Part shown: piece by piece, positions 1 through 50,325 of the stretch
Position numbering within the stretch: the first letter of the stretch is position 1
Layout of the letters: each line of letters begins with the position of its first letter
Assembly (NCBI GenBank): GCA_020846875.1
Contig: JADLDB010000049.1
Coordinates: 1-50,325 of the forward strand
Source of the DNA: Myxococcales bacterium
GTDB lineage: Bacteria; Myxococcota; Myxococcia; Myxococcales; Myxococcaceae
Length of the DNA: 50,325 nt
Direction of reading: 5' to 3'
The notes under the pieces: model-generated
Database searches by the model: none
What the model was told of the DNA's origin: nothing
What the model saw: only the letters and a program-made list of their open reading frames with translations
Made by a program: the position numbers and the translations under genes

Positions 1-503
1 AGCGGGCGTGGTCCGAGTACTACCAGTACGTCCACCGCTACCTGCGCGACGTCGTGCGGCTCGACCCCGACCGCGCCCTGAGCCAGCGCCTGCGCGACCA
101 GCTCGCGGGCTGGCCACGACGCCCGTTCCACTTCGTCACGGCGCATGCGCCGTCGATCCGCCTCTTGCGCGCGCTCGAAGCGCGCGTCGAGCGGCCTCCG
201 GTGGCCAGGCCCCGCGCCGAGCGAGAGGCCGATCCCGAGTGGGTGGACCCGGAGAACGTCCTCGCCGACATCGACGCGCTCGTCGCGCGCGCCCTCGAGG
301 AGGGCAAGACGACCCTCGCCGCCGTGTCCGAGCGGGTGCTTCCAGAGCTGCCGGAGACCATCCACTACGCCGCCACCGGACGAATCGCCCACGCCGTCGC
401 CCAGGCCGCCCGGGTTCGCAGCGAGCGAGAGCGTCCCTGGGCGCCCGTCGGCGCGAGGCTCGAGGTCGAGGACTGGAGCGTCGCGCGGAGGAACGGGCCG
501 TGA
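1..503 (+). CDS. jetA: Wadjet kleisin subunit JetA (MksF/MukF-like), C-terminal part only
   Basis: The reading frame is open at the left edge (codons begin at base 3) and ends at the TGA at 501-503, so only the last 166 or so residues are present. Alone the fragment is not diagnostic. The call rests on position: it sits directly before MukE-like, MukB-like and JetD-like genes in the fixed jetA-B-C-D order of Wadjet plasmid-defence condensins. In that system JetA is the kleisin bridging the heads of the SMC-like JetC and binding JetB. The visible part is charged and helical with Trp and Tyr near the start, as expected of a kleisin C-terminal region. Its TGA overlaps the GTG start of the next gene. 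The rest of the gene lies outside the window. Confidence 0.75.
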   Translation, partial: RAWSEYYQYVHRYLRDVVRLDPDRALSQRLRDQLAGWPRRPFHFVTAHAPSIRLLRALEARVERPPVARPRAEREADPEWVDPENVLADIDALVARALEEGKTTLAAVSERVLPELPETIHYAATGRIAHAVAQAARVRSERERPWAPVGARLEVEDWSVARRNGP

Positions 504-1186
504 CCGATTCGACCTTCCACACGCTCGAGGCCGCGCTCGCCGATGACCACTTCCCGGAGGTCGACCTGATGCTGCGCCGCGGGCGTCACATCGGCCGCGA
601 CGACGGGACCGCGTACGACTACCTCGTCGATGCCCAGTCGCTCCTCGAGTCGTTCTATCGGCGCTTCGGCTGCGAGCTGGTGCAGCAGAGCGACGGCTAC
701 TTCTACCTGCTGCCCTCGGGCGACCGCCTCGGGCGAAGGCAGCTCTCCGCAGGCGAGATGCTCGTCGGGCAGACGCTCGCGCTCCTGTACCTCGACCCCG
801 CGACGCTCCAGCACGGCGGCGTCCTCCCGCGCGAGGCGCTCTTGCAGCGGCTCTCCGGGCTCCTGGGCACGGATGCCCTCGTGCGCACGCTCAGCCCGCG
901 CAAGCGCAAGTACGACGAGCGCATCGCGGCCGAGACCGTCCGCACGCAGGTGGGCGAGGCGCTCAGGCGCCTCTCGGAGCTCGGCTTCGTGGACGTGCTC
1001 GACGAGGCGCGGCTTCGGCTCCGACCTGCACTGATGCGCTTCGCGGAGCCGGTGCGCGGGCTGAGTGACCCCAACGTCGCGCTGGAGCGGCTCGTCGCGC
1101 GCGGCGAGGTGCTGCTCGGTGAGGCGAACGGCGACGAAAACGGCGCGGACGACGACGCGACCGAAGGCGAGGAGCCGGCGCCATGA
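500..1186 (+). CDS. jetB: Wadjet subunit JetB (MksE/MukE-like)
   Basis: Encodes 228 residues, the usual size for MukE/MksE-type subunits (winged-helix KITE proteins that bind the kleisin in SMC complexes). The frame is open well upstream, but the GTG at 500, overlapping the jetA stop as GTGA, gives a family-like N-terminus (VTDSTFHTLEAALADDHFP) and normal operon spacing. Typical features are an N-terminal helix with a LLRRGRHI-like segment, a middle stretch with FYLLPSGDRLGRR, and a C-terminal winged-helix-like part ending in an acidic tail (ENGADDDATEGEE). The stop overlaps the jetC ATG. In the Wadjet complex this protein would regulate the JetA-JetC motor. The assignment depends on both sequence character and operon position. 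Confidence 0.85.
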   Translation: MTDSTFHTLEAALADDHFPEVDLMLRRGRHIGRDDGTAYDYLVDAQSLLESFYRRFGCELVQQSDGYFYLLPSGDRLGRRQLSAGEMLVGQTLALLYLDPATLQHGGVLPREALLQRLSGLLGTDALVRTLSPRKRKYDERIAAETVRTQVGEALRRLSELGFVDVLDEARLRLRPALMRFAEPVRGLSDPNVALERLVARGEVLLGEANGDENGADDDATEGEEPAP

Positions 1187-4100
1187 CCCGCACCCACGCC
1201 GAGGCGCTCGCGCTCGTGAACTGGAAGGGCGTGTTCTACGAACGCTACCTGCTCGACCGGCACGTCACGGCACTCGAGGGCGCCAACGGCGCGGGCAAGA
1301 CGACGGTGATGATCGCCGCGTACGTGGTGCTGCTCCCGGACATGTCCCGGCTGCGCTTCACGAACCTCGGCGAGACAGGCGCGACCGGCGGGGACAAGGG
1401 CATCTGGGGACGGCTCGGCGAGCCGGGGCGCCCATCGTATGCCGTGCTCGACTTCGCCCTGCCTGGCAAGCGCCGCCTCGTGGCGGGAGTGCACCTCGAG
1501 CGCAAGGGCGAGCCCTCGGTCGAACCGACGCCGTTCATCGTCGCCGGATTGGCGGACGACGTGCGCCTGCAGGACTTGCTCCTCGTCTCGCAGGGCGAGA
1601 GCGAGGTCGTTCCCGAGCTGCCGGAGCTGCGGGAGAACGCGGCGCGCCTCGGCGGTCGCCTGACGTCGTTCCCGTCGGCGCGCGAATACTTCGCCGCGCT
1701 CTTCGATCAGGGCGTGACGCCCCTGCGGCTCGGCACCGACGAGGAGCGGAACAAGCTGAACGAGATGCTGCGCACGAGCATGACCGGCGGCATCTCGCGG
1801 GCGCTGACCTCGGAGCTGCGGGCCTTCCTGCTCAAGGAGGAAGGCGGCCTCGCGGACACGCTCCAGCGAATGCGTGCCAACCTCGACGCGTGCCGACGGA
1901 CGCGGACCGAGGTCCAGGAGTCGCGCCGCCTCGAGCAGGAGATCGGCGGGGTGTTCGAGGCCGGTCAGACGATGTTCGCCGCCGCCTTTCTCGCGACTCG
2001 CGAGCGCGCCGACGAGCTGTCACGCCGCGTCGAGGAGGCGGAAGCCGCACGCGCCAACGCGGAGGCGGCGCAGGTCGCTGCCCGGGACGCGCTCGAGAAG
2101 ACCCTCACTGACCTCGCGGCGCTCGAGCACCGACGCGGCGAGCTTGGTCAGGTCGTCGACTCCGCTCGCGCCTGGCAGGGCAAGCTGCGCGATGCCCTCG
2201 CGGCCGCGAAGGCGCTGGCTCGCTGCGCCGACGCGCTGAAGCTCGCCGAGGCGGCGTCAGCGGAGGCCGCGCACGAGAGGGCCGTCGCTGACGAGCAACG
2301 CGCCCGCGCCCGAGAGGAGCTGCGGCGTGCGCAGGAGGGCTACAAGCGGGCCGCCGCCGGCCTCGCCGATGTACAGCGCGGCATCGAGGAACTGCATCGC
2401 CGCGCCGGCGCCTACCACCAGGCCGTGCGTCGCCTCCGCGAGGCTGAGAGCTGCCTCGGTGGAGCGCCGCTGCTCGTGCCAGTGTTCGACGAGCGCCTCG
2501 GGGGCGCACGCACCGAGCTCGCCGCGGTGGACGAGGAGCGCCGGGAGGCTGCCACGCTGCTCGCCGACGCGGAGTCCCATCGCGCGCGACACGCCGAGGC
2601 GATGCGCGCACTCACGACACTCTTGGGAGCGGCCGTTGCGCCCGAGCAGGCCCACGACGTCGCGCTCGACGCGCTGACGCGCCACCGAGAGAACGTCGCG
2701 CTCGCTGGGCGCCTTTCGAGCATCGAGCAGCAGCTCGGCGACGCGCGCCGTCTCGCAGCACGGCAAGCCAAGGCGCGCGAGCAGGCCGCCGCGCTCCACG
2801 TCGTCATTGGCGAGCGCCCCGCCGGCGAGGCCGTCGCGCAACTGCTTGACGACGTCGAAGGAACCCGCAAGGACCACGAGGAGAAGGCGCGCATCGCAGA
2901 GGCCGAGGCCTTAGCGAAGGACCGCGAGCTGAAGGAGCTCGAGGCGCGTCGACGAGAGCTTGCGACGCGGGAGCCAGTGTGGCGCGTGCACGCCGAGCGC
3001 GCAGCCCGGCTCGGTGAGTACCTCGTCCTCGCCGTCGACAGCCGCGAGCGCCTCGATGCGGCGCGCACCGAGCTTGCCATGAGACTTGAGGTCACTCGCC
3101 GCGCCGAGGAGGACGCCCGAGTCGAGCAGGAGCGGCTTCTCCATGAGGCGAGGGAGCTCCTCGCGGCGGGCGGCCCGTTTGCTGCCGAGCTCTTGAAGCT
3201 CAAGGACAAGCTCGGAGCGGAGCTCGTCGCCGCCAGCTTCGATGACGTCAGCCTGAATGAGGCGGCGCGACTCGAGGCGCGGCTCGGCGGGCTCGCGCAG
3301 GCGCTCGTCGTCGATGACCCGAAGGCCTCGGCGCAGGCGCTCGCGCAGCGGCCGGATGCGCTGGCCGACGTTCTACTGGTCTCTCGCGATGCCGACCTCG
3401 AACGCCTGGCCGCGAACGCAGACGCCGCTGTCGTCGGGGATCGAGACGTGGCCGTGGAGGAAGGCGCGGCCCTTCGAATCTCGCGCATCCCCACGCAACC
3501 CCGGCTCGGCCGCCGCGCGCGTGAGCAGCGCGCTGCAGACCTGCGGCGTGAGGCCGACCTGAAGGCGCGTGAGCTGGAGGATCAGCGCGGCCTCCGTCGT
3601 CAGCTCGAGCGGCTCGTCGCTGACGGGGAGGAGCTGCTCGCCGGACACGCCGTCTGGCTTGCCGGAGACCCGGCGCCGGAGCTCGTGAGCGTGAAGCGGG
3701 CCATCGTCGAGGCCGAGGCGCACCGGGACGTCCAGCGTTCTGCGGCCGCGCGCCATCACGAGGCTGCGCGCTCGCAGCGCCCGCGGATCGACGGGCTACG
3801 AGCGCTTCTAGGTGAGGCGATGCTCCTCGACCCGCCCGACCACGGCGAGCGGGCGCGTGCGCTCGAGGTCGAACGCGACGCGGCGCGCGCGGCGAAGGAC
3901 GCCGTCGCGCGGCTTGGGCACCACGCGGACCTCGTGGACCGCCACCTCGCGACGCTCCGGCAGGTTCCGCTCTCGGACGACGACGTCCTGCGGCTGCAGG
4001 AGCGCGTGCGCGAACTGAAGGCGCGACGCGACCAGCTCGATGCAGGTCTCGACGCGCTGACGTACGTGCAGGCGAACGTCGATGCGCTCGGCTGGGAGGA

Positions 4101-5604
4101 GGCCCTGCGACGCCTTGCTGACAGCCAGGCCTTGGTCCCAGCGCTCGAAGCTCAGCTGCGCGAAGCGGAGTCCGAACAGCAGAAGGCCGAGGAGGCGAGA
4201 GCACGTGCGGAGCAGAGGTACGACGAGGCCACCGGGCGCTTCCAAGACGCGGACGGCAAGAAGCGTGTGGCCGTGCAGGAGCACGCCGCTGCCGTGGAGC
4301 GCTTCGAGCGCGTGGGCGTTCCCGACCCGACCGAGCAGGCACTGGAAGCGGCCACCGTCGAGGTCGAGCGCCTCGAGCAGGAGCTACGAACGCAGGACCA
4401 GCGTCGCGATGCCCTCTTGACCACGAAGGGTGCACAAGAGGGCAGCCTGCGCGAGGTCGAGGGGAGACTCCGGACTGCCGAGGAGAAGCTCACGAGCGAG
4501 CGACGGGAGGCCGAGCCCGCGGTCAAACGCTGGGAGGCCTTGCAGGAGCGCGCGACCCGGGAGCGGCTGCTGGGTGGACTCCTCGGAGACGGCCCCGCGG
4601 AGCTGTCCGATGTGCGTGGGCACGTGAACCTCGTGCAGGAGGCGAAGACCCGTCGCGAGGTGCTGCTCGAGAGGTTGCGTAGCGCCCAGGGCGGCGCCGC
4701 CCTCCTGACCGAGCTCCAGGTGCTTCGCGACGCGTCCGACGCGGCCTTCGCCGACGCGTACCTCGACCTCTGGCTCACCGTGAGGGACTGGCTGCGCCGT
4801 CGGCTCCCTGCGCAGGTCGCCGAGGTGGACGACCCCCGCGAAGCCCTCGTGAGACTGCGCGACCAGCTCTCTGGGCTCGAGGAACGCCTCGCACGGCAGG
4901 AGAGCGATCTGCGCGGCGCGAGCGAGGACGTCGCGCGCGGCATCGATGTGCAGATCCGCAAAGCACGCGGCCAGGTCACTCGCCTCAACAAGAACCTCGA
5001 GGGCGTCGCCTTCGGCAGCATCCAGGGGATCCGAGTCCGGCTCCAGCAGGTCGAGCGCATGGAGCAGGTCCTGCGCGCGCTGCGCGAGGGCGCGGCGCAG
5101 GGGCTTCTGTTTCAGGCCGACATGCCCATCGAGGACGCCCTCGACGAGATCTTCCGTCGCTACGGCGGCGGTCGGACCGGCGGGCAGCGGCTGCTCGACT
5201 ACCGCGAGTACGTCCACCTGCAGGTCGAGATCCGCCGCAAGGCCGGCGCCGACTGGGAGGTCGCCAACCCCACACGCCTGTCGACGGGCGAGGCGATCGG
5301 CGTCGGCGCGGCCCTGATGATGGTCGTGCTCACCGAGTGGGAGCGCGACGCCACGCTCTTGCGCGGCAAGAAGTCGCACGGCTCGCTGCGCTTCCTCTTC
5401 CTCGACGAGGCAAACCGCCTCTCCCACGACAACCTCGGGGTGCTCTTCGACCTGTGCCAGACGCTCGATCTGCAGCTCCTGATCGCCGCGCCGGAGGTCG
5501 CCCGCGCCGAGGGCAACACGACGTACCGGCTTGTCCGGCGCACGACGCCGGACGGCCGCGAGGAGGTGCTGGTCAGCGGTCGTCGCACGAGGAGCGAGGC
5601 GTGA
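1183..5604 (+). CDS. jetC: Wadjet SMC-like ATPase JetC (MksB/MukB-like)
   Basis: A 1473-residue SMC-family motor. The Walker A motif GANGAGKT is at residues 33-40. The ABC signature LSTGE is near 1366-1370, and Walker B (FLFLDEAN) near 1404-1411. Between them lie about 1300 residues rich in Glu, Arg, Ala and Leu that form long coiled coils, with a less helical stretch around residues 650-790 that probably contains the hinge. This layout and length fit MksB/JetC. In Wadjet, JetC dimers extrude DNA loops and sense small closed circles for cleavage by JetD. The ATG overlaps the jetB TGA by four bases. Leucine is written mostly CTC here, whereas genes beyond about 10 kb prefer CTG, which hints at foreign origin. 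Confidence 0.95.
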   Translation: MTRTHAEALALVNWKGVFYERYLLDRHVTALEGANGAGKTTVMIAAYVVLLPDMSRLRFTNLGETGATGGDKGIWGRLGEPGRPSYAVLDFALPGKRRLVAGVHLERKGEPSVEPTPFIVAGLADDVRLQDLLLVSQGESEVVPELPELRENAARLGGRLTSFPSAREYFAALFDQGVTPLRLGTDEERNKLNEMLRTSMTGGISRALTSELRAFLLKEEGGLADTLQRMRANLDACRRTRTEVQESRRLEQEIGGVFEAGQTMFAAAFLATRERADELSRRVEEAEAARANAEAAQVAARDALEKTLTDLAALEHRRGELGQVVDSARAWQGKLRDALAAAKALARCADALKLAEAASAEAAHERAVADEQRARAREELRRAQEGYKRAAAGLADVQRGIEELHRRAGAYHQAVRRLREAESCLGGAPLLVPVFDERLGGARTELAAVDEERREAATLLADAESHRARHAEAMRALTTLLGAAVAPEQAHDVALDALTRHRENVALAGRLSSIEQQLGDARRLAARQAKAREQAAALHVVIGERPAGEAVAQLLDDVEGTRKDHEEKARIAEAEALAKDRELKELEARRRELATREPVWRVHAERAARLGEYLVLAVDSRERLDAARTELAMRLEVTRRAEEDARVEQERLLHEARELLAAGGPFAAELLKLKDKLGAELVAASFDDVSLNEAARLEARLGGLAQALVVDDPKASAQALAQRPDALADVLLVSRDADLERLAANADAAVVGDRDVAVEEGAALRISRIPTQPRLGRRAREQRAADLRREADLKARELEDQRGLRRQLERLVADGEELLAGHAVWLAGDPAPELVSVKRAIVEAEAHRDVQRSAAARHHEAARSQRPRIDGLRALLGEAMLLDPPDHGERARALEVERDAARAAKDAVARLGHHADLVDRHLATLRQVPLSDDDVLRLQERVRELKARRDQLDAGLDALTYVQANVDALGWEEALRRLADSQALVPALEAQLREAESEQQKAEEARARAEQRYDEATGRFQDADGKKRVAVQEHAAAVERFERVGVPDPTEQALEAATVEVERLEQELRTQDQRRDALLTTKGAQEGSLREVEGRLRTAEEKLTSERREAEPAVKRWEALQERATRERLLGGLLGDGPAELSDVRGHVNLVQEAKTRREVLLERLRSAQGGAALLTELQVLRDASDAAFADAYLDLWLTVRDWLRRRLPAQVAEVDDPREALVRLRDQLSGLEERLARQESDLRGASEDVARGIDVQIRKARGQVTRLNKNLEGVAFGSIQGIRVRLQQVERMEQVLRALREGAAQGLLFQADMPIEDALDEIFRRYGGGRTGGQRLLDYREYVHLQVEIRRKAGADWEVANPTRLSTGEAIGVGAALMMVVLTEWERDATLLRGKKSHGSLRFLFLDEANRLSHDNLGVLFDLCQTLDLQLLIAAPEVARAEGNTTYRLVRRTTPDGREEVLVSGRRTRSEA

Positions 5605-6587
5605 TGTGGCAGACGCCTGCCGAGCGCCTCGCGCTCCTCGAGCTGCTCGTGCGTGGCACGCTGAAGAAGCGGCGCGCGCAGACGGGCACCTGGGACGCGC
5701 TCGCCGAGCTACCGTGGGTGAAGCGCACCGGCCGCCGCGATGAGCTCGGTCTCGTGGAGGAGCGCCGTGGAGAGCTCGTCGGCCTCTTGGAGCGAGTCTG
5801 GCCCGCGTGGGGCGACGCGCTCGCGGCTCTGACCGCGCGTGGCCTGCCGCCGACCCCGGAGGGATGGACTGCGCTCGAAGATGCAACGCGCGCCGCAGGC
5901 CTGCCTTCACTGCCGGAGCGCCTCAACCGGCGGACGGCCGCCGCGCTCGTGGCGCCGCACTCGAAGGCCACGCTCACAGAGCGGCGCATCGCTGCGCTTG
6001 GCGACGCCGAGGCCACGCATGACGGCTCGGTCCGACTGCGCCCGCCGCGAGGCCTGGTGGCGCGATCTTCAAAGAGGAGCATCGACCTGACTCCGGTCGC
6101 CGAGGTGCTCGGCGAAGTCTCACTGCCCGAGCGTGCCCTCCGCGACGGTCTCGCCCTCGAAGGCCCGATGCGTGCCGCGCTGCTCGTCGAGAACCTCGGC
6201 GCGTTTTGTGACCTGCCGACCCTCGACGGCTGGCTCATCGCGCACGTCGCGGGCTGGGATACCGCGACGGTGGCACGACTCCTCGAACGGCTGGCCCGCG
6301 TCCCGATCATCCACTTCGGCGACCTGGATCCGAACGGCGTGCGCATCTTCCGGCACCTGCGCGCGATGCGACCTGACCTCCGCTGGTTCGTCCCGGAGTT
6401 CTGGGACGAGCTGGTCGACGCGAAGGGGCTGCCTGGCGCATGGCCCAAGGACCTCGACCTCGGTGACACGCCGGAGCTGGTGCGGCTCCTTTCGAAGCGA
6501 GCGCTGTGGCTCGAGCAGGAGCCCATCGCCGTGGACCCGAGGACGCCAGCCGCGCTCGAGGCCATGCTGATTGGAGCACCAGGATGA
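5604..6587 (+). CDS. jetD: Wadjet nuclease subunit JetD (toprim, DUF3322/DUF2220)
   Basis: Encodes 327 residues starting at the ATG that shares one base with the jetC stop (TGATG); a GTG one codon earlier is also possible. JetD is the DNA-cutting subunit of Wadjet, related to the toprim part of topoisomerase VI. The toprim residues are visible: the metal-site glutamate E196 in LLVENLGAF, and the acidic pair D240/D242 in HFGDLDPNG. The N-terminal half corresponds to the arm region of the family. The protein is somewhat shorter than the roughly 380-400 residues I expect for many JetD proteins, but both catalytic motifs are present, so it looks functional. It closes the canonical operon, yet its stop is overlapped by a further gene. 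Confidence 0.9.
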   Translation: MWQTPAERLALLELLVRGTLKKRRAQTGTWDALAELPWVKRTGRRDELGLVEERRGELVGLLERVWPAWGDALAALTARGLPPTPEGWTALEDATRAAGLPSLPERLNRRTAAALVAPHSKATLTERRIAALGDAEATHDGSVRLRPPRGLVARSSKRSIDLTPVAEVLGEVSLPERALRDGLALEGPMRAALLVENLGAFCDLPTLDGWLIAHVAGWDTATVARLLERLARVPIIHFGDLDPNGVRIFRHLRAMRPDLRWFVPEFWDELVDAKGLPGAWPKDLDLGDTPELVRLLSKRALWLEQEPIAVDPRTPAALEAMLIGAPG

Positions 6588-7816
6588 ACACGCGCGCCAC
6601 GACCCCACGGCCACACCGCGAACCGTCGCGCGGTCTCTGGAGCGTTCTGTCGAGCGCCGCCTCCCTCACGCTCCGCGTCGTCGAGTTCGGCTTCTACCAC
6701 TTGCTCCTTACAACGGTGGACCGCGTCTCGCGCCTCCCGCGCAACACGACGATGCCCGAGGCCGCACGCCTCTACCGCGAGAACATCGCGCTCAAGGCCC
6801 AACTCGACGCGCTCGAGGCCGAGCTCGCTCAGCGCACCGAGCCCGCGCCGAGGCCGATGGCCACGCGCGCCGCGCAGGTCTTCGCGTACCTCCTCACGCG
6901 CGGCGACGAGCCCTTCCAGCGCTACTTCCTCTCGGCGTCGCTGCGCACCATCCAGCTCTGGGCGACCCGCTTCCGCACGCTGCGTGGGCGCCCAGCCACG
7001 AGCGGGCGACCGCCGCTCGACGAGAAGGTCGTCGAGCTCATCCTGACGCTGAAGCGCGAGAACCGCCCGTGGGGCCAGCGGCGCATCCGCGAGGAGCTGC
7101 GGCGCATGGGCCTCCGCGTGAGCGAGCCGACCATCGCCCGCGTCCTGAAAGCGAACGGGTTCTCGCCACGCCCGGGGAGGAAGCTCGACTTCGACCGCGT
7201 GAGGTCGACCGCAAGGGACGCGCTTTGGGCCTTGGACTTCTTCGCCGTGCAGACGGCGAAGGGCGTCTGGCTCCAGGCTCTCCTCATCATCGACGTGCAC
7301 TCGCGCGAGCTGCTCGACCTCCGCGTCCACGACGGCTGGGACGTCGACTCGGTGTGGACCATCCGCACCTTCAACGAGGTCTGCGCCCGCGAGAAGCGGG
7401 TGCCCAAGGCCGTCGTCCACGACCACGGCACGCACTTCGCCGGGCAGTTCGCGCGCCAGCTCCGTGTCCTCGAGATCGAGGAAGAGGTCACGCCGACTGG
7501 GCTGCCCTCGATGAACTGCTACGCGGAGCGGGCCATCGGCTCCGTCCGCCGCGAGTTGCTCCGGCACATCCGCGTCGCCGACGCGAAGGAGCTGCAGTTC
7601 TACCTCGACGAGTACCGGCGCTACGCGAACACCGAGCGCCCCCACCAGGGCATCGACGGGCGCACGCCGGAGGAGTTCGCAGCTAGCAAGCCCGAGGCCG
7701 AGGTCATCGACCTCGCCGAGGTTCGCAGCCGCCGCCTCGAACGCCGCCCGTACGCCCACGGCATTCTCCAGGGCTACGCCCTCGTGGCCGTCGCCCCGCC
7801 CGCGAAGGCTGCCTGA
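6584..7816 (+). CDS. DDE integrase-domain (rve) protein coupled to the Wadjet operon
   Basis: Encodes 410 residues. The ATG overlaps the jetD TGA (ATGA). An N-terminal hydrophobic/helical segment (residues 20-50) and a short coiled region (about 60-85) precede helix-turn-helix sequence (about 120-200: SLRTIQLWATRF, GQRRIREELRRMG, SEPTIARVLK). A retroviral-type integrase core follows with an intact catalytic triad: D218 (WALDFF), D280 (VHDHGTHF) and E315 (CYAERAIG), the last two 35 positions apart. The family is the transposase/integrase superfamily of IS3- and IS481-like elements. I see no clear terminal inverted repeats immediately around the gene. It may be an insertion landed exactly at the jetD stop, or a mobilisation gene co-transcribed with Wadjet. 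CTC-rich leucine usage matches the jet genes. Confidence 0.85.
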   Translation: MNTRATTPRPHREPSRGLWSVLSSAASLTLRVVEFGFYHLLLTTVDRVSRLPRNTTMPEAARLYRENIALKAQLDALEAELAQRTEPAPRPMATRAAQVFAYLLTRGDEPFQRYFLSASLRTIQLWATRFRTLRGRPATSGRPPLDEKVVELILTLKRENRPWGQRRIREELRRMGLRVSEPTIARVLKANGFSPRPGRKLDFDRVRSTARDALWALDFFAVQTAKGVWLQALLIIDVHSRELLDLRVHDGWDVDSVWTIRTFNEVCAREKRVPKAVVHDHGTHFAGQFARQLRVLEIEEEVTPTGLPSMNCYAERAIGSVRRELLRHIRVADAKELQFYLDEYRRYANTERPHQGIDGRTPEEFAASKPEAEVIDLAEVRSRRLERRPYAHGILQGYALVAVAPPAKAA

Positions 7817-8138
7817 CGATGACACCCGCGGACCTTACCTTCGCGCCCCTGCTTCGCGGACGGCGCGCACGGCCGCCCTTTGTCCGCAGGCCACGCAAGG
7901 CGCGCCAACCCGGACTTCGTGCGCGCCTCGCGCCAACGTGGGCGGCCCGGGGGCGGCTGTCGAAGGGGGCCGGCGGCGTCGAGGACGCCGCTGAGGAGGT
8001 TTCTTGGGATCTGGCTGGAGGCCGCTCGACACCTGTTGACCACGCGGGGTGGCCCCCCGGTTCTCGGGTCCCTCTCCGAACGCCGATCGGCGAGCGCGAC
8101 GCCGACCTACGCGACGAACCTCCCGCCGCGACCCGTGG
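7817..8138. other. Gene-poor segment between integrase gene and recombinase remnant
   Basis: About 320 bp with no convincing gene. Short frames on both strands are Arg/Pro-rich and look like GC-rich noise. The segment contains the left arm and most of the spacer of a widely spaced inverted repeat. It may hold an element end or an untranslated tail of the upstream operon. Confidence 0.5.
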
Positions 8139-8143
8139 TCAAC
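8035..8143. repeat. 10-bp inverted repeat with 89-bp spacer
   Basis: GTTGACCACG at 8035-8044 is matched exactly by its reverse complement CGTGGTCAAC at 8134-8143. The right arm covers the stop codon of the recombinase remnant frame. The spacing is too wide for a terminator. It could mark ends of a small deleted element or a recombination site; chance is not excluded. Confidence 0.4.
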
Positions 8144-9344
8144 TCCGCGCGCCGCGATCCTCCGGGGGCACGCGTGCATTCGCGCGCTCTCGGCTCGGCG
8201 GTGCGCGGAACCTCGCCACAACAGCCCGACCCCGGAGCCATTCGAGACGGCCCGGCGAACTAATTAACGGTTCGCCGGGCTGTTTCACTTTCTGGCCGGG
8301 GTGCGCCCATCCCTCGGGCAGCTCGAAGAGCCGCACGGCGGCTTCGCCCTTCTTCGGGTCATCGGGGTTGTGTCGCCACTCGATGCGGTCGACGACTCCG
8401 CTCAACAGCGCCTTGAGCTCGTCCCGGTGGCCCTTCTTCTCGGCGAAGGCGATGAGCCTGGGAATCTTGCGGTAGCCGTCCGCGACGACTTCGGCGTCGA
8501 GCATCTTCTGCTTCAGGTCGAGCCGCCGCGCCTCGAGGTTGACGACTTCCAGCTTGAGCTGCTCCTGGGCCGCCTCGTGCTCGACGAGCCGCGTCTTGAG
8601 GCTCTTGAGCACGGTCTTCGAGTCCTCGTCCTCGAAGGCGTTGACCAGTTTCTGAATGGCGCGCCCCTGTTCCTGAGTCGCGAAGCGCCTCTCCTTGAGC
8701 TCTGCCTCAACCCGGCCGAGCTCTTCGTCGCGCCCTTCGTTCGCGCGGCGCACGGCGCTTCGCACCGCCTTCTCGTCGACCGACAGCTTCTTCAGCTCAC
8801 TCAGAACGAACTTCTCGGCGGCAGGCGCTGGGACGTCGCGGGCCTTGCACGCCTGAGCGGCGCTCCGGTGCTTCTGACTGCACTTGTAATAGAAGTACGT
8901 GCCTCCGGTGCCGTTAGCGCTCGAGTGCGTCATCACCGAGTCGCAACTCCCGCAACGAATCAGCCCCTCGAGTACGAATGTGTAGGTGGAGGAGCCGCGA
9001 CGAGTCGGGCGCTTCTCTCGATTCCGAGCCAGCTGCGCCTGTACCTGCTCGAAGAGTTCGGGCTCGATGAGAGGGTCCCACACGCAGTCGAGAAGCTTGC
9101 CGCCCTCGACGGCCCTCTTCGCGATGTAGAGCGGGTTGGAGAGAATCTGCAGCACGCCCGCGACCACGAACCCGCCACCTCCCGTGACCTTGCCGTGCTT
9201 GGTGGTGGTTTTGGGGCGAGTGATTCCTCTACGAGCGAGATCCCGCGTCAAGGCGCGCAAGGTCTTGAGCTTGAGGTAGCGCTCGAAGAAATCCTTCCGC
9301 ACGACCCTGGCTCGGCAGCCGCTCGACGAGCACTGTCTTGCCAT
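8139..9344 (-). pseudogene. Large serine recombinase remnant lacking the catalytic domain
   Basis: The frame contains the middle and C-terminal parts of a large serine recombinase. First comes a Recombinase-domain start (RVVRKDFFERYLKL...LARRGI...LSNPLYIAKR). Next is a zinc ribbon with Cys pairs (LIRCGSCDSVMTH and YYKCSQKHRSAAQAC). Then there is a long coiled coil (about LKKLSVDEKAV to LKQKMLDAEV) and a final domain with DRIEWRHNP. The N-terminal resolvase domain of about 150 residues with the active serine is absent, so the product cannot cut DNA. Just upstream a different frame reads VDGKTVLVERLPSQ, similar to the linker that usually precedes RVVR, which suggests a frameshift as well as truncation. 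The last 40 residues after KQPGEP look like read-through. It is probably the decayed integrase of the element carrying Wadjet. Confidence 0.8.
8250..8280 (+). terminator. Terminator-like hairpin with 11-bp stem
   Basis: A perfect inverted repeat: GCCCGGCGAAC at 8250-8260, loop TAATTAACG, GTTCGCCGGGC at 8270-8280. On the plus strand it is followed by TGTTTCACTTTCT, a moderately T-rich tail, so it could end transcription of the jet/integrase operon about 430 bp downstream of the integrase stop. It lies within the extended reading frame of the leftward recombinase remnant. The AT loop in such GC-rich DNA stands out. An alternative is a recombination site of the serine recombinase. Confidence 0.5.
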
Positions 9345-9421
9345 CGACGAGTCGACGCGCTTCTCTGAGCCTTCTGGCAGTCGTGATGGGCATCGGATTC
9401 GAAAAACGTTACACACCTGCG

Positions 9422-9437
9422 GATTTCATTAGAAATC
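9422..9437. repeat. Short palindrome at the island edge
   Basis: GATTTC-ATTA-GAAATC, a perfect 6-bp inverted repeat in a locally AT-richer stretch between the truncated recombinase and cysC. A recombinase or regulator could use such a site, but no repeat copy was found elsewhere by eye. The surrounding segment (9345-9545) has no convincing gene. Confidence 0.3.
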
Positions 9438-9545
9438 GGGGGCCAGCTTCGAATCTTGTTAGCACGACTCTGGCCGGCCAAGGAATGTCAGTGGGCGCGG
9501 GTAGAAGGGTAGCGGTTCACCTACGAGCGAGCGCGTGAAGCACCT

Positions 9546-10061
9546 TCATCCGGCGATGAGCGCGAGGACGGCCGCAGCGGCCTCGCCCACCGCCATTTCC
9601 GGCGGCACGACGAGGTCAGCCCCCAGGGGAGGCTCGTACGGCGCGTCGATGCCGGTGACGTCCTTCGCCAGGCCGCGGCGCGCGCGGACGTAGAGGCCCT
9701 TTGGATCTCTCGCCTCGCAGGCCTCCAGCGACGCCGAGAGGAACACCTCGAAGAAAGCCAGGCGCTGCTCCGCGTGGAGCCGCCGCGCCTGGTCGCGCGC
9801 TTCCCGGCGAGGGCTGACCAGCGCCACCAACGAGAACACGTCGGACGCGGTGGCCAGCGAGGCGACCGCGGCACAGCGCCGCACGTTCTCGTCGCGCGAC
9901 GCCGCGTCGAAGCCGAGATCAGCGCTCAACGTCCTGCGCACCTCGTCGCCGTCGAGGAGCAGGACGCGCGCACCCTTCGCCCGCAGCGCCTCGCGCACCG
10001 CGGTGGCGAGGGTCGTCTTCCCCGCGCTGGGCAAGCCCGTGAACCAGAGCGTCGCGGCCAT
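9546..10061 (-). CDS. cysC: Adenylylsulfate kinase CysC
   Basis: Encodes 171 residues and converts adenosine 5'-phosphosulfate to PAPS with ATP in the cytoplasm. The P-loop GLPSAGKTT is at residues 9-17, followed by the family marker LLLDGDEVRRTL (about 35-46). The C-terminal block ARDPKGLYVRARRG...VTGIDAPYEPP is the classic APS-kinase signature. It is last in the leftward cysD-cysN-cysC operon, 45 bp after cysN. In many bacteria CysC is fused to CysN; here it is separate. PAPS could feed sulfate assimilation or sulfotransferases. The gene marks the resumption of normal chromosomal content beside the mobile island. Confidence 0.95.
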   Translation of the reverse strand: MAATLWFTGLPSAGKTTLATAVREALRAKGARVLLLDGDEVRRTLSADLGFDAASRDENVRRCAAVASLATASDVFSLVALVSPRREARDQARRLHAEQRLAFFEVFLSASLEACEARDPKGLYVRARRGLAKDVTGIDAPYEPPLGADLVVPPEMAVGEAAAAVLALIAG

Positions 10062-10106
10062 CCGGTCGCCTGTTCACCACAGACCGGCCCGGCGCTCCAC
10101 CGGCGA

Positions 10107-11231
10107 TCAGCGGGGCCGCACGCCACCCACCGTCTGCCCGTCGCCGTCCACCAGCAGCGCGGGGTGCACCAACCAGGTCGGCCGTTCGAGCTCCAGGGTC
10201 ACTTCGCCGACATCTCCACCGTCCAGCGCGGCGGCGTCCTCGAGCAGGCCGCTCTCCCGCGAGCGGTGCAGCAGCGCTCCAACCTCCGCGCGCGTGACAC
10301 GACCGTGCTGGAGGAGCCGGAGCGCGCTCCCGCTTCGCAGCGCTCCCGGCCCCAGCCACGTCACCACCACGTCCCACCGCCGGCCCACCGGGATGGGCGC
10401 GGAGGAGAGCAACGTGCCGCGGGGCTGCGGCGCGCTCAGCCGGACCCGACCCGCACCCAGGGGACTCCGCTCCACCACGCGCACCGTGCCGGCTCCGGGA
10501 GCGGAGTACAGCTCGGGGCCGACGGGGAGGCCTCCGGAGAGAGGGTGCAGCGACGTCCACCCCTGCGCGTCGCTGTCCAGTTGAACCAGCGCGTCGAAGC
10601 GCGCAGGGACTTCCGGGGGCCTCAGCGAGGCCAGCCAGTCCACCAGCGTCGGCCCCTCGTACCAGCCCATGCGCGCGCTGCGCCGCGCCACGTTGTCACC
10701 GGACAAGGCGCAGACGGGGATGAACTCGAGCCGCAAGCCGAGGGGCGCCTGGAGGCGGGCGATCGCCGCGCGGAGCTCGCTGGCGACGTCGGCGGAGAAG
10801 CCCACCTCGTCCATCTTGTTGAGGCACACCAGCACCTCCTCCACGCCCAGGCCGCTCAACATGGTGAGGTGCCGCCGCGTCTGGGCCTGCACTCCGCGCG
10901 CCGCGTCCACCAGCAGCACCGCCGCGTCGGCCACCGAGGCCCCGGTGGCCATGTTCCGCACCAGCTCCGCGTGGCCGGGGACGTCGGCCAGCAGCAGGCG
11001 CCGACCCTCGAGCGTCAGGTGTCGCCACGCCACGTCCATGGTGATGCCCCGCGCCCGCTCGGCGACGAGTCCGTCGGTGAAGAAGGCGAGGTTGAGCTCC
11101 TCGCCGCTCGCCCTGCGTACCGCCTCCACTTCGTCGACGAAGACGCGCTCGGTGTCATTGAGGAGCCGGCCGAGCAGCGTGCTCTTGCCGTCGTCAACCG
11201 AGCCCGCGACCGCCACGCGCACCGGCCGCAT
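10107..11231 (-). CDS. cysN: Sulfate adenylyltransferase large (GTPase) subunit CysN, short form
   Basis: Encodes 374 residues; with CysD it makes APS from sulfate and ATP, coupled to GTP hydrolysis. The G1 motif GSVDDGKST is at residues 10-18, followed by the switch region RARGITMDVAW, G3 DVPGH and G4 NKMDE. GDNVARRSARMGWYEGPTL closes the GTPase domain as in CysN proteins. The C-terminal barrel region is shorter than usual (E. coli CysN has about 475 residues) and lacks the clear RGYAGTLASG-type motif; SLHPLSGGLPVGPEL may be its diverged counterpart. The ATG shares one base with the cysD stop (TGATG). The GTPase part is intact, so activity is likely, but the barrel is divergent. Confidence 0.9.
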   Translation of the reverse strand: MRPVRVAVAGSVDDGKSTLLGRLLNDTERVFVDEVEAVRRASGEELNLAFFTDGLVAERARGITMDVAWRHLTLEGRRLLLADVPGHAELVRNMATGASVADAAVLLVDAARGVQAQTRRHLTMLSGLGVEEVLVCLNKMDEVGFSADVASELRAAIARLQAPLGLRLEFIPVCALSGDNVARRSARMGWYEGPTLVDWLASLRPPEVPARFDALVQLDSDAQGWTSLHPLSGGLPVGPELYSAPGAGTVRVVERSPLGAGRVRLSAPQPRGTLLSSAPIPVGRRWDVVVTWLGPGALRSGSALRLLQHGRVTRAEVGALLHRSRESGLLEDAAALDGGDVGEVTLELERPTWLVHPALLVDGDGQTVGGVRPR

Positions 11232-12106
11232 CAGAAGTAGCCCTCCAGCTTGCGGCGCTCCATCGCGGCCTCGCTGGCGCGATCGTCGGCCCGCGTGGCG
11301 CCACGCTCGGAGAGGGCCGTCGACTCGAGCTCCGCGAGCACTTCGCCGACCGTCTGGGCGTTCGACTCCACGGCCGCGGTGCAGGTCGCGTCGCCCACGG
11401 TGCGGAAGCGCACGCGCTTCGTCTCCACGACTTCACCGGGCCCCGGGCGCAAGAACTCCGTCTCCGCGTACCAGAGCCCACCCCGCCGGAAGACCCGCCG
11501 CTCGTGCGCGAAGTACAGCGAAGGCAGCTCCATCTGCTCCTGCGCGATGAAGCGCCACACGTCCTGCTCGGTCCAGTTGGACAGCGGGAAGACCCGGAAG
11601 TGCGCGCCGGCGTCGAGGTGCGGGTTGACGAGTCCGAACAGCTCGGGTCGCTGCCGCGAGGGATCCCACCTCCCGCCCACCCGCACCGAGAAGAGCCGCT
11701 CCTTGGCCCGGGAGCGCTCCTCGTCGCGCCGCGCGCCGCCGAAGACCGCGTCGAAGCCGTGCCGGGCGATGGCGTCGTTGAGCGTCACCGTCTGCAGCGG
11801 GTTGCGGCTGGGCGCGTCGGCCACCCGGCCCTCGTCGATCGACTGCTGCACCCGGGCGACGAGCAATTCCACCCCCAGCTCGGCGCAGCGGCGATCCCTG
11901 AAGGCGATCGCCTCCGGGAAGTTGTGCCCGGTGTCCACGTGCATCACTGGAAAGGGAATCCGCGACGGCCAGAAGGCCTTCTCGGCCAGGCGCAGCATCA
12001 CCGCCGAGTCCTTGCCGCCGGAGAAGAGCAGCACCGGGCGCGCACACGTGGCCACCGCCTCGCGGAGGAGGAAGACGGCCTCGGATTCGAGCCAGGAGAG
12101 CGCCAC
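11231..12106 (-). CDS. cysD: Sulfate adenylyltransferase small subunit CysD
   Basis: About 291 residues from a GTG start (at 12106), chosen because LSWLESEAVFLLREAV is the usual CysD N-terminus; the frame remains open upstream into a region coding for another gene on the opposite strand. It carries the PP-loop LLFSGGKDSAVMLRLAEKAF that binds ATP, followed by the family blocks PVMHVDTGHNFPEAI, FGGARRDEERSRAKER and FPLSNWTEQDVW. It is the catalytic adenylyltransferase subunit paired with CysN. First gene of the leftward operon, it is divergent from the STM4013-like gene with only about 60 bp between, so the two operons probably share a promoter region. Confidence 0.95.
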   Translation of the reverse strand: MALSWLESEAVFLLREAVATCARPVLLFSGGKDSAVMLRLAEKAFWPSRIPFPVMHVDTGHNFPEAIAFRDRRCAELGVELLVARVQQSIDEGRVADAPSRNPLQTVTLNDAIARHGFDAVFGGARRDEERSRAKERLFSVRVGGRWDPSRQRPELFGLVNPHLDAGAHFRVFPLSNWTEQDVWRFIAQEQMELPSLYFAHERRVFRRGGLWYAETEFLRPGPGEVVETKRVRFRTVGDATCTAAVESNAQTVGEVLAELESTALSERGATRADDRASEAAMERRKLEGYF

Positions 12107-12167
12107 GGCCCCATGAAAGCAGATCCCCGTGCGCGCTCCTCGTCGATCTGCCAGCCTCCCTTCGCTC

Positions 12168-12965
12168 ATGAGCGTCGTCGGGACGCACGACCTCCTCTTC
12201 GTCACCCTCGACACGCTGCGCTTCGACGTGGCGGTGGAGTGCCTCGCCTCGGGCCGCACCCCGACGCTGGCCCGCGTCCTGCCCGGCGGCGCGTGGGAGA
12301 AGCGCCACTCACCCGGCACCTTCACGTACGCAGCGCACCAGGCCTTCTTCGCCGGCTTCCTCCCCATGCCCGCGCGGCCGGGACGGCACCCGCGGCGCTT
12401 CGCCTTGCGCTTCGAAGGGAGCGAGACCACCAGCGCGCAGACGGAGGTGTTCGACGCGCCGGACATCGTCACCGGCTTCTCGGCGCGCGGGTACCACACC
12501 CTGTGCGTCGGCGGCGTCGGCTTCTTCAACCTGCAGAACCCGCTGGGCCGGGTGCTGCCAGGCCTGTTCGCCGAGCGCCACTGGCGGCCGGAGCTGGGCG
12601 TCACCGAGCTGCACAGCACCGAGCACCAGGTGAGCCAGGTGGTCGCCAGCCTGGAGGCCCTGCCTGCCGGGAAACGCTGCTTCACCTTCGTCAACGTCTC
12701 CGCGTTGCACCAGCCCAACCGCATCTACGTCCCCGGGGCCCAGGAGGACTCGAAGGACACGCACGCCGCCGCGCTGGAGTACGTCGACACGCGGCTCCCC
12801 CGCCTGTTCCGCGCCGTCAGCCGCCGCGCGCCCTGCCTGGTGCTGATCGGCTCGGATCACGGCACGGCCTACGGAGAAGACGGGTACTTCGGCCACCGCC
12901 TGGCCCACCCCGTGGTAACCACCGTTCCATGGGCGGAGTTCGTGCTGCCGCAGGGCTGGAGCTGA
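12168..12965 (+). CDS. STM4013/SEN3800-family sulfatase-like hydrolase
   Basis: Encodes 265 residues starting at ATG 12168. The N-terminus DLLFVTLDTLRFDVA and the late GSDHGTAYGEDGYFGHRLAHP are hallmarks of the alkaline phosphatase/sulfatase superfamily (metal-binding Asp near the start; Asp-His and a further His near the end). The length and the segment HSPGTFTYAAHQAFFAGFLP match the STM4013/SEN3800 family, a conserved but uncharacterised set. No secretion signal is obvious, so it probably acts in the cytoplasm. It begins a rightward three-gene operon with two radical SAM genes. No sulfatase CxPxR maturation motif is seen; the T in TFTYAAH may serve as nucleophile (inference). Substrate unknown. 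Confidence 0.85.
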   Translation: MSVVGTHDLLFVTLDTLRFDVAVECLASGRTPTLARVLPGGAWEKRHSPGTFTYAAHQAFFAGFLPMPARPGRHPRRFALRFEGSETTSAQTEVFDAPDIVTGFSARGYHTLCVGGVGFFNLQNPLGRVLPGLFAERHWRPELGVTELHSTEHQVSQVVASLEALPAGKRCFTFVNVSALHQPNRIYVPGAQEDSKDTHAAALEYVDTRLPRLFRAVSRRAPCLVLIGSDHGTAYGEDGYFGHRLAHPVVTTVPWAEFVLPQGWS

Positions 12966-12967
12966 CC

Positions 12968-14275
12968 ATGGCGCCGCTCGCCGGGTCAGCCTACGTCCAG
13001 TACCAGTACGGGTACCCGCACAAGACGGCGTACCGGGCCTTCGCCCCGCCCAGGTCGCTCACCGAGGCGTGGAGCCAGGAGGACAAGTCGTCGCTCTCGC
13101 TCTACCTGCACGTGCCGTTCTGCGAGATGCGCTGCGGCTTCTGCAACCTCTTCACCGTGGCCGGCCCGCTGGAGGCGGTGATGGAGCGCTTCCTCTTCGC
13201 GCTGGAGCGCGAGGCCCGCGTGGTGAAGGGCGAGCTGGGCCCCGCGTCGTTTTCCCGCGTCACCATCGGCGGGGGGACACCGAGCCTCTTGCCCGCCCCG
13301 CTGCTCACCCGCCTGCTGGACGTCGCGGAGGAGACGATGGGCGCGCGCCTCCAGGAGGTGCCGTTCTGCTGCGAGGTGTCGCCGGAGACGAGCACGCCCG
13401 AGCGCATCGCCCTGCTGGTGGATCGCGGCGTGGATCGAATCAGCATCGGCGTGCAGAGCTTCCTCGACGAGGAGACGAAGGCGCTGGCCCGGCCGCAGAA
13501 GCGGGCCCTTGTGAACGCGGCGCTCGATCTCCTCCGCAGCCGGGGCGTGGAGACGCTCAACATCGACCTCATCTACGGCATCGAGGGACAGACCTCGGCG
13601 ACCCTCCTCGAGTCGATCGAAGAGGCCCTGCGCTGGAAGCCTGAGGAGCTGTACCTCTACCCGCTCTACGTGCGCCCGAAGACGTTCCTCGGGAAGGGTC
13701 AGCGCGCGTGGGACGACTTCCGGCTGGAGCTGTACCGGGTGGGCCGCGACGCCTTGCTCGCACAGGGCTACCGGCAGGTGTCGATGCGCTGCTTCCGCGG
13801 CCCGCACGCGCCGGCGCCGTTTGGGCCCGCGTACCGCTGCCAGGACGACGGCATGGTGGGGCTGGGGGTGGGCGCGCGCTCGTACACGACGGCCCTGCAC
13901 TACTCCTCGGAGTGGGCGGTCAGCCCCACCGCGGTGCGCGGGATCATCGACGCGTACACGGCGCGGGAGGACTCGGCCTTCGCCTCCGCGCACCACGGCA
14001 TCGAGCTGGACGGCGAGGAGCAGCGGCGCCGCCACCTCATCCTCTCGCTGCTGGCGGACGGGCTGGACGAAGCGGACTTCCGCGCGAAGTTCCCCGGGCG
14101 CGAGGCGGCACGGGACTTCCCCGAGCTGGAGGCGCTGGTGTCGCAAGCCCTGGTGAGGCGGACGGCCCGGGGTTGGGAGCTGACCGCGCTAGGGGTGGAG
14201 CGCTCCGACGCGGTGGGGCCGTTCCTGCAGTCGGCGCCCGTCACCGCGCGCATGCGGGAGTACGCGGTGCGATGA
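12968..14275 (+). CDS. STM4012-family radical SAM protein (HemN-like)
   Basis: Encodes 435 residues from the ATG two bases after the previous stop. The radical SAM cluster motif is C52-x3-C56-x2-C59 (FCEMRCGFCNLF). The HemN-like pattern continues with TIGGGTPSLL, EVSPET, GVDRISIGVQSF and LNIDLIYGIEGQT, typical of coproporphyrinogen III dehydrogenase relatives. The region YGYPHKTAYR before the motif and the cluster context assign it to the STM4012 family rather than to haem synthesis. HemN-like proteins often act as radical methyltransferases or haem chaperones; the reaction here is unknown. The stop overlaps the next start (ATGA), so the three proteins are made together. Confidence 0.9.
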   Translation: MAPLAGSAYVQYQYGYPHKTAYRAFAPPRSLTEAWSQEDKSSLSLYLHVPFCEMRCGFCNLFTVAGPLEAVMERFLFALEREARVVKGELGPASFSRVTIGGGTPSLLPAPLLTRLLDVAEETMGARLQEVPFCCEVSPETSTPERIALLVDRGVDRISIGVQSFLDEETKALARPQKRALVNAALDLLRSRGVETLNIDLIYGIEGQTSATLLESIEEALRWKPEELYLYPLYVRPKTFLGKGQRAWDDFRLELYRVGRDALLAQGYRQVSMRCFRGPHAPAPFGPAYRCQDDGMVGLGVGARSYTTALHYSSEWAVSPTAVRGIIDAYTAREDSAFASAHHGIELDGEEQRRRHLILSLLADGLDEADFRAKFPGREAARDFPELEALVSQALVRRTARGWELTALGVERSDAVGPFLQSAPVTARMREYAVR

Positions 14276-15141
14276 GCCTCACCGTCCTCTACCGGGGCCC
14301 GCTCTCCAGCTGCAACTACGGCTGCGAGTACTGCCCGTTCGCCAAGCGCCACGAGACGGCGGAGGAGCACGCGGCGGACGGGGCAGCGCTGTCCCGCTTC
14401 GTCGCCTGGGCGCTGGGCCGCACGCACAGCCCCCTGCGCGTCTTCTTCACGCCGTGGGGCGAGGCCCTCACGCAGGTCCGCTACCACGAGGCGATGATCC
14501 GCCTCTCGCACGCCTCTCACATGGAGCGCGTCGCGGTGCAGACCAACCTCTCGGCGCGCCTCGATTGGCTGACGGAGGCGAAGGCGGAGCGCGTCGGTGT
14601 GTGGGCCACCTTCCACCCCGCGTGGACGACGATGGAGCGCTTCCTCGCGCAGACCGAGCGCCTGCGCGCCCGGGGAGTGCACTTCAGCGTGGGAGTGGTG
14701 GGTTTCCCCGAGCACCGGGCCGCGATCACCGCGCTGCGCGCCGCCCTGCCCGCCTCCACCTACGTGTGGATCAACGCGGTGAAGAAGCTCGTCTACGCCG
14801 AAGACGACGTGCGCTTCTTCGAGTCGATCGACCCGCTCTTCCGATTGAACTTGAAGCCCCACCCCAGCCTTGGGCGCGCGTGCCAGGCGGGCGAGACGGT
14901 GATCGCGGTGGACGGAGACGGCGTGGCGCGCCGCTGCCACTTCATCCCCGAGGCGATCGGCAACATCTACCAGGCCGGCTTCGAGCAGGCGTTGAGGCCC
15001 CGGCCGTGCACCAACGCTACCTGCGGCTGCCACATCGGCTACGTGCACCTCGACTACCTGGAGCTGGGCAAGGTGTTCGGCGCCGGGCTGTTGGAGCGCG
15101 TGCCGGTCCACTTCAGCGCCTCGTCGATCTCCCAGCGGTAG
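14272..15141 (+). CDS. STM4011-family radical SAM protein
   Basis: Encodes 289 residues, starting in an ATGA overlap with the upstream gene. The radical SAM motif C14-x3-C18-x2-C21 occurs very near the N-terminus (LSSCNYGCEYCPFAK), as in the STM4011 family. A C-terminal Cys-rich segment (RRCHFIPEAIGN and CTNATCGCHIGYVHLDYL) may bind an additional cluster, though the protein is shorter than SPASM enzymes. FFTPWGEALTQ and WINAVKK are other conserved-looking blocks. Its last 88 bases overlap the convergent ATP-grasp gene. Function unknown; it presumably works with the HemN-like protein and hydrolase on one small molecule or peptide. Confidence 0.9.
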   Translation: MSLTVLYRGPLSSCNYGCEYCPFAKRHETAEEHAADGAALSRFVAWALGRTHSPLRVFFTPWGEALTQVRYHEAMIRLSHASHMERVAVQTNLSARLDWLTEAKAERVGVWATFHPAWTTMERFLAQTERLRARGVHFSVGVVGFPEHRAAITALRAALPASTYVWINAVKKLVYAEDDVRFFESIDPLFRLNLKPHPSLGRACQAGETVIAVDGDGVARRCHFIPEAIGNIYQAGFEQALRPRPCTNATCGCHIGYVHLDYLELGKVFGAGLLERVPVHFSASSISQR

Positions 15142-16193
15142 ACGGAGCGCCCTTCTTGCGTGAGGTTGGGCAAGAGGTCGCCGAAGGCGTTCGCCTCGAT
15201 CACGCGGTGGTGCACGAAGTCGTCCTCGAAGAGCACGTCGAGGCCCACCTGCAGCGAGCGGTAGAGCGCCGCCACCTTCCGACAGCTCTCCAGCATCGCC
15301 TCCCACGCCCCGGGGCGCAGGGCCGCCCGCAGCTCCTCGACGCTGCCGCGCCAGCCGCCGAGGTGGAGGTTGGTGATCGGGTGCCGGTTCTGCCGCACCA
15401 CCACGAAGCGCGGCTCCCCGGCGATGCACAGCACGCGACAGTCGAAGAAGGCGCCGCCGAGCCTGGCCTTGGGCACCGCCCGCTCCACCTGGGCGCCGAG
15501 GGAGAGGACGAACTGAAGCGCGCGCGTCACCTCAGGGGGCGTTCGGTAGTGGGACAGGCGCAGGTTGTTGAACCAGCGCGGCGCGTCCCACTCGAGCGAG
15601 GTGCGGATGGTCACGCCCTTCGAGCTCATGGTCACCAGCAGCACGCCGCTCGCCGACGAGCCCATGGTTGGCTTGACGAAAACTTGCCTCCAGCCGCGCG
15701 CCCGGCAGGCCTCGAGCAGCTCCGGCGCGGTGGCGGGGACCTCCTCGAGGAACTCGGGCACGGGGATGCCCATTGAGAGGAAGCGACGAGACGTGCGCCG
15801 CTTGTCGAAGAGCTCGTCGATGTCGTCCGGCTCGTTGAGCAGCCTCCACGCCGGGCGCTCGGCGAACAGCGCCTTCAACTGCGCGAGGACCTGCTGAAAG
15901 CCCCGGTGCGAGAGGGCCGGCTCGAGCACTTCGCCCCGCCGCTCCTCGACGGTGAACGCGTCCGCGAAGCCGCCCAGGGCCAGCAGCTCGCGCTCGACCG
16001 CGAAGTCCTCACCGTACGAGTCGATGCGCACCAGGGCGGGCCCGGCGTCCAGCTCCCGCAGCCGGTCCAGAGAGCGGAGCAGCTCGAGCCAGGGCACCAC
16101 CTCCGGCGGAGGAAGCCCGGCCTCGCGCAGCGCGTCGGCGAAGAGCGTGACGCGACGGTTGGCTGGATTGCCGAGGACGACGAAGCGGCTCAC
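15054..16193 (-). CDS. STM4014-family ATP-grasp protein
   Basis: Encodes 379 residues. The start MSRFVVLGNPANRRVTLF and the C-terminal block IEANAFGDLLPNL fit STM4014, an ATP-grasp relative found with STM4011-4013. ATP-grasp elements visible include QVFVKPTMGSSASGVLL (ATP-binding loop), FDCRVLCIAGEPRFVVVR and QVGLDVLFEDDF. ATP-grasp enzymes join carboxylates to amines or thiols through acyl phosphates. The natural domain ends near YRWEIDEAL; the last 20 or so residues extend antisense into the STM4011 gene. It lies 7 bp downstream of the WGR/LRR gene in a leftward pair converging on the rightward trio. The ligation substrate cannot be read from sequence. Confidence 0.85.
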   Translation of the reverse strand: MSRFVVLGNPANRRVTLFADALREAGLPPPEVVPWLELLRSLDRLRELDAGPALVRIDSYGEDFAVERELLALGGFADAFTVEERRGEVLEPALSHRGFQQVLAQLKALFAERPAWRLLNEPDDIDELFDKRRTSRRFLSMGIPVPEFLEEVPATAPELLEACRARGWRQVFVKPTMGSSASGVLLVTMSSKGVTIRTSLEWDAPRWFNNLRLSHYRTPPEVTRALQFVLSLGAQVERAVPKARLGGAFFDCRVLCIAGEPRFVVVRQNRHPITNLHLGGWRGSVEELRAALRPGAWEAMLESCRKVAALYRSLQVGLDVLFEDDFVHHRVIEANAFGDLLPNLTQEGRSVYRWEIDEALKWTGTRSNSPAPNTLPSSR

Positions 16194-16200
16194 CGGACGA

Positions 16201-17823
16201 CTACTCGGCGATGGTGGTGTAGCGGTACTCCGGATCGTCGTCGTCCTTCTGTTCGCCGAACACCGCGTTGGGCAGCAGCTTCTTGAGCCGCGTCTGATCG
16301 GCCTCGCTGAAGTAGTTGTCAGTGAGGATCAGCTCCTTCAAGTGCTTGAACTTCTCGGCGTGCGCGGCGAGCGTGTCGGCGGCTTTTCCGTTCATCACGC
16401 CCATCGAGAAGTCGAGCACCTTGAGGCGCGGGAGGAGCTTCGAGCCTGCCACCGCCTTGATCAGGTCCTCTTCCCACTCGGAGTTCATCAGGCCGAGGCG
16501 CTCGATCGCCGGCAGGCCCGCGCCGTCGAGGATCCCCTTGAGCGACGCGACGCTGGACGAGCAGCCGTAGTCCTCGGTGCCGAACATCAGCTCGAGGTGC
16601 TTCATCTTCGGCAGCTTCGCCGCGCCGAGCTGCGTGGGCGCGTTCTTGTTCAGCCCACCCGACGTGAAGGAGAGCTTCTCGAGGAAGGGCGCCTCGACGT
16701 CGCCGAAGTCGATCGCCTCGCCGTCGTCGCTGCCCTGGGCGCCCTGGAGGAGCAGCTCCTTCAGGTGCGGCGCAGCCTTCCACAGCCCGCTCAAGTCCCC
16801 CACGCGCCGCCACGACGGCTGATCCATGTGCTCGGCGTCGGGGCTCATGTCGAGCAGCTCGAGGAAGGGGAGCGGCCCGGCTTCGACGATCGCCTCGGCC
16901 AGCCCTTCCATGTGCCACTCGGTGTCTTCGTGGGGCGGCAGCCCGAGCGTCAGCTTGCGGATGAAGTGACCCGCGGGGTGCTCGAGGATGCGGGCCAGCG
17001 TCTCCTCCATCTGGCCTTCTTCCTCGACCTCACCGGGCTGGAGATCGAGGTGCGCGATCACGCCGTTGGCCCACTCGATGGTAGAGCCGTCGATGCCACC
17101 CAGCAGCTCCTTGGCGGTCGCGTCCTGCCTCGCCTTGTCCGGCTTGCCCTGCAGCGCGGCGGAGATGACCTCTCCCCAGGGCTCGCCGTGCTCGATCAGC
17201 CAGTCGGCGAACACGCGCCAGTTGCTGGCGTCGTCAGGCTTCGCGGCGATGGCCGCCTCGAGCTGCGGGTTGCTGGGCGCGGCCGGCTTGACGCCCACCT
17301 CCACGTAACCCTTGCCCGTCTTCTCGGCGATCAGCTTCTTGGTGTCGGCCTTCGCTTCGCCCGCGCTGTCGAAGTCCTTCTCCTTGGTCTGGCCGGCGGT
17401 GCCGATCTTGCCGTAGCGGACGATCTGCTGTTCCCCTTCGACCTTCACCTCCCAGAACTTGTTGGAGCTGCCTTCGGAGAACTCGAAGCGGCGGAAGCCG
17501 GGCTCGACGACGACGTCCTGCCTCGGAGGCGGCGGTGGCGCGGCCTCTTCCTTCGGGGCGGCTTCCTTCTTCGGATCCGCTTCCTTCTGCGGTGGGGGCG
17601 CGGCGGCCCCGTTCGACTTCTCCTGGTAGCCCTTGCCGGTCTTCTCGCGGATCAGCTTGTCGTACAGCTTCTGGGCGCCGGCGACGGAGCCTTCGTCCTT
17701 CACGGTGGTCTGCCCGGTGGCGCCGATCTTCCCGTAGCGGGTCAGCACCTGGCTGCCGTCCATCCAGACTTCCCAGAACTTGTTGGACGTGCCTTCTGAG
17801 AACTCGAAGTACCGCTTCGACAT
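16201..17823 (-). CDS. STM4015-like leucine-rich-repeat protein with two N-terminal WGR domains
   Basis: Encodes 540 residues. Two WGR domains come first: residues 1-70 (FEFSEGTSNKFWEV...RYGKIGATGQT) and about 102-172 (FEFSEGSSNKFWEV...RYGKIGTAGQT). They are joined by an acidic, Pro/Lys/Ala linker. A short block around 180-215 (NWRVFADWLIEHGEPWGEVI) resembles the TIGR02996 repeat-companion motif of myxobacteria. From about 270 on there are leucine-rich repeats (LPKMKHLELMFG, LPAIERLGLMNSEW, LPRLKVLDFSMG, FKHLKELILTDNYFS), closing with DDDDPEYRYTTIAE, a tail like that of STM4015 proteins. WGR domains bind nucleic acid or nucleotides in PARP-type proteins. The fusion may be a recognition or scaffold module for the cluster; that role is inference. 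Confidence 0.8.
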   Translation of the reverse strand: MSKRYFEFSEGTSNKFWEVWMDGSQVLTRYGKIGATGQTTVKDEGSVAGAQKLYDKLIREKTGKGYQEKSNGAAAPPPQKEADPKKEAAPKEEAAPPPPPRQDVVVEPGFRRFEFSEGSSNKFWEVKVEGEQQIVRYGKIGTAGQTKEKDFDSAGEAKADTKKLIAEKTGKGYVEVGVKPAAPSNPQLEAAIAAKPDDASNWRVFADWLIEHGEPWGEVISAALQGKPDKARQDATAKELLGGIDGSTIEWANGVIAHLDLQPGEVEEEGQMEETLARILEHPAGHFIRKLTLGLPPHEDTEWHMEGLAEAIVEAGPLPFLELLDMSPDAEHMDQPSWRRVGDLSGLWKAAPHLKELLLQGAQGSDDGEAIDFGDVEAPFLEKLSFTSGGLNKNAPTQLGAAKLPKMKHLELMFGTEDYGCSSSVASLKGILDGAGLPAIERLGLMNSEWEEDLIKAVAGSKLLPRLKVLDFSMGVMNGKAADTLAAHAEKFKHLKELILTDNYFSEADQTRLKKLLPNAVFGEQKDDDDPEYRYTTIAE

Positions 17824-17894
17824 GGGCCCTCCGGGGTGAGGTGCCGGAGCGTGGCCGAACTCGAGCGCGTCGTCGACGACTCTGTGATCAGCCT

Positions 17895-18141
17895 TCAGGC
17901 CCTGGCCGCGAGCTGCTCGATGGCCTCGCAGAAGCGGGCGGGCGCCGCGAGGTGGACGAGCTGCGGCCCTTCGAGGCGGATCACCTCGAGCGCGGGTTTA
18001 ACGGCCTGCGCCCGCTTCACGTCGTCGTCGTCCATCGCCCCCACGTCGGGGCCGCTTCACCACCTCGCGCATCAGCCCGATCAGATCCAGAGCGCCTTCC
18101 AGGCTCTCCCGAAAGGCCCCAGCGAACCCCGCCGGTGACAC
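17895..18141 (-). pseudogene. Short frame-broken coding remnant
   Basis: Within the 399-bp gap between the WGR gene and the next rightward gene, the minus strand reads protein-like sequence in two adjacent frames. From a GTG at 18141 it gives VSPAGFAGAFRESLEGALD and on to LIGLMREVVK. One frame over it continues SGPDVGAMDDDDVKRAQ, then LEVIRLEGPQLVHLAAPARF and a helical end IEQLAARA followed by TGA. The total span of 247 bp is not a multiple of three, consistent with a single indel. I do not recognise the family. It may be a decayed 80-residue gene, a sequencing indel in a live one, or two unrelated noise frames. No other gene was seen in this gap. Confidence 0.35.
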
Positions 18142-18222
18142 CAAAGTCGGGTTGCGCGCTGGCCCCCGCTCGCGTGTCGTGACAAGACCGACGCAATTTT
18201 CGCCACTTCGGGGAGGCACCGC

Positions 18223-21200
18223 ATGTCGACCGTCAACGTCAAGCGCGGGATCGAGTTCCGCGCGGATCTCTACGGGAAGTCCGATCGCGCCGCCTGGTAC
18301 GACGCCGTGGGCGAGCAGCTCAAGGCGAAGGGGCTGAGCATCAAGGTGGGCGACGGCGCCAGCGCGAAGACGGTCACGGACGGCACGACGCTCAAAGCCG
18401 CGATGAAGGAGCTGCAGGCGCAAGCCACGGCCGCCAACACCCCGCTCAAGACGTACGTCAGCGATCTGATGCAGGCGCTCGACGACGTGGTGAAGGACGG
18501 CGGGGCGAAGGTGAAGGCCGGTGACGCCTTCGACTTGTCGATGGGCAGCAACCTGTCCAGGGCGCTCGGCCTCACCGACGGCAAGTACAACAACTACGCC
18601 TCCACCTACTCCACCGACTTCGGCAAGGCGTCGAAGGCCAAGCCCACGGCCACCATGGCCGTCGACGGGGTGACGCTGCAGGTGAAGGACGGCCCGCTGT
18701 CCAACGTCGATCTCTCCACCATCCCCCACATGAGCGCGGAGACGCTGAAGAACGCCCCGGTGGCCTACGGCCGCGACGGCGAGGAAGTGGAGGACACCCG
18801 CGTCATCACCGGCCTCACCAAGGACGAGACGGTGAAGCTGGCCACCGACGCGCTGAATGATCTGCAGCGCCCGAAGGCGGCGGCCGGCCTGACCCTGGGC
18901 CAGGTGCCGCTGGACGAGATGGCGTGGGACTCGGACAGCCACGCGCTGCGCCGGGCGAACCCGTACGTTTCCTTCACCCTCGACAGCCGCAGCTACGAGG
19001 TGAACCCGAACAACGGCCAGCCGCGCGTGGGCATCGGCCGCGACTTCTTCTTCGACACCTTCATGGCGAAGAAGGACCTGGGCACCGGCAAGCTGACCAA
19101 GGACCTGCAGAAGGCCGAGCTGATGTACCGCACCCGCATCCGCTACGGCTCGGATCGCGATCCCTTCCAGGGCACCCGCGTGTTGATCGGCATGAAGGAA
19201 GGTACGGCGATCGAAGGCGGGGTGAAGCACGCCCGGAAGATCGACAGCCGCACCGACTCGGCCAACCAGCAGATCTTCGACACGCTCAACGCCTCGGCGC
19301 AGACGGGCAAGCTGGGCACCGCCTGGGGCAGTTGGTCCGCCGATCAGGTCGCGCCCGCCGCGTCGTCCATGTACCGGGTGGCGGTGCAGAAGGGCATCAC
19401 CGACAACGTGGGCGGCGAGACGGGCGTGTTGGCGATGGAGCCCGGCGCGGTGGCCCGGCAGATCCGTGGCCGCTTCCACCTCGACGAGACCGATCAGTCC
19501 GCGCTGGTGCAGGGCTTCCAGACCGCGGGCGAGCCGAAGATCAAGGAGCTGGTCACCCTGATTGAGGCCGCGCCGGACTTCGCCGCGTCCAACAACCTGC
19601 CGTCGAAGGCCCAGCTGCTCAGCCAGGCCAAGGCGCTGCTCGATCGCAGCGCCATCGTGGAGGCCGCGGCCGAGGGCCTGAAGAAGGTGGACCCGAACAT
19701 CACCGTGGACAAGGCGCTCATCGATCGCCTCTGGCCGGGCCAGGACGTGAGCAACAAGCAGGACGCGAAGCTGCAGCGCGCGGTGGTGGACGCGATCCGC
19801 GGGAAGTACGACGCCTTCGCGGAGAACATCGACCAGCTGCAGCGGACGTTGGGCGGCAGCGAGGCCCGCAGCGTGCGTGACGCGGGCAGCGCCGGCGACG
19901 TGCAGGACTTCATGCGCTTCAAGGCCGCGGTGGGCCGCTTCATGGCGACCGCGGAGGCCACCACCGGCAGCGGCGTCACCAAGGGCAACGCGGCCAGCTA
20001 CACCGCCTACGCCAAGAAGGTGATCGACCTGGCGGACGGGAAGGAGAAGACGGACCTGTTGCAGCGCATGGGCGTGGGCCTCAACCAGCTGCGGGACATG
20101 ACCGACGCGTCCTTCTCTTCTCCGGTGACGGTGAAGGGCGACCTGGCGAAGAAGCAGACCTTCGAGGGCTTCCTGGCAGAGTTCGACGCGCAGGTGGCCG
20201 GCCCCAACAAGGACGCCTTCCTCGCCGAGCTGGGCGAGCACCTCGCCGGGGAAGACGCGCCGGCGCTGAAGAGCGCCACCGACAAGACGGCCGTAGCCGG
20301 GGACATTCGGAAGAACCTGGTCACCGCGCACGCCGAGGTGCTGCACCGGATGGTGGAAGGCGCCGCCGGCTGGGCCCAGGGCGTGTGGTTCAACGAGTAC
20401 CGGCAGAACGCGCTGGGGGTGAACCCGCAGTCCTGGAACTTCATCATCGGCTCGATGGACTACACGGAGTTCTACGACGCCTCCACCGGCCAGGGCCTGT
20501 CCTTCCAGGACCGCGTCAGCCGCCGCCCGCTGGACGCGGGGAAGATGACGGGAGCGATGATCTCCAACGACATCCAGATCGAGCTGGAGGCCGAGGAGGG
20601 CTACACCGGGGCGATCAAGAAGGCCCAGTACGCGGTCAACAGCGCGGCCGCGGGCATCTTGATGGACTACGCCCTGTCCCGGAACCCGCCCGGCGTGTCG
20701 GCGAACGATCCGGCCAGCCTGGAGAAGTGGTTCGCGCAGCAGTCGTCGCTCACCAAGCTGCAGAAGGAAGCGTTCCTGGGCGACGTGGCGGCCTTCGCCA
20801 AACAGAAGGGCTCGCCGGTGGACGTGGTGAAGGCCTTCGGCCCGCTGGAAGAGCAGGAGAAGGCGATCCGCGTGCTGGTGGGCTTCGCCCAGAAGAAGAA
20901 CCCGGCGCTCGCCAGCGGGGATCGCGCCGCGGTGGAGACCTGGTACCGGGAGATGGGCGGCAAGCCCGAGGCCGAGCTGAACGACTTCCTCACCGAGGTG
21001 GCCCAGTACGCCGCGGATCAGAAGTCCGACCTCCCGCTGTCCCCCAACCTGCTCAAGACGCTGGACTTCAAGCCGTTCACCTCGTCCAACGTCGGCCAGC
21101 CGTACGACAAGCACGCGGCGCTGGTGGACGACCTGGGCATCGCCAACGAGGTGTGGACGATGGTGAAGCAGGCCCAGCAGGATCTGTCCGCGGCCCGCGG

Positions 21201-21309
21201 GCGCGAGGTGCAGCGCGTCCTGCGCGACAACAACCTGTCCAACAAGGGCTGGGATCCGCCGACGTCCGCCAAGGGCGACTACGCGATCAACTACGCGATC
21301 AAGGACTGA
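18223..21309 (+). CDS. Large orphan protein, 1028 residues, no cysteine
   Basis: ATG 18223 follows a purine-rich CGGGGAGG stretch that fits a ribosome binding site. I do not recognise a family. The protein has no signal peptide, no membrane segment and not one cysteine in 1028 residues. It is mostly predicted helical, rich in Ala, Lys, Asp and Leu, with many short Gly/Asn turns. A central segment (about 240-330: NPYVSFTLDSRSYEVNPNNG, YRTRIRYGSDRDPFQGTRVL) looks beta-rich with alternating basic residues, loosely like a CYTH-type tunnel domain, but that is only an impression. Tryptophan-containing blocks occur near 700-760. Absence of Cys is common in proteins exported without chaperoned disulfides. 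The 3' end overlaps the convergent sugar dehydrogenase gene by 11 bp. Confidence 0.85.
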   Translation: MSTVNVKRGIEFRADLYGKSDRAAWYDAVGEQLKAKGLSIKVGDGASAKTVTDGTTLKAAMKELQAQATAANTPLKTYVSDLMQALDDVVKDGGAKVKAGDAFDLSMGSNLSRALGLTDGKYNNYASTYSTDFGKASKAKPTATMAVDGVTLQVKDGPLSNVDLSTIPHMSAETLKNAPVAYGRDGEEVEDTRVITGLTKDETVKLATDALNDLQRPKAAAGLTLGQVPLDEMAWDSDSHALRRANPYVSFTLDSRSYEVNPNNGQPRVGIGRDFFFDTFMAKKDLGTGKLTKDLQKAELMYRTRIRYGSDRDPFQGTRVLIGMKEGTAIEGGVKHARKIDSRTDSANQQIFDTLNASAQTGKLGTAWGSWSADQVAPAASSMYRVAVQKGITDNVGGETGVLAMEPGAVARQIRGRFHLDETDQSALVQGFQTAGEPKIKELVTLIEAAPDFAASNNLPSKAQLLSQAKALLDRSAIVEAAAEGLKKVDPNITVDKALIDRLWPGQDVSNKQDAKLQRAVVDAIRGKYDAFAENIDQLQRTLGGSEARSVRDAGSAGDVQDFMRFKAAVGRFMATAEATTGSGVTKGNAASYTAYAKKVIDLADGKEKTDLLQRMGVGLNQLRDMTDASFSSPVTVKGDLAKKQTFEGFLAEFDAQVAGPNKDAFLAELGEHLAGEDAPALKSATDKTAVAGDIRKNLVTAHAEVLHRMVEGAAGWAQGVWFNEYRQNALGVNPQSWNFIIGSMDYTEFYDASTGQGLSFQDRVSRRPLDAGKMTGAMISNDIQIELEAEEGYTGAIKKAQYAVNSAAAGILMDYALSRNPPGVSANDPASLEKWFAQQSSLTKLQKEAFLGDVAAFAKQKGSPVDVVKAFGPLEEQEKAIRVLVGFAQKKNPALASGDRAAVETWYREMGGKPEAELNDFLTEVAQYAADQKSDLPLSPNLLKTLDFKPFTSSNVGQPYDKHAALVDDLGIANEVWTMVKQAQQDLSAARGREVQRVLRDNNLSNKGWDPPTSAKGDYAINYAIKD

Positions 21310-22552
21310 CGTCCACGCGGAGCAGCGCGCCCCCGCCGTAGTCCAGCACGTACACGTCGCCCGCCTCGTCCCGCGCGAAGCTGGACGGGAGGATGGGCCA
21401 CTTCCCCAGCGCCGCCACGCCGGCCTGTTCGCTGCGCTTCTCGGGCAGCGTCAGCGCCCACAGTCGCCCTGAGATGAAGTCACCGAAGACGTACTTCCCC
21501 TTGAGCGCCGGGACGCGATCGCCGGTCGCCACCACCCCGCCCGTCACCGACTGCCCTTCGTCACGCGCGTACTCGAAGATCGGCTCCACCAGGCCTTCGG
21601 TGCGGCAGCCCTGGGCGGGCTCGAAGCAGTGCGCCCCCTCGCGGTGGTTCCACCCGAGGTTGTCGCCACGCGCGACCAGCGAGACTTCTTCCCACGCGTC
21701 CTGGCCCACGTCGGCCACGACGAGGCGGCCCTGCGGATCGAACGCGTAGCGCCAGGGGTTGCGAAGGCCCAGGGCCCAGATCTCCGGCCGCGCGCCCGGC
21801 TGGGTGAGGAAGGGGTTGTCCTTCGGCACGGCGTAGCCCTTGCCCGCCTCCGCGGCGTCGACGTCGAGCCGCAGCATCTTCCCCAGCAGCGAGTCCATGC
21901 GCTGGCCGTTGCCGTGGGGATCCGCCCGGTAGCCGCCGTCGCCGTAGCCGACGTACAGCAGGCCGTCGGGGCCGAAGAGGAGGTGGCCGCCGTTGTGGTT
22001 GGCGTAGGGCTGCTCGACCTCGAGCACCACGCGCGTCGGGCTCACCTTCGCCTGGGCGATCGGCGCCCCCTCTGCCCTCCACTCCTCCACGCGGCTCACG
22101 TCGCGCCCGTCGCGCACCGTCGTGTAGTGCAGGAAGAAGCGCCGGTTCTCGGGGAAGCGCGGGTGGAAGGCGACGCCCAGGAGCCCCTGCTCGGAGTCGG
22201 TGGTGACGGACAGCTTCGAAAGCAGCCCCGACGCGCCGCCGGTGGAGGCCCACTTGAGCGCCCCGCGCTTCTCGAGGAGGAGGAAGACGCCCGGCTCGTT
22301 GGGGACGAACTCGGCCGCGGTGGGCTCGACGAAGCCCTTCGCCACCGGCCGCAGGGCCACGGCAAGCCGAGGCCGCGACTCGTCCTTGCCGACGAAGAAG
22401 GCCTCCAGCTTCCCCGGGTTGCCTTCGGGCTCGTAGTCCTGAGGGTACACCTTCACCGCCGCGGCGCGCAGCGACTGGCAGGCGATCACCCCCGCAAAGC
22501 CGAGGACGCCCAGGGTGATGAGCCCCACCACCACGCGACGAGACAGGTGCAT
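21299..22552 (-). CDS. PQQ-dependent aldose sugar dehydrogenase-type lipoprotein
   Basis: Encodes 417 residues. A hydrophobic leader ends in GVIAC (Cys25), a plausible lipobox, so the mature protein is probably anchored in the periplasm. The soluble glucose/sorbosone dehydrogenase propeller is evident: SEQGLLGVAFHP, NHNGGHLLFGPDGLLYVGYGDGG, GQRMDSLLGKMLRLD, EIWALGLRNPWRYAFDP, DVGQDAWEEVSLV and YVFGDFISGRLWAL. These match YliI/Asd-like enzymes that oxidise aldoses with PQQ and calcium. I saw no PQQ biosynthesis genes in the window. It stands alone, convergent with the orphan gene and divergent from the flavoprotein gene with 85 bp between. Confidence 0.9.
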   Translation of the reverse strand: MHLSRRVVVGLITLGVLGFAGVIACQSLRAAAVKVYPQDYEPEGNPGKLEAFFVGKDESRPRLAVALRPVAKGFVEPTAAEFVPNEPGVFLLLEKRGALKWASTGGASGLLSKLSVTTDSEQGLLGVAFHPRFPENRRFFLHYTTVRDGRDVSRVEEWRAEGAPIAQAKVSPTRVVLEVEQPYANHNGGHLLFGPDGLLYVGYGDGGYRADPHGNGQRMDSLLGKMLRLDVDAAEAGKGYAVPKDNPFLTQPGARPEIWALGLRNPWRYAFDPQGRLVVADVGQDAWEEVSLVARGDNLGWNHREGAHCFEPAQGCRTEGLVEPIFEYARDEGQSVTGGVVATGDRVPALKGKYVFGDFISGRLWALTLPEKRSEQAGVAALGKWPILPSSFARDEAGDVYVLDYGGGALLRVDVSP

Positions 22553-22637
22553 GAAGCCTCCTCACCGGGGACATAACCCCCGCGGGCGCGTCGTGGAGAC
22601 TCCAATCGCGAGCGCTTCGACAGTAGGGTGCGGCGCC

Positions 22638-25094
22638 ATGAGTGAGAGCGTCGTCCCCAAGCACGCGCGCGTCGTCGTCATCGGCGGAGGCGTCATCGGC
22701 TGTTCCGTCGCGTACCACCTGGCCCATCTGGGCGTGAAGGACGTGGTGCTGCTCGAGCGCGATCGCGTCACCAGCGGCACCACCTGGCACGCCGCCGGGT
22801 TGATGGTGACGTTCGGCTCCACCTCGGAGACGTCCACCGAGCTGCGCAAGTACACCCGCGATCTCTACGCGCGCCTCGAGGCCGAGACGGGCCAGGCGAC
22901 GGGCTTCAAGCCGGTGGGCTTCATCGAGGTGGCCAGCGACAAGGATCGGCTGGAGGAGTACCGGCGCGTGTCCGCCTTCAACCGCTACTGCGGGGTGGAC
23001 GTGCAGGAGATCGGCCCCTCGCAGGTGAAGGAGCTGTTCCCCATCGCGAAGACGGACGACATCCTCGCCGGCTTCTACGTGAAGGAGGACGGCCGCGTCG
23101 ATCCGGTGGACGTCACCATGGCGCTGTCGAAGGGCGCGAAGCAGAAAGGCGCCACCATCCTCGAAGGCGTGGCGGTGACCGACGTCACCCACCAGCGCGG
23201 CGTGGTCACCGGGGTGAAGACGACCAGGGGCGACATCACCTGCGACGTGGTCGTCAACTGCGCGGGCATGTGGGCGCGGCAGTTGGGCGCGCGGTCGGGC
23301 GTCACCATTCCGCTGCAGTCGGCGGAGCACTACTACCTGATCACCGAGAAGATCTCCGGCATCGACCGCACCTGGCCGGTGCTGGAGGACCCGGGCTGCC
23401 ACGGCTACTACCGCGAGGAGGGCGGCGGGCTGATGATCGGCCTGTTCGAGCCGAAGTGCGCGCCGTGGAAGATCGAAGGCGTGCCGGAGGACTTCTCCTT
23501 CGGCGAGTTGTCCCCCGACTGGGATCGGATGACGCCGTACCTCGAGCGGGCCATGTCGCGGGTGCCGGTGTCGCAGGAGGCGGGCCTGAAGAAGTTCTTC
23601 TGCGGCCCGGAGAGCTTCACGCCGGACTTGAGGCCCTGCGTGGGCGAGGCGCCGGAGCTGAAGAACTACTTCATGGCGGCGGGGCTCAACTCCATCGGCA
23701 TCCTCACCGGCGGAGGTATGGGCCGCGCGCTGGCGCACTGGATCGTCCACGGCCGGGCGGACATCGACGTCACCGGGATGCACGTCGATCGCCTGCACCG
23801 CTACCAGGCCAACCCCGAGTACCGCCGCACCCGCACCGTCGAGTCGCTGGGCATGGTGTACCAGTGCCACTACCCGTTCCGCTCGATGTCCACCGCGCGC
23901 GGGGCGAAGAAGTCGGCGATCCACGATCGGCTGGCGGCGCGGGGCGCGTACTTCAAGGACGTGTCCGGTTGGGAAGGCGCCGACTGGTACTCGCCGGACG
24001 GGAAGGCGCCCGAGAAGGACGAGCTGACCTGGGGCCGGCCCACCTGGTGGAGGCACTGGCAGGCCGAGCACGAGGCGACCCGCAGCGGCGTGATCCTGAT
24101 GGACATGTCCTTCATGTCGAAGTTCCGCGTGGAGGGGCGCGACGCCGGGCGGTTGCTCAACCGCATCTCGGCGAACCACGTGGACGGCGCGCCGGGCCTC
24201 ATCACCTACACGCAGTGGCTCAACGAGGGCGGCACCCTGGAGGCGGATCTCACCGTCACCAAGTTCGACGACGAGCGCTACTGGGTGGTGGCCTCCGACA
24301 CCGCGCACCGGCACGTCGAGACGCACATGCGCCGGCACTTCGGCGACGCGCACGTCTTCGTGAGTGACGTCACCAGCGGCTACGCGCAGATCAACGTTCA
24401 GGGGCCGAAGAGCCGCGCCCTGATGCAGGCGGTGACCACGGCGGACTTGTCCAACGAGGCCTTCCCCTTCCGCGCCGCGCGGGAGATCGACATCGGCTTC
24501 GCGCGCGTGTTGTGCGTGCGCATCACCTACCTGGGGGAGCTGGGCTACGAGCTGTACATCCCCACCGAGCAGGCCACGCACGTGTACGACCGGCTGGTGG
24601 AGGCGGGCGCACCGCTGGGCCTCATGCACGCCGGCCTCAAGACGCTGGCGAGCTGCCGGATGGAGAAGGGCTACCGAGACTACGGGCACGACATCGACAA
24701 CACCGACTCGGTGCTGGAGGCGGGGCTGGGCTTCGCGGTGGACCTGAAGAAGCCCGACGGCTTCATCGGGAAGGAGGCCGTCGTCGCGTTCAAGGCGAAG
24801 GGGCCGCTGCACCGGAGGCTGCTCCAGGTGCTGGTGAAGGACCCGGGGCCGCTCATGTTCCACGCCGAGGTGGTGTGGCGCAGCGGTAAACCGGTGGGCT
24901 ACGTGCGCGCGGCGTCGTACGGCCACACGCTGGGCGGCGCGGTGGGACTCGCCATGGTGGACGCGGGGCAGCCGCTGGACCAGGCGTGGATCGACTCCGG
25001 CGCCTGGGAGGTGGAGATCGCCGGCAAGCGCTACCCGGCGGTGGCGTCGCTCAAGCCGCTGTTCGATCCAGAGATGAAGAAGGTGAAGGCCTGA
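22638..25094 (+). CDS. FAD-dependent dimethylglycine/sarcosine dehydrogenase-like protein with GcvT domain
   Basis: Encodes 818 residues. The N-terminal half is a DAO-type FAD oxidoreductase: dinucleotide motif IGGGVIG (15-21), and TTWHAAGL, where H51 matches the histidine that carries covalent FAD in dimethylglycine dehydrogenase. The C-terminal half (from about 430) is a GcvT aminomethyltransferase fold: SFMSKFRVEGRDA, INVQGPKSRALM, ITYLGELGYELYIP, GHDIDNTDSVLEAGLGFAV and FIGKEA. Such fusions demethylate N-methylated glycine derivatives and pass the one-carbon unit to tetrahydrofolate. The ATG at 22638 gives the normal start; an upstream open frame overlaps the divergent gene and is ignored. 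The exact substrate (dimethylglycine, sarcosine, other) is open. Confidence 0.92.
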   Translation: MSESVVPKHARVVVIGGGVIGCSVAYHLAHLGVKDVVLLERDRVTSGTTWHAAGLMVTFGSTSETSTELRKYTRDLYARLEAETGQATGFKPVGFIEVASDKDRLEEYRRVSAFNRYCGVDVQEIGPSQVKELFPIAKTDDILAGFYVKEDGRVDPVDVTMALSKGAKQKGATILEGVAVTDVTHQRGVVTGVKTTRGDITCDVVVNCAGMWARQLGARSGVTIPLQSAEHYYLITEKISGIDRTWPVLEDPGCHGYYREEGGGLMIGLFEPKCAPWKIEGVPEDFSFGELSPDWDRMTPYLERAMSRVPVSQEAGLKKFFCGPESFTPDLRPCVGEAPELKNYFMAAGLNSIGILTGGGMGRALAHWIVHGRADIDVTGMHVDRLHRYQANPEYRRTRTVESLGMVYQCHYPFRSMSTARGAKKSAIHDRLAARGAYFKDVSGWEGADWYSPDGKAPEKDELTWGRPTWWRHWQAEHEATRSGVILMDMSFMSKFRVEGRDAGRLLNRISANHVDGAPGLITYTQWLNEGGTLEADLTVTKFDDERYWVVASDTAHRHVETHMRRHFGDAHVFVSDVTSGYAQINVQGPKSRALMQAVTTADLSNEAFPFRAAREIDIGFARVLCVRITYLGELGYELYIPTEQATHVYDRLVEAGAPLGLMHAGLKTLASCRMEKGYRDYGHDIDNTDSVLEAGLGFAVDLKKPDGFIGKEAVVAFKAKGPLHRRLLQVLVKDPGPLMFHAEVVWRSGKPVGYVRAASYGHTLGGAVGLAMVDAGQPLDQAWIDSGAWEVEIAGKRYPAVASLKPLFDPEMKKVKA

Positions 25095-25196
25095 GGCTCA
25101 CGTCACCCAGCTCTCGAGCTGCAGGCCCTCGATGCGAGCGAACTCGCGCGGCCGAGGAAGCGCGTCCGCTCGATGGCGAGGTGGTGGGCGCTCAGG

Positions 25197-26402
25197 TCAC
25201 TTCTGGGTCATCCCGTAGCGCTTGAGCACCCGCTTCGCGACCGTCTCCAGGTGCACCTCGTCGGCCCCGTCGTAGATGCGCGCGGCCCGCTCGTGCGCGT
25301 ACCAGAAGGCGATGGGGGTGTCGTCCGTCATGCCCAGGCCACCCAGCGTCTGCAGCGCGCGATCGAGCACCCGCTGCAGCGTGCGCGCCACGGTGAACTT
25401 GATCAGGCTGATCTCCTCCCGCGCCTCGTACACGCCCTGCGTCTCGATCTTCCACGCCGCGTGCAGCACCATCAGCCGCGCGGCGTTGATCTCTGCCCGG
25501 CTCTCGGCGATCCACTGCTGGACGATCTGCCTGGTGCCCAGCGGCTTGCCCGGGGCGAGCTCGCGCGTGGCGGCGTGGCGGCACATCAAGTCGAAGGCCC
25601 GCTCGCAGATGCCGATCCACCGCATGCAGTGGTGGATGCGCCCCGGCCCCAGGCGCTGCTGGGCGATCAGGAAACCGGCTCCCTCCCCTCCCAGCAGGTT
25701 CTCCAGGGGCACGCGCGCGTCCTGGAACGACACCTCGGCGTGGCTGGCCCAGTCGCCGCCGCGATCGCCCATGATCGACAGGTTGCAGATGCGCTCGAAG
25801 CCCTCCGTCTCGGTGGGGACGATGATCATGCTGGCGCGCTGGTGGGGCTCCGGCGCCTCGGGGTGGGTGACGGCCATGACGATGGCGAAGGCCGCGCCTT
25901 CCGCCCCGGTGGTGAACCACTTGTGCCCGCGGATCACCCACTCGCCGCCGTCCTTCTTCGCGGAGGTGGACAGCCACACCGGGTTCGAGCCGGCGTGCTC
26001 AGGCTCGGTCATGGCGAAGCAGCTCCGGCTGTCCCCGCGGATCAGCGGGCCCAGGAAGCGCGCCTGCTGCGCCGAGGTGCCGAACTCCATGAGGATCTCC
26101 ATGTTCCCCACGTCCGGCGCCTGGCAGTTGAAGACGTAGTGGCCGAGCGGGCTCTTCCCCAGCTCCTCGGAGAGGTGGGCGAACTCGGTCAACGACAGCC
26201 CCGGCCCGCCGTGCGACTTCGGCACGAAGGCCGCGAACAGGCCCGTCTGTCTGGCGCGCTCGCGCTTCTCGGCCAGCACCGGGACCAGGGCCTTGAAGCC
26301 GTCGGCGTGCAGCCGTCCTTCGAGGGGAATGAGCTCGTTGGTGACGAACTCGCGTGCCTGGGCGCGCACGGCAGCCACCCGCGGAGAATCGGAGAAGTCC
26401 AT
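25197..26402 (-). CDS. Acyl-CoA dehydrogenase (ACAD10/11-like)
   Basis: Encodes 401 residues; the start MDFSDSPRVAAVRAQAREFV is preferred over the long open frame continuing upstream antisense to the SDR gene. Family motifs are plain: CFAMTEPEHAGSNP, WVIRGHKWFTTGA, GPGRIHHCMRWIG and the C-terminal LQTLGGLGMTDDTPIAFWYA...ARIYDGADEVHLETVAKRVL. The position where medium-chain enzymes have YEGT reads YDGA, as in ACAD10/11-type proteins. It binds FAD and introduces a double bond into an acyl-CoA, probably passing electrons to ETF. Substrate chain is unknown. It is divergent from the SDR, which may act in the same fatty-acid or branched acyl pathway. Confidence 0.93.
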   Translation of the reverse strand: MDFSDSPRVAAVRAQAREFVTNELIPLEGRLHADGFKALVPVLAEKRERARQTGLFAAFVPKSHGGPGLSLTEFAHLSEELGKSPLGHYVFNCQAPDVGNMEILMEFGTSAQQARFLGPLIRGDSRSCFAMTEPEHAGSNPVWLSTSAKKDGGEWVIRGHKWFTTGAEGAAFAIVMAVTHPEAPEPHQRASMIIVPTETEGFERICNLSIMGDRGGDWASHAEVSFQDARVPLENLLGGEGAGFLIAQQRLGPGRIHHCMRWIGICERAFDLMCRHAATRELAPGKPLGTRQIVQQWIAESRAEINAARLMVLHAAWKIETQGVYEAREEISLIKFTVARTLQRVLDRALQTLGGLGMTDDTPIAFWYAHERAARIYDGADEVHLETVAKRVLKRYGMTQK

Positions 26403-26413
26403 TGCGCCGCGTC

Positions 26414-26506
26414 TTAGCGCACGCGCCGCGTGAGCCGCAGTAACAGCGCCGCCAGGGTGAGCAGCGTTCCCCCGTCGACGGCGCTGCGGCTGCTGCTTGA
26501 GCCCAT
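26414..26506 (-). CDS. Possible 30-residue peptide or C-terminal anchor relic
   Basis: A small minus-strand frame reads MGSSSSRSAVDG, then a hydrophobic run TLLTLAALLL, then RLTRRVR and stop. Ser/Gly-rich stretch, hydrophobic helix, Arg cluster is the layout of myxobacterial C-terminal sorting tails (MYXO-CTERM style), though the usual Cys is missing. It ends 11 bp before the acyl-CoA dehydrogenase start. No upstream gene body is in frame (a stop occurs shortly before). It may be the tail of a deleted exported protein, or chance. Confidence 0.3.
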   Translation of the reverse strand: MGSSSSRSAVDGGTLLTLAALLLRLTRRVR

Positions 26507-26618
26507 CGATGTGATCCGGGCTGAGCGCCCTGGCCCTCATGAAGGCCACCCAGCCTCCCCCGGGCGCAACCCTCTCGCCGCCCGCAATTCCGGCGCTGCG
26601 CGTGCTAACTCGGCCGCC

Positions 26619-27392
26619 ATGAGCGCTCCTCTCTTCTCCCTGAAGGACAAGGTGGCGATCGTCACCGGCGCCTCCCGCGGCATCGGCGAGGCGATCGCGG
26701 TGCGGCTGGCGGAGCACGGCGCGAAGGTGATGCTGGCCGCGCGCAAGCCCGACGGGCTCAACGCCGTAGTGTACCGCATCGAGGCCGCCGGAGGCGCCGC
26801 GGCCGCGCAGGCCACGCACACCGGGAAGGCCGAGGACGTGGCCGCCCTGGTGAAGGAGACGGTGAAGCGCTTCGGGAGGGTGGACGTGCTGGTCAACAAC
26901 GCCGCCACCAACCCGTACTTCGGGCCGATGCTGGACATCGAAGACGCGGCCTTCGACAAGACCTTCGAGGTGAACGTGAAGGGCTATTTCTTCGCGGCGC
27001 GGGAGGTGGCGCGGCACCTCCAGGAGCGCGGCGCGCCAGGCAGCATCGTCAACGTGGCCTCCATCGCCGGGCTGCGGGCCGCGCCCTTCCAGGGCGTGTA
27101 CGGGATGACCAAGGCGGCGGTGATCTCGATGACGCAGACGCTGGCGCAGGAGCTGGGCGGCAACGGCATTCGGGTCAACGCCATCGCCCCCGGGCTGGTG
27201 GAGACGAAGTTCGCCTCGGCGATCGTGATGAACGAGGAGCTGCGCAAGCACGTCGTCGACCGCACCGCGCTCGCCCGGCACGCCCAGCCCGACGAGATCG
27301 CCGGCGCCGCGGTGTACCTGGCCAGCGACGCGGCCAGCTACGTCACCGGGCAGGTGCTGGTGGTGGACGGCGGGACCATCACCACCACGTGA
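26619..27392 (+). CDS. Short-chain dehydrogenase/reductase (FabG-like)
   Basis: Encodes 257 residues with a complete classical SDR set: cofactor loop TGASRGIG (16-23), NNAA (93-96), catalytic S148, Y161 and K165 (VYGMTKAAV), and the end YVTGQVLVVDGGTI. It likely reduces or oxidises a hydroxyl/keto group with NAD(P). Similar proteins sit beside acyl-CoA dehydrogenases in lipid pathways, and one is encoded divergently here (217 bp away). Substrate not predictable. The next gene converges on it with only 7 bp between. Confidence 0.93.
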   Translation: MSAPLFSLKDKVAIVTGASRGIGEAIAVRLAEHGAKVMLAARKPDGLNAVVYRIEAAGGAAAAQATHTGKAEDVAALVKETVKRFGRVDVLVNNAATNPYFGPMLDIEDAAFDKTFEVNVKGYFFAAREVARHLQERGAPGSIVNVASIAGLRAAPFQGVYGMTKAAVISMTQTLAQELGGNGIRVNAIAPGLVETKFASAIVMNEELRKHVVDRTALARHAQPDEIAGAAVYLASDAASYVTGQVLVVDGGTITTT

Positions 27393-27399
27393 AGGCCCC

Positions 27400-29037
27400 T
27401 CAGGGCACCGAGAAGGTGACCTGCCCGTTCACGTGGAGATCGGGCCGGGTGAAGGTGCCCGCGTCGTAGTTCTGGTGGCACTGCCCGCAGTTGGGGTTCT
27501 GGACGTGCGGGGCGATCGGCGGCAGCTCGTGGCAGGAGCGGCAGGTCGTCTGCGTGCCGTCCACCTGTGTCCACACCGGGACGATGTGCGCCCCGCCGGT
27601 GGGGTTGCCGTTCACCAGGGCCTTCGGATCGTGGCAGGTGGTGTTGGCACAGGTGGTGCCGTTCCAGGTGGGCATGGCCCCGCCGGCGATGGCCGGGCCG
27701 GAGAAGGTCACCTCCACCGCCCCGTTGGCGTGCCCCGCGGCGACCGTCTGGGCAGGCACCACGTGGCAGTCGTCGCACTCCACGGTGCGGAACCACGCGC
27801 CGCCGTCGCGCAGGTGCGTCTGGTGGGCGCCGACGGTGCGGACGGTGGTGGCGGTGTTGCCGTTCAGATCGCGCGGCGGCGCGGGGTTGGCCGTCGAGCC
27901 GTGGCAGCCGTCGCAGTTGGCGGGGGTCGCCTCCTCCACCAGCCCGTTGACGTGGGCACCCGCGTCGACGAGCTGCATGCCGCCGTCCCCGGTGGCGTTG
28001 GGGTGGCAGGCCGAGCACCGGGTCCAGCCCGGGTGTGGCGCCGCGGGGGGCGCGGAGTGACAGCCGTTGCAGTCCAGCGAGGGGCCCGTCGAGGTCCAGG
28101 CCGGGCTGCCCGCGTCCGGCGCGCCCAGGGTGTGGCACCACGCGGTGCAGGTGGCGGTGCTGCGGGTCCAGGCGGCGCCTCCGTCCAGTTGTCCCAGCGC
28201 GGCGCCAGAGAAGATCACCTCCACCGTCCCGTTGGTGTGACCGGGAGAGTCGAGCCGCTGCGGCACGGCGTGGCACTCGGTGCAGGCCACGGGCCGGGCG
28301 GTGGGCGAGCCGGTGAGGTGGGTGGTGTGCGCCCCCACGCCCAGCTGATCGCGCGAGCTGCCGCCGTCCAGCGACACGGGCGGAGCAGCGCCCGCGTCCG
28401 AGCCATGGCACGAGTTGCAGGCCACCTCACCCAGTTGCAGCACGCCGTCGACGTGCTTCTCGGGGGCGAGGAAGGTGCGATCGGCGGCGATCACCTCGGC
28501 GTGGCAGACGTGGCAGGTGGCCGTCTGCGGGTGCGGCGCGGAAGGTGGCAAGCCGTGGCAGGAGCCGCAGGCCTGATCGGAGCTCTTCGGCAGCGTCCAG
28601 ATGTTGGAGGCCGCGTAGCCGTGGCAGTACACGTCGCTGCACCGGCGGGCGTTGGCGTCGTAGCGCGGGCGGCCCGCGTCCAGCGAGGCGAGGGAGCCGA
28701 AGACGAGCTCGGCCGGTCCGTCGCTGTCGTTGTGACCGGCCGACTCGGTCCGCTCCGGCACCACGTGACACTGCACGCAGGCGATCGCCCCGTGGGTGGC
28801 GCTGGCCCGCAGGTGGAGCTGGTGGGCGCCCACCCCGGGAGCCTCCACGGCGGAGTTGCCGCGGGTGTCGTTGGGGGGCGCGGCTTTCAGCACCGCGTCA
28901 CCCGTCGCCTCCGCGCTGCCGTGGCAGCCCAGGCAGCGGTTGTCCTTCGCCTGCTGATCCTCCTCGCGCAGGATGAGGCAGCCGCTCGAAAGGAGCGCCG
29001 CGCCGCACGCCAGACCGAGGGCCAGGTGGCTCCTCAC
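27400..29037 (-). CDS. Multiheme c-type cytochrome lipoprotein, 12 CxxCH plus 3 variant sites
   Basis: Encodes 545 residues from a GTG start that overlaps the upstream stop (GTGA). The signal ends LLSSGC with lipidation Cys20. I count 12 CxxCH sites (for example CLGCH, CVQCH, CGSCH, CNSCH, CTECH, CDGCH, CGQCH) and three variants: CSDVYCH, CTAWCH and CANTTCH. Alternating CxxxxCH and CxxCH pairs with repeated HxNG segments (GHTNGTVEV, GHANGAVEV) are the mark of the Geobacter-type C4xCH/C2xCH cytochromes. Its place after a porin and another multiheme protein suggests the outer-surface member of a porin-cytochrome conduit, like OmcB. Last gene of the leftward operon. Confidence 0.92.
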   Translation of the reverse strand: MRSHLALGLACGAALLSSGCLILREEDQQAKDNRCLGCHGSAEATGDAVLKAAPPNDTRGNSAVEAPGVGAHQLHLRASATHGAIACVQCHVVPERTESAGHNDSDGPAELVFGSLASLDAGRPRYDANARRCSDVYCHGYAASNIWTLPKSSDQACGSCHGLPPSAPHPQTATCHVCHAEVIAADRTFLAPEKHVDGVLQLGEVACNSCHGSDAGAAPPVSLDGGSSRDQLGVGAHTTHLTGSPTARPVACTECHAVPQRLDSPGHTNGTVEVIFSGAALGQLDGGAAWTRSTATCTAWCHTLGAPDAGSPAWTSTGPSLDCNGCHSAPPAAPHPGWTRCSACHPNATGDGGMQLVDAGAHVNGLVEEATPANCDGCHGSTANPAPPRDLNGNTATTVRTVGAHQTHLRDGGAWFRTVECDDCHVVPAQTVAAGHANGAVEVTFSGPAIAGGAMPTWNGTTCANTTCHDPKALVNGNPTGGAHIVPVWTQVDGTQTTCRSCHELPPIAPHVQNPNCGQCHQNYDAGTFTRPDLHVNGQVTFSVP

Positions 29038-30098
29038 AGCGCACCTCCGTGGCAGGCCGCGCAGGACGTGGAGTCGGTGCCCAGGGAGCTGCGCCAGCCG
29101 GGCGGGTGCGGGTTGCCTCCGTGGCCACCCAGCTTGTGGCAGCGCACACAGTTGGAGGCCGCCCCTTGATCATGGCAGGCCGCGCAGGACGAGATGTCGC
29201 GCCGCGCCGCTGGGCCGTGGAGGTTGGTGCCCTGGCCGGTGGTGCCCGCCCAGTTGATCGGGTGCGGGTTGAGGCCGTCCACCGCCCCGCCGGACACGCC
29301 GCGCTGGACGTGGCAGGCGTCGCAGTCCTGCTTCTGGTGGCAGCTCACGCACTGGGCCGGCTGCGACTGCGCCTCGATCGCGTGCCGGGAGAGGAAGTCG
29401 AAGCGGTGCACATATTGCCTGGTGATGGCGTCGGGGTTGCGGAGCTCCGCGCGCAGCGTCTGGGTGGCGTCGTGGCAGCTGTCGCACTGCGCCTGGGCGT
29501 GGCAGCTCGAGCACATCGCCAGCTCGTCGCGGGCCAGGCCGCCATGCCGCTTCATCCACGCGGTGTCGTGGGCGAGGAAGGACACCGGCTTCAAGCCCCG
29601 CAGGTGGTTGGGCTTGTGGCAGGGCGCGCAGTCATTCTTCGCGAACTGCTCCTCGTGCTCGTGGCAGCCGGTGCAGGTCGTCATCGCCGGGAAGAGGGGC
29701 TTGCCGCCCACCGCCTGCACCGCGCCCGCGTGGCACTTTACGCACTGGCCTTTGATCTCCGGCATGGCCAGGTGCTTGTCGTGCCCGAAGATGATGTCGT
29801 ACGCGGCCGGTCGCGCGGCTTCCGGAGGCCGGGTGGCGATGGCGTACTTCTTCTCGTCGCCGGCCTGGTCGTGGCACTTCGCGCACATCGACTGGGGAGG
29901 CTTCACCCAGGAGGAGACCTCCGGCTCGCCCCCGTGGCAGCTGTTGCAGGTGAGGCAGTCGGGCTTGCCCGGCTTGCCGCACTCGATCTCCGCGAGGTGC
30001 AGTTGGTGGGGGAAGCGGGTCAAAAGTCGTCTGGTGCAGGCCCCCGAGGTGGCGAGCAGCGCGAGGCCGGCGGCGAGCGCGACGAAGCGGAGCTTCAC
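29034..30098 (-). CDS. 12-heme c-type cytochrome
   Basis: Encodes 354 residues from a GTG overlapping the porin gene's stop. The signal sequence ends LLATSGAC, giving a secreted or lipid-anchored product. There are 12 CxxCH haem sites (CNSCH, CAKCH, CVKCH, CTGCH, CAPCH, CSSCH, CDSCH, CVSCH, CDACH, CAACH, CVRCH, CAACH) and many extra His for bis-His ligation (HQLHLAEIEC, FGHDKHLAMP). Pattern and size suit the periplasmic-side cytochrome that inserts into or docks on an outer-membrane porin. The start codons of this and the following gene are both GTG with 4-bp overlaps, indicating a fixed production ratio with the porin. Confidence 0.92.
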   Translation of the reverse strand: MKLRFVALAAGLALLATSGACTRRLLTRFPHQLHLAEIECGKPGKPDCLTCNSCHGGEPEVSSWVKPPQSMCAKCHDQAGDEKKYAIATRPPEAARPAAYDIIFGHDKHLAMPEIKGQCVKCHAGAVQAVGGKPLFPAMTTCTGCHEHEEQFAKNDCAPCHKPNHLRGLKPVSFLAHDTAWMKRHGGLARDELAMCSSCHAQAQCDSCHDATQTLRAELRNPDAITRQYVHRFDFLSRHAIEAQSQPAQCVSCHQKQDCDACHVQRGVSGGAVDGLNPHPINWAGTTGQGTNLHGPAARRDISSCAACHDQGAASNCVRCHKLGGHGGNPHPPGWRSSLGTDSTSCAACHGGAL

Positions 30099-31441
30099 GA
30101 GCCACCCCCTGCGCTGGGCGCGTCGAGCTCGAAGACGAGGCGGCCCAGCACCTGCCCTTCCACCACGGCGAAGGGCGAGCTGGTGAGCGATCCGGAGAAC
30201 ATGAGCTTGAGCTCGGGCAGGGCCTGGTACTCCACGTTGGCGATGCCGATCACGGAGGCGGACACTCCGCGCACCGGCTGGTCATAGAGGTAGGTGGCGG
30301 CGTCGACGGTGGCGAAGAGCGCTTCGGTGGCCCGCCAGCGGGCCGCGGCGCGCAGGTGGTTGTAGCCGTTCTCCCACGCGGAGGTGCGCGCGTACTCGGC
30401 GATCAACGTCCAGCGCTCGTCCAGGTCCGGCACCCACTGGGCGCGCAGCGAGGCGCGGGCGCCGAGGCGATCGCCTTCGTACAGTTGGCCGGCGGCGCGG
30501 CCGGTCACCTTGAGGAAGGGGCTGGCCCGCCAGGTGGCCTCGGCGCCGAGCTCATGCCACGACGCCCCGCCGAAGGCCGCGAGGATGGAGGTGTGCGGCA
30601 ACAGGAGCGACGGCGCGGCGTAGGCGTAGTCCACCGAGATGGGGACCTTCTCCAGCTTGGTCACGTCGACGAAGACGCGCGCCTCGGCGGGCCTGGTGGC
30701 GGCGAGGTCGAGCACCAGCCGCCCACCCGCGGTGAAGGTGCCGGACAGGGTGCCGGACACGTCGGCGGAGAGGTTGCGGTACGCCAGCCCGTCGGGCCCC
30801 TGCTGCTCATGAAAGCCCAGCGAGCCCTTGAGCCAGCTCGTCCCCACCCAGGACACCCGCGCGCCCAGCAGCCACTGGCCGGGCCGGGCCTGCGCGTCGA
30901 GGAAGGACGGATCTTTCAGCGCGTCGTTCATCGAGCCGAGCACGTAGTAGCCGCGGGGCCGCACGAAGCGCGGCAGGGTGACGACGCCCACGTACGCCTC
31001 CACGTCGACCGGTCCCACCCGCACGCCGAAGTCCCCGCCGTCGAAGCGCACGTAGCGGGCCGCGCCGGGCAGCGTCACCTGGCGGCCCAGCTTCACCCGG
31101 AAGCGCTTCGTCGCGTGCTGCACCCAGGCGGACTGGAGATCGCCGTCGCCCACGTTGCCCTGCGGGTTGGGGAGCGCGCCCAGGGCACCCCACGCCGACA
31201 GCTCGGCGGAGAAGGAGTCCTTCGCCCAGGGGAGATCGACGTTGCCCACCCGGAGGAAGGCGTAGCCGTACAGCGACGCCACGCTCCGGGGCTCCACCAC
31301 CACGCCGTTGGCGCCGGGCACCAGGGCCTGGCGCGTCACCTGGGCGTAGGTGGAGGCGCGCACGTCCACCGTGTAGTCGTCCTCGGCGCGCGCGGCCGGG
31401 GCGAGGAGCAGCGCGAAGACGGCCAGAGCCGAGGAGCGCAT
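30095..31441 (-). CDS. Outer-membrane beta-barrel (porin of a porin-cytochrome conduit)
   Basis: Encodes 448 residues. A clear signal peptide (about residues 1-19, ending PAARA) is followed by alternating hydrophobic/polar strands with aromatic girdles (LYGYAFLRVG, RFRVKLGRQVTL, VEAYVGVVTLPRF, WHELGAEATWRAS, LRAAARWRATEALFATVDAATYLY), typical of a barrel of perhaps 18-22 strands. The last strands (ELKLMFSGSLTSS and VLGRLVFELDAP) do not end in the classic aromatic residue. There are no cysteines after the signal. It is translationally coupled to two multiheme cytochromes, which is how Pcc (OmbB-like) electron conduits are built. Sequence identity to a known porin is not claimed. Confidence 0.8.
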   Translation of the reverse strand: MRSSALAVFALLLAPAARAEDDYTVDVRASTYAQVTRQALVPGANGVVVEPRSVASLYGYAFLRVGNVDLPWAKDSFSAELSAWGALGALPNPQGNVGDGDLQSAWVQHATKRFRVKLGRQVTLPGAARYVRFDGGDFGVRVGPVDVEAYVGVVTLPRFVRPRGYYVLGSMNDALKDPSFLDAQARPGQWLLGARVSWVGTSWLKGSLGFHEQQGPDGLAYRNLSADVSGTLSGTFTAGGRLVLDLAATRPAEARVFVDVTKLEKVPISVDYAYAAPSLLLPHTSILAAFGGASWHELGAEATWRASPFLKVTGRAAGQLYEGDRLGARASLRAQWVPDLDERWTLIAEYARTSAWENGYNHLRAAARWRATEALFATVDAATYLYDQPVRGVSASVIGIANVEYQALPELKLMFSGSLTSSPFAVVEGQVLGRLVFELDAPSAGGGS

Positions 31442-31442
31442 G

Positions 31443-32240
31443 TCAGTTCCCCACGACGGTCGCGTTCTCCACCACGACCGGGTACGGCGTGCCCATGCCG
31501 ACGTCCTTGTCCAGCGCGACGCGGCCCTCCACCGTCACCTTCGCGTCCGCCTTCACCTCGGTGGAGGTGATGACGGTGAGATCGTCGTCCTTGCCGGTCG
31601 TCCCGCTGCCGTCCTTGAGGTGCACGTAGAAGGCGCCCTGCACCGCCGTCACCTTCGACGCCACGCCCGCCACGCGCACCTTCTTCCCGTTGAGCGCCGC
31701 GCGCTCGGAGAAGACGTCCGTCACCCGCAGCGACAGCGCGTCCCCCGCCTGCTCGACCGCCGCCAGCGCGCCCGCCGCCGACGCGCCAGACCCCGGCGCT
31801 CCCATCGGCGGGTGGCCCGGGGGCAGGCCCTCCGGCGCGCCCGAAGGAGCGGCGCCTTCCAGCTCGCCGAACCAGATGTGCTCGAAGGTGCGGCCCAGCG
31901 TCTTGGAGGTGAAGCCGGTCATCTCCGTGGCGGTGGCCAGGCGCACCTGCTGGCCCTGCCGCACCGCCTGGGTGGAGCCCACCGCGGCCCACGCCTCGCC
32001 CGAGGCCGTCTGCAGCCGGAGGTACGTGTAGCTCGGCACCTGGATGACCTCGGCCACGGTGCCCTCCAGCCCACTGGCCGCCGCGCCCGAGGGGCCCATC
32101 GGTGGAACTCCGGGAGCGCTGGCACCGAGTGGGACCGTCATCGGCGCTGGGGAGGCAGGCGCCGGCGCCGAGACGCGACCAACGGCGAAGCCCACGACGA
32201 AGGTAGCGATGACCGCCGCTGCGAAGAGTCCAGGCTTCAT
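31443..32240 (-). CDS. NrfJ-like periplasmic protein with repeated OB-type domains
   Basis: Encodes 265 residues. The N-terminal hydrophobic helix (FAAAVIATFVVGFAVG) is a signal anchor. Residues about 57-128 (GTVAEVIQVPSYTYLRLQTA...WAAVGS...GFTSKTLGRTFEHIWFGEL) closely resemble the NrfJ-type domain found with cytochrome nitrite reductases. After a Pro/Gly/Ala linker a second beta-rich domain (KVRVAGVASKVTAVQGAFYVHLKDGSG...VEGRVALDKDVGMGTPYPVVVENATV) looks like an OB fold. It leads the leftward operon and ends just before the porin start. It may help haem or cytochrome assembly, or bind a ligand in the periplasm. Function is inferred from family and context only. Confidence 0.7.
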   Translation of the reverse strand: MKPGLFAAAVIATFVVGFAVGRVSAPAPASPAPMTVPLGASAPGVPPMGPSGAAASGLEGTVAEVIQVPSYTYLRLQTASGEAWAAVGSTQAVRQGQQVRLATATEMTGFTSKTLGRTFEHIWFGELEGAAPSGAPEGLPPGHPPMGAPGSGASAAGALAAVEQAGDALSLRVTDVFSERAALNGKKVRVAGVASKVTAVQGAFYVHLKDGSGTTGKDDDLTVITSTEVKADAKVTVEGRVALDKDVGMGTPYPVVVENATVVGN

Positions 32241-32336
32241 GATGTTCGTGCCTGCGAGGTGGACGTGTGACAGGATGCGCCAACCTCGGTCGGTCGTACA
32301 GCACTGTTTTGTGGCGATCTGCGATGAGTTCGACCC
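32241..32336. promoter_or_regulatory. Divergent intergenic region of the two cytochrome operons
   Basis: These 96 bp separate the outward-facing starts of the NrfJ-like and NapC-like operons and should hold both promoters. It includes the AT-richer stretch TACAGCACTGTTTTG. I cannot assign -35/-10 boxes or an operator with confidence. Confidence 0.4.
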
Positions 32337-32984
32337 ATGCATGACTCCATGTCCCTCCCCGCGGTGCTGACGCTGATCTGTGCGGCGGCGGCCGCCCTGA
32401 TTCTCCTCCACTACTTGATCCGCCGGCCCCGCCTCGACGCGCGGGTGCGCATGCGACTTCTGTTCGGCCTGGGCGTGTTGCCCGCGGCGGCCGCGGCGGC
32501 GTCCACCGCGTACGGCATGCACCGCACCACCGAGCGCAGCTTCTGCGGCAGTTGCCACGTGATGTCGAAGCACCTGTCGGACGCGGAGGATCCTGCCAGC
32601 ACGTCCTTGGCCGCGCGCCACGCCCGCAACGCGATGTTCGGCGGCACCAACTGCTACGTCTGCCACGCCGACTACGGAATGCTGGGCTACCCGCTCACCA
32701 AGCTGACCGGGATGAAGCACGTGTACCACTACTACCTGGGCGACTACGGCGACATGCCGATGGACCAGGCGCTCAAGGAGATCCGCGTCGTCAAGCCGTA
32801 CCCCAACTCCAACTGCATGCAGTGCCACTCGGGCGGACTGGACTCCTTCAAGAACGTCCGCGAGCACCGGGCGCTGGAAGAGGACCTGCTGACCAACAAG
32901 GTGGCCTGCGCCAGCGCCGGCTGTCACGGGTACTCGCACCCCTTCAACAAGGACGCCGAGGGAGAGGAGCGCGTCCAGCGATGA
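32337..32984 (+). CDS. NapC/NirT-like membrane tetraheme cytochrome
   Basis: Encodes 215 residues (ATG 32337; an ATG four codons on is equally possible). Two hydrophobic helices (about 8-27 and 41-58) anchor the protein in the inner membrane. Haem sites are C70GSCH, C106YVCH, C160MQCH and a fourth of the Cx4CH form, CASAGCH at 191-197. NapC/NirT/CymA proteins oxidise menaquinol or ubiquinol and hand electrons to periplasmic cytochromes. The first haem segment SFCGSCHVMSKHL resembles the quinol-site haem motif of that family. It starts the rightward operon, whose later genes overlap it. It is the natural entry point for the electron conduit encoded on both sides. Confidence 0.88.
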   Translation: MHDSMSLPAVLTLICAAAAALILLHYLIRRPRLDARVRMRLLFGLGVLPAAAAAASTAYGMHRTTERSFCGSCHVMSKHLSDAEDPASTSLAARHARNAMFGGTNCYVCHADYGMLGYPLTKLTGMKHVYHYYLGDYGDMPMDQALKEIRVVKPYPNSNCMQCHSGGLDSFKNVREHRALEEDLLTNKVACASAGCHGYSHPFNKDAEGEERVQR

Positions 32985-33235
32985 ATTGGCTCCTCCGACT
33001 GCTGGTGAAGTGGCCGACCGAGAAGGCGCTGCGGGTGGCGGCGGCGATGGGCCTGTTGGCCCTGGCGCTGATGTGCCTGGGCATCTTCGATCCGCGGCCG
33101 CTGCAGGTGGTGATCTCCATGTCCGTGTCCCAGGCCTTCGGCGGGGGCGCCTTCCTCCTCTTCTTCCTGTCCATCGCCGCTGACGTGGCGCAGGCGCGCG
33201 CGCGCACGCAGGGCGGAGGCCCGGGGGCGCCGTGA
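32981..33235 (+). CDS. Small membrane protein of the cytochrome operon
   Basis: Encodes 84 residues, ATGA-overlapping the NapC-like gene and GTGA-overlapping the next. Two membrane helices are visible (about 18-38, VAAAMGLLALALMCLGIF; and 43-67, VISMSVSQAFGGGAFLLFFLSIA). No haem motif. I do not recognise the family. Tight coupling on both sides suggests a subunit or assembly partner of the quinol-oxidising cytochrome complex. Confidence 0.8.
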   Translation: MNWLLRLLVKWPTEKALRVAAAMGLLALALMCLGIFDPRPLQVVISMSVSQAFGGGAFLLFFLSIAADVAQARARTQGGGPGAP

Positions 33236-34785
33236 CGCCTCGCGCCCATCTTCTCCTCGCCGCGGCCGCGGTGCTGCTGTGGGGTTGTGGCGGGCTTTCG
33301 TCGGGAGCGCCCGCGGACGGCGGGGTGCTGATCGTCCCCGCCAGCTACCACGAGGCCTCCGTCACCGGCGGGCACGTCAAGCACGTCGGCCAGCCGCGGC
33401 CCGACGGGGGCAACATCGCCTGCCGGGACTGCCACGACGTGGACGTGAAGGGCTTCGAGGATCCAGGGCTGGGCGCCTGCAAGAGCTGCCACGAAGACCA
33501 GGCGGGCTACCACCACACCGCCGACGCCGGGCTGGCCGACGGGGGCCAGGTGACGTGCATGTCCTGCCACCCCTTCTGGGTGCGCCAGGGCGCGCAGCCG
33601 CTCACCCCGTGGATCTGCCAGGACTGCCACCGGGAAGCACAAGGACAGAAGCGCGAGGTGGAGGCCCACGCCTCGGCCTGCTTCTTCTGCCACCAGCCGC
33701 ACCGGGAGCCCTTCACCCGGCCGCCGGACTGCGTGGTGTGCCACGAGGTCGGCCTGGTGCACGGGGCGAAGGGCGACACCGTGGCGCAGACATGCATGAA
33801 GTGCCATGAGCAGCACCGGCCCGCCGCCGAGGCGACGAAGGTGTGCGTGGCCTGCCACTCGGACGAGAAGGAGCAGAAGACGGCCGCCACCCGCGTCACC
33901 GAGAAGGCGCTCTTCAAGGGGCACGGCAGCTGCGGCGCCTGCCACAAGCCGCACCGCTTCGCGAAGAACGAGGTGAAGGCGTGCGAGGCCTGCCACAAGA
34001 ACCAGCCGGTGTTGGCCAAAGGGCTGAGCCCCAAGGCCCACCCCACCTGCGTTTCCTGCCACGCGCCGCACGCGGCCAACCAGCCGCCGAAGACGTGCGA
34101 GTCCTGCCACAAGGACATCCCCGCGACGCACCCGGTGACACCGGAGCTGCCGGCGTGCATGTCCTGCCACCCGGTGCACCAGGAGCTGCCCAGGGGCGTG
34201 GCGGTGAAGGACTGCGAGAGCTGCCACAAGGAAGCGGAGTTCCAGGCGGTGGTGCACGGCAAGGACGACAAGGGCCAGCCGCTGGTGTGCGCGAGCTGCC
34301 ACAAGCCGCACCAGTACTTCGTGAAGAAGGGCGACCAGGCCTCCTGCAAGGAGTGCCACGGCCCCATCCTCACCGCGACGGCGAAGGTGAAGAAGCAGGG
34401 CCACGCGAAGTGCGCCGACTGCCACGCGGGGCTGCCGCACAAGCCGGCCGACTCGCCCAAGGGGTGCACCGAGTGCCACAAGGACAAGCCGTCCACCGGC
34501 AAGGGCCACGTGAAGTGCCTCGACTGCCACGAGAAGCACGACGGCTCGACGGAGAAGGGCTGCGTGGCCTGCCACAAGCTGGCCGAGCTCGAAGGGCTGC
34601 ACGCGGAGAAGAAGCACCAGACGTGCGGCGACTGCCACACCGTGCACTCACGCAAGCCCGGCTACCAGCGCGACGGGTGCCTGGCCTGCCACAAGGAGCA
34701 GGTCAACCACGAGCCGAAGGCCGAGCGCTGCACCGGCTGCCACCTCTTCGAGGAGCCGACCAGCCCGCCGGTGCAGAAGAAGTAG
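33232..34785 (+). CDS. 23-heme c-type cytochrome lipoprotein
   Basis: Encodes 517 residues from a GTG overlapping the previous stop. The leader ends LLWGC, a lipobox-like site (Cys19). I count 23 CxxCH motifs, one per 22 residues, from CRDCH to CTGCH, separated by Lys/His-rich spacers with recurring patterns such as CHKPH, CHAPH and CxxCHK. This gives about two haems per repeat with distal His supplied by the KPH/VH segments. Such density forms a nanowire-like haem chain. Given its lipid anchor and its place with a NapC-like protein, it probably shuttles electrons through the periplasm to the porin-cytochrome complex. No enzymatic domain is visible outside the haem repeats. Confidence 0.92.
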   Translation: MTPRAHLLLAAAAVLLWGCGGLSSGAPADGGVLIVPASYHEASVTGGHVKHVGQPRPDGGNIACRDCHDVDVKGFEDPGLGACKSCHEDQAGYHHTADAGLADGGQVTCMSCHPFWVRQGAQPLTPWICQDCHREAQGQKREVEAHASACFFCHQPHREPFTRPPDCVVCHEVGLVHGAKGDTVAQTCMKCHEQHRPAAEATKVCVACHSDEKEQKTAATRVTEKALFKGHGSCGACHKPHRFAKNEVKACEACHKNQPVLAKGLSPKAHPTCVSCHAPHAANQPPKTCESCHKDIPATHPVTPELPACMSCHPVHQELPRGVAVKDCESCHKEAEFQAVVHGKDDKGQPLVCASCHKPHQYFVKKGDQASCKECHGPILTATAKVKKQGHAKCADCHAGLPHKPADSPKGCTECHKDKPSTGKGHVKCLDCHEKHDGSTEKGCVACHKLAELEGLHAEKKHQTCGDCHTVHSRKPGYQRDGCLACHKEQVNHEPKAERCTGCHLFEEPTSPPVQKK

Positions 34786-34794
34786 CCGTCGTCT

Positions 34795-35979
34795 TCAGGG
34801 GACGACGACGCGGCGCAGGTGGGGCCCCAGGCGGGTGACGATCTCATAGTGGATCGTCTGGGCCCACCCGGCGATCGCCTCCGCCGTCACCACCTCGTCG
34901 CCGTCCCTGCCCAGCAGGGTGGCCACCACCGGCGCCTCGTCAGAAGTGGCGTGCGTCACGTCGACGATCAAGTGGTTCATCATCACCCGGCCCAGCACCG
35001 GGCAGCGCTTGCCCTTCACCAGCACGTGCGCCTTGCCCGAGGCCAGCCGCGGGTAGCCGTCGAAGTAGCCCACCGGCAAGACGGCCACGCGGGTGGCGGC
35101 GCCGCAGCGGTAGGTGCAGCCGTAGCCGACGTAGCTGCCGGCCGGGAGCCACTTCACCACCTGGCTGGGCGTGCGCCAGGACAGCACCGGCTCCAGCGTG
35201 GGCACTTCCCCCAGCACCACGCGGGCGGACAGCCGCGTCTCGGTGGACGGCCACAGCCCGTACAGGGAGATACCCACCCGCACCACGTCCAGACGCGAGG
35301 GCGGCAGCACCAGGGTGGCGGCGCTGGCGGCGAAGTGGCGCTGCACCCCGGCCGGGAGGCCGAGGCGGCGGGACAGCGCGGAGAGGCCTTGCTCGAAGGC
35401 GGCCAACTGCGCCTGGGCGTAGCTCTGCTCGGTGACGTCCTCGGTGTTGGCGAAGTGGGAGAGCACCCCCTTCAGCTTCAGCACGTCGCCCGCGCCGGCG
35501 AGGAAGTCGGCCTCCCCTGCCTCCACCTGGGCGGGGGTGAAGCCTTCGCGCCCCAGCCCGGTGTCGAGGTGCACGTGCACGTCGAGGGTGAGGCGCTCTT
35601 TCCGCAGCGCGGGCACCACCGCCCCAAAGCCGCGCTCGGCCGCCACCACCGCCACGCGCTCCCGCGCCAGGTGCACGCACTCCGTGGGGGACGCGGCGCC
35701 GATCACCAGCACCTCGTGCTGATCGAGGTCGCGCTCGTTCTCCCAGGCCCGAATCGCCAGCGCTTCCCGCGGGGTGATGACGTACAGCACGTCCACCTTC
35801 TCGTGGGCCTGCGCCAGCGTCTCGAAGAAGCCGTGGCCGTAGGCGTTGCCCTTGAGCACCGCGCCCAGCTTGCGGCCCGGGCCCACCACCGCGCGGAAGG
35901 CCGCCACGTTGGCGGAGAAGGCGCGGGTGGACAGCTCGAGGAAGGAAGCGACGGCGCCGCTCTCGGGCGAGGAGCTCAT
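34795..35979 (-). CDS. alr: Alanine racemase
   Basis: Encodes 394 residues; the start MSSSPESGAVASFLELSTRA is chosen over the long upstream extension, which is antisense shadow. The PLP lysine is K43 in LGAVLKGNAYGHG. Other family blocks are HLDTGLGREG, VGISLYGLWPS, LPAGSYVGYGCTYRCG (catalytic Tyr region) and LGRVMMNHLIVDVTH. It interconverts L- and D-alanine for peptidoglycan. The GNAYGHGF form with Asn and the overall sequence are somewhat divergent from E. coli Alr (KANAYGHG). It stands alone, convergent with the cytochrome operon. Confidence 0.95.
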   Translation of the reverse strand: MSSSPESGAVASFLELSTRAFSANVAAFRAVVGPGRKLGAVLKGNAYGHGFFETLAQAHEKVDVLYVITPREALAIRAWENERDLDQHEVLVIGAASPTECVHLARERVAVVAAERGFGAVVPALRKERLTLDVHVHLDTGLGREGFTPAQVEAGEADFLAGAGDVLKLKGVLSHFANTEDVTEQSYAQAQLAAFEQGLSALSRRLGLPAGVQRHFAASAATLVLPPSRLDVVRVGISLYGLWPSTETRLSARVVLGEVPTLEPVLSWRTPSQVVKWLPAGSYVGYGCTYRCGAATRVAVLPVGYFDGYPRLASGKAHVLVKGKRCPVLGRVMMNHLIVDVTHATSDEAPVVATLLGRDGDEVVTAEAIAGWAQTIHYEIVTRLGPHLRRVVVP

Positions 35980-36025
35980 GCGGACCAAGGTGCTACCACG
36001 GAACGAGGCGGCCCATTCCCTCGCG

Positions 36026-37516
36026 TCACCGGCAGCGCTTGAGCCCGCGTTCCACCGCGTCGCACAGCGTGTCCAGCACCTTGAGGCGGGCGAAGTACTT
36101 GCTGTTGGCCTCCACCAGCGTCCACGGCGCGTAGTCGGTGCTGGTGCGATCGACCATGTCGCAGACGGCGCGCTCGTAGTCGTCCCACTTCTTGCGGTTG
36201 CGCCAGTCCTCCTCGGTGATCTTGAACTTCTTGTACGGCGTCTTCTCGCGCTCCTTGAAGCGTTTGAATTGCTCGTCCTTGCTGATCGCCAGCCAGAACT
36301 TCGCCAGCACCACGCCGGAGGCCACCATGTCGGACTCGAAGTCGTTGATCTCCTGGTAGGCGCGCATCCACGCCGGCTCCTCGGCGAAGCCCTCCACGCG
36401 CTCCACCAGGACGCGGCCGTACCAGCTGCGATCGAAGATGAGGAAGCGGCCCTTGCGCGGGAGGTGCCGCCAGAAGCGCCAGAGGTACGGCTGGGCCCGC
36501 TCCTCCTCGGTAGGCGCAGCCACGGGCACCGAGCCGATGAAGCGCGCGTCGATCGCCTGGAAGACGCGCCGCACCGCACCGCCCTTTCCTGCCGCGTCGT
36601 TGCCCTCGAAGACGGCCACCACCGACAGCTTCTTGAAGTCCTCGTGGCGCGAGAGGAGGTTGAGCCTGCCCTGCAGCTTCTCCAGCTTCTTCTCGTACTC
36701 CTTCTCGGGGACGTGGCGATCGAGCTTGAGCGCGCGCAGCACGTTGCGCCCGTCGACCGAGGCGAGCAGCGGGGGCGGGTTGCCGCCGGGGGTGGACGGC
36801 TTCTTCTCGTCGAGGCGATCGCGCATCGCCGCGAGCAACGTGGTGCCGACGGTGAGGGCGCGGTAGCGGGGATCGGCGCCGTTCACCACGTACCAGGGCG
36901 CCCAGCCGGTGCTGGTGCTGCGCACGAAGTGCTCCGACACCTTCGAGAACTTGTCGTAGCGCTTGAACAGGCCCCACTCGTTGGGGCCGACGCGCCAGCG
37001 GGTGGCCTTGTCGGACTCGAGCGCCTCCAGGCGCTTCTTCTGCTGCTTCCTGGTGAGGTGAAACCACAGCTTCACCAGCAGCACGCCCTCGTCGGTGAGC
37101 ATCTTCTCGAAGCGCTTCACCTCGGAGATGCGCGCGTCCAGGCCGGACCTGCTGCTCTGGCCCATGGCGCGATCGACGATCGGCTGGGTGTGCCAGGCGC
37201 CGAAGAAGATCCCCACCTTCCCCTTCGGGGGGAGCTGCCGCCAGAAGCGCCACATGTACGGCCGCTCCAGCTCTTCGTCGCTGGGGACGGTGAAGGCGTG
37301 GGTGATGAGGTGGCGCGGATCCATCCACTCCGCCAGCAGGTTGACCGTCTCGCCTTTCCCGGCGCCCTCCACCCCGCCAATGAGGATCAGCACCGGGAAG
37401 CGCTTCTGCCGGAGCAGCTCGTACTGCGCGTCCAGCAGGGACTGGCGCAGCGCCGGCTCCTTCTTCTTGTACGTGGCCTTGTCGACCTCGTGGGCGATCT
37501 CTGCGTTGTCGAACAT
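36026..37516 (-). CDS. Two-domain polyphosphate kinase 2 family protein (polyphosphate:AMP phosphotransferase type)
   Basis: Encodes 496 residues made of two PPK2 domains in tandem. Domain 2 (about 265-496) is complete: Walker A GNDAAGKG at 305-312 and Walker B FDRSWYGR at 361-368, then NDFESDMVASGVVLAKFWL. Domain 1 (about 1-235) keeps a Walker A, GVEGAGKG (48-55), but where domain 2 has FDRSWY it reads FFGAWHT (104-110), so the catalytic Asp-Arg is gone. This is the known pattern of class II PPK2 (PAP), where only the C-terminal half is active and phosphorylates AMP with polyphosphate. Cytoplasmic. Single gene, divergent from the nitrilase-family gene. Confidence 0.92.
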   Translation of the reverse strand: MFDNAEIAHEVDKATYKKKEPALRQSLLDAQYELLRQKRFPVLILIGGVEGAGKGETVNLLAEWMDPRHLITHAFTVPSDEELERPYMWRFWRQLPPKGKVGIFFGAWHTQPIVDRAMGQSSRSGLDARISEVKRFEKMLTDEGVLLVKLWFHLTRKQQKKRLEALESDKATRWRVGPNEWGLFKRYDKFSKVSEHFVRSTSTGWAPWYVVNGADPRYRALTVGTTLLAAMRDRLDEKKPSTPGGNPPPLLASVDGRNVLRALKLDRHVPEKEYEKKLEKLQGRLNLLSRHEDFKKLSVVAVFEGNDAAGKGGAVRRVFQAIDARFIGSVPVAAPTEEERAQPYLWRFWRHLPRKGRFLIFDRSWYGRVLVERVEGFAEEPAWMRAYQEINDFESDMVASGVVLAKFWLAISKDEQFKRFKEREKTPYKKFKITEEDWRNRKKWDDYERAVCDMVDRTSTDYAPWTLVEANSKYFARLKVLDTLCDAVERGLKRCR

Positions 37517-37589
37517 GGTAGCCCTGAAGCTTACGGCTGCCTTCGGCCGGCGGCGGGGAATTCACGAGGGAGTAGGCTTTCGCCCGCGC

Positions 37590-38312
37590 ATGACACGAGT
37601 CACCCTGCTCGAGCTGCCGGCCTGCTTCGACGACGCGCCCGGGCAGTTGGCGCGGGTGGACGCGTGGCTCTCGCAGGCACCCGCGGGTGAGCTGGTGCTG
37701 CTGCCCGAGCTCTCCCTCACCGGCTACGTCTCGCCGCGCTTCGACTTCGACGTGAGCCGCTTCGCCGAGCCGGTGGACGGCCCGACGGCGCAGGCGCTGG
37801 CGGCGCTGGCGAAGAAGCACCGCTGCGCTCTGGTAGGCCCGATGGTGGAGGTCTGGATGGGCCGCCACTTCAACGCGCTGGTGGGCGTCGACCCCCGAGG
37901 CGAGCGCTTTCTGCACTACCGCAAGCACCACCCGTGGATGCCGGAGACCTGGGCGACGAAGGGGAACCTGCCGCTGCCGCTGCTCGACTGGCAGGGCCTC
38001 ACCGTCACCGCTGCGATCTGCTTCGACGTACACTTCCTCGCGGCGGAGGAAGCCACCACGCTTCGGCAGGCTGACCTGCTCCTCTTCTCCAGCGCCTGGG
38101 TGGCCGAGGAGGAGGACGGCCGGACGGAGCTGCTCGGCGCGCTGGCCGAGGAGTTCGACCTGGCGATCGTCAACGCCAACTGGGGCGCGGGCAGCCCGCG
38201 GGTCACCGGCCAGGGACGCTCGTTGGCGGTGGATCGCTCGGGGCACGTCGTGGCGGAGACGAGGCCGGGGCAGTGGCGGCTCGACGTGGAGCTGTCCGCG
38301 CTGGGGCTGTGA
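37590..38312 (+). CDS. Nitrilase-superfamily carbon-nitrogen hydrolase
   Basis: Encodes 240 residues with the full Glu-Lys-Cys triad: E40 (LLPELSLTGY), K112 (YRKHHPW) and C144 (AAICFDVHF). Such enzymes hydrolyse amides or nitriles, often in NAD, biotin or omega-amidase reactions. The length is close to omega-amidase-type members. The substrate is not predictable from sequence. The HHPW after the catalytic lysine and FDVHF after the Cys are unusual compared with the common KxHL and CYDLRF blocks. A GTGACG junction separates its stop from the convergent antiporter by 2 bp. Confidence 0.88.
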   Translation: MTRVTLLELPACFDDAPGQLARVDAWLSQAPAGELVLLPELSLTGYVSPRFDFDVSRFAEPVDGPTAQALAALAKKHRCALVGPMVEVWMGRHFNALVGVDPRGERFLHYRKHHPWMPETWATKGNLPLPLLDWQGLTVTAAICFDVHFLAAEEATTLRQADLLLFSSAWVAEEEDGRTELLGALAEEFDLAIVNANWGAGSPRVTGQGRSLAVDRSGHVVAETRPGQWRLDVELSALGL

Positions 38313-38314
38313 CG

Positions 38315-39508
38315 TCAGTGAGCGGCGGGGCTGCCCGCGAGGGGCTGAGGCGGCGCGCGCTTGAGCATCCCCAGGGCGATGGCCGGGAAGAGCAGCACGG
38401 ACAACATCGCCGCGCCCACCAGGGCTAGGGCGTTTTCGGAGTGCATGCGCCCGCTGCGGTGGCCCAGCTCCACCACCGCCACCACCAGCGGGAGCGCCGT
38501 GGAGGCCAGCAGCGCGAAGGGCAGCTTCTGCCCCTTCTCCAGCTCTTTCCCGTAGAGGAACGTGGGCAGCCCGCGCACCACGAGGAACATCGCCAGGAAG
38601 AGCGGCACGCGCATCAGCGCCTGCGGGTTGCCGAACAGCGCCTTCAAGTCGAACTTCATGCCCACCGAGATGAAGAAGATGGGGATCAAGAAGCCGAAGC
38701 CCACGTCCTCGAGGCGCTCGCGCAGGTGGTGGCCACGCTCGCTCTTGGTGAGCAGCCCCAACACCAGGCCCGCGGAGAAGGCCCCCAGCACCAGGTCCAC
38801 GCCGAAGAGCGCCGAGAGGAAGAGGAAGATCGCCAGCAGCAACACCGCCACGCGCACCAACAGTTGCTCCTTCGCGAAGCGATCGCCCAGCCACTTCGCG
38901 AAGCGGGGCGCCTCGGCGCGGGTGGACAGGAAGATGGCCACCACGGCCAGGGCCACGAAGCCCACCAGCAGCGCGCCCGACTTGAGCCCTCCACCCAGCG
39001 CCGCCGCCACCAGGGAGATGCACAGCACCGGGCCGAACTCCCCCGCCGCGCCCGCGCCCAGGAAGAGCACCCCGAAGCGCGTCTGGAGCAGGCCCGCCCC
39101 GCTGACGATGGGCATCAACGTGCCGATGGCGGTGGTGGTGAGCGCCAGCGCCACCAGGATGGGCGCCTCGATGAAGTGGGTGAAGTAGCCCACGAAGCCG
39201 AACGCCACCGCCAGCACCAGGGACACGGCCCACGCCTTCGACGCGAGGTTGAGCGGCGGGCCTTTGAGCTTCGCGAAGTCGATCTCGATGCCAGCCAGCA
39301 TGAAGAGGAAGGAGAGGCCGAGCTCGCCGAAGACCTGCACGCCCGGGCGCACCTGCGCCAGGTTCAAGCCCTGGGGGCCGATCGCCATGCCGAGGACGAT
39401 CTCCAGCACCACCATCGGCAGGCGCATGGGCAGCGGCGCCGCGGCGATGATCGGCGCCAGCACGGCGACGACGCTGACGAAGAGGAGCGTGGCCGGGACT
39501 TCTTCCAT
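38315..39508 (-). CDS. Cation:proton antiporter (CPA2 type)
   Basis: Encodes 397 residues and about 12-13 membrane helices over its whole length. Family features are LPMVVLEIVLGMAIGPQGL near the start, FLFMLAGIEIDF, TTTAIGTLMPIVS, GAGAAGEFGPVLCISLVA, LGAFSAGLVLGLL and LIPIFFISVGMKFDL. There is no C-terminal RCK/TrkA-N domain, unlike KefB/KefC (about 600 residues), so gating by nucleotides is not expected. It probably exchanges Na+ or K+ for H+ across the inner membrane. It is monocistronic. Confidence 0.9.
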   Translation of the reverse strand: MEEVPATLLFVSVVAVLAPIIAAAPLPMRLPMVVLEIVLGMAIGPQGLNLAQVRPGVQVFGELGLSFLFMLAGIEIDFAKLKGPPLNLASKAWAVSLVLAVAFGFVGYFTHFIEAPILVALALTTTAIGTLMPIVSGAGLLQTRFGVLFLGAGAAGEFGPVLCISLVAAALGGGLKSGALLVGFVALAVVAIFLSTRAEAPRFAKWLGDRFAKEQLLVRVAVLLLAIFLFLSALFGVDLVLGAFSAGLVLGLLTKSERGHHLRERLEDVGFGFLIPIFFISVGMKFDLKALFGNPQALMRVPLFLAMFLVVRGLPTFLYGKELEKGQKLPFALLASTALPLVVAVVELGHRSGRMHSENALALVGAAMLSVLLFPAIALGMLKRAPPQPLAGSPAAH

Positions 39509-39586
39509 GGGCGCGCCTCAAACCACGGCGGGCAGCGCAATGCGAGGGTTCTGGTGTCCGCGCGCGGCTCCGTCTAAGGCCGTCGC

Positions 39587-40603
39587 ATGTCCCAGGCCGT
39601 CGAGCTCTTCCGGGCCGCCGCCGCCGAGCGCGCCTCGCTGCTCTCCCCGACGCACTTCGGCGCGGTGCGCCTCTTCAACGGCTACACCGAGGGGTTTCCG
39701 GGGCTGGCGGTGGAGCTGTACGGGAAGACGTTGGTGCTGCACGACGCCACCGGCCCGGAGGGCGACCGCGCGTTGATGGAGGAACTGGTCGCGGCGGCCG
39801 AGGCGGCGTACCCCTTCCTCACCGCGGTGCTGTGGAAGCAACGGGAGTCGAAGTCGCAGGAGGCGCGTAACGGCGTGGTGCTGAAGGGCGACGAGAAGGC
39901 GCTGTGCCGGAAGGTGCAGGAGGACGGCGTCTGGTACGCGACGCGCCTCACCTTGAATCGCGACACCAGCCTGTACCTGGACACGCGGTCGCTGCGCGCC
40001 TGGGCGACGAAGACGCTGGCCGGCAAGTCGGTGCTGAATGCCTTCGCGTACACCGGGAGTCTGGGTGTCGCGGCGCGTGCGGCGCCCGCAGCGCAGGTCG
40101 TGCACACGGACTTGAACAAGCCGTTCCTCACCGTGGCCAAGGACTCGTATGCGCTGAACGGCTGGCCGGTGGCGCGGCCGGACTTCATCGCCGGCGACAT
40201 CTTCGACGTGGCGGGGAAGCTGAAGCGGGAAGGCCGCCTGTTCGACTGCGTCTTCGTCGATCCGCCCTTCTTCTCGGTGACACCGCAGGGGCGGGTCGAT
40301 CTCGAGGCCGACATGCCGCGGCTGGTGAACAAGCTGAGACCGCTCGTCGGGCACGAGGGTTGGCTGGTGCTCATCAACAACGGCGTCTTCGTGCCGGGCG
40401 CGGAGTACCAGAAGACTCTGGAGGTAATCTGCGCCGACGGCTATGCGACGGTGGAGGCAGTAGTCCCCGCGCCGCTGGACTTCGTGGGCACGGTGCGCAC
40501 GCGCCAGGGCGAGCTGCCGGTGGATCCGACGCCCTTCAACCACTCCACCAAGATGGCGATCCTCCAGGTGACGCGGAAAGACGGGCGGCGGGCTACCTCT
40601 TGA
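39587..40603 (+). CDS. RlmI-like class I SAM-dependent rRNA methyltransferase
   Basis: Encodes 338 residues. Early features are FGAVRLFNGYTEGFPGLAVELYG, like the substrate-binding PUA/EEHEE region of RlmI relatives. The middle has YLDTRSLRAWA, then the SAM site VLNAFAYTGSLGVAARAA, the acidic VHTDLNKPFL, GDIFD and the catalytic-site DPPFFS. The C-terminal end has NHSTKMAILQV. These proteins methylate C5 of cytidine in 23S rRNA, although some members are unassigned. The last 11 bases overlap the convergent ArsC/Spx-like gene. Confidence 0.88.
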   Translation: MSQAVELFRAAAAERASLLSPTHFGAVRLFNGYTEGFPGLAVELYGKTLVLHDATGPEGDRALMEELVAAAEAAYPFLTAVLWKQRESKSQEARNGVVLKGDEKALCRKVQEDGVWYATRLTLNRDTSLYLDTRSLRAWATKTLAGKSVLNAFAYTGSLGVAARAAPAAQVVHTDLNKPFLTVAKDSYALNGWPVARPDFIAGDIFDVAGKLKREGRLFDCVFVDPPFFSVTPQGRVDLEADMPRLVNKLRPLVGHEGWLVLINNGVFVPGAEYQKTLEVICADGYATVEAVVPAPLDFVGTVRTRQGELPVDPTPFNHSTKMAILQVTRKDGRRATS

Positions 40604-40952
40604 AGACCTCGGCGTACTCGTCGGGGTTGAAGCCGACCAGCACGCGGGCTCCGGCGATCACCACCGGGCGCTTCACCAGCTTCCCGTCGGCGGCCAGCCA
40701 CTTCACCAGGCTCGTCTCGTCCGCGGCGTCCACCTTCGCCTTGCCCAGCGCGCGGTAGCTCTGTCCCGAGGTGTTGAGCCACTTGCGCACCGGCTTGCCG
40801 CTCATGGGGATCCACTTCGCCAGCTCGACGCGGGTGGGCGCCTCCTCGACGATGGGGCGCAGCGTGTACTCCACGCCGTGCTCGTCGAGCCACTTGAGGG
40901 CTTTCTTGCAGGTGCCGCAGCCTGAGTACGACAGCACGAGGGGCTTGCTCAT
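40593..40952 (-). CDS. ArsC/Spx-family thioredoxin-fold protein
   Basis: Encodes 119 residues starting MSKPLVLSYSGCGTCKKAL, with a redox pair C12-x2-C15. The rest (WLDEHGVEY, IVEEAPTRVELAKWI, LNTSGQSYRALG, LVKWLAADGKLVKRPVVI, VLVGFNPDEYAEVF) matches the ArsC/Spx/YffB family of about 115-120 residues. Roles include arsenate reduction or transcription control; a CxxC at the N-terminus is seen in Spx-like and some arsenate-reductase-like members, so the exact activity is open. Its start is next to a divergent methyltransferase. Confidence 0.9.
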   Translation of the reverse strand: MSKPLVLSYSGCGTCKKALKWLDEHGVEYTLRPIVEEAPTRVELAKWIPMSGKPVRKWLNTSGQSYRALGKAKVDAADETSLVKWLAADGKLVKRPVVIAGARVLVGFNPDEYAEVFKR

Positions 40953-41040
40953 GGACGGTCGATCCAACGTACCCACGAAGCGGCGGTCGGCCAACATTTC
41001 GGTGGTCTTCGGTCGCCGACTTTGGCACCAGCTGCTCCGC

Positions 41041-41631
41041 ATGCGCCCGCAGTTCGACGAGGCCTACTACCACCGCTTCTACGTCAACCCGCGCACGCGG
41101 GTGTACGACCAGCGCAAGCACGCGAAGCTGGTGGCGGGCGTGGTGAACCTGGTCGAGTGGTTCGGCGTGACGCTCGTCGACGTGCTGGACGTGGGCGCCG
41201 GCCTGGGCTGGTGGAGCAAATGGCTCCAGCGCCACCGACCGGGTGTCGAGGTGCTGTCCACCGAGCTCGATCCCGCCATCTGCCAGCGCTACGGCCACGT
41301 GCAGGCGGACCTGGTCTCCTTCCGGCTGCCCAGGCAGTTCGACCTCGTCATCTGCCAGGGCGTACTGCCCTACCTCGACGACGAAGGCGCGGAGAAGGCG
41401 ATCGCCAACCTCACGGCGATGTGCGGGGGGGTGCTGTACCTCGAGGCCATCACCAAGGAAGACCTCGCACAGTCCATCGACGTGACGCGGACGGACCTGC
41501 ACGTGCACACCCGCACCGGCGCCTGGTACCGCAAGCGCTTGAAGCCCCACTTCCAGGAGATCGGCGCGGGCCTCTACGCCGCGCGCGACGCGTCGCTCCC
41601 CTTCTATTCGCTGGAGGCGGCGGGCAGATGA
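41041..41631 (+). CDS. Class I SAM-dependent methyltransferase
   Basis: About 196 residues from ATG 41041 (MRPQFDEAYYHRFYVNPRTR). In-frame starts further up at GTG 41002 and ATG 40951 would collide with the start of the divergent ArsC/Spx-like gene, so I prefer the later one. SAM motifs: VLDVGAGLGWWSKWL, the acidic LSTELDP, and DLVICQGVLPYLDD. The substrate is unknown; the C-terminal part KRLKPHFQEIGAGLYAAR is typical of small-molecule methyltransferases. The stop overlaps the epimerase ATG (ATGA), suggesting a joint pathway. Confidence 0.85.
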   Translation: MRPQFDEAYYHRFYVNPRTRVYDQRKHAKLVAGVVNLVEWFGVTLVDVLDVGAGLGWWSKWLQRHRPGVEVLSTELDPAICQRYGHVQADLVSFRLPRQFDLVICQGVLPYLDDEGAEKAIANLTAMCGGVLYLEAITKEDLAQSIDVTRTDLHVHTRTGAWYRKRLKPHFQEIGAGLYAARDASLPFYSLEAAGR

Positions 41632-42671
41632 CGGCGCGCAAGGTGCTGGTGACGGGCGCGTCCGGCCACCTCGGCAACGTGCTGGTGCGCGCGCTGCTGG
41701 AGCGGGGCGACGTGGTGCGGGTGTTGATCGAGCCGGGCGACGCCGCGCCGGGGCTGGACGGCCTCGAGGTAGAGCGCCGCTGGGGCGACGTGCGCGACGA
41801 GCCGGCGGTGCAGCAGGCGGTGCAGGGCGTGGACGTGGTGTGCCACCTCGCGGGGCTGGTGAGCATCACCGCGGGCTTCGAGGCGAGGATGCGCGCGGTC
41901 AACGTCGAGGGGACGAGGCACGTGCTGGCCGCGTGCAAGGCGCAGAAGACGCGCCTCCTCTACATGTCCAGCATCCACGCGCTCAGCGAGGTGAAGCCGG
42001 GCGAGGACCTGCTGGAGGACGCGGGCTTCGACGAGACGAAGGCCTACGGGGCCTACGGGCGGAGCAAGGCGGAGGCGAGCCGGCTGGTGCAGGCCGCGGC
42101 GCGCGCGGGCGAGGTGAGCGCGACGTTGCTGCTGCCGGTGGGCTGCGTGGGGCCGTCGGACTACCGGCTGTCGGAGCTGGGCGAAGTCGTGGCGGCGGTG
42201 GGACGACGGAAGCGGCCGATCATCGTCACCGGCGGCTACCACTGGGTGGACGTGCGCGACGTGGCGTCGGCCACCATCGCGGCCATCGAGCGCGGGCGAA
42301 GCGGTGAGGCGTACCTCTTGAGCGAGTGCTTCCTCTCGGTGAAGGAGCTGTGCGGCGCGGTGGCGAAGGCGGCGGGCGTGCGTCCCCCGGCGGTGGTGCT
42401 GCCGCTCTTCATCGCGCAGGCGTTCTCCTGGCCCATGCTCTTGTGGGAGTACCTGACGAAGCGGCGCGCGCTGATGACGCCGTACGCGCTGCACACGCTG
42501 ACGTGCCGCTTCCAGGTGCCGGCGAAGAAGGCGCGGGAGGAGCTGGGCTTCACCCCCCGGCGCACCGAGGACTCGGTGGCTGACGCGTGGACGTGGCTGT
42601 CGACGCATTCGAGGTCGCCGCTGTTGGTCGGCGGCGCCACGCGCCCTGGGCGGCAATTGTCTGGCGGATGA
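41628..42671 (+). CDS. NAD-dependent epimerase/dehydratase (extended SDR)
   Basis: Encodes 347 residues. The N-terminal Rossmann motif VTGASGHLGNVLVRAL (9-24) and the catalytic YxxxK (AYGRSKAEA), with a Ser in YMSSIHALSE, place it among extended SDRs such as dihydroflavonol-reductase-like and 3-beta-hydroxysteroid-dehydrogenase-like proteins. HWVDVRDVASATIAAIERG is a usual later block. It acts on a nucleotide sugar, sterol-like or other carbonyl substrate. Coupled to the upstream methyltransferase. No nucleotide-sugar-specific features seen. Confidence 0.88.
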   Translation: MTARKVLVTGASGHLGNVLVRALLERGDVVRVLIEPGDAAPGLDGLEVERRWGDVRDEPAVQQAVQGVDVVCHLAGLVSITAGFEARMRAVNVEGTRHVLAACKAQKTRLLYMSSIHALSEVKPGEDLLEDAGFDETKAYGAYGRSKAEASRLVQAAARAGEVSATLLLPVGCVGPSDYRLSELGEVVAAVGRRKRPIIVTGGYHWVDVRDVASATIAAIERGRSGEAYLLSECFLSVKELCGAVAKAAGVRPPAVVLPLFIAQAFSWPMLLWEYLTKRRALMTPYALHTLTCRFQVPAKKAREELGFTPRRTEDSVADAWTWLSTHSRSPLLVGGATRPGRQLSGG

Positions 42672-42782
42672 CACCGTCTCCTCTCTCCCATTGAGGACGG
42701 CTCGACGGAGCCATGTCCCACGCTGACGGGAACGCGCATCCAACTCTTCGACGCGAGCCAAAGGTCCCGCTCCATCCAGTCC

Positions 42783-43310
42783 ATGAAGCGCCTCATCCTG
42801 GCATCGCGGGCGGAGCGCCTCGTCTTCGTCGCAGCACTCTTCGTGGCGCTGGGCCTGTTACTCCTCAACTCGTTTGCCGATTCCTGCAAAGCAGGCTCGG
42901 GTGATGAGTGCACGGGCGTCGCGGCATCGCCGTCGTTCGTCCCCACTCCCGCCACGTGGCTCGAGTTCTGGGTCGGCGGTGGCCGAGCGGAGGGCGCCGA
43001 CACCCAGGTGGGCGTTCGACTCGTTGAGACGCTTCCCTCCGGACAGCGCCGCGTCCGCTACGTGGCCAGCGGAGAGCGCGACGAGACGATGCGGCGAGTA
43101 CTGCTCGACCTCGGGTGGCTCGCGGGCCGGACCATCGCCATCGAGATCTTCGACGAGGCCACGGGCGCATGGGGACACGTCCTCGCCGGCGGCGTCACGC
43201 TGTACGAGTCTGAGCCCGTCGCCGAGCCTCCCGCCGATGCGGGCATCACCATGAAGCCTGACCCGACAGATGGCGGCGTGAGCCCTGCCTCTGTCGGTCG
43301 CCATCCCTGA
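42783..43310 (+). CDS. Membrane-anchored protein with a lectin-like beta domain
   Basis: Encodes 175 residues. A hydrophobic helix (about 12-30, LVFVAALFVALGLLLLNSF) anchors it; the rest is outside. The segment LEFWVGGGRAEGADTQVGVRLVE...LDLGWLAGRTIAIEIFDEATGAWGHVLAGGVTLYES matches the style of carbohydrate-binding beta-sandwich domains with a GWGH-type loop seen beside glycoside hydrolase domains (WVGGG, then EATGAWGHV). The C-terminal tail is acidic/Pro-rich with DAG motifs. Function as a ligand-binding surface protein is inference. It is convergent with the polytopic membrane protein gene. Confidence 0.7.
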   Translation: MKRLILASRAERLVFVAALFVALGLLLLNSFADSCKAGSGDECTGVAASPSFVPTPATWLEFWVGGGRAEGADTQVGVRLVETLPSGQRRVRYVASGERDETMRRVLLDLGWLAGRTIAIEIFDEATGAWGHVLAGGVTLYESEPVAEPPADAGITMKPDPTDGGVSPASVGRHP

Positions 43311-43316
43311 AGCGCG

Positions 43317-45578
43317 CTACGGCGCCGCGGCTGCTTCGCCGTTGCCCACTGGCGCGGGCGGAGGCTCGGGCGCAGGCGCAGCAGCGACGGGTGCCGGGGT
43401 GAGCGGTACCTCGGGGCGGAACGAGCGCACCACCTGCACCACCCACACCAGCGCAAGCGCGGTCAACAGCACCCAGGTGTCGTAGCGGAAGTGCCAGCCG
43501 AGGTCGGGCGTGAGCGACGTGAAGAAGGACGCCACGCACATGAGGAGGAGGATCAGCCAGTCCAGCCGGCCGCCCACGGGCGTCTCCAGCGGCTCCTCGC
43601 GCCGCTCGCGCCCCAGCACCACCAGCAGGAAGACGGCGTGCAGGTAGTAGTTCGCCGGGTTGAAGACGATGGGCAGCAGCACCACGCCGAAGGCGGCGGC
43701 CTCCACCAGCGGCGCGCGCCGCACCGCGACGGCCACCAGCACCAGCGACGCGAGGACGACCGCCTTGAAGCCCCAGCCGCCGGAGATCACGTACGTCTTC
43801 ACCGCCAGGTTGTTGAGGTGGCCGTCGGCGTTGAGCATCGACACCTTCTTCCACCAGTCGACCCACGCGGACGGGCCGAACATCACCGCCGACACCGCGA
43901 AGAGCAACCCGCCGAACACCGCCGCGCCCAGCGCCACGCGCAGCACGCCGCGGTACTCGCTGGCCCAGGCCTTCAGCGAGAACTTCCGCCTCGCGAGCAT
44001 CACCACCGCGCCCCACGCCGGAGGCACCGCCAACGTCACGAAGGTGAGCGCGGGAAACGCGCGGATGAGCGCCGACCACGCGAACAGCGCGCCCGCCGCA
44101 GCGAAGCGCTCCTTCTTCAGCGCCGCCAGCCCCAGGCACCACAGCGCCAGCCAGTCGTGGCGCAGCGCCGCGCCGAACCAGTTGGTGCCGAACATGTAGA
44201 AGTCCATCGCCCCGAAGATGGTCGCGGCCAGCAAGGCGGTGCGCGGCCCGAAGGCCCACCACAGCGCCGCGAAGCCCAGCAGCAGCAACAGCGCGTCCGC
44301 CACCACGCCCACCCACAGCGCGAAGTCCGACGCCGGCAGGAAGCCGAACAACAACCGCGCCGAGGTGAACCACACCGGCGTGGCGTTGCCGCCGTGATCC
44401 GCCATGCTTCCCAGAAAGCCGCCGTCGCTCATCGCGCGCCGGAAGTAGCCCATGTCCTTCTTGAACTCGGCCCAGCGCTCGTCGGTGAAGCGCTTGCGCA
44501 CCTCCTCGACGTGCGCGCGGCTCCCGGCCACGGTGGTGGGGATGTGGGTGCGCAGGTCCCGGAAGCCCACGGTGGCCACGCCGTCCAGCCCGCCGCGATC
44601 GTCCCCCACCGCCGCCGCGCTCGCCGCGTACACCCCGTCGAAGCGCAGCTCGGGGAAGTACTTCGCGATCGGGAAGTACGTCCGCATGTCGTAGTGGTGG
44701 AGGAAGGTGGGCCGGCGCTCCCCGGCGTCGTGGAACTGCGGCCGGCCCAGGTTGAGGAAGCACAGCACCCCGAAGAGCGCGGTGGCCCCCAGCGTCACCA
44801 CCGCCAGCCCTTCGTGCGCGGGGTGCCGCTTCTTGAACAGCAGGCCGCGGCCCACCGCCACCATCGCCAGCAGCGCCACCGCGGCCCGCATGAAGTTCAA
44901 CCGCCCCGCGTCCGCCCCCGGAGGATCGAAGATGGTCAGCTTGAACATCACCACCGCGCCGCCCACCAGCACCGCGCCCGCGGTGGCGATGACGGCCGGA
45001 TCCGAGCGCTTCCCCGCGAGGAGCAATGCCAGCGCGGCGATCCCCACCGCGATGGTCCACGCCACGTCCAGCGGGTGCTCGGGCAGCCACTTCGGCCGCA
45101 ACAGCTTGCTGCGGGAGCGCTGGGCGTCGTTGGCGAACACCTCCAGCTCCGACACGCTGTAGTTGCCGTCGCCCCCCGTGGCCGTCAGGCGGAGGTAGCG
45201 GGCCTTCGTCCCCAGCCCCATCACGTCGCGCGTCTGGAGGCCCGGCGCGGGCACCGTGCCCGAGCGCCACACCTCCAACCAGGCGATGCCCATCTCGCTC
45301 ACCGAGAGGACGTAGTCGTCGTTGTTGTCCGCCTGGATCGCCGCGCCCGCCACCGGCTCGACGCGGCCCAGATCCCACTGCACCCAGCCCCCCGGCATGA
45401 TCCGCACGGCCCCGTGCGCGTCCCAGGCCGCGCCGTCGAACAGCACCACCCCGTCGCTGAAGGCCGGCCACGGGGGCGTCCCACCTCCCACGCTGCTCGG
45501 CGCGCGCCCGGTGATCAACCCCGCGGCCGAGGCCGCGCCCGGCACCAGGAGCACGGCGCACGCAGCGAAAAGCGTCAT
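43317..45578 (-). CDS. Polytopic membrane protein with N-terminal discoidin domain (GT87-like)
   Basis: About 753 residues from ATG 45578, which leaves a clean signal peptide (MTLFAACAVLLVPGAASA); TTG 45602 or GTG 45590 would add a few residues. Residues about 20-155 look like an F5/8 type C (discoidin) domain: GGWVQWDLGRVEPVAGAAIQ, WLEVWRSG, KARYLRLTATGGDGNYSVSELEVF. Then come about 12 membrane helices with a large extracytoplasmic loop after the third or so (from GRPQFHDAGERRPTFLHHYD through DLRTHIPTTVAGSR) and further helices like GT87/PMT-type glycosyltransferases (FALWVGVVADALLLLLGF, WWKKVSMLNADGHLNNLAVK). The tail is Pro/Ala-rich. Probably transfers lipid-linked sugars to a periplasmic acceptor; this is an inference from topology. 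Confidence 0.7.
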   Translation of the reverse strand: MTLFAACAVLLVPGAASAAGLITGRAPSSVGGGTPPWPAFSDGVVLFDGAAWDAHGAVRIMPGGWVQWDLGRVEPVAGAAIQADNNDDYVLSVSEMGIAWLEVWRSGTVPAPGLQTRDVMGLGTKARYLRLTATGGDGNYSVSELEVFANDAQRSRSKLLRPKWLPEHPLDVAWTIAVGIAALALLLAGKRSDPAVIATAGAVLVGGAVVMFKLTIFDPPGADAGRLNFMRAAVALLAMVAVGRGLLFKKRHPAHEGLAVVTLGATALFGVLCFLNLGRPQFHDAGERRPTFLHHYDMRTYFPIAKYFPELRFDGVYAASAAAVGDDRGGLDGVATVGFRDLRTHIPTTVAGSRAHVEEVRKRFTDERWAEFKKDMGYFRRAMSDGGFLGSMADHGGNATPVWFTSARLLFGFLPASDFALWVGVVADALLLLLGFAALWWAFGPRTALLAATIFGAMDFYMFGTNWFGAALRHDWLALWCLGLAALKKERFAAAGALFAWSALIRAFPALTFVTLAVPPAWGAVVMLARRKFSLKAWASEYRGVLRVALGAAVFGGLLFAVSAVMFGPSAWVDWWKKVSMLNADGHLNNLAVKTYVISGGWGFKAVVLASLVLVAVAVRRAPLVEAAAFGVVLLPIVFNPANYYLHAVFLLVVLGRERREEPLETPVGGRLDWLILLLMCVASFFTSLTPDLGWHFRYDTWVLLTALALVWVVQVVRSFRPEVPLTPAPVAAAPAPEPPPAPVGNGEAAAAP

Positions 45579-45679
45579 CCGGCGAAGCACGGGCGCATCC
45601 AAAACGCTGGTGCGCCGCTTGTCGAGTGCCGCGAGCGGTGACGCTGGCCCCGAGGTCTCCGAAGGGCTACGAGGGCGTC

Positions 45680-46426
45680 GTGACTCGCGCTGTCCTCTTC
45701 GCCTTGCTCGTCCTGGCCGACTGTCGCTCCTCGGAGGACAGCTCGGTGCGGGTGGCCGCCGCCGCCAACGTGGCGCGCGCCTTCGAGGCCCTCTCCGCGC
45801 AGGAGAAGCTGGACACCCGCTACTCCTTCGGCGCCTCGGGCCTGCTGGCCAGGCAGCTCGAGCAGGGGGCGCCCTTCGACGTCTTCGTCTCGGCCGATCG
45901 CAGCTTCGCCGATCAGGTGGTGAAGGCCGGGGTGTGTGACGGCGCGACGCAGCGCGTGTGGGCGGTGGGCCGGCTGTCGCTGGTGACGCCGCCCGGCAGG
46001 CCCGCGCTCGCGTCCCTCAACGAGCTGGTCGACGCCCGCTTCCGGCGGATCGCCCTCGCCAACCCCGAGACGGCGCCCTATGGCCGCGCGGCGATGCAGG
46101 CGCTGACGAAGAGCGCCCTGCTGGACGCGGTGCGCCCGCGCCTGGTCCCGGGGGAGAACGCGCTGCAGACGCTGCAGTTCGTCGACAGCGGCAACACGGA
46201 AGCCGGCTTCGTGCCGCGCTCCCTGCTGGCCGCGGACAGGCCCGCGCTCCTGGTGGACGCGGCGCTGCACGAGCCGCTGGAGATGCACGCGGTGGTGTGC
46301 GCCCCCGAGGCGCGGCGGGCCCGCGCCCAGGCCTTCCTCGACGCCCTCAGCTCCGCCCGCGCGCAGGCGCTCCTCGCCACCTTCGGCTACGAGGCTCCGC
46401 GGGCCGCGGGAGGCCCCGCGCGGTGA
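45680..46426 (+). CDS. modA: Molybdate ABC transporter substrate-binding protein
   Basis: About 248 residues from GTG 45680, which gives a short export signal (VTRAVLFALLVLADC); the longer frame upstream adds a non-signal extension. Blocks seen in ModA: VRVAAAANVARAFEAL, YSFGASGLLARQLEQGAPFDVFVSADRSFADQV, IALANPETAPYGRAAMQAL, VDSGNTEAGFVPRS. It captures molybdate (or tungstate) in the periplasm for ModBC. The stop overlaps the modB start. Downstream modB and modC complete the transporter. Confidence 0.9.
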   Translation: MTRAVLFALLVLADCRSSEDSSVRVAAAANVARAFEALSAQEKLDTRYSFGASGLLARQLEQGAPFDVFVSADRSFADQVVKAGVCDGATQRVWAVGRLSLVTPPGRPALASLNELVDARFRRIALANPETAPYGRAAMQALTKSALLDAVRPRLVPGENALQTLQFVDSGNTEAGFVPRSLLAADRPALLVDAALHEPLEMHAVVCAPEARRARAQAFLDALSSARAQALLATFGYEAPRAAGGPAR

Positions 46427-47082
46427 TGGGGCCCGTCTGGCTGTCGCTGCAGGTGGCCCTCACCGCGACGCTGCTCTCCGGCGTCGGCGGCGTGGCGTTG
46501 GCGGGGCTGCTGTCGATGCGGCGCGTGCCGCTCAAGGGGCTCGTCGACGGGCTGTTCACCACGCCGCTCGTCTTTCCGCCCACCGTGCTGGGCTACTACC
46601 TGCTGGTGGCGCTGGGCCGGCAGAGCGCGGTGGGCCACGCCTGGGAAGCCGTCTTCGGCGGCCCGCTCGTCTTCACGAGGTCGGGCGCGGTGGTGGCGGC
46701 GGTGGTGACGTCGTTTCCCTTCGTGTTCCAGGGTGCCCGCGCGGCGCTGGAGTCCGTCGACCCGACGCTGCTCGACGCCGCCCGCACCCTGGGCGCCACC
46801 CCCGCCCGCGCCTTCGTGCGGGTCGCGCTGCCGCTGGCGTCGCGGGGCATCGTCGCGGGGCTGGTCCTGGGCTTCGCGCGCTCCCTGGGCGACTTCGGCC
46901 TCACCCTGATGGTGGCGGGCAACATTCCCGGCGAGACGCAGACGGCGGCGCTGGCCATCTACGACGCCATCCTCGCGGGGCGCGACGCCGACGCCCGCGC
47001 GCTGGTGCTGACGATGACGGCCTTCGCCTTGGCGCTGATGGTGGCGGCGCAGGTGCTGGCGCGGAGGCCGCATGCCCGCTGA
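46426..47082 (+). CDS. modB: Molybdate ABC transporter permease
   Basis: Encodes 218 residues starting in a TGATG overlap. Five or so membrane helices: VALTATLLSGVGGVALAGLL, FTTPLVFPPTVLGYYLLVAL, SGAVVAAVVTSFPFVFQGA, GIVAGLVLGFARSLGDFG and LTMTAFALALMVAAQV. The permease EAA loop is visible in DAARTLGATPARAFVRVALP, which contacts the ATPase. FARSLGDFGLTLMVAGNIPGETQT is the classic ModB segment. Confidence 0.93.
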   Translation: MGPVWLSLQVALTATLLSGVGGVALAGLLSMRRVPLKGLVDGLFTTPLVFPPTVLGYYLLVALGRQSAVGHAWEAVFGGPLVFTRSGAVVAAVVTSFPFVFQGARAALESVDPTLLDAARTLGATPARAFVRVALPLASRGIVAGLVLGFARSLGDFGLTLMVAGNIPGETQTAALAIYDAILAGRDADARALVLTMTAFALALMVAAQVLARRPHAR

Positions 47083-47150
47083 CGCCCCGGCCCGCTCGCC
47101 CGTCGCGCCCTCCGCCCCGCGACTCGACGGAGCGCTGCCTCGGACGGCGC

Positions 47151-47822
47151 ATGGCTGACGCGCCCTGCACTCTGGCTGTCTGTGCGCGCCACCGCGTCGG
47201 CTCCCTGGCGCTCGACGTGTCCTTCGACGTCCCGCCCGGCGTCACCGTGTTGTTCGGCCCGTCGGGCGCGGGGAAGACGACGGCGCTGCGGATCATCGCC
47301 GGACTGGAGCGCGCAGCGGAGGCCACCGTCCGGCTCGGCGACGTGCCGTGGACGGACTCGAAGGCGCGCGTGCACCTGCCGCCCGAGGCGCGCGGCGTGT
47401 CGCTCTTCTTCCAGGCGCTGGCGCTCTTCCCCCACCTCTGCGCGCTGGACAACGTGGCCTTCGGCGCACGCGACGAGGCGGACGCGGCGCGCTGGCTGGA
47501 GCGCTTTCACGTGGCGCACGTCGCCGCCCGCAAGCCCCCCACCCTGTCCGGCGGGGAGGCCCAGCGCGTCGCCCTCGCCCGCGCCCTGGCCGCGCGCCCG
47601 AAGGTGCTGCTGCTGGACGAGCCCTTCTCCTCTCTCGACGACGCGCTGCGGGACGAGCTGGCGAAGGAGCTGAAGGCCGTCATCGCCGAGGCCCGCGTCC
47701 CCACGCTGCTGGTGACGCACGACCGCCACGAGGCGCGCCTGCTGGGCGAGCGCGTGGTGCTCTTGTCGGCGGGCCGGGTCGCCGCGCGTGGCGGCCTGGA
47801 GCTGCTGGGGAGCCCCTCGTGA
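47151..47822 (+). CDS. modC: Molybdate ABC transporter ATP-binding protein, short form
   Basis: Encodes 223 residues. All ATPase elements present: Walker A GPSGAGKTT (37-45), Q-loop FFQALALFPH, signature LSGGEAQR, Walker B VLLLDEPFSSLDD and switch His in LVTHDRHEA. It lacks the C-terminal TOBE molybdate-sensing domain of E. coli ModC (352 residues), so the transporter probably has no trans-inhibition through ModC. It begins 68 bp after modB. Its TGA overlaps a possible GTG start of the next gene. Confidence 0.92.
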   Translation: MADAPCTLAVCARHRVGSLALDVSFDVPPGVTVLFGPSGAGKTTALRIIAGLERAAEATVRLGDVPWTDSKARVHLPPEARGVSLFFQALALFPHLCALDNVAFGARDEADAARWLERFHVAHVAARKPPTLSGGEAQRVALARALAARPKVLLLDEPFSSLDDALRDELAKELKAVIAEARVPTLLVTHDRHEARLLGERVVLLSAGRVAARGGLELLGSPS

Positions 47823-47830
47823 GGCTGTCG

Positions 47831-48688
47831 ATGGCCGGGAAGACGGTCCTCATCACCGGCGCCAACACCGGCATCGGCCGCGTCACCGCACAGGAGCTGG
47901 CCGCCCGCGGCGCCCGCGTCTTCTTCGCCTGCCGCTCATTCGAGAAGACGAGGCCGGTGATGGAGGCGATCCACGCCGCCACCGGGAACCAGGAGCTCCA
48001 CTTCCTGGAGCTCGACCTCGATGATCTCGACGCGGTGCAGGCCGCCGCCCTGAGCTTCCTCGCGAAGCAGCAGCCGCTCCACGTCCTCATCAACAACGCC
48101 GGCCTCGCCCGCGCGGAGGGCGTGACGAAGCAGGGCTTCGAGCGCACCTTCGGCGTCAACCACCTGGGGCACTTCCTCTTCACGCTGCTGGTCGAGCCCG
48201 CGCTCGAGGCCGGCGCGCCCTCTCGGGTGGTGGTGGTGGCCAGCCGCGCGCACGAGCGCTGGGGAAGCCGGCCCATCGACTTCGCCGCCTTCACCAGGCC
48301 CACGCGCCACTTCACCGGCTGGCCCGAGTACCAGGTGTCCAAGCTGTGCAACGTGCTCTTCGCGAAGGAGCTGGCGCGCCGCTGGGACGGGGAGAAGGTG
48401 CACAGCTACTCGCTGCACCCGGGCGTCATCGCCTCGGACATCTGGCGGCGCGTGCCGTGGCCGTTGCGGCCGCTGATGCGCAGCTTCATGCGGACGCCGG
48501 AAGAGGGCGCGCGCGCCAGCGTGCACTGCGCCTGCGCGCCCGAGGTGGCCGCGCACACCGGCCGCTACTACGACGAGGACGGCCAGGAGCGCCCGTGCAA
48601 CCCGCAGGCGGACGATCCTTCGCTGGCGAAGGAGCTCTGGGAGCGCAGCCTCGCGTGGGTGGGGCCGCGGCTCGTCACGCCCGGGTGA
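47831..48688 (+). CDS. Retinol-dehydrogenase-like short-chain dehydrogenase
   Basis: About 285 residues from ATG 47831; a GTG at 47819 overlapping the modC stop would add four residues and couple the two. Motifs: TGANTGIG (9-16), NNAG (88-91), S138, Y167 and K171 (WPEYQVSKLCN), GVNHLGHF. It resembles vertebrate-type retinol dehydrogenase/WW-domain oxidoreductase SDRs, which use NADP. The substrate is unknown. Its position after modABC has no obvious functional reason. Confidence 0.88.
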   Translation: MAGKTVLITGANTGIGRVTAQELAARGARVFFACRSFEKTRPVMEAIHAATGNQELHFLELDLDDLDAVQAAALSFLAKQQPLHVLINNAGLARAEGVTKQGFERTFGVNHLGHFLFTLLVEPALEAGAPSRVVVVASRAHERWGSRPIDFAAFTRPTRHFTGWPEYQVSKLCNVLFAKELARRWDGEKVHSYSLHPGVIASDIWRRVPWPLRPLMRSFMRTPEEGARASVHCACAPEVAAHTGRYYDEDGQERPCNPQADDPSLAKELWERSLAWVGPRLVTPG

Positions 48689-48834
48689 CGCCAGCGCGCT
48701 GCCAGGTCCGCTGCCAGCGAACGGGACGGCGCCCGGGGGAACCGTGGCGGCCCTCGCCCCACCAGCACGCCAAGTCCGCGCCGCGACATGGAATGACGGC
48801 GCTGGCGCGCGCCTTGCTCACCGGGCGCGCCACC

Positions 48835-50325
48835 ATGAGCCACCGACTGACTGCCCTGGGACTGTCGTCCTTGCTCCTGGCCGCCGCGTGCGGACCGGGG
48901 AAGACGGAGCCGCCCATCACCTGCGGCGAGGGGACGCGCCTCGACGGGACGCGCTGCGTGTCCGCCCTGGTGCCGATCCACTGTGCGCCGGGCACGCGCC
49001 TCGACGCGGACGCCTGCGTCTCGACCATCGCCCCGGTGACGTGCGCCAGGGGCACGCACCTCGAGGCGGGCGCCTGCGTGCTGGACGCGCAGGCCTGCGC
49101 CGAAGGCACCCACCTGGCCGACGGCCGCTGCGTGATCGATCCACCGCCCGTGCACCACACCTCCTGGGGCGCCAACGTGCGCGTCTGTCCCGAGGGCGTG
49201 CGCTGCTTCGAGCCGCAGGTGGCAGTGGGCGCGGACGGCAGCCTGTACGTGGCGTACACCGTGCTGCTGGGCGGCGCCTCGCAGGACAGCGCGGTGGCCC
49301 TGGCGGTGTCGAGCGACGACGGCGCCACCTTCACCGAGCGCAAGCGCTTCACCGGCGCCGAAGGCTACGCCTACTCTCCCACCCTCGTGGTGACGGCGGG
49401 CGGCCGGGTGCTCCTGGCGTGGAACGACTACCAGCCCGGCGCCGGCCAGGACGACTACGGCACCGGTGACATCCTGCTCTCCACCTCGGCAGACTCCGGC
49501 CAGACCTGGTCCAGCCCCACCACCCTGAGCGGACCAACGGCGACGGCGCTGCACTACCGGCCGTGGCTCTCGGTCGACGCGCTGGGCGTGGACGTGGTGT
49601 GGCAGCGCTACGAGAGCCAGGTGTCCTCGGTGCTGTTCGTCCGCACCACCGATCAAGGGGCCACCTACACGCTCCCCGCGCTCCTGCCGGACGACGCCGG
49701 GCCCTACGACTACGTCGATCTGCGCGGCCCCACCGCGCGCCTCGACACGGGGGAGCTGCTCGCGCCCTACCAGCGCGTCGGCTACGACCTGATGAACGGC
49801 GGCTACCTCTCACAGGTGGGCGTGCAGAGCTTCCAGCAGGACGCGCAGGGCACCGTCACATCCATGGGCGGCGTCGACTTGAAGCGCCTGTACTACACGC
49901 GCGCGGTGCCGGTGGATCCCCACCCGTCGCTCGCGGCTCAAAGCTCCGGGCGCCGGTGCCTGGCCTTCGTCGACGCGCCGTCGCGCGACTCGGACGTCTT
50001 CGTGCTCACCGCGGAGGCGGCCTTCAGCTCGTCCCAGCGCCCGCACGCGCTGCCCGGCGGCACCGGCACCACGCAGCTCGCGCCGCTGGCCCAGTTGGAC
50101 GCCGCGGGCCGCTGTCACATCACCTGGCTCGACAACCGCACCGGCGAGTGGGCGCTGTGGAGCGCGCTGGTCGGCGCCGACGGGCTGCCCGCCGAGCCAG
50201 AGCGCGTGTCGGACGTGGCCTTCCCCGAGGACGGCGTGAGCAGGCGCCTCTCGGACATCACCGGCCTCGCGGTCACCGCCACCTCCCGTTACGCCGTGTG
50301 GACGGACACGCGCGACGGCGCCCAG
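48835..50325 (+). CDS. Lipoprotein with cysteine repeats and BNR/sialidase-like propeller, partial at right edge
   Basis: Open to the window end (497 codons seen). ATG 48835 is followed by a lipobox leader, SSLLLAAACG (Cys19). Four short repeats follow at about residues 30-105: CGEGTRLDGTRCV, CAPGTRLDADACV, CARGTHLEAGACV, CAEGTHLADGRCV, each C-x2-G-T-x-L-x4-C-V, with variable linkers. They resemble small cell-wall or ligand-binding Cys modules often seen in myxobacterial surface proteins. The rest is a beta propeller with Asp-box-like motifs (SSDDGATFTE, SADSGQTWSS, TTDQGATYTL), typical of sialidase/BNR proteins. No sialidase Arg triad can be claimed. It would be exposed on the outer membrane. 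The remainder lies outside the window. Confidence 0.85.
   Translation, partial: MSHRLTALGLSSLLLAAACGPGKTEPPITCGEGTRLDGTRCVSALVPIHCAPGTRLDADACVSTIAPVTCARGTHLEAGACVLDAQACAEGTHLADGRCVIDPPPVHHTSWGANVRVCPEGVRCFEPQVAVGADGSLYVAYTVLLGGASQDSAVALAVSSDDGATFTERKRFTGAEGYAYSPTLVVTAGGRVLLAWNDYQPGAGQDDYGTGDILLSTSADSGQTWSSPTTLSGPTATALHYRPWLSVDALGVDVVWQRYESQVSSVLFVRTTDQGATYTLPALLPDDAGPYDYVDLRGPTARLDTGELLAPYQRVGYDLMNGGYLSQVGVQSFQQDAQGTVTSMGGVDLKRLYYTRAVPVDPHPSLAAQSSGRRCLAFVDAPSRDSDVFVLTAEAAFSSSQRPHALPGGTGTTQLAPLAQLDAAGRCHITWLDNRTGEWALWSALVGADGLPAEPERVSDVAFPEDGVSRRLSDITGLAVTATSRYAVWTDTRDGAQ

Follow-up and report, generated by a model that had tools for sequence, protein, structure and literature searches.

The window analysed here, a stretch of 50,325 nucleotides from a Myxococcaceae MAG, contains a cluster of seven genes, A to G, and reading of the open reading frames (ORFs) placed all seven at the positions given in the original prediction. 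The genes form two divergent operons, as had also been predicted. The minus-strand operon D-C-B-A encodes a 545-aa lipoprotein cytochrome (A, 27400–29037), a 354-aa dodecahaem cytochrome (B, 29034–30098), a 448-aa outer-membrane β-barrel with about 22 predicted strands (C, 30095–31441) and a 265-aa protein that combines a hydrophobic N-terminal anchor with an OB/TOBE-like domain (D, 31443–32240). The plus-strand operon E-F-G encodes a 215-aa tetrahaem membrane cytochrome of the NapC/NrfH type (E, 32337–32984), an 84-aa membrane protein with two hydrophobic segments (F, 32981–33235) and a 517-aa lipoprotein cytochrome (G, 33232–34785). Neighbouring genes share 4 bp at A/B, B/C, E/F and F/G, and C and D are separated by 1 bp. 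The operons diverge from a 96-bp intergenic region (32241–32336), where both promoters are expected. The outer neighbours, genes of an SDR oxidoreductase and an alanine racemase, both point towards the cluster, which makes its boundaries clear. The four cytochromes and the barrel listed in the original prediction were all found; the list needs correction for D, which is an OB-fold-like protein and not a cytochrome, and for F, the small membrane protein. Elsewhere in the window, a 1028-aa ORF (18223–21309) whose codon composition is gene-like and which matches no Pfam family lies near the gene of a WGR-domain protein (16201–17823).

The four cytochromes carry 54 haem motifs in total (50 CXXCH and 4 CX3-4CH), within the expected range of about 51–54. 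Protein A contains 15 (12 CX2CH, one CX3CH and two CX4CH), B contains 12, G contains 23 of the CX2CH type and E contains four (three CX2CH and one CX4CH). Residue-shuffled copies gave means of 0.03–0.39 CXXCH per protein with maxima of 2–4, which rules out a chance cluster, and no CXXCH was found in the other stop-to-stop frames longer than 60 aa in the whole 50-kb window. In orthologues with about 40–57% identity the motifs are kept, alongside roughly enough additional conserved histidines to act as distal ligands. Across 30 or 40 homologues with identities as low as about 33%, the alignment of B retains 12 CXXCH and another 12 histidines, as many as 12 bis-His haems require. In G, 23 motifs and 24 further histidines are kept in eight orthologues; in A, the 15 motifs are kept in 13 sequences, with 14 invariant and two near-invariant further histidines. 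These alignments demonstrate selection on the haem motifs.

The same alignments revealed a lipobox cysteine that is invariant in A (C20) and G (C19) and near-invariant in B (C21). Thus, the expected lipoprotein nature of A (12–15 haems had been anticipated) and of the 23-haem protein G was borne out, and B, described earlier simply as a 12-haem cytochrome, retains that description with the addition that it is also lipoprotein-like. Three of the four cytochromes therefore look like lipoproteins. The compartments suggested for A, B and G rest on these cysteines, and an outward-facing A is a proposal.

Protein A consists of repeats matching the TIGR01904 family at 4.2e-36, over the cut-off; the PDB sequence search with A found nothing useful. 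The profile of B matched MtrA (6r2q_A) with an E-value of 8.6e-5, and the AlphaFold model of B, built without haems, was poor (pLDDT 64, pTM 0.33). Protein E matched PF03264 (Cytochrom_NNT) at 45.9 bits against a cut-off of 24.1 and has N-terminal hydrophobic segments, seen by reading the sequence. The CXXCHVM motif at the first haem is a signature of NapC/NrfH proteins; in E it takes the form CXSCHVM and is invariant, together with the four haem motifs, in 11 homologues. The predicted NapC-like tetrahaem membrane protein is supported by these features. E is the sole match to a NapC-like protein in its genome, and no match to NrfA (PF02335) was found in the whole genome, which together argue against a role in nitrite reduction. 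An NrfHA or NapC system working with a soluble reductase was rejected on the absence of NrfA. A tie of the cytochromes to a soluble reductase had been named in the original prediction as a finding that would count against it; there is no soluble reductase beside the cluster. Protein F is conserved between E and G (48–63% identity). The OB/TOBE matches of D are weak; it may be an assembly or stability factor.

For barrel C, no sequence relative was found in Pfam, NCBIfam or the PDB. An AlphaFold model built on an alignment of 38 homologues (pLDDT 83.4, pTM 0.76) comprises a signal-like N-terminal helix and about 22 strands. Structure comparison with Foldseek and VIA-align returned many outer-membrane barrels at similar scores, with Z above 14; MtrB of the Mtr complex (6r2q_B, Z 15.5) stands among ushers, OprD-type and TonB-type barrels at 14–18. 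The model confidently predicts an outer-membrane barrel, in agreement with the earlier assignment, and the structure does not single out a particular family.

The barrel was found in 45 of the 145 genomes of the order, including twelve other Myxococcaceae genomes at 44–50% identity. Genes A, B, C, E, F and G occur together in all ten Myxococcaceae relatives whose contigs reach far enough, with near-constant haem counts of 4/23/15/12 for E/G/A/B, a few single motifs being read as having longer spacing. When 84,980 genomes were scanned with the B alignment, 80 loci emerged, in which the identity of B was 53–57% in Archangium/Myxococcaceae MAGs, 41–50% in Polyangiaceae-type MAGs, 37–38% in Anaeromyxobacter oryzae, A. 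soli and Anaeromyxobacter sp. PSR-1, and 26–31% in Ignavibacteria/Bacteroidota. A barrel lies directly upstream of the 12/13-haem gene in 40 of the 80 loci by homology (tblastn), and a barrel-length ORF takes this place in 35 more; the remaining five loci start at contig ends. Every locus with enough flank (75/75) thus has a barrel or a barrel-length ORF before the 12/13-haem gene. The barrels of the A. oryzae, A. soli and PSR-1 loci share 24–25% identity with C, and the Ignavibacteria-type and window-type barrel profiles match with an E-value of 1.2e-20, a figure that has no unrelated-barrel baseline. Profile searches also found both the barrel and the 12-haem genes in most genomes of the group used for the Anaeromyxobacter comparison (f3). 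The search for the same locus in Anaeromyxobacter and relatives, suggested with the original prediction, thus recovered a reduced form in Anaeromyxobacter, the complete one in other Myxococcaceae and part of it in Polyangiaceae.

Gene D is located directly upstream of the barrel in four Polyangia-type loci as well (L074, L076, L078 and L099), and tblastn did not find it in Archangiaceae-type loci. Some Polyangia-type loci encode 27-motif versions of G. Frames with 34 CXXCH were observed at L077:6265-8511 and L075:1990-4155, where a G-like protein of 27 motifs seems to be joined without a break to an additional multihaem part at its N-terminus. In two Myxococcales MAGs, A-like CX4CH cytochromes of about 1290 aa with 28 CXXCH and eight longer motifs (L095:4577-8458 and L097:4656-8507) are encoded just upstream of the barrel/13-haem pair.

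Eight relatives possess an ORF with 10 CXXCH between the barrel and the NapC-like gene. In L066, L067 and L073 its product scores over the TIGR03507 (OmcA/MtrC) cut-off; in L065, L068 and L071 it matches the confirmed OmcA/MtrC proteins at 57–76% in BLAST; in L040 and L042 it was seen solely as a 10-CXXCH ORF. A divergent OmcA/MtrC family member lies downstream of G in L041, and locus L064 has no decahaem gene. The window locus also lacks an OmcA/MtrC-family (TIGR03507) decahaem gene. A contig break as the cause of this absence is ruled out, the locus being intact within one contig between its two convergent neighbours. The genome of the window does encode a protein of this family on another contig, C124 (L153:7185-9698; 451 bits against a cut-off of 209). 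Since it shares only about 28% identity with the in-locus type, it is probably a paralogue. The C124 protein carries a collagen-like GPAGP N-terminus. The simplest reading of the distribution would be that the D-C-B-A arrangement is older and that the decahaem gene was gained, and D lost, in the lineage that gave rise to the Archangiaceae-type loci.

The B profile also matched a 390–394-aa homologue with 13 CXXCH in many large Myxococcaceae genomes (E-values of 1e-45 to 1e-48). The gene of this homologue is directly downstream of a barrel-like ORF of about 470 aa in L160:5561-8589 (G043), L161:6203-9276 (G101) and L162:5624-8727 (G075), each time followed by a lipoprotein-like ORF of about 160 aa; in L163:7156-9813 (G085) the two are adjacent by match position. 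The profile of this second barrel matches that of the window type (E-value of 5.6e-14, with no unrelated-barrel baseline) and was found in 38 of the 96 genomes of the family, many of them large and cultured-type. In some members of one genus (G104, G108, G114, G115 and G118) only short remnants of the second barrel are present, and in G109 it is split. The second barrel is absent from the genome of the window.

The original prediction related the cluster to the porin-cytochrome (Pcc) conduits of Geobacter. The porin-cytochrome assignment holds, as both the barrel and the 12-haem protein have homologues in an Anaeromyxobacter pair, and the comparison needs refinement: among the sequences compared, the nearest described relatives are the Pcc of Anaeromyxobacter and, more remotely, Ignavibacteria-type pairs. 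The Anaeromyxobacter locus in genome G014 is, from its map position, probably that of Adeh_3392. Pcc group IV comprises two-gene clusters of Anaeromyxobacter, whose 12-haem protein Adeh_3392 increased when Mn(IV) was being reduced (Shi et al. 2014, PMC4245776). By homology, the B/C pair belongs with this group: a homologous barrel (22–26% identity; 443–444 aa) directly precedes a homologous 12-haem protein (33–39%; 344–360 aa), with sizes similar to those in the window. Unlike group IV, which has two genes only, the window adds the NapC-like E, F, the 23-haem and 15-haem lipoproteins and the OB-fold protein. The tree of B also sets them apart: the window sequence is sister to eight Archangiaceae/Myxococcaceae MAGs (support 100/99), these join Polyangiaceae (100/100), and Anaeromyxobacter forms a separate clade.

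The OmbB-OmaB-OmcB conduit of Geobacter sulfurreducens resembles the cluster in its gene set, namely a barrel, a periplasmic-side cytochrome and a lipoprotein cytochrome, and Geobacter proteins share with A the CX4CH/CX2CH repeat family TIGR01904. However, B has 12 haems against eight in OmaB, A has 15 against 12 in OmcB, and the window locus also includes genes for inner-membrane and periplasmic proteins. No cluster protein matched the NCBIfam Ext models above cut-off. MtrCAB-CymA of Shewanella is comparable in its NapC-type tetrahaem quinol oxidase, in the wire-in-barrel logic and in the OmcA/MtrC-family decahaem of the window's relatives, but the window barrel has about 22 strands and 448 aa against the modelled 649-residue MtrB chain, the window locus has no MtrC-type gene, and the 23-haem G has no Mtr counterpart. 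The Ignavibacteria/Bacteroidota sets (Stygiobacter electus and others), consisting of a barrel, a 14-haem protein and a CX4CH cytochrome, follow the same barrel, B-like, A-like order and have a homologous barrel, with B at the 26–31% identity given above. They differ in a B of about 400 aa and in an A-like protein that is shorter in most loci (about 5–8 CXXCH), and no close homologues of E, F or G were recovered from these loci.

Taken together, the locus probably encodes a Pcc-type electron conduit leading from quinol to the cell surface across the whole envelope and serving extracellular electron transfer; we give this reading a probability of about 0.75, and we infer the compartments, the order of the carriers, the outward direction and the acceptor. 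E, in the role of CymA at the inner membrane, would take electrons from menaquinol; G would act as a periplasm-spanning wire; B, in the role of MtrA or OmaB, would thread barrel C and pass electrons to A; and A, as an outer-surface lipoprotein, would reduce an acceptor outside the cell, for example an oxide of Fe(III) or Mn(IV), humics, an electrode or another cell. The accessory proteins would be F and D, as membrane and OB-fold assembly or stability factors. The OmcA/MtrC-type decahaem added by most Myxococcaceae relatives would be a terminal reductase. By analogy with the known conduits, this myxobacterium may thus be capable of extracellular electron transfer. Several findings count against this reading: the model of the 12-haem protein is poor, the barrel has no specific solved relative, and the window locus is without the decahaem of most relatives. 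Cultured Myxococcaceae, moreover, are mostly described as aerobic predators.

The outward direction is suggested by the homologous pair in metal-reducing Anaeromyxobacter, with Adeh_3392 rising under Mn(IV) reduction. This link to metal reduction makes it unlikely that the same conduit runs in reverse, bringing electrons from Fe(II), a mineral or a partner cell into the quinone pool, as proposed for Mto/Pio, although proteins of the NapC/CymA type can work in either direction and the sequence itself does not settle which one applies. It is also conceivable that the cytochromes store electrons in the periplasm or supply a reductase that is periplasmic or soluble, the barrel merely exporting or stabilising them. 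Three lipoproteins with 50 haems could serve as a capacitor, and the outward orientation of A is only proposed. Such a role seems distinctly unlikely given the constant place of the barrel immediately before B in Myxococcota and in Ignavibacteria/Bacteroidota, the lack of a reductase at the locus and of NrfA in the genome, and the OmcA/MtrC decahaem in the locus of most relatives. That decahaem, missing from the window, raises the further question of whether the cluster is a decaying, incomplete conduit that has lost its terminal component, all the more as the window's B is sister to the eight relatives. We consider a relic very improbable: none of the seven ORFs is broken and no haem motif is missing, the D-C-B-A order is common to Polyangia-type loci, so that the arrangement in the window could be the earlier one, L064 is also without a decahaem, and the divergent family member on C124 is present in the same genome.

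No description of the seven-gene chain in Myxococcaceae, of the 23-haem lipoprotein or of the Mtr-like decahaem variant was found in the open-licence literature, nor was Archangium found there paired with a multihaem cytochrome; the account of MtrCAB by Baker et al. (2022) does not mention Myxococcota. The complete chain, which goes beyond the described Pcc conduits, is apparently undescribed.

Among myxobacteria, metal respiration has so far been linked to Anaeromyxobacter. The presence of the whole chain from quinone to surface at a single locus in Myxococcaceae MAGs, along with its extended and Mtr-like forms, would show that interchangeable modules make up related conduits, and the pieces worth expressing together can be read from the conserved linkage. 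More tentatively, social, predatory myxobacteria could possess a hybrid conduit lineage that combines the barrel and wire of Pcc group IV with a surface lipoprotein of the Geobacter CX4CH type, a quinol oxidase like CymA, a periplasmic wire of 23–27 haems and, mostly, a Shewanella-type OmcA/MtrC decahaem. With the second barrel/13-haem pair counted in, extracellular electron exchange might be a standard feature of these bacteria, serving perhaps between cells or in anoxic soil and not just in mineral respiration, a possibility that we regard as doubtful for now. Because cultured-type relatives carry the second pair, the question can be put to the test in laboratory-grown strains.
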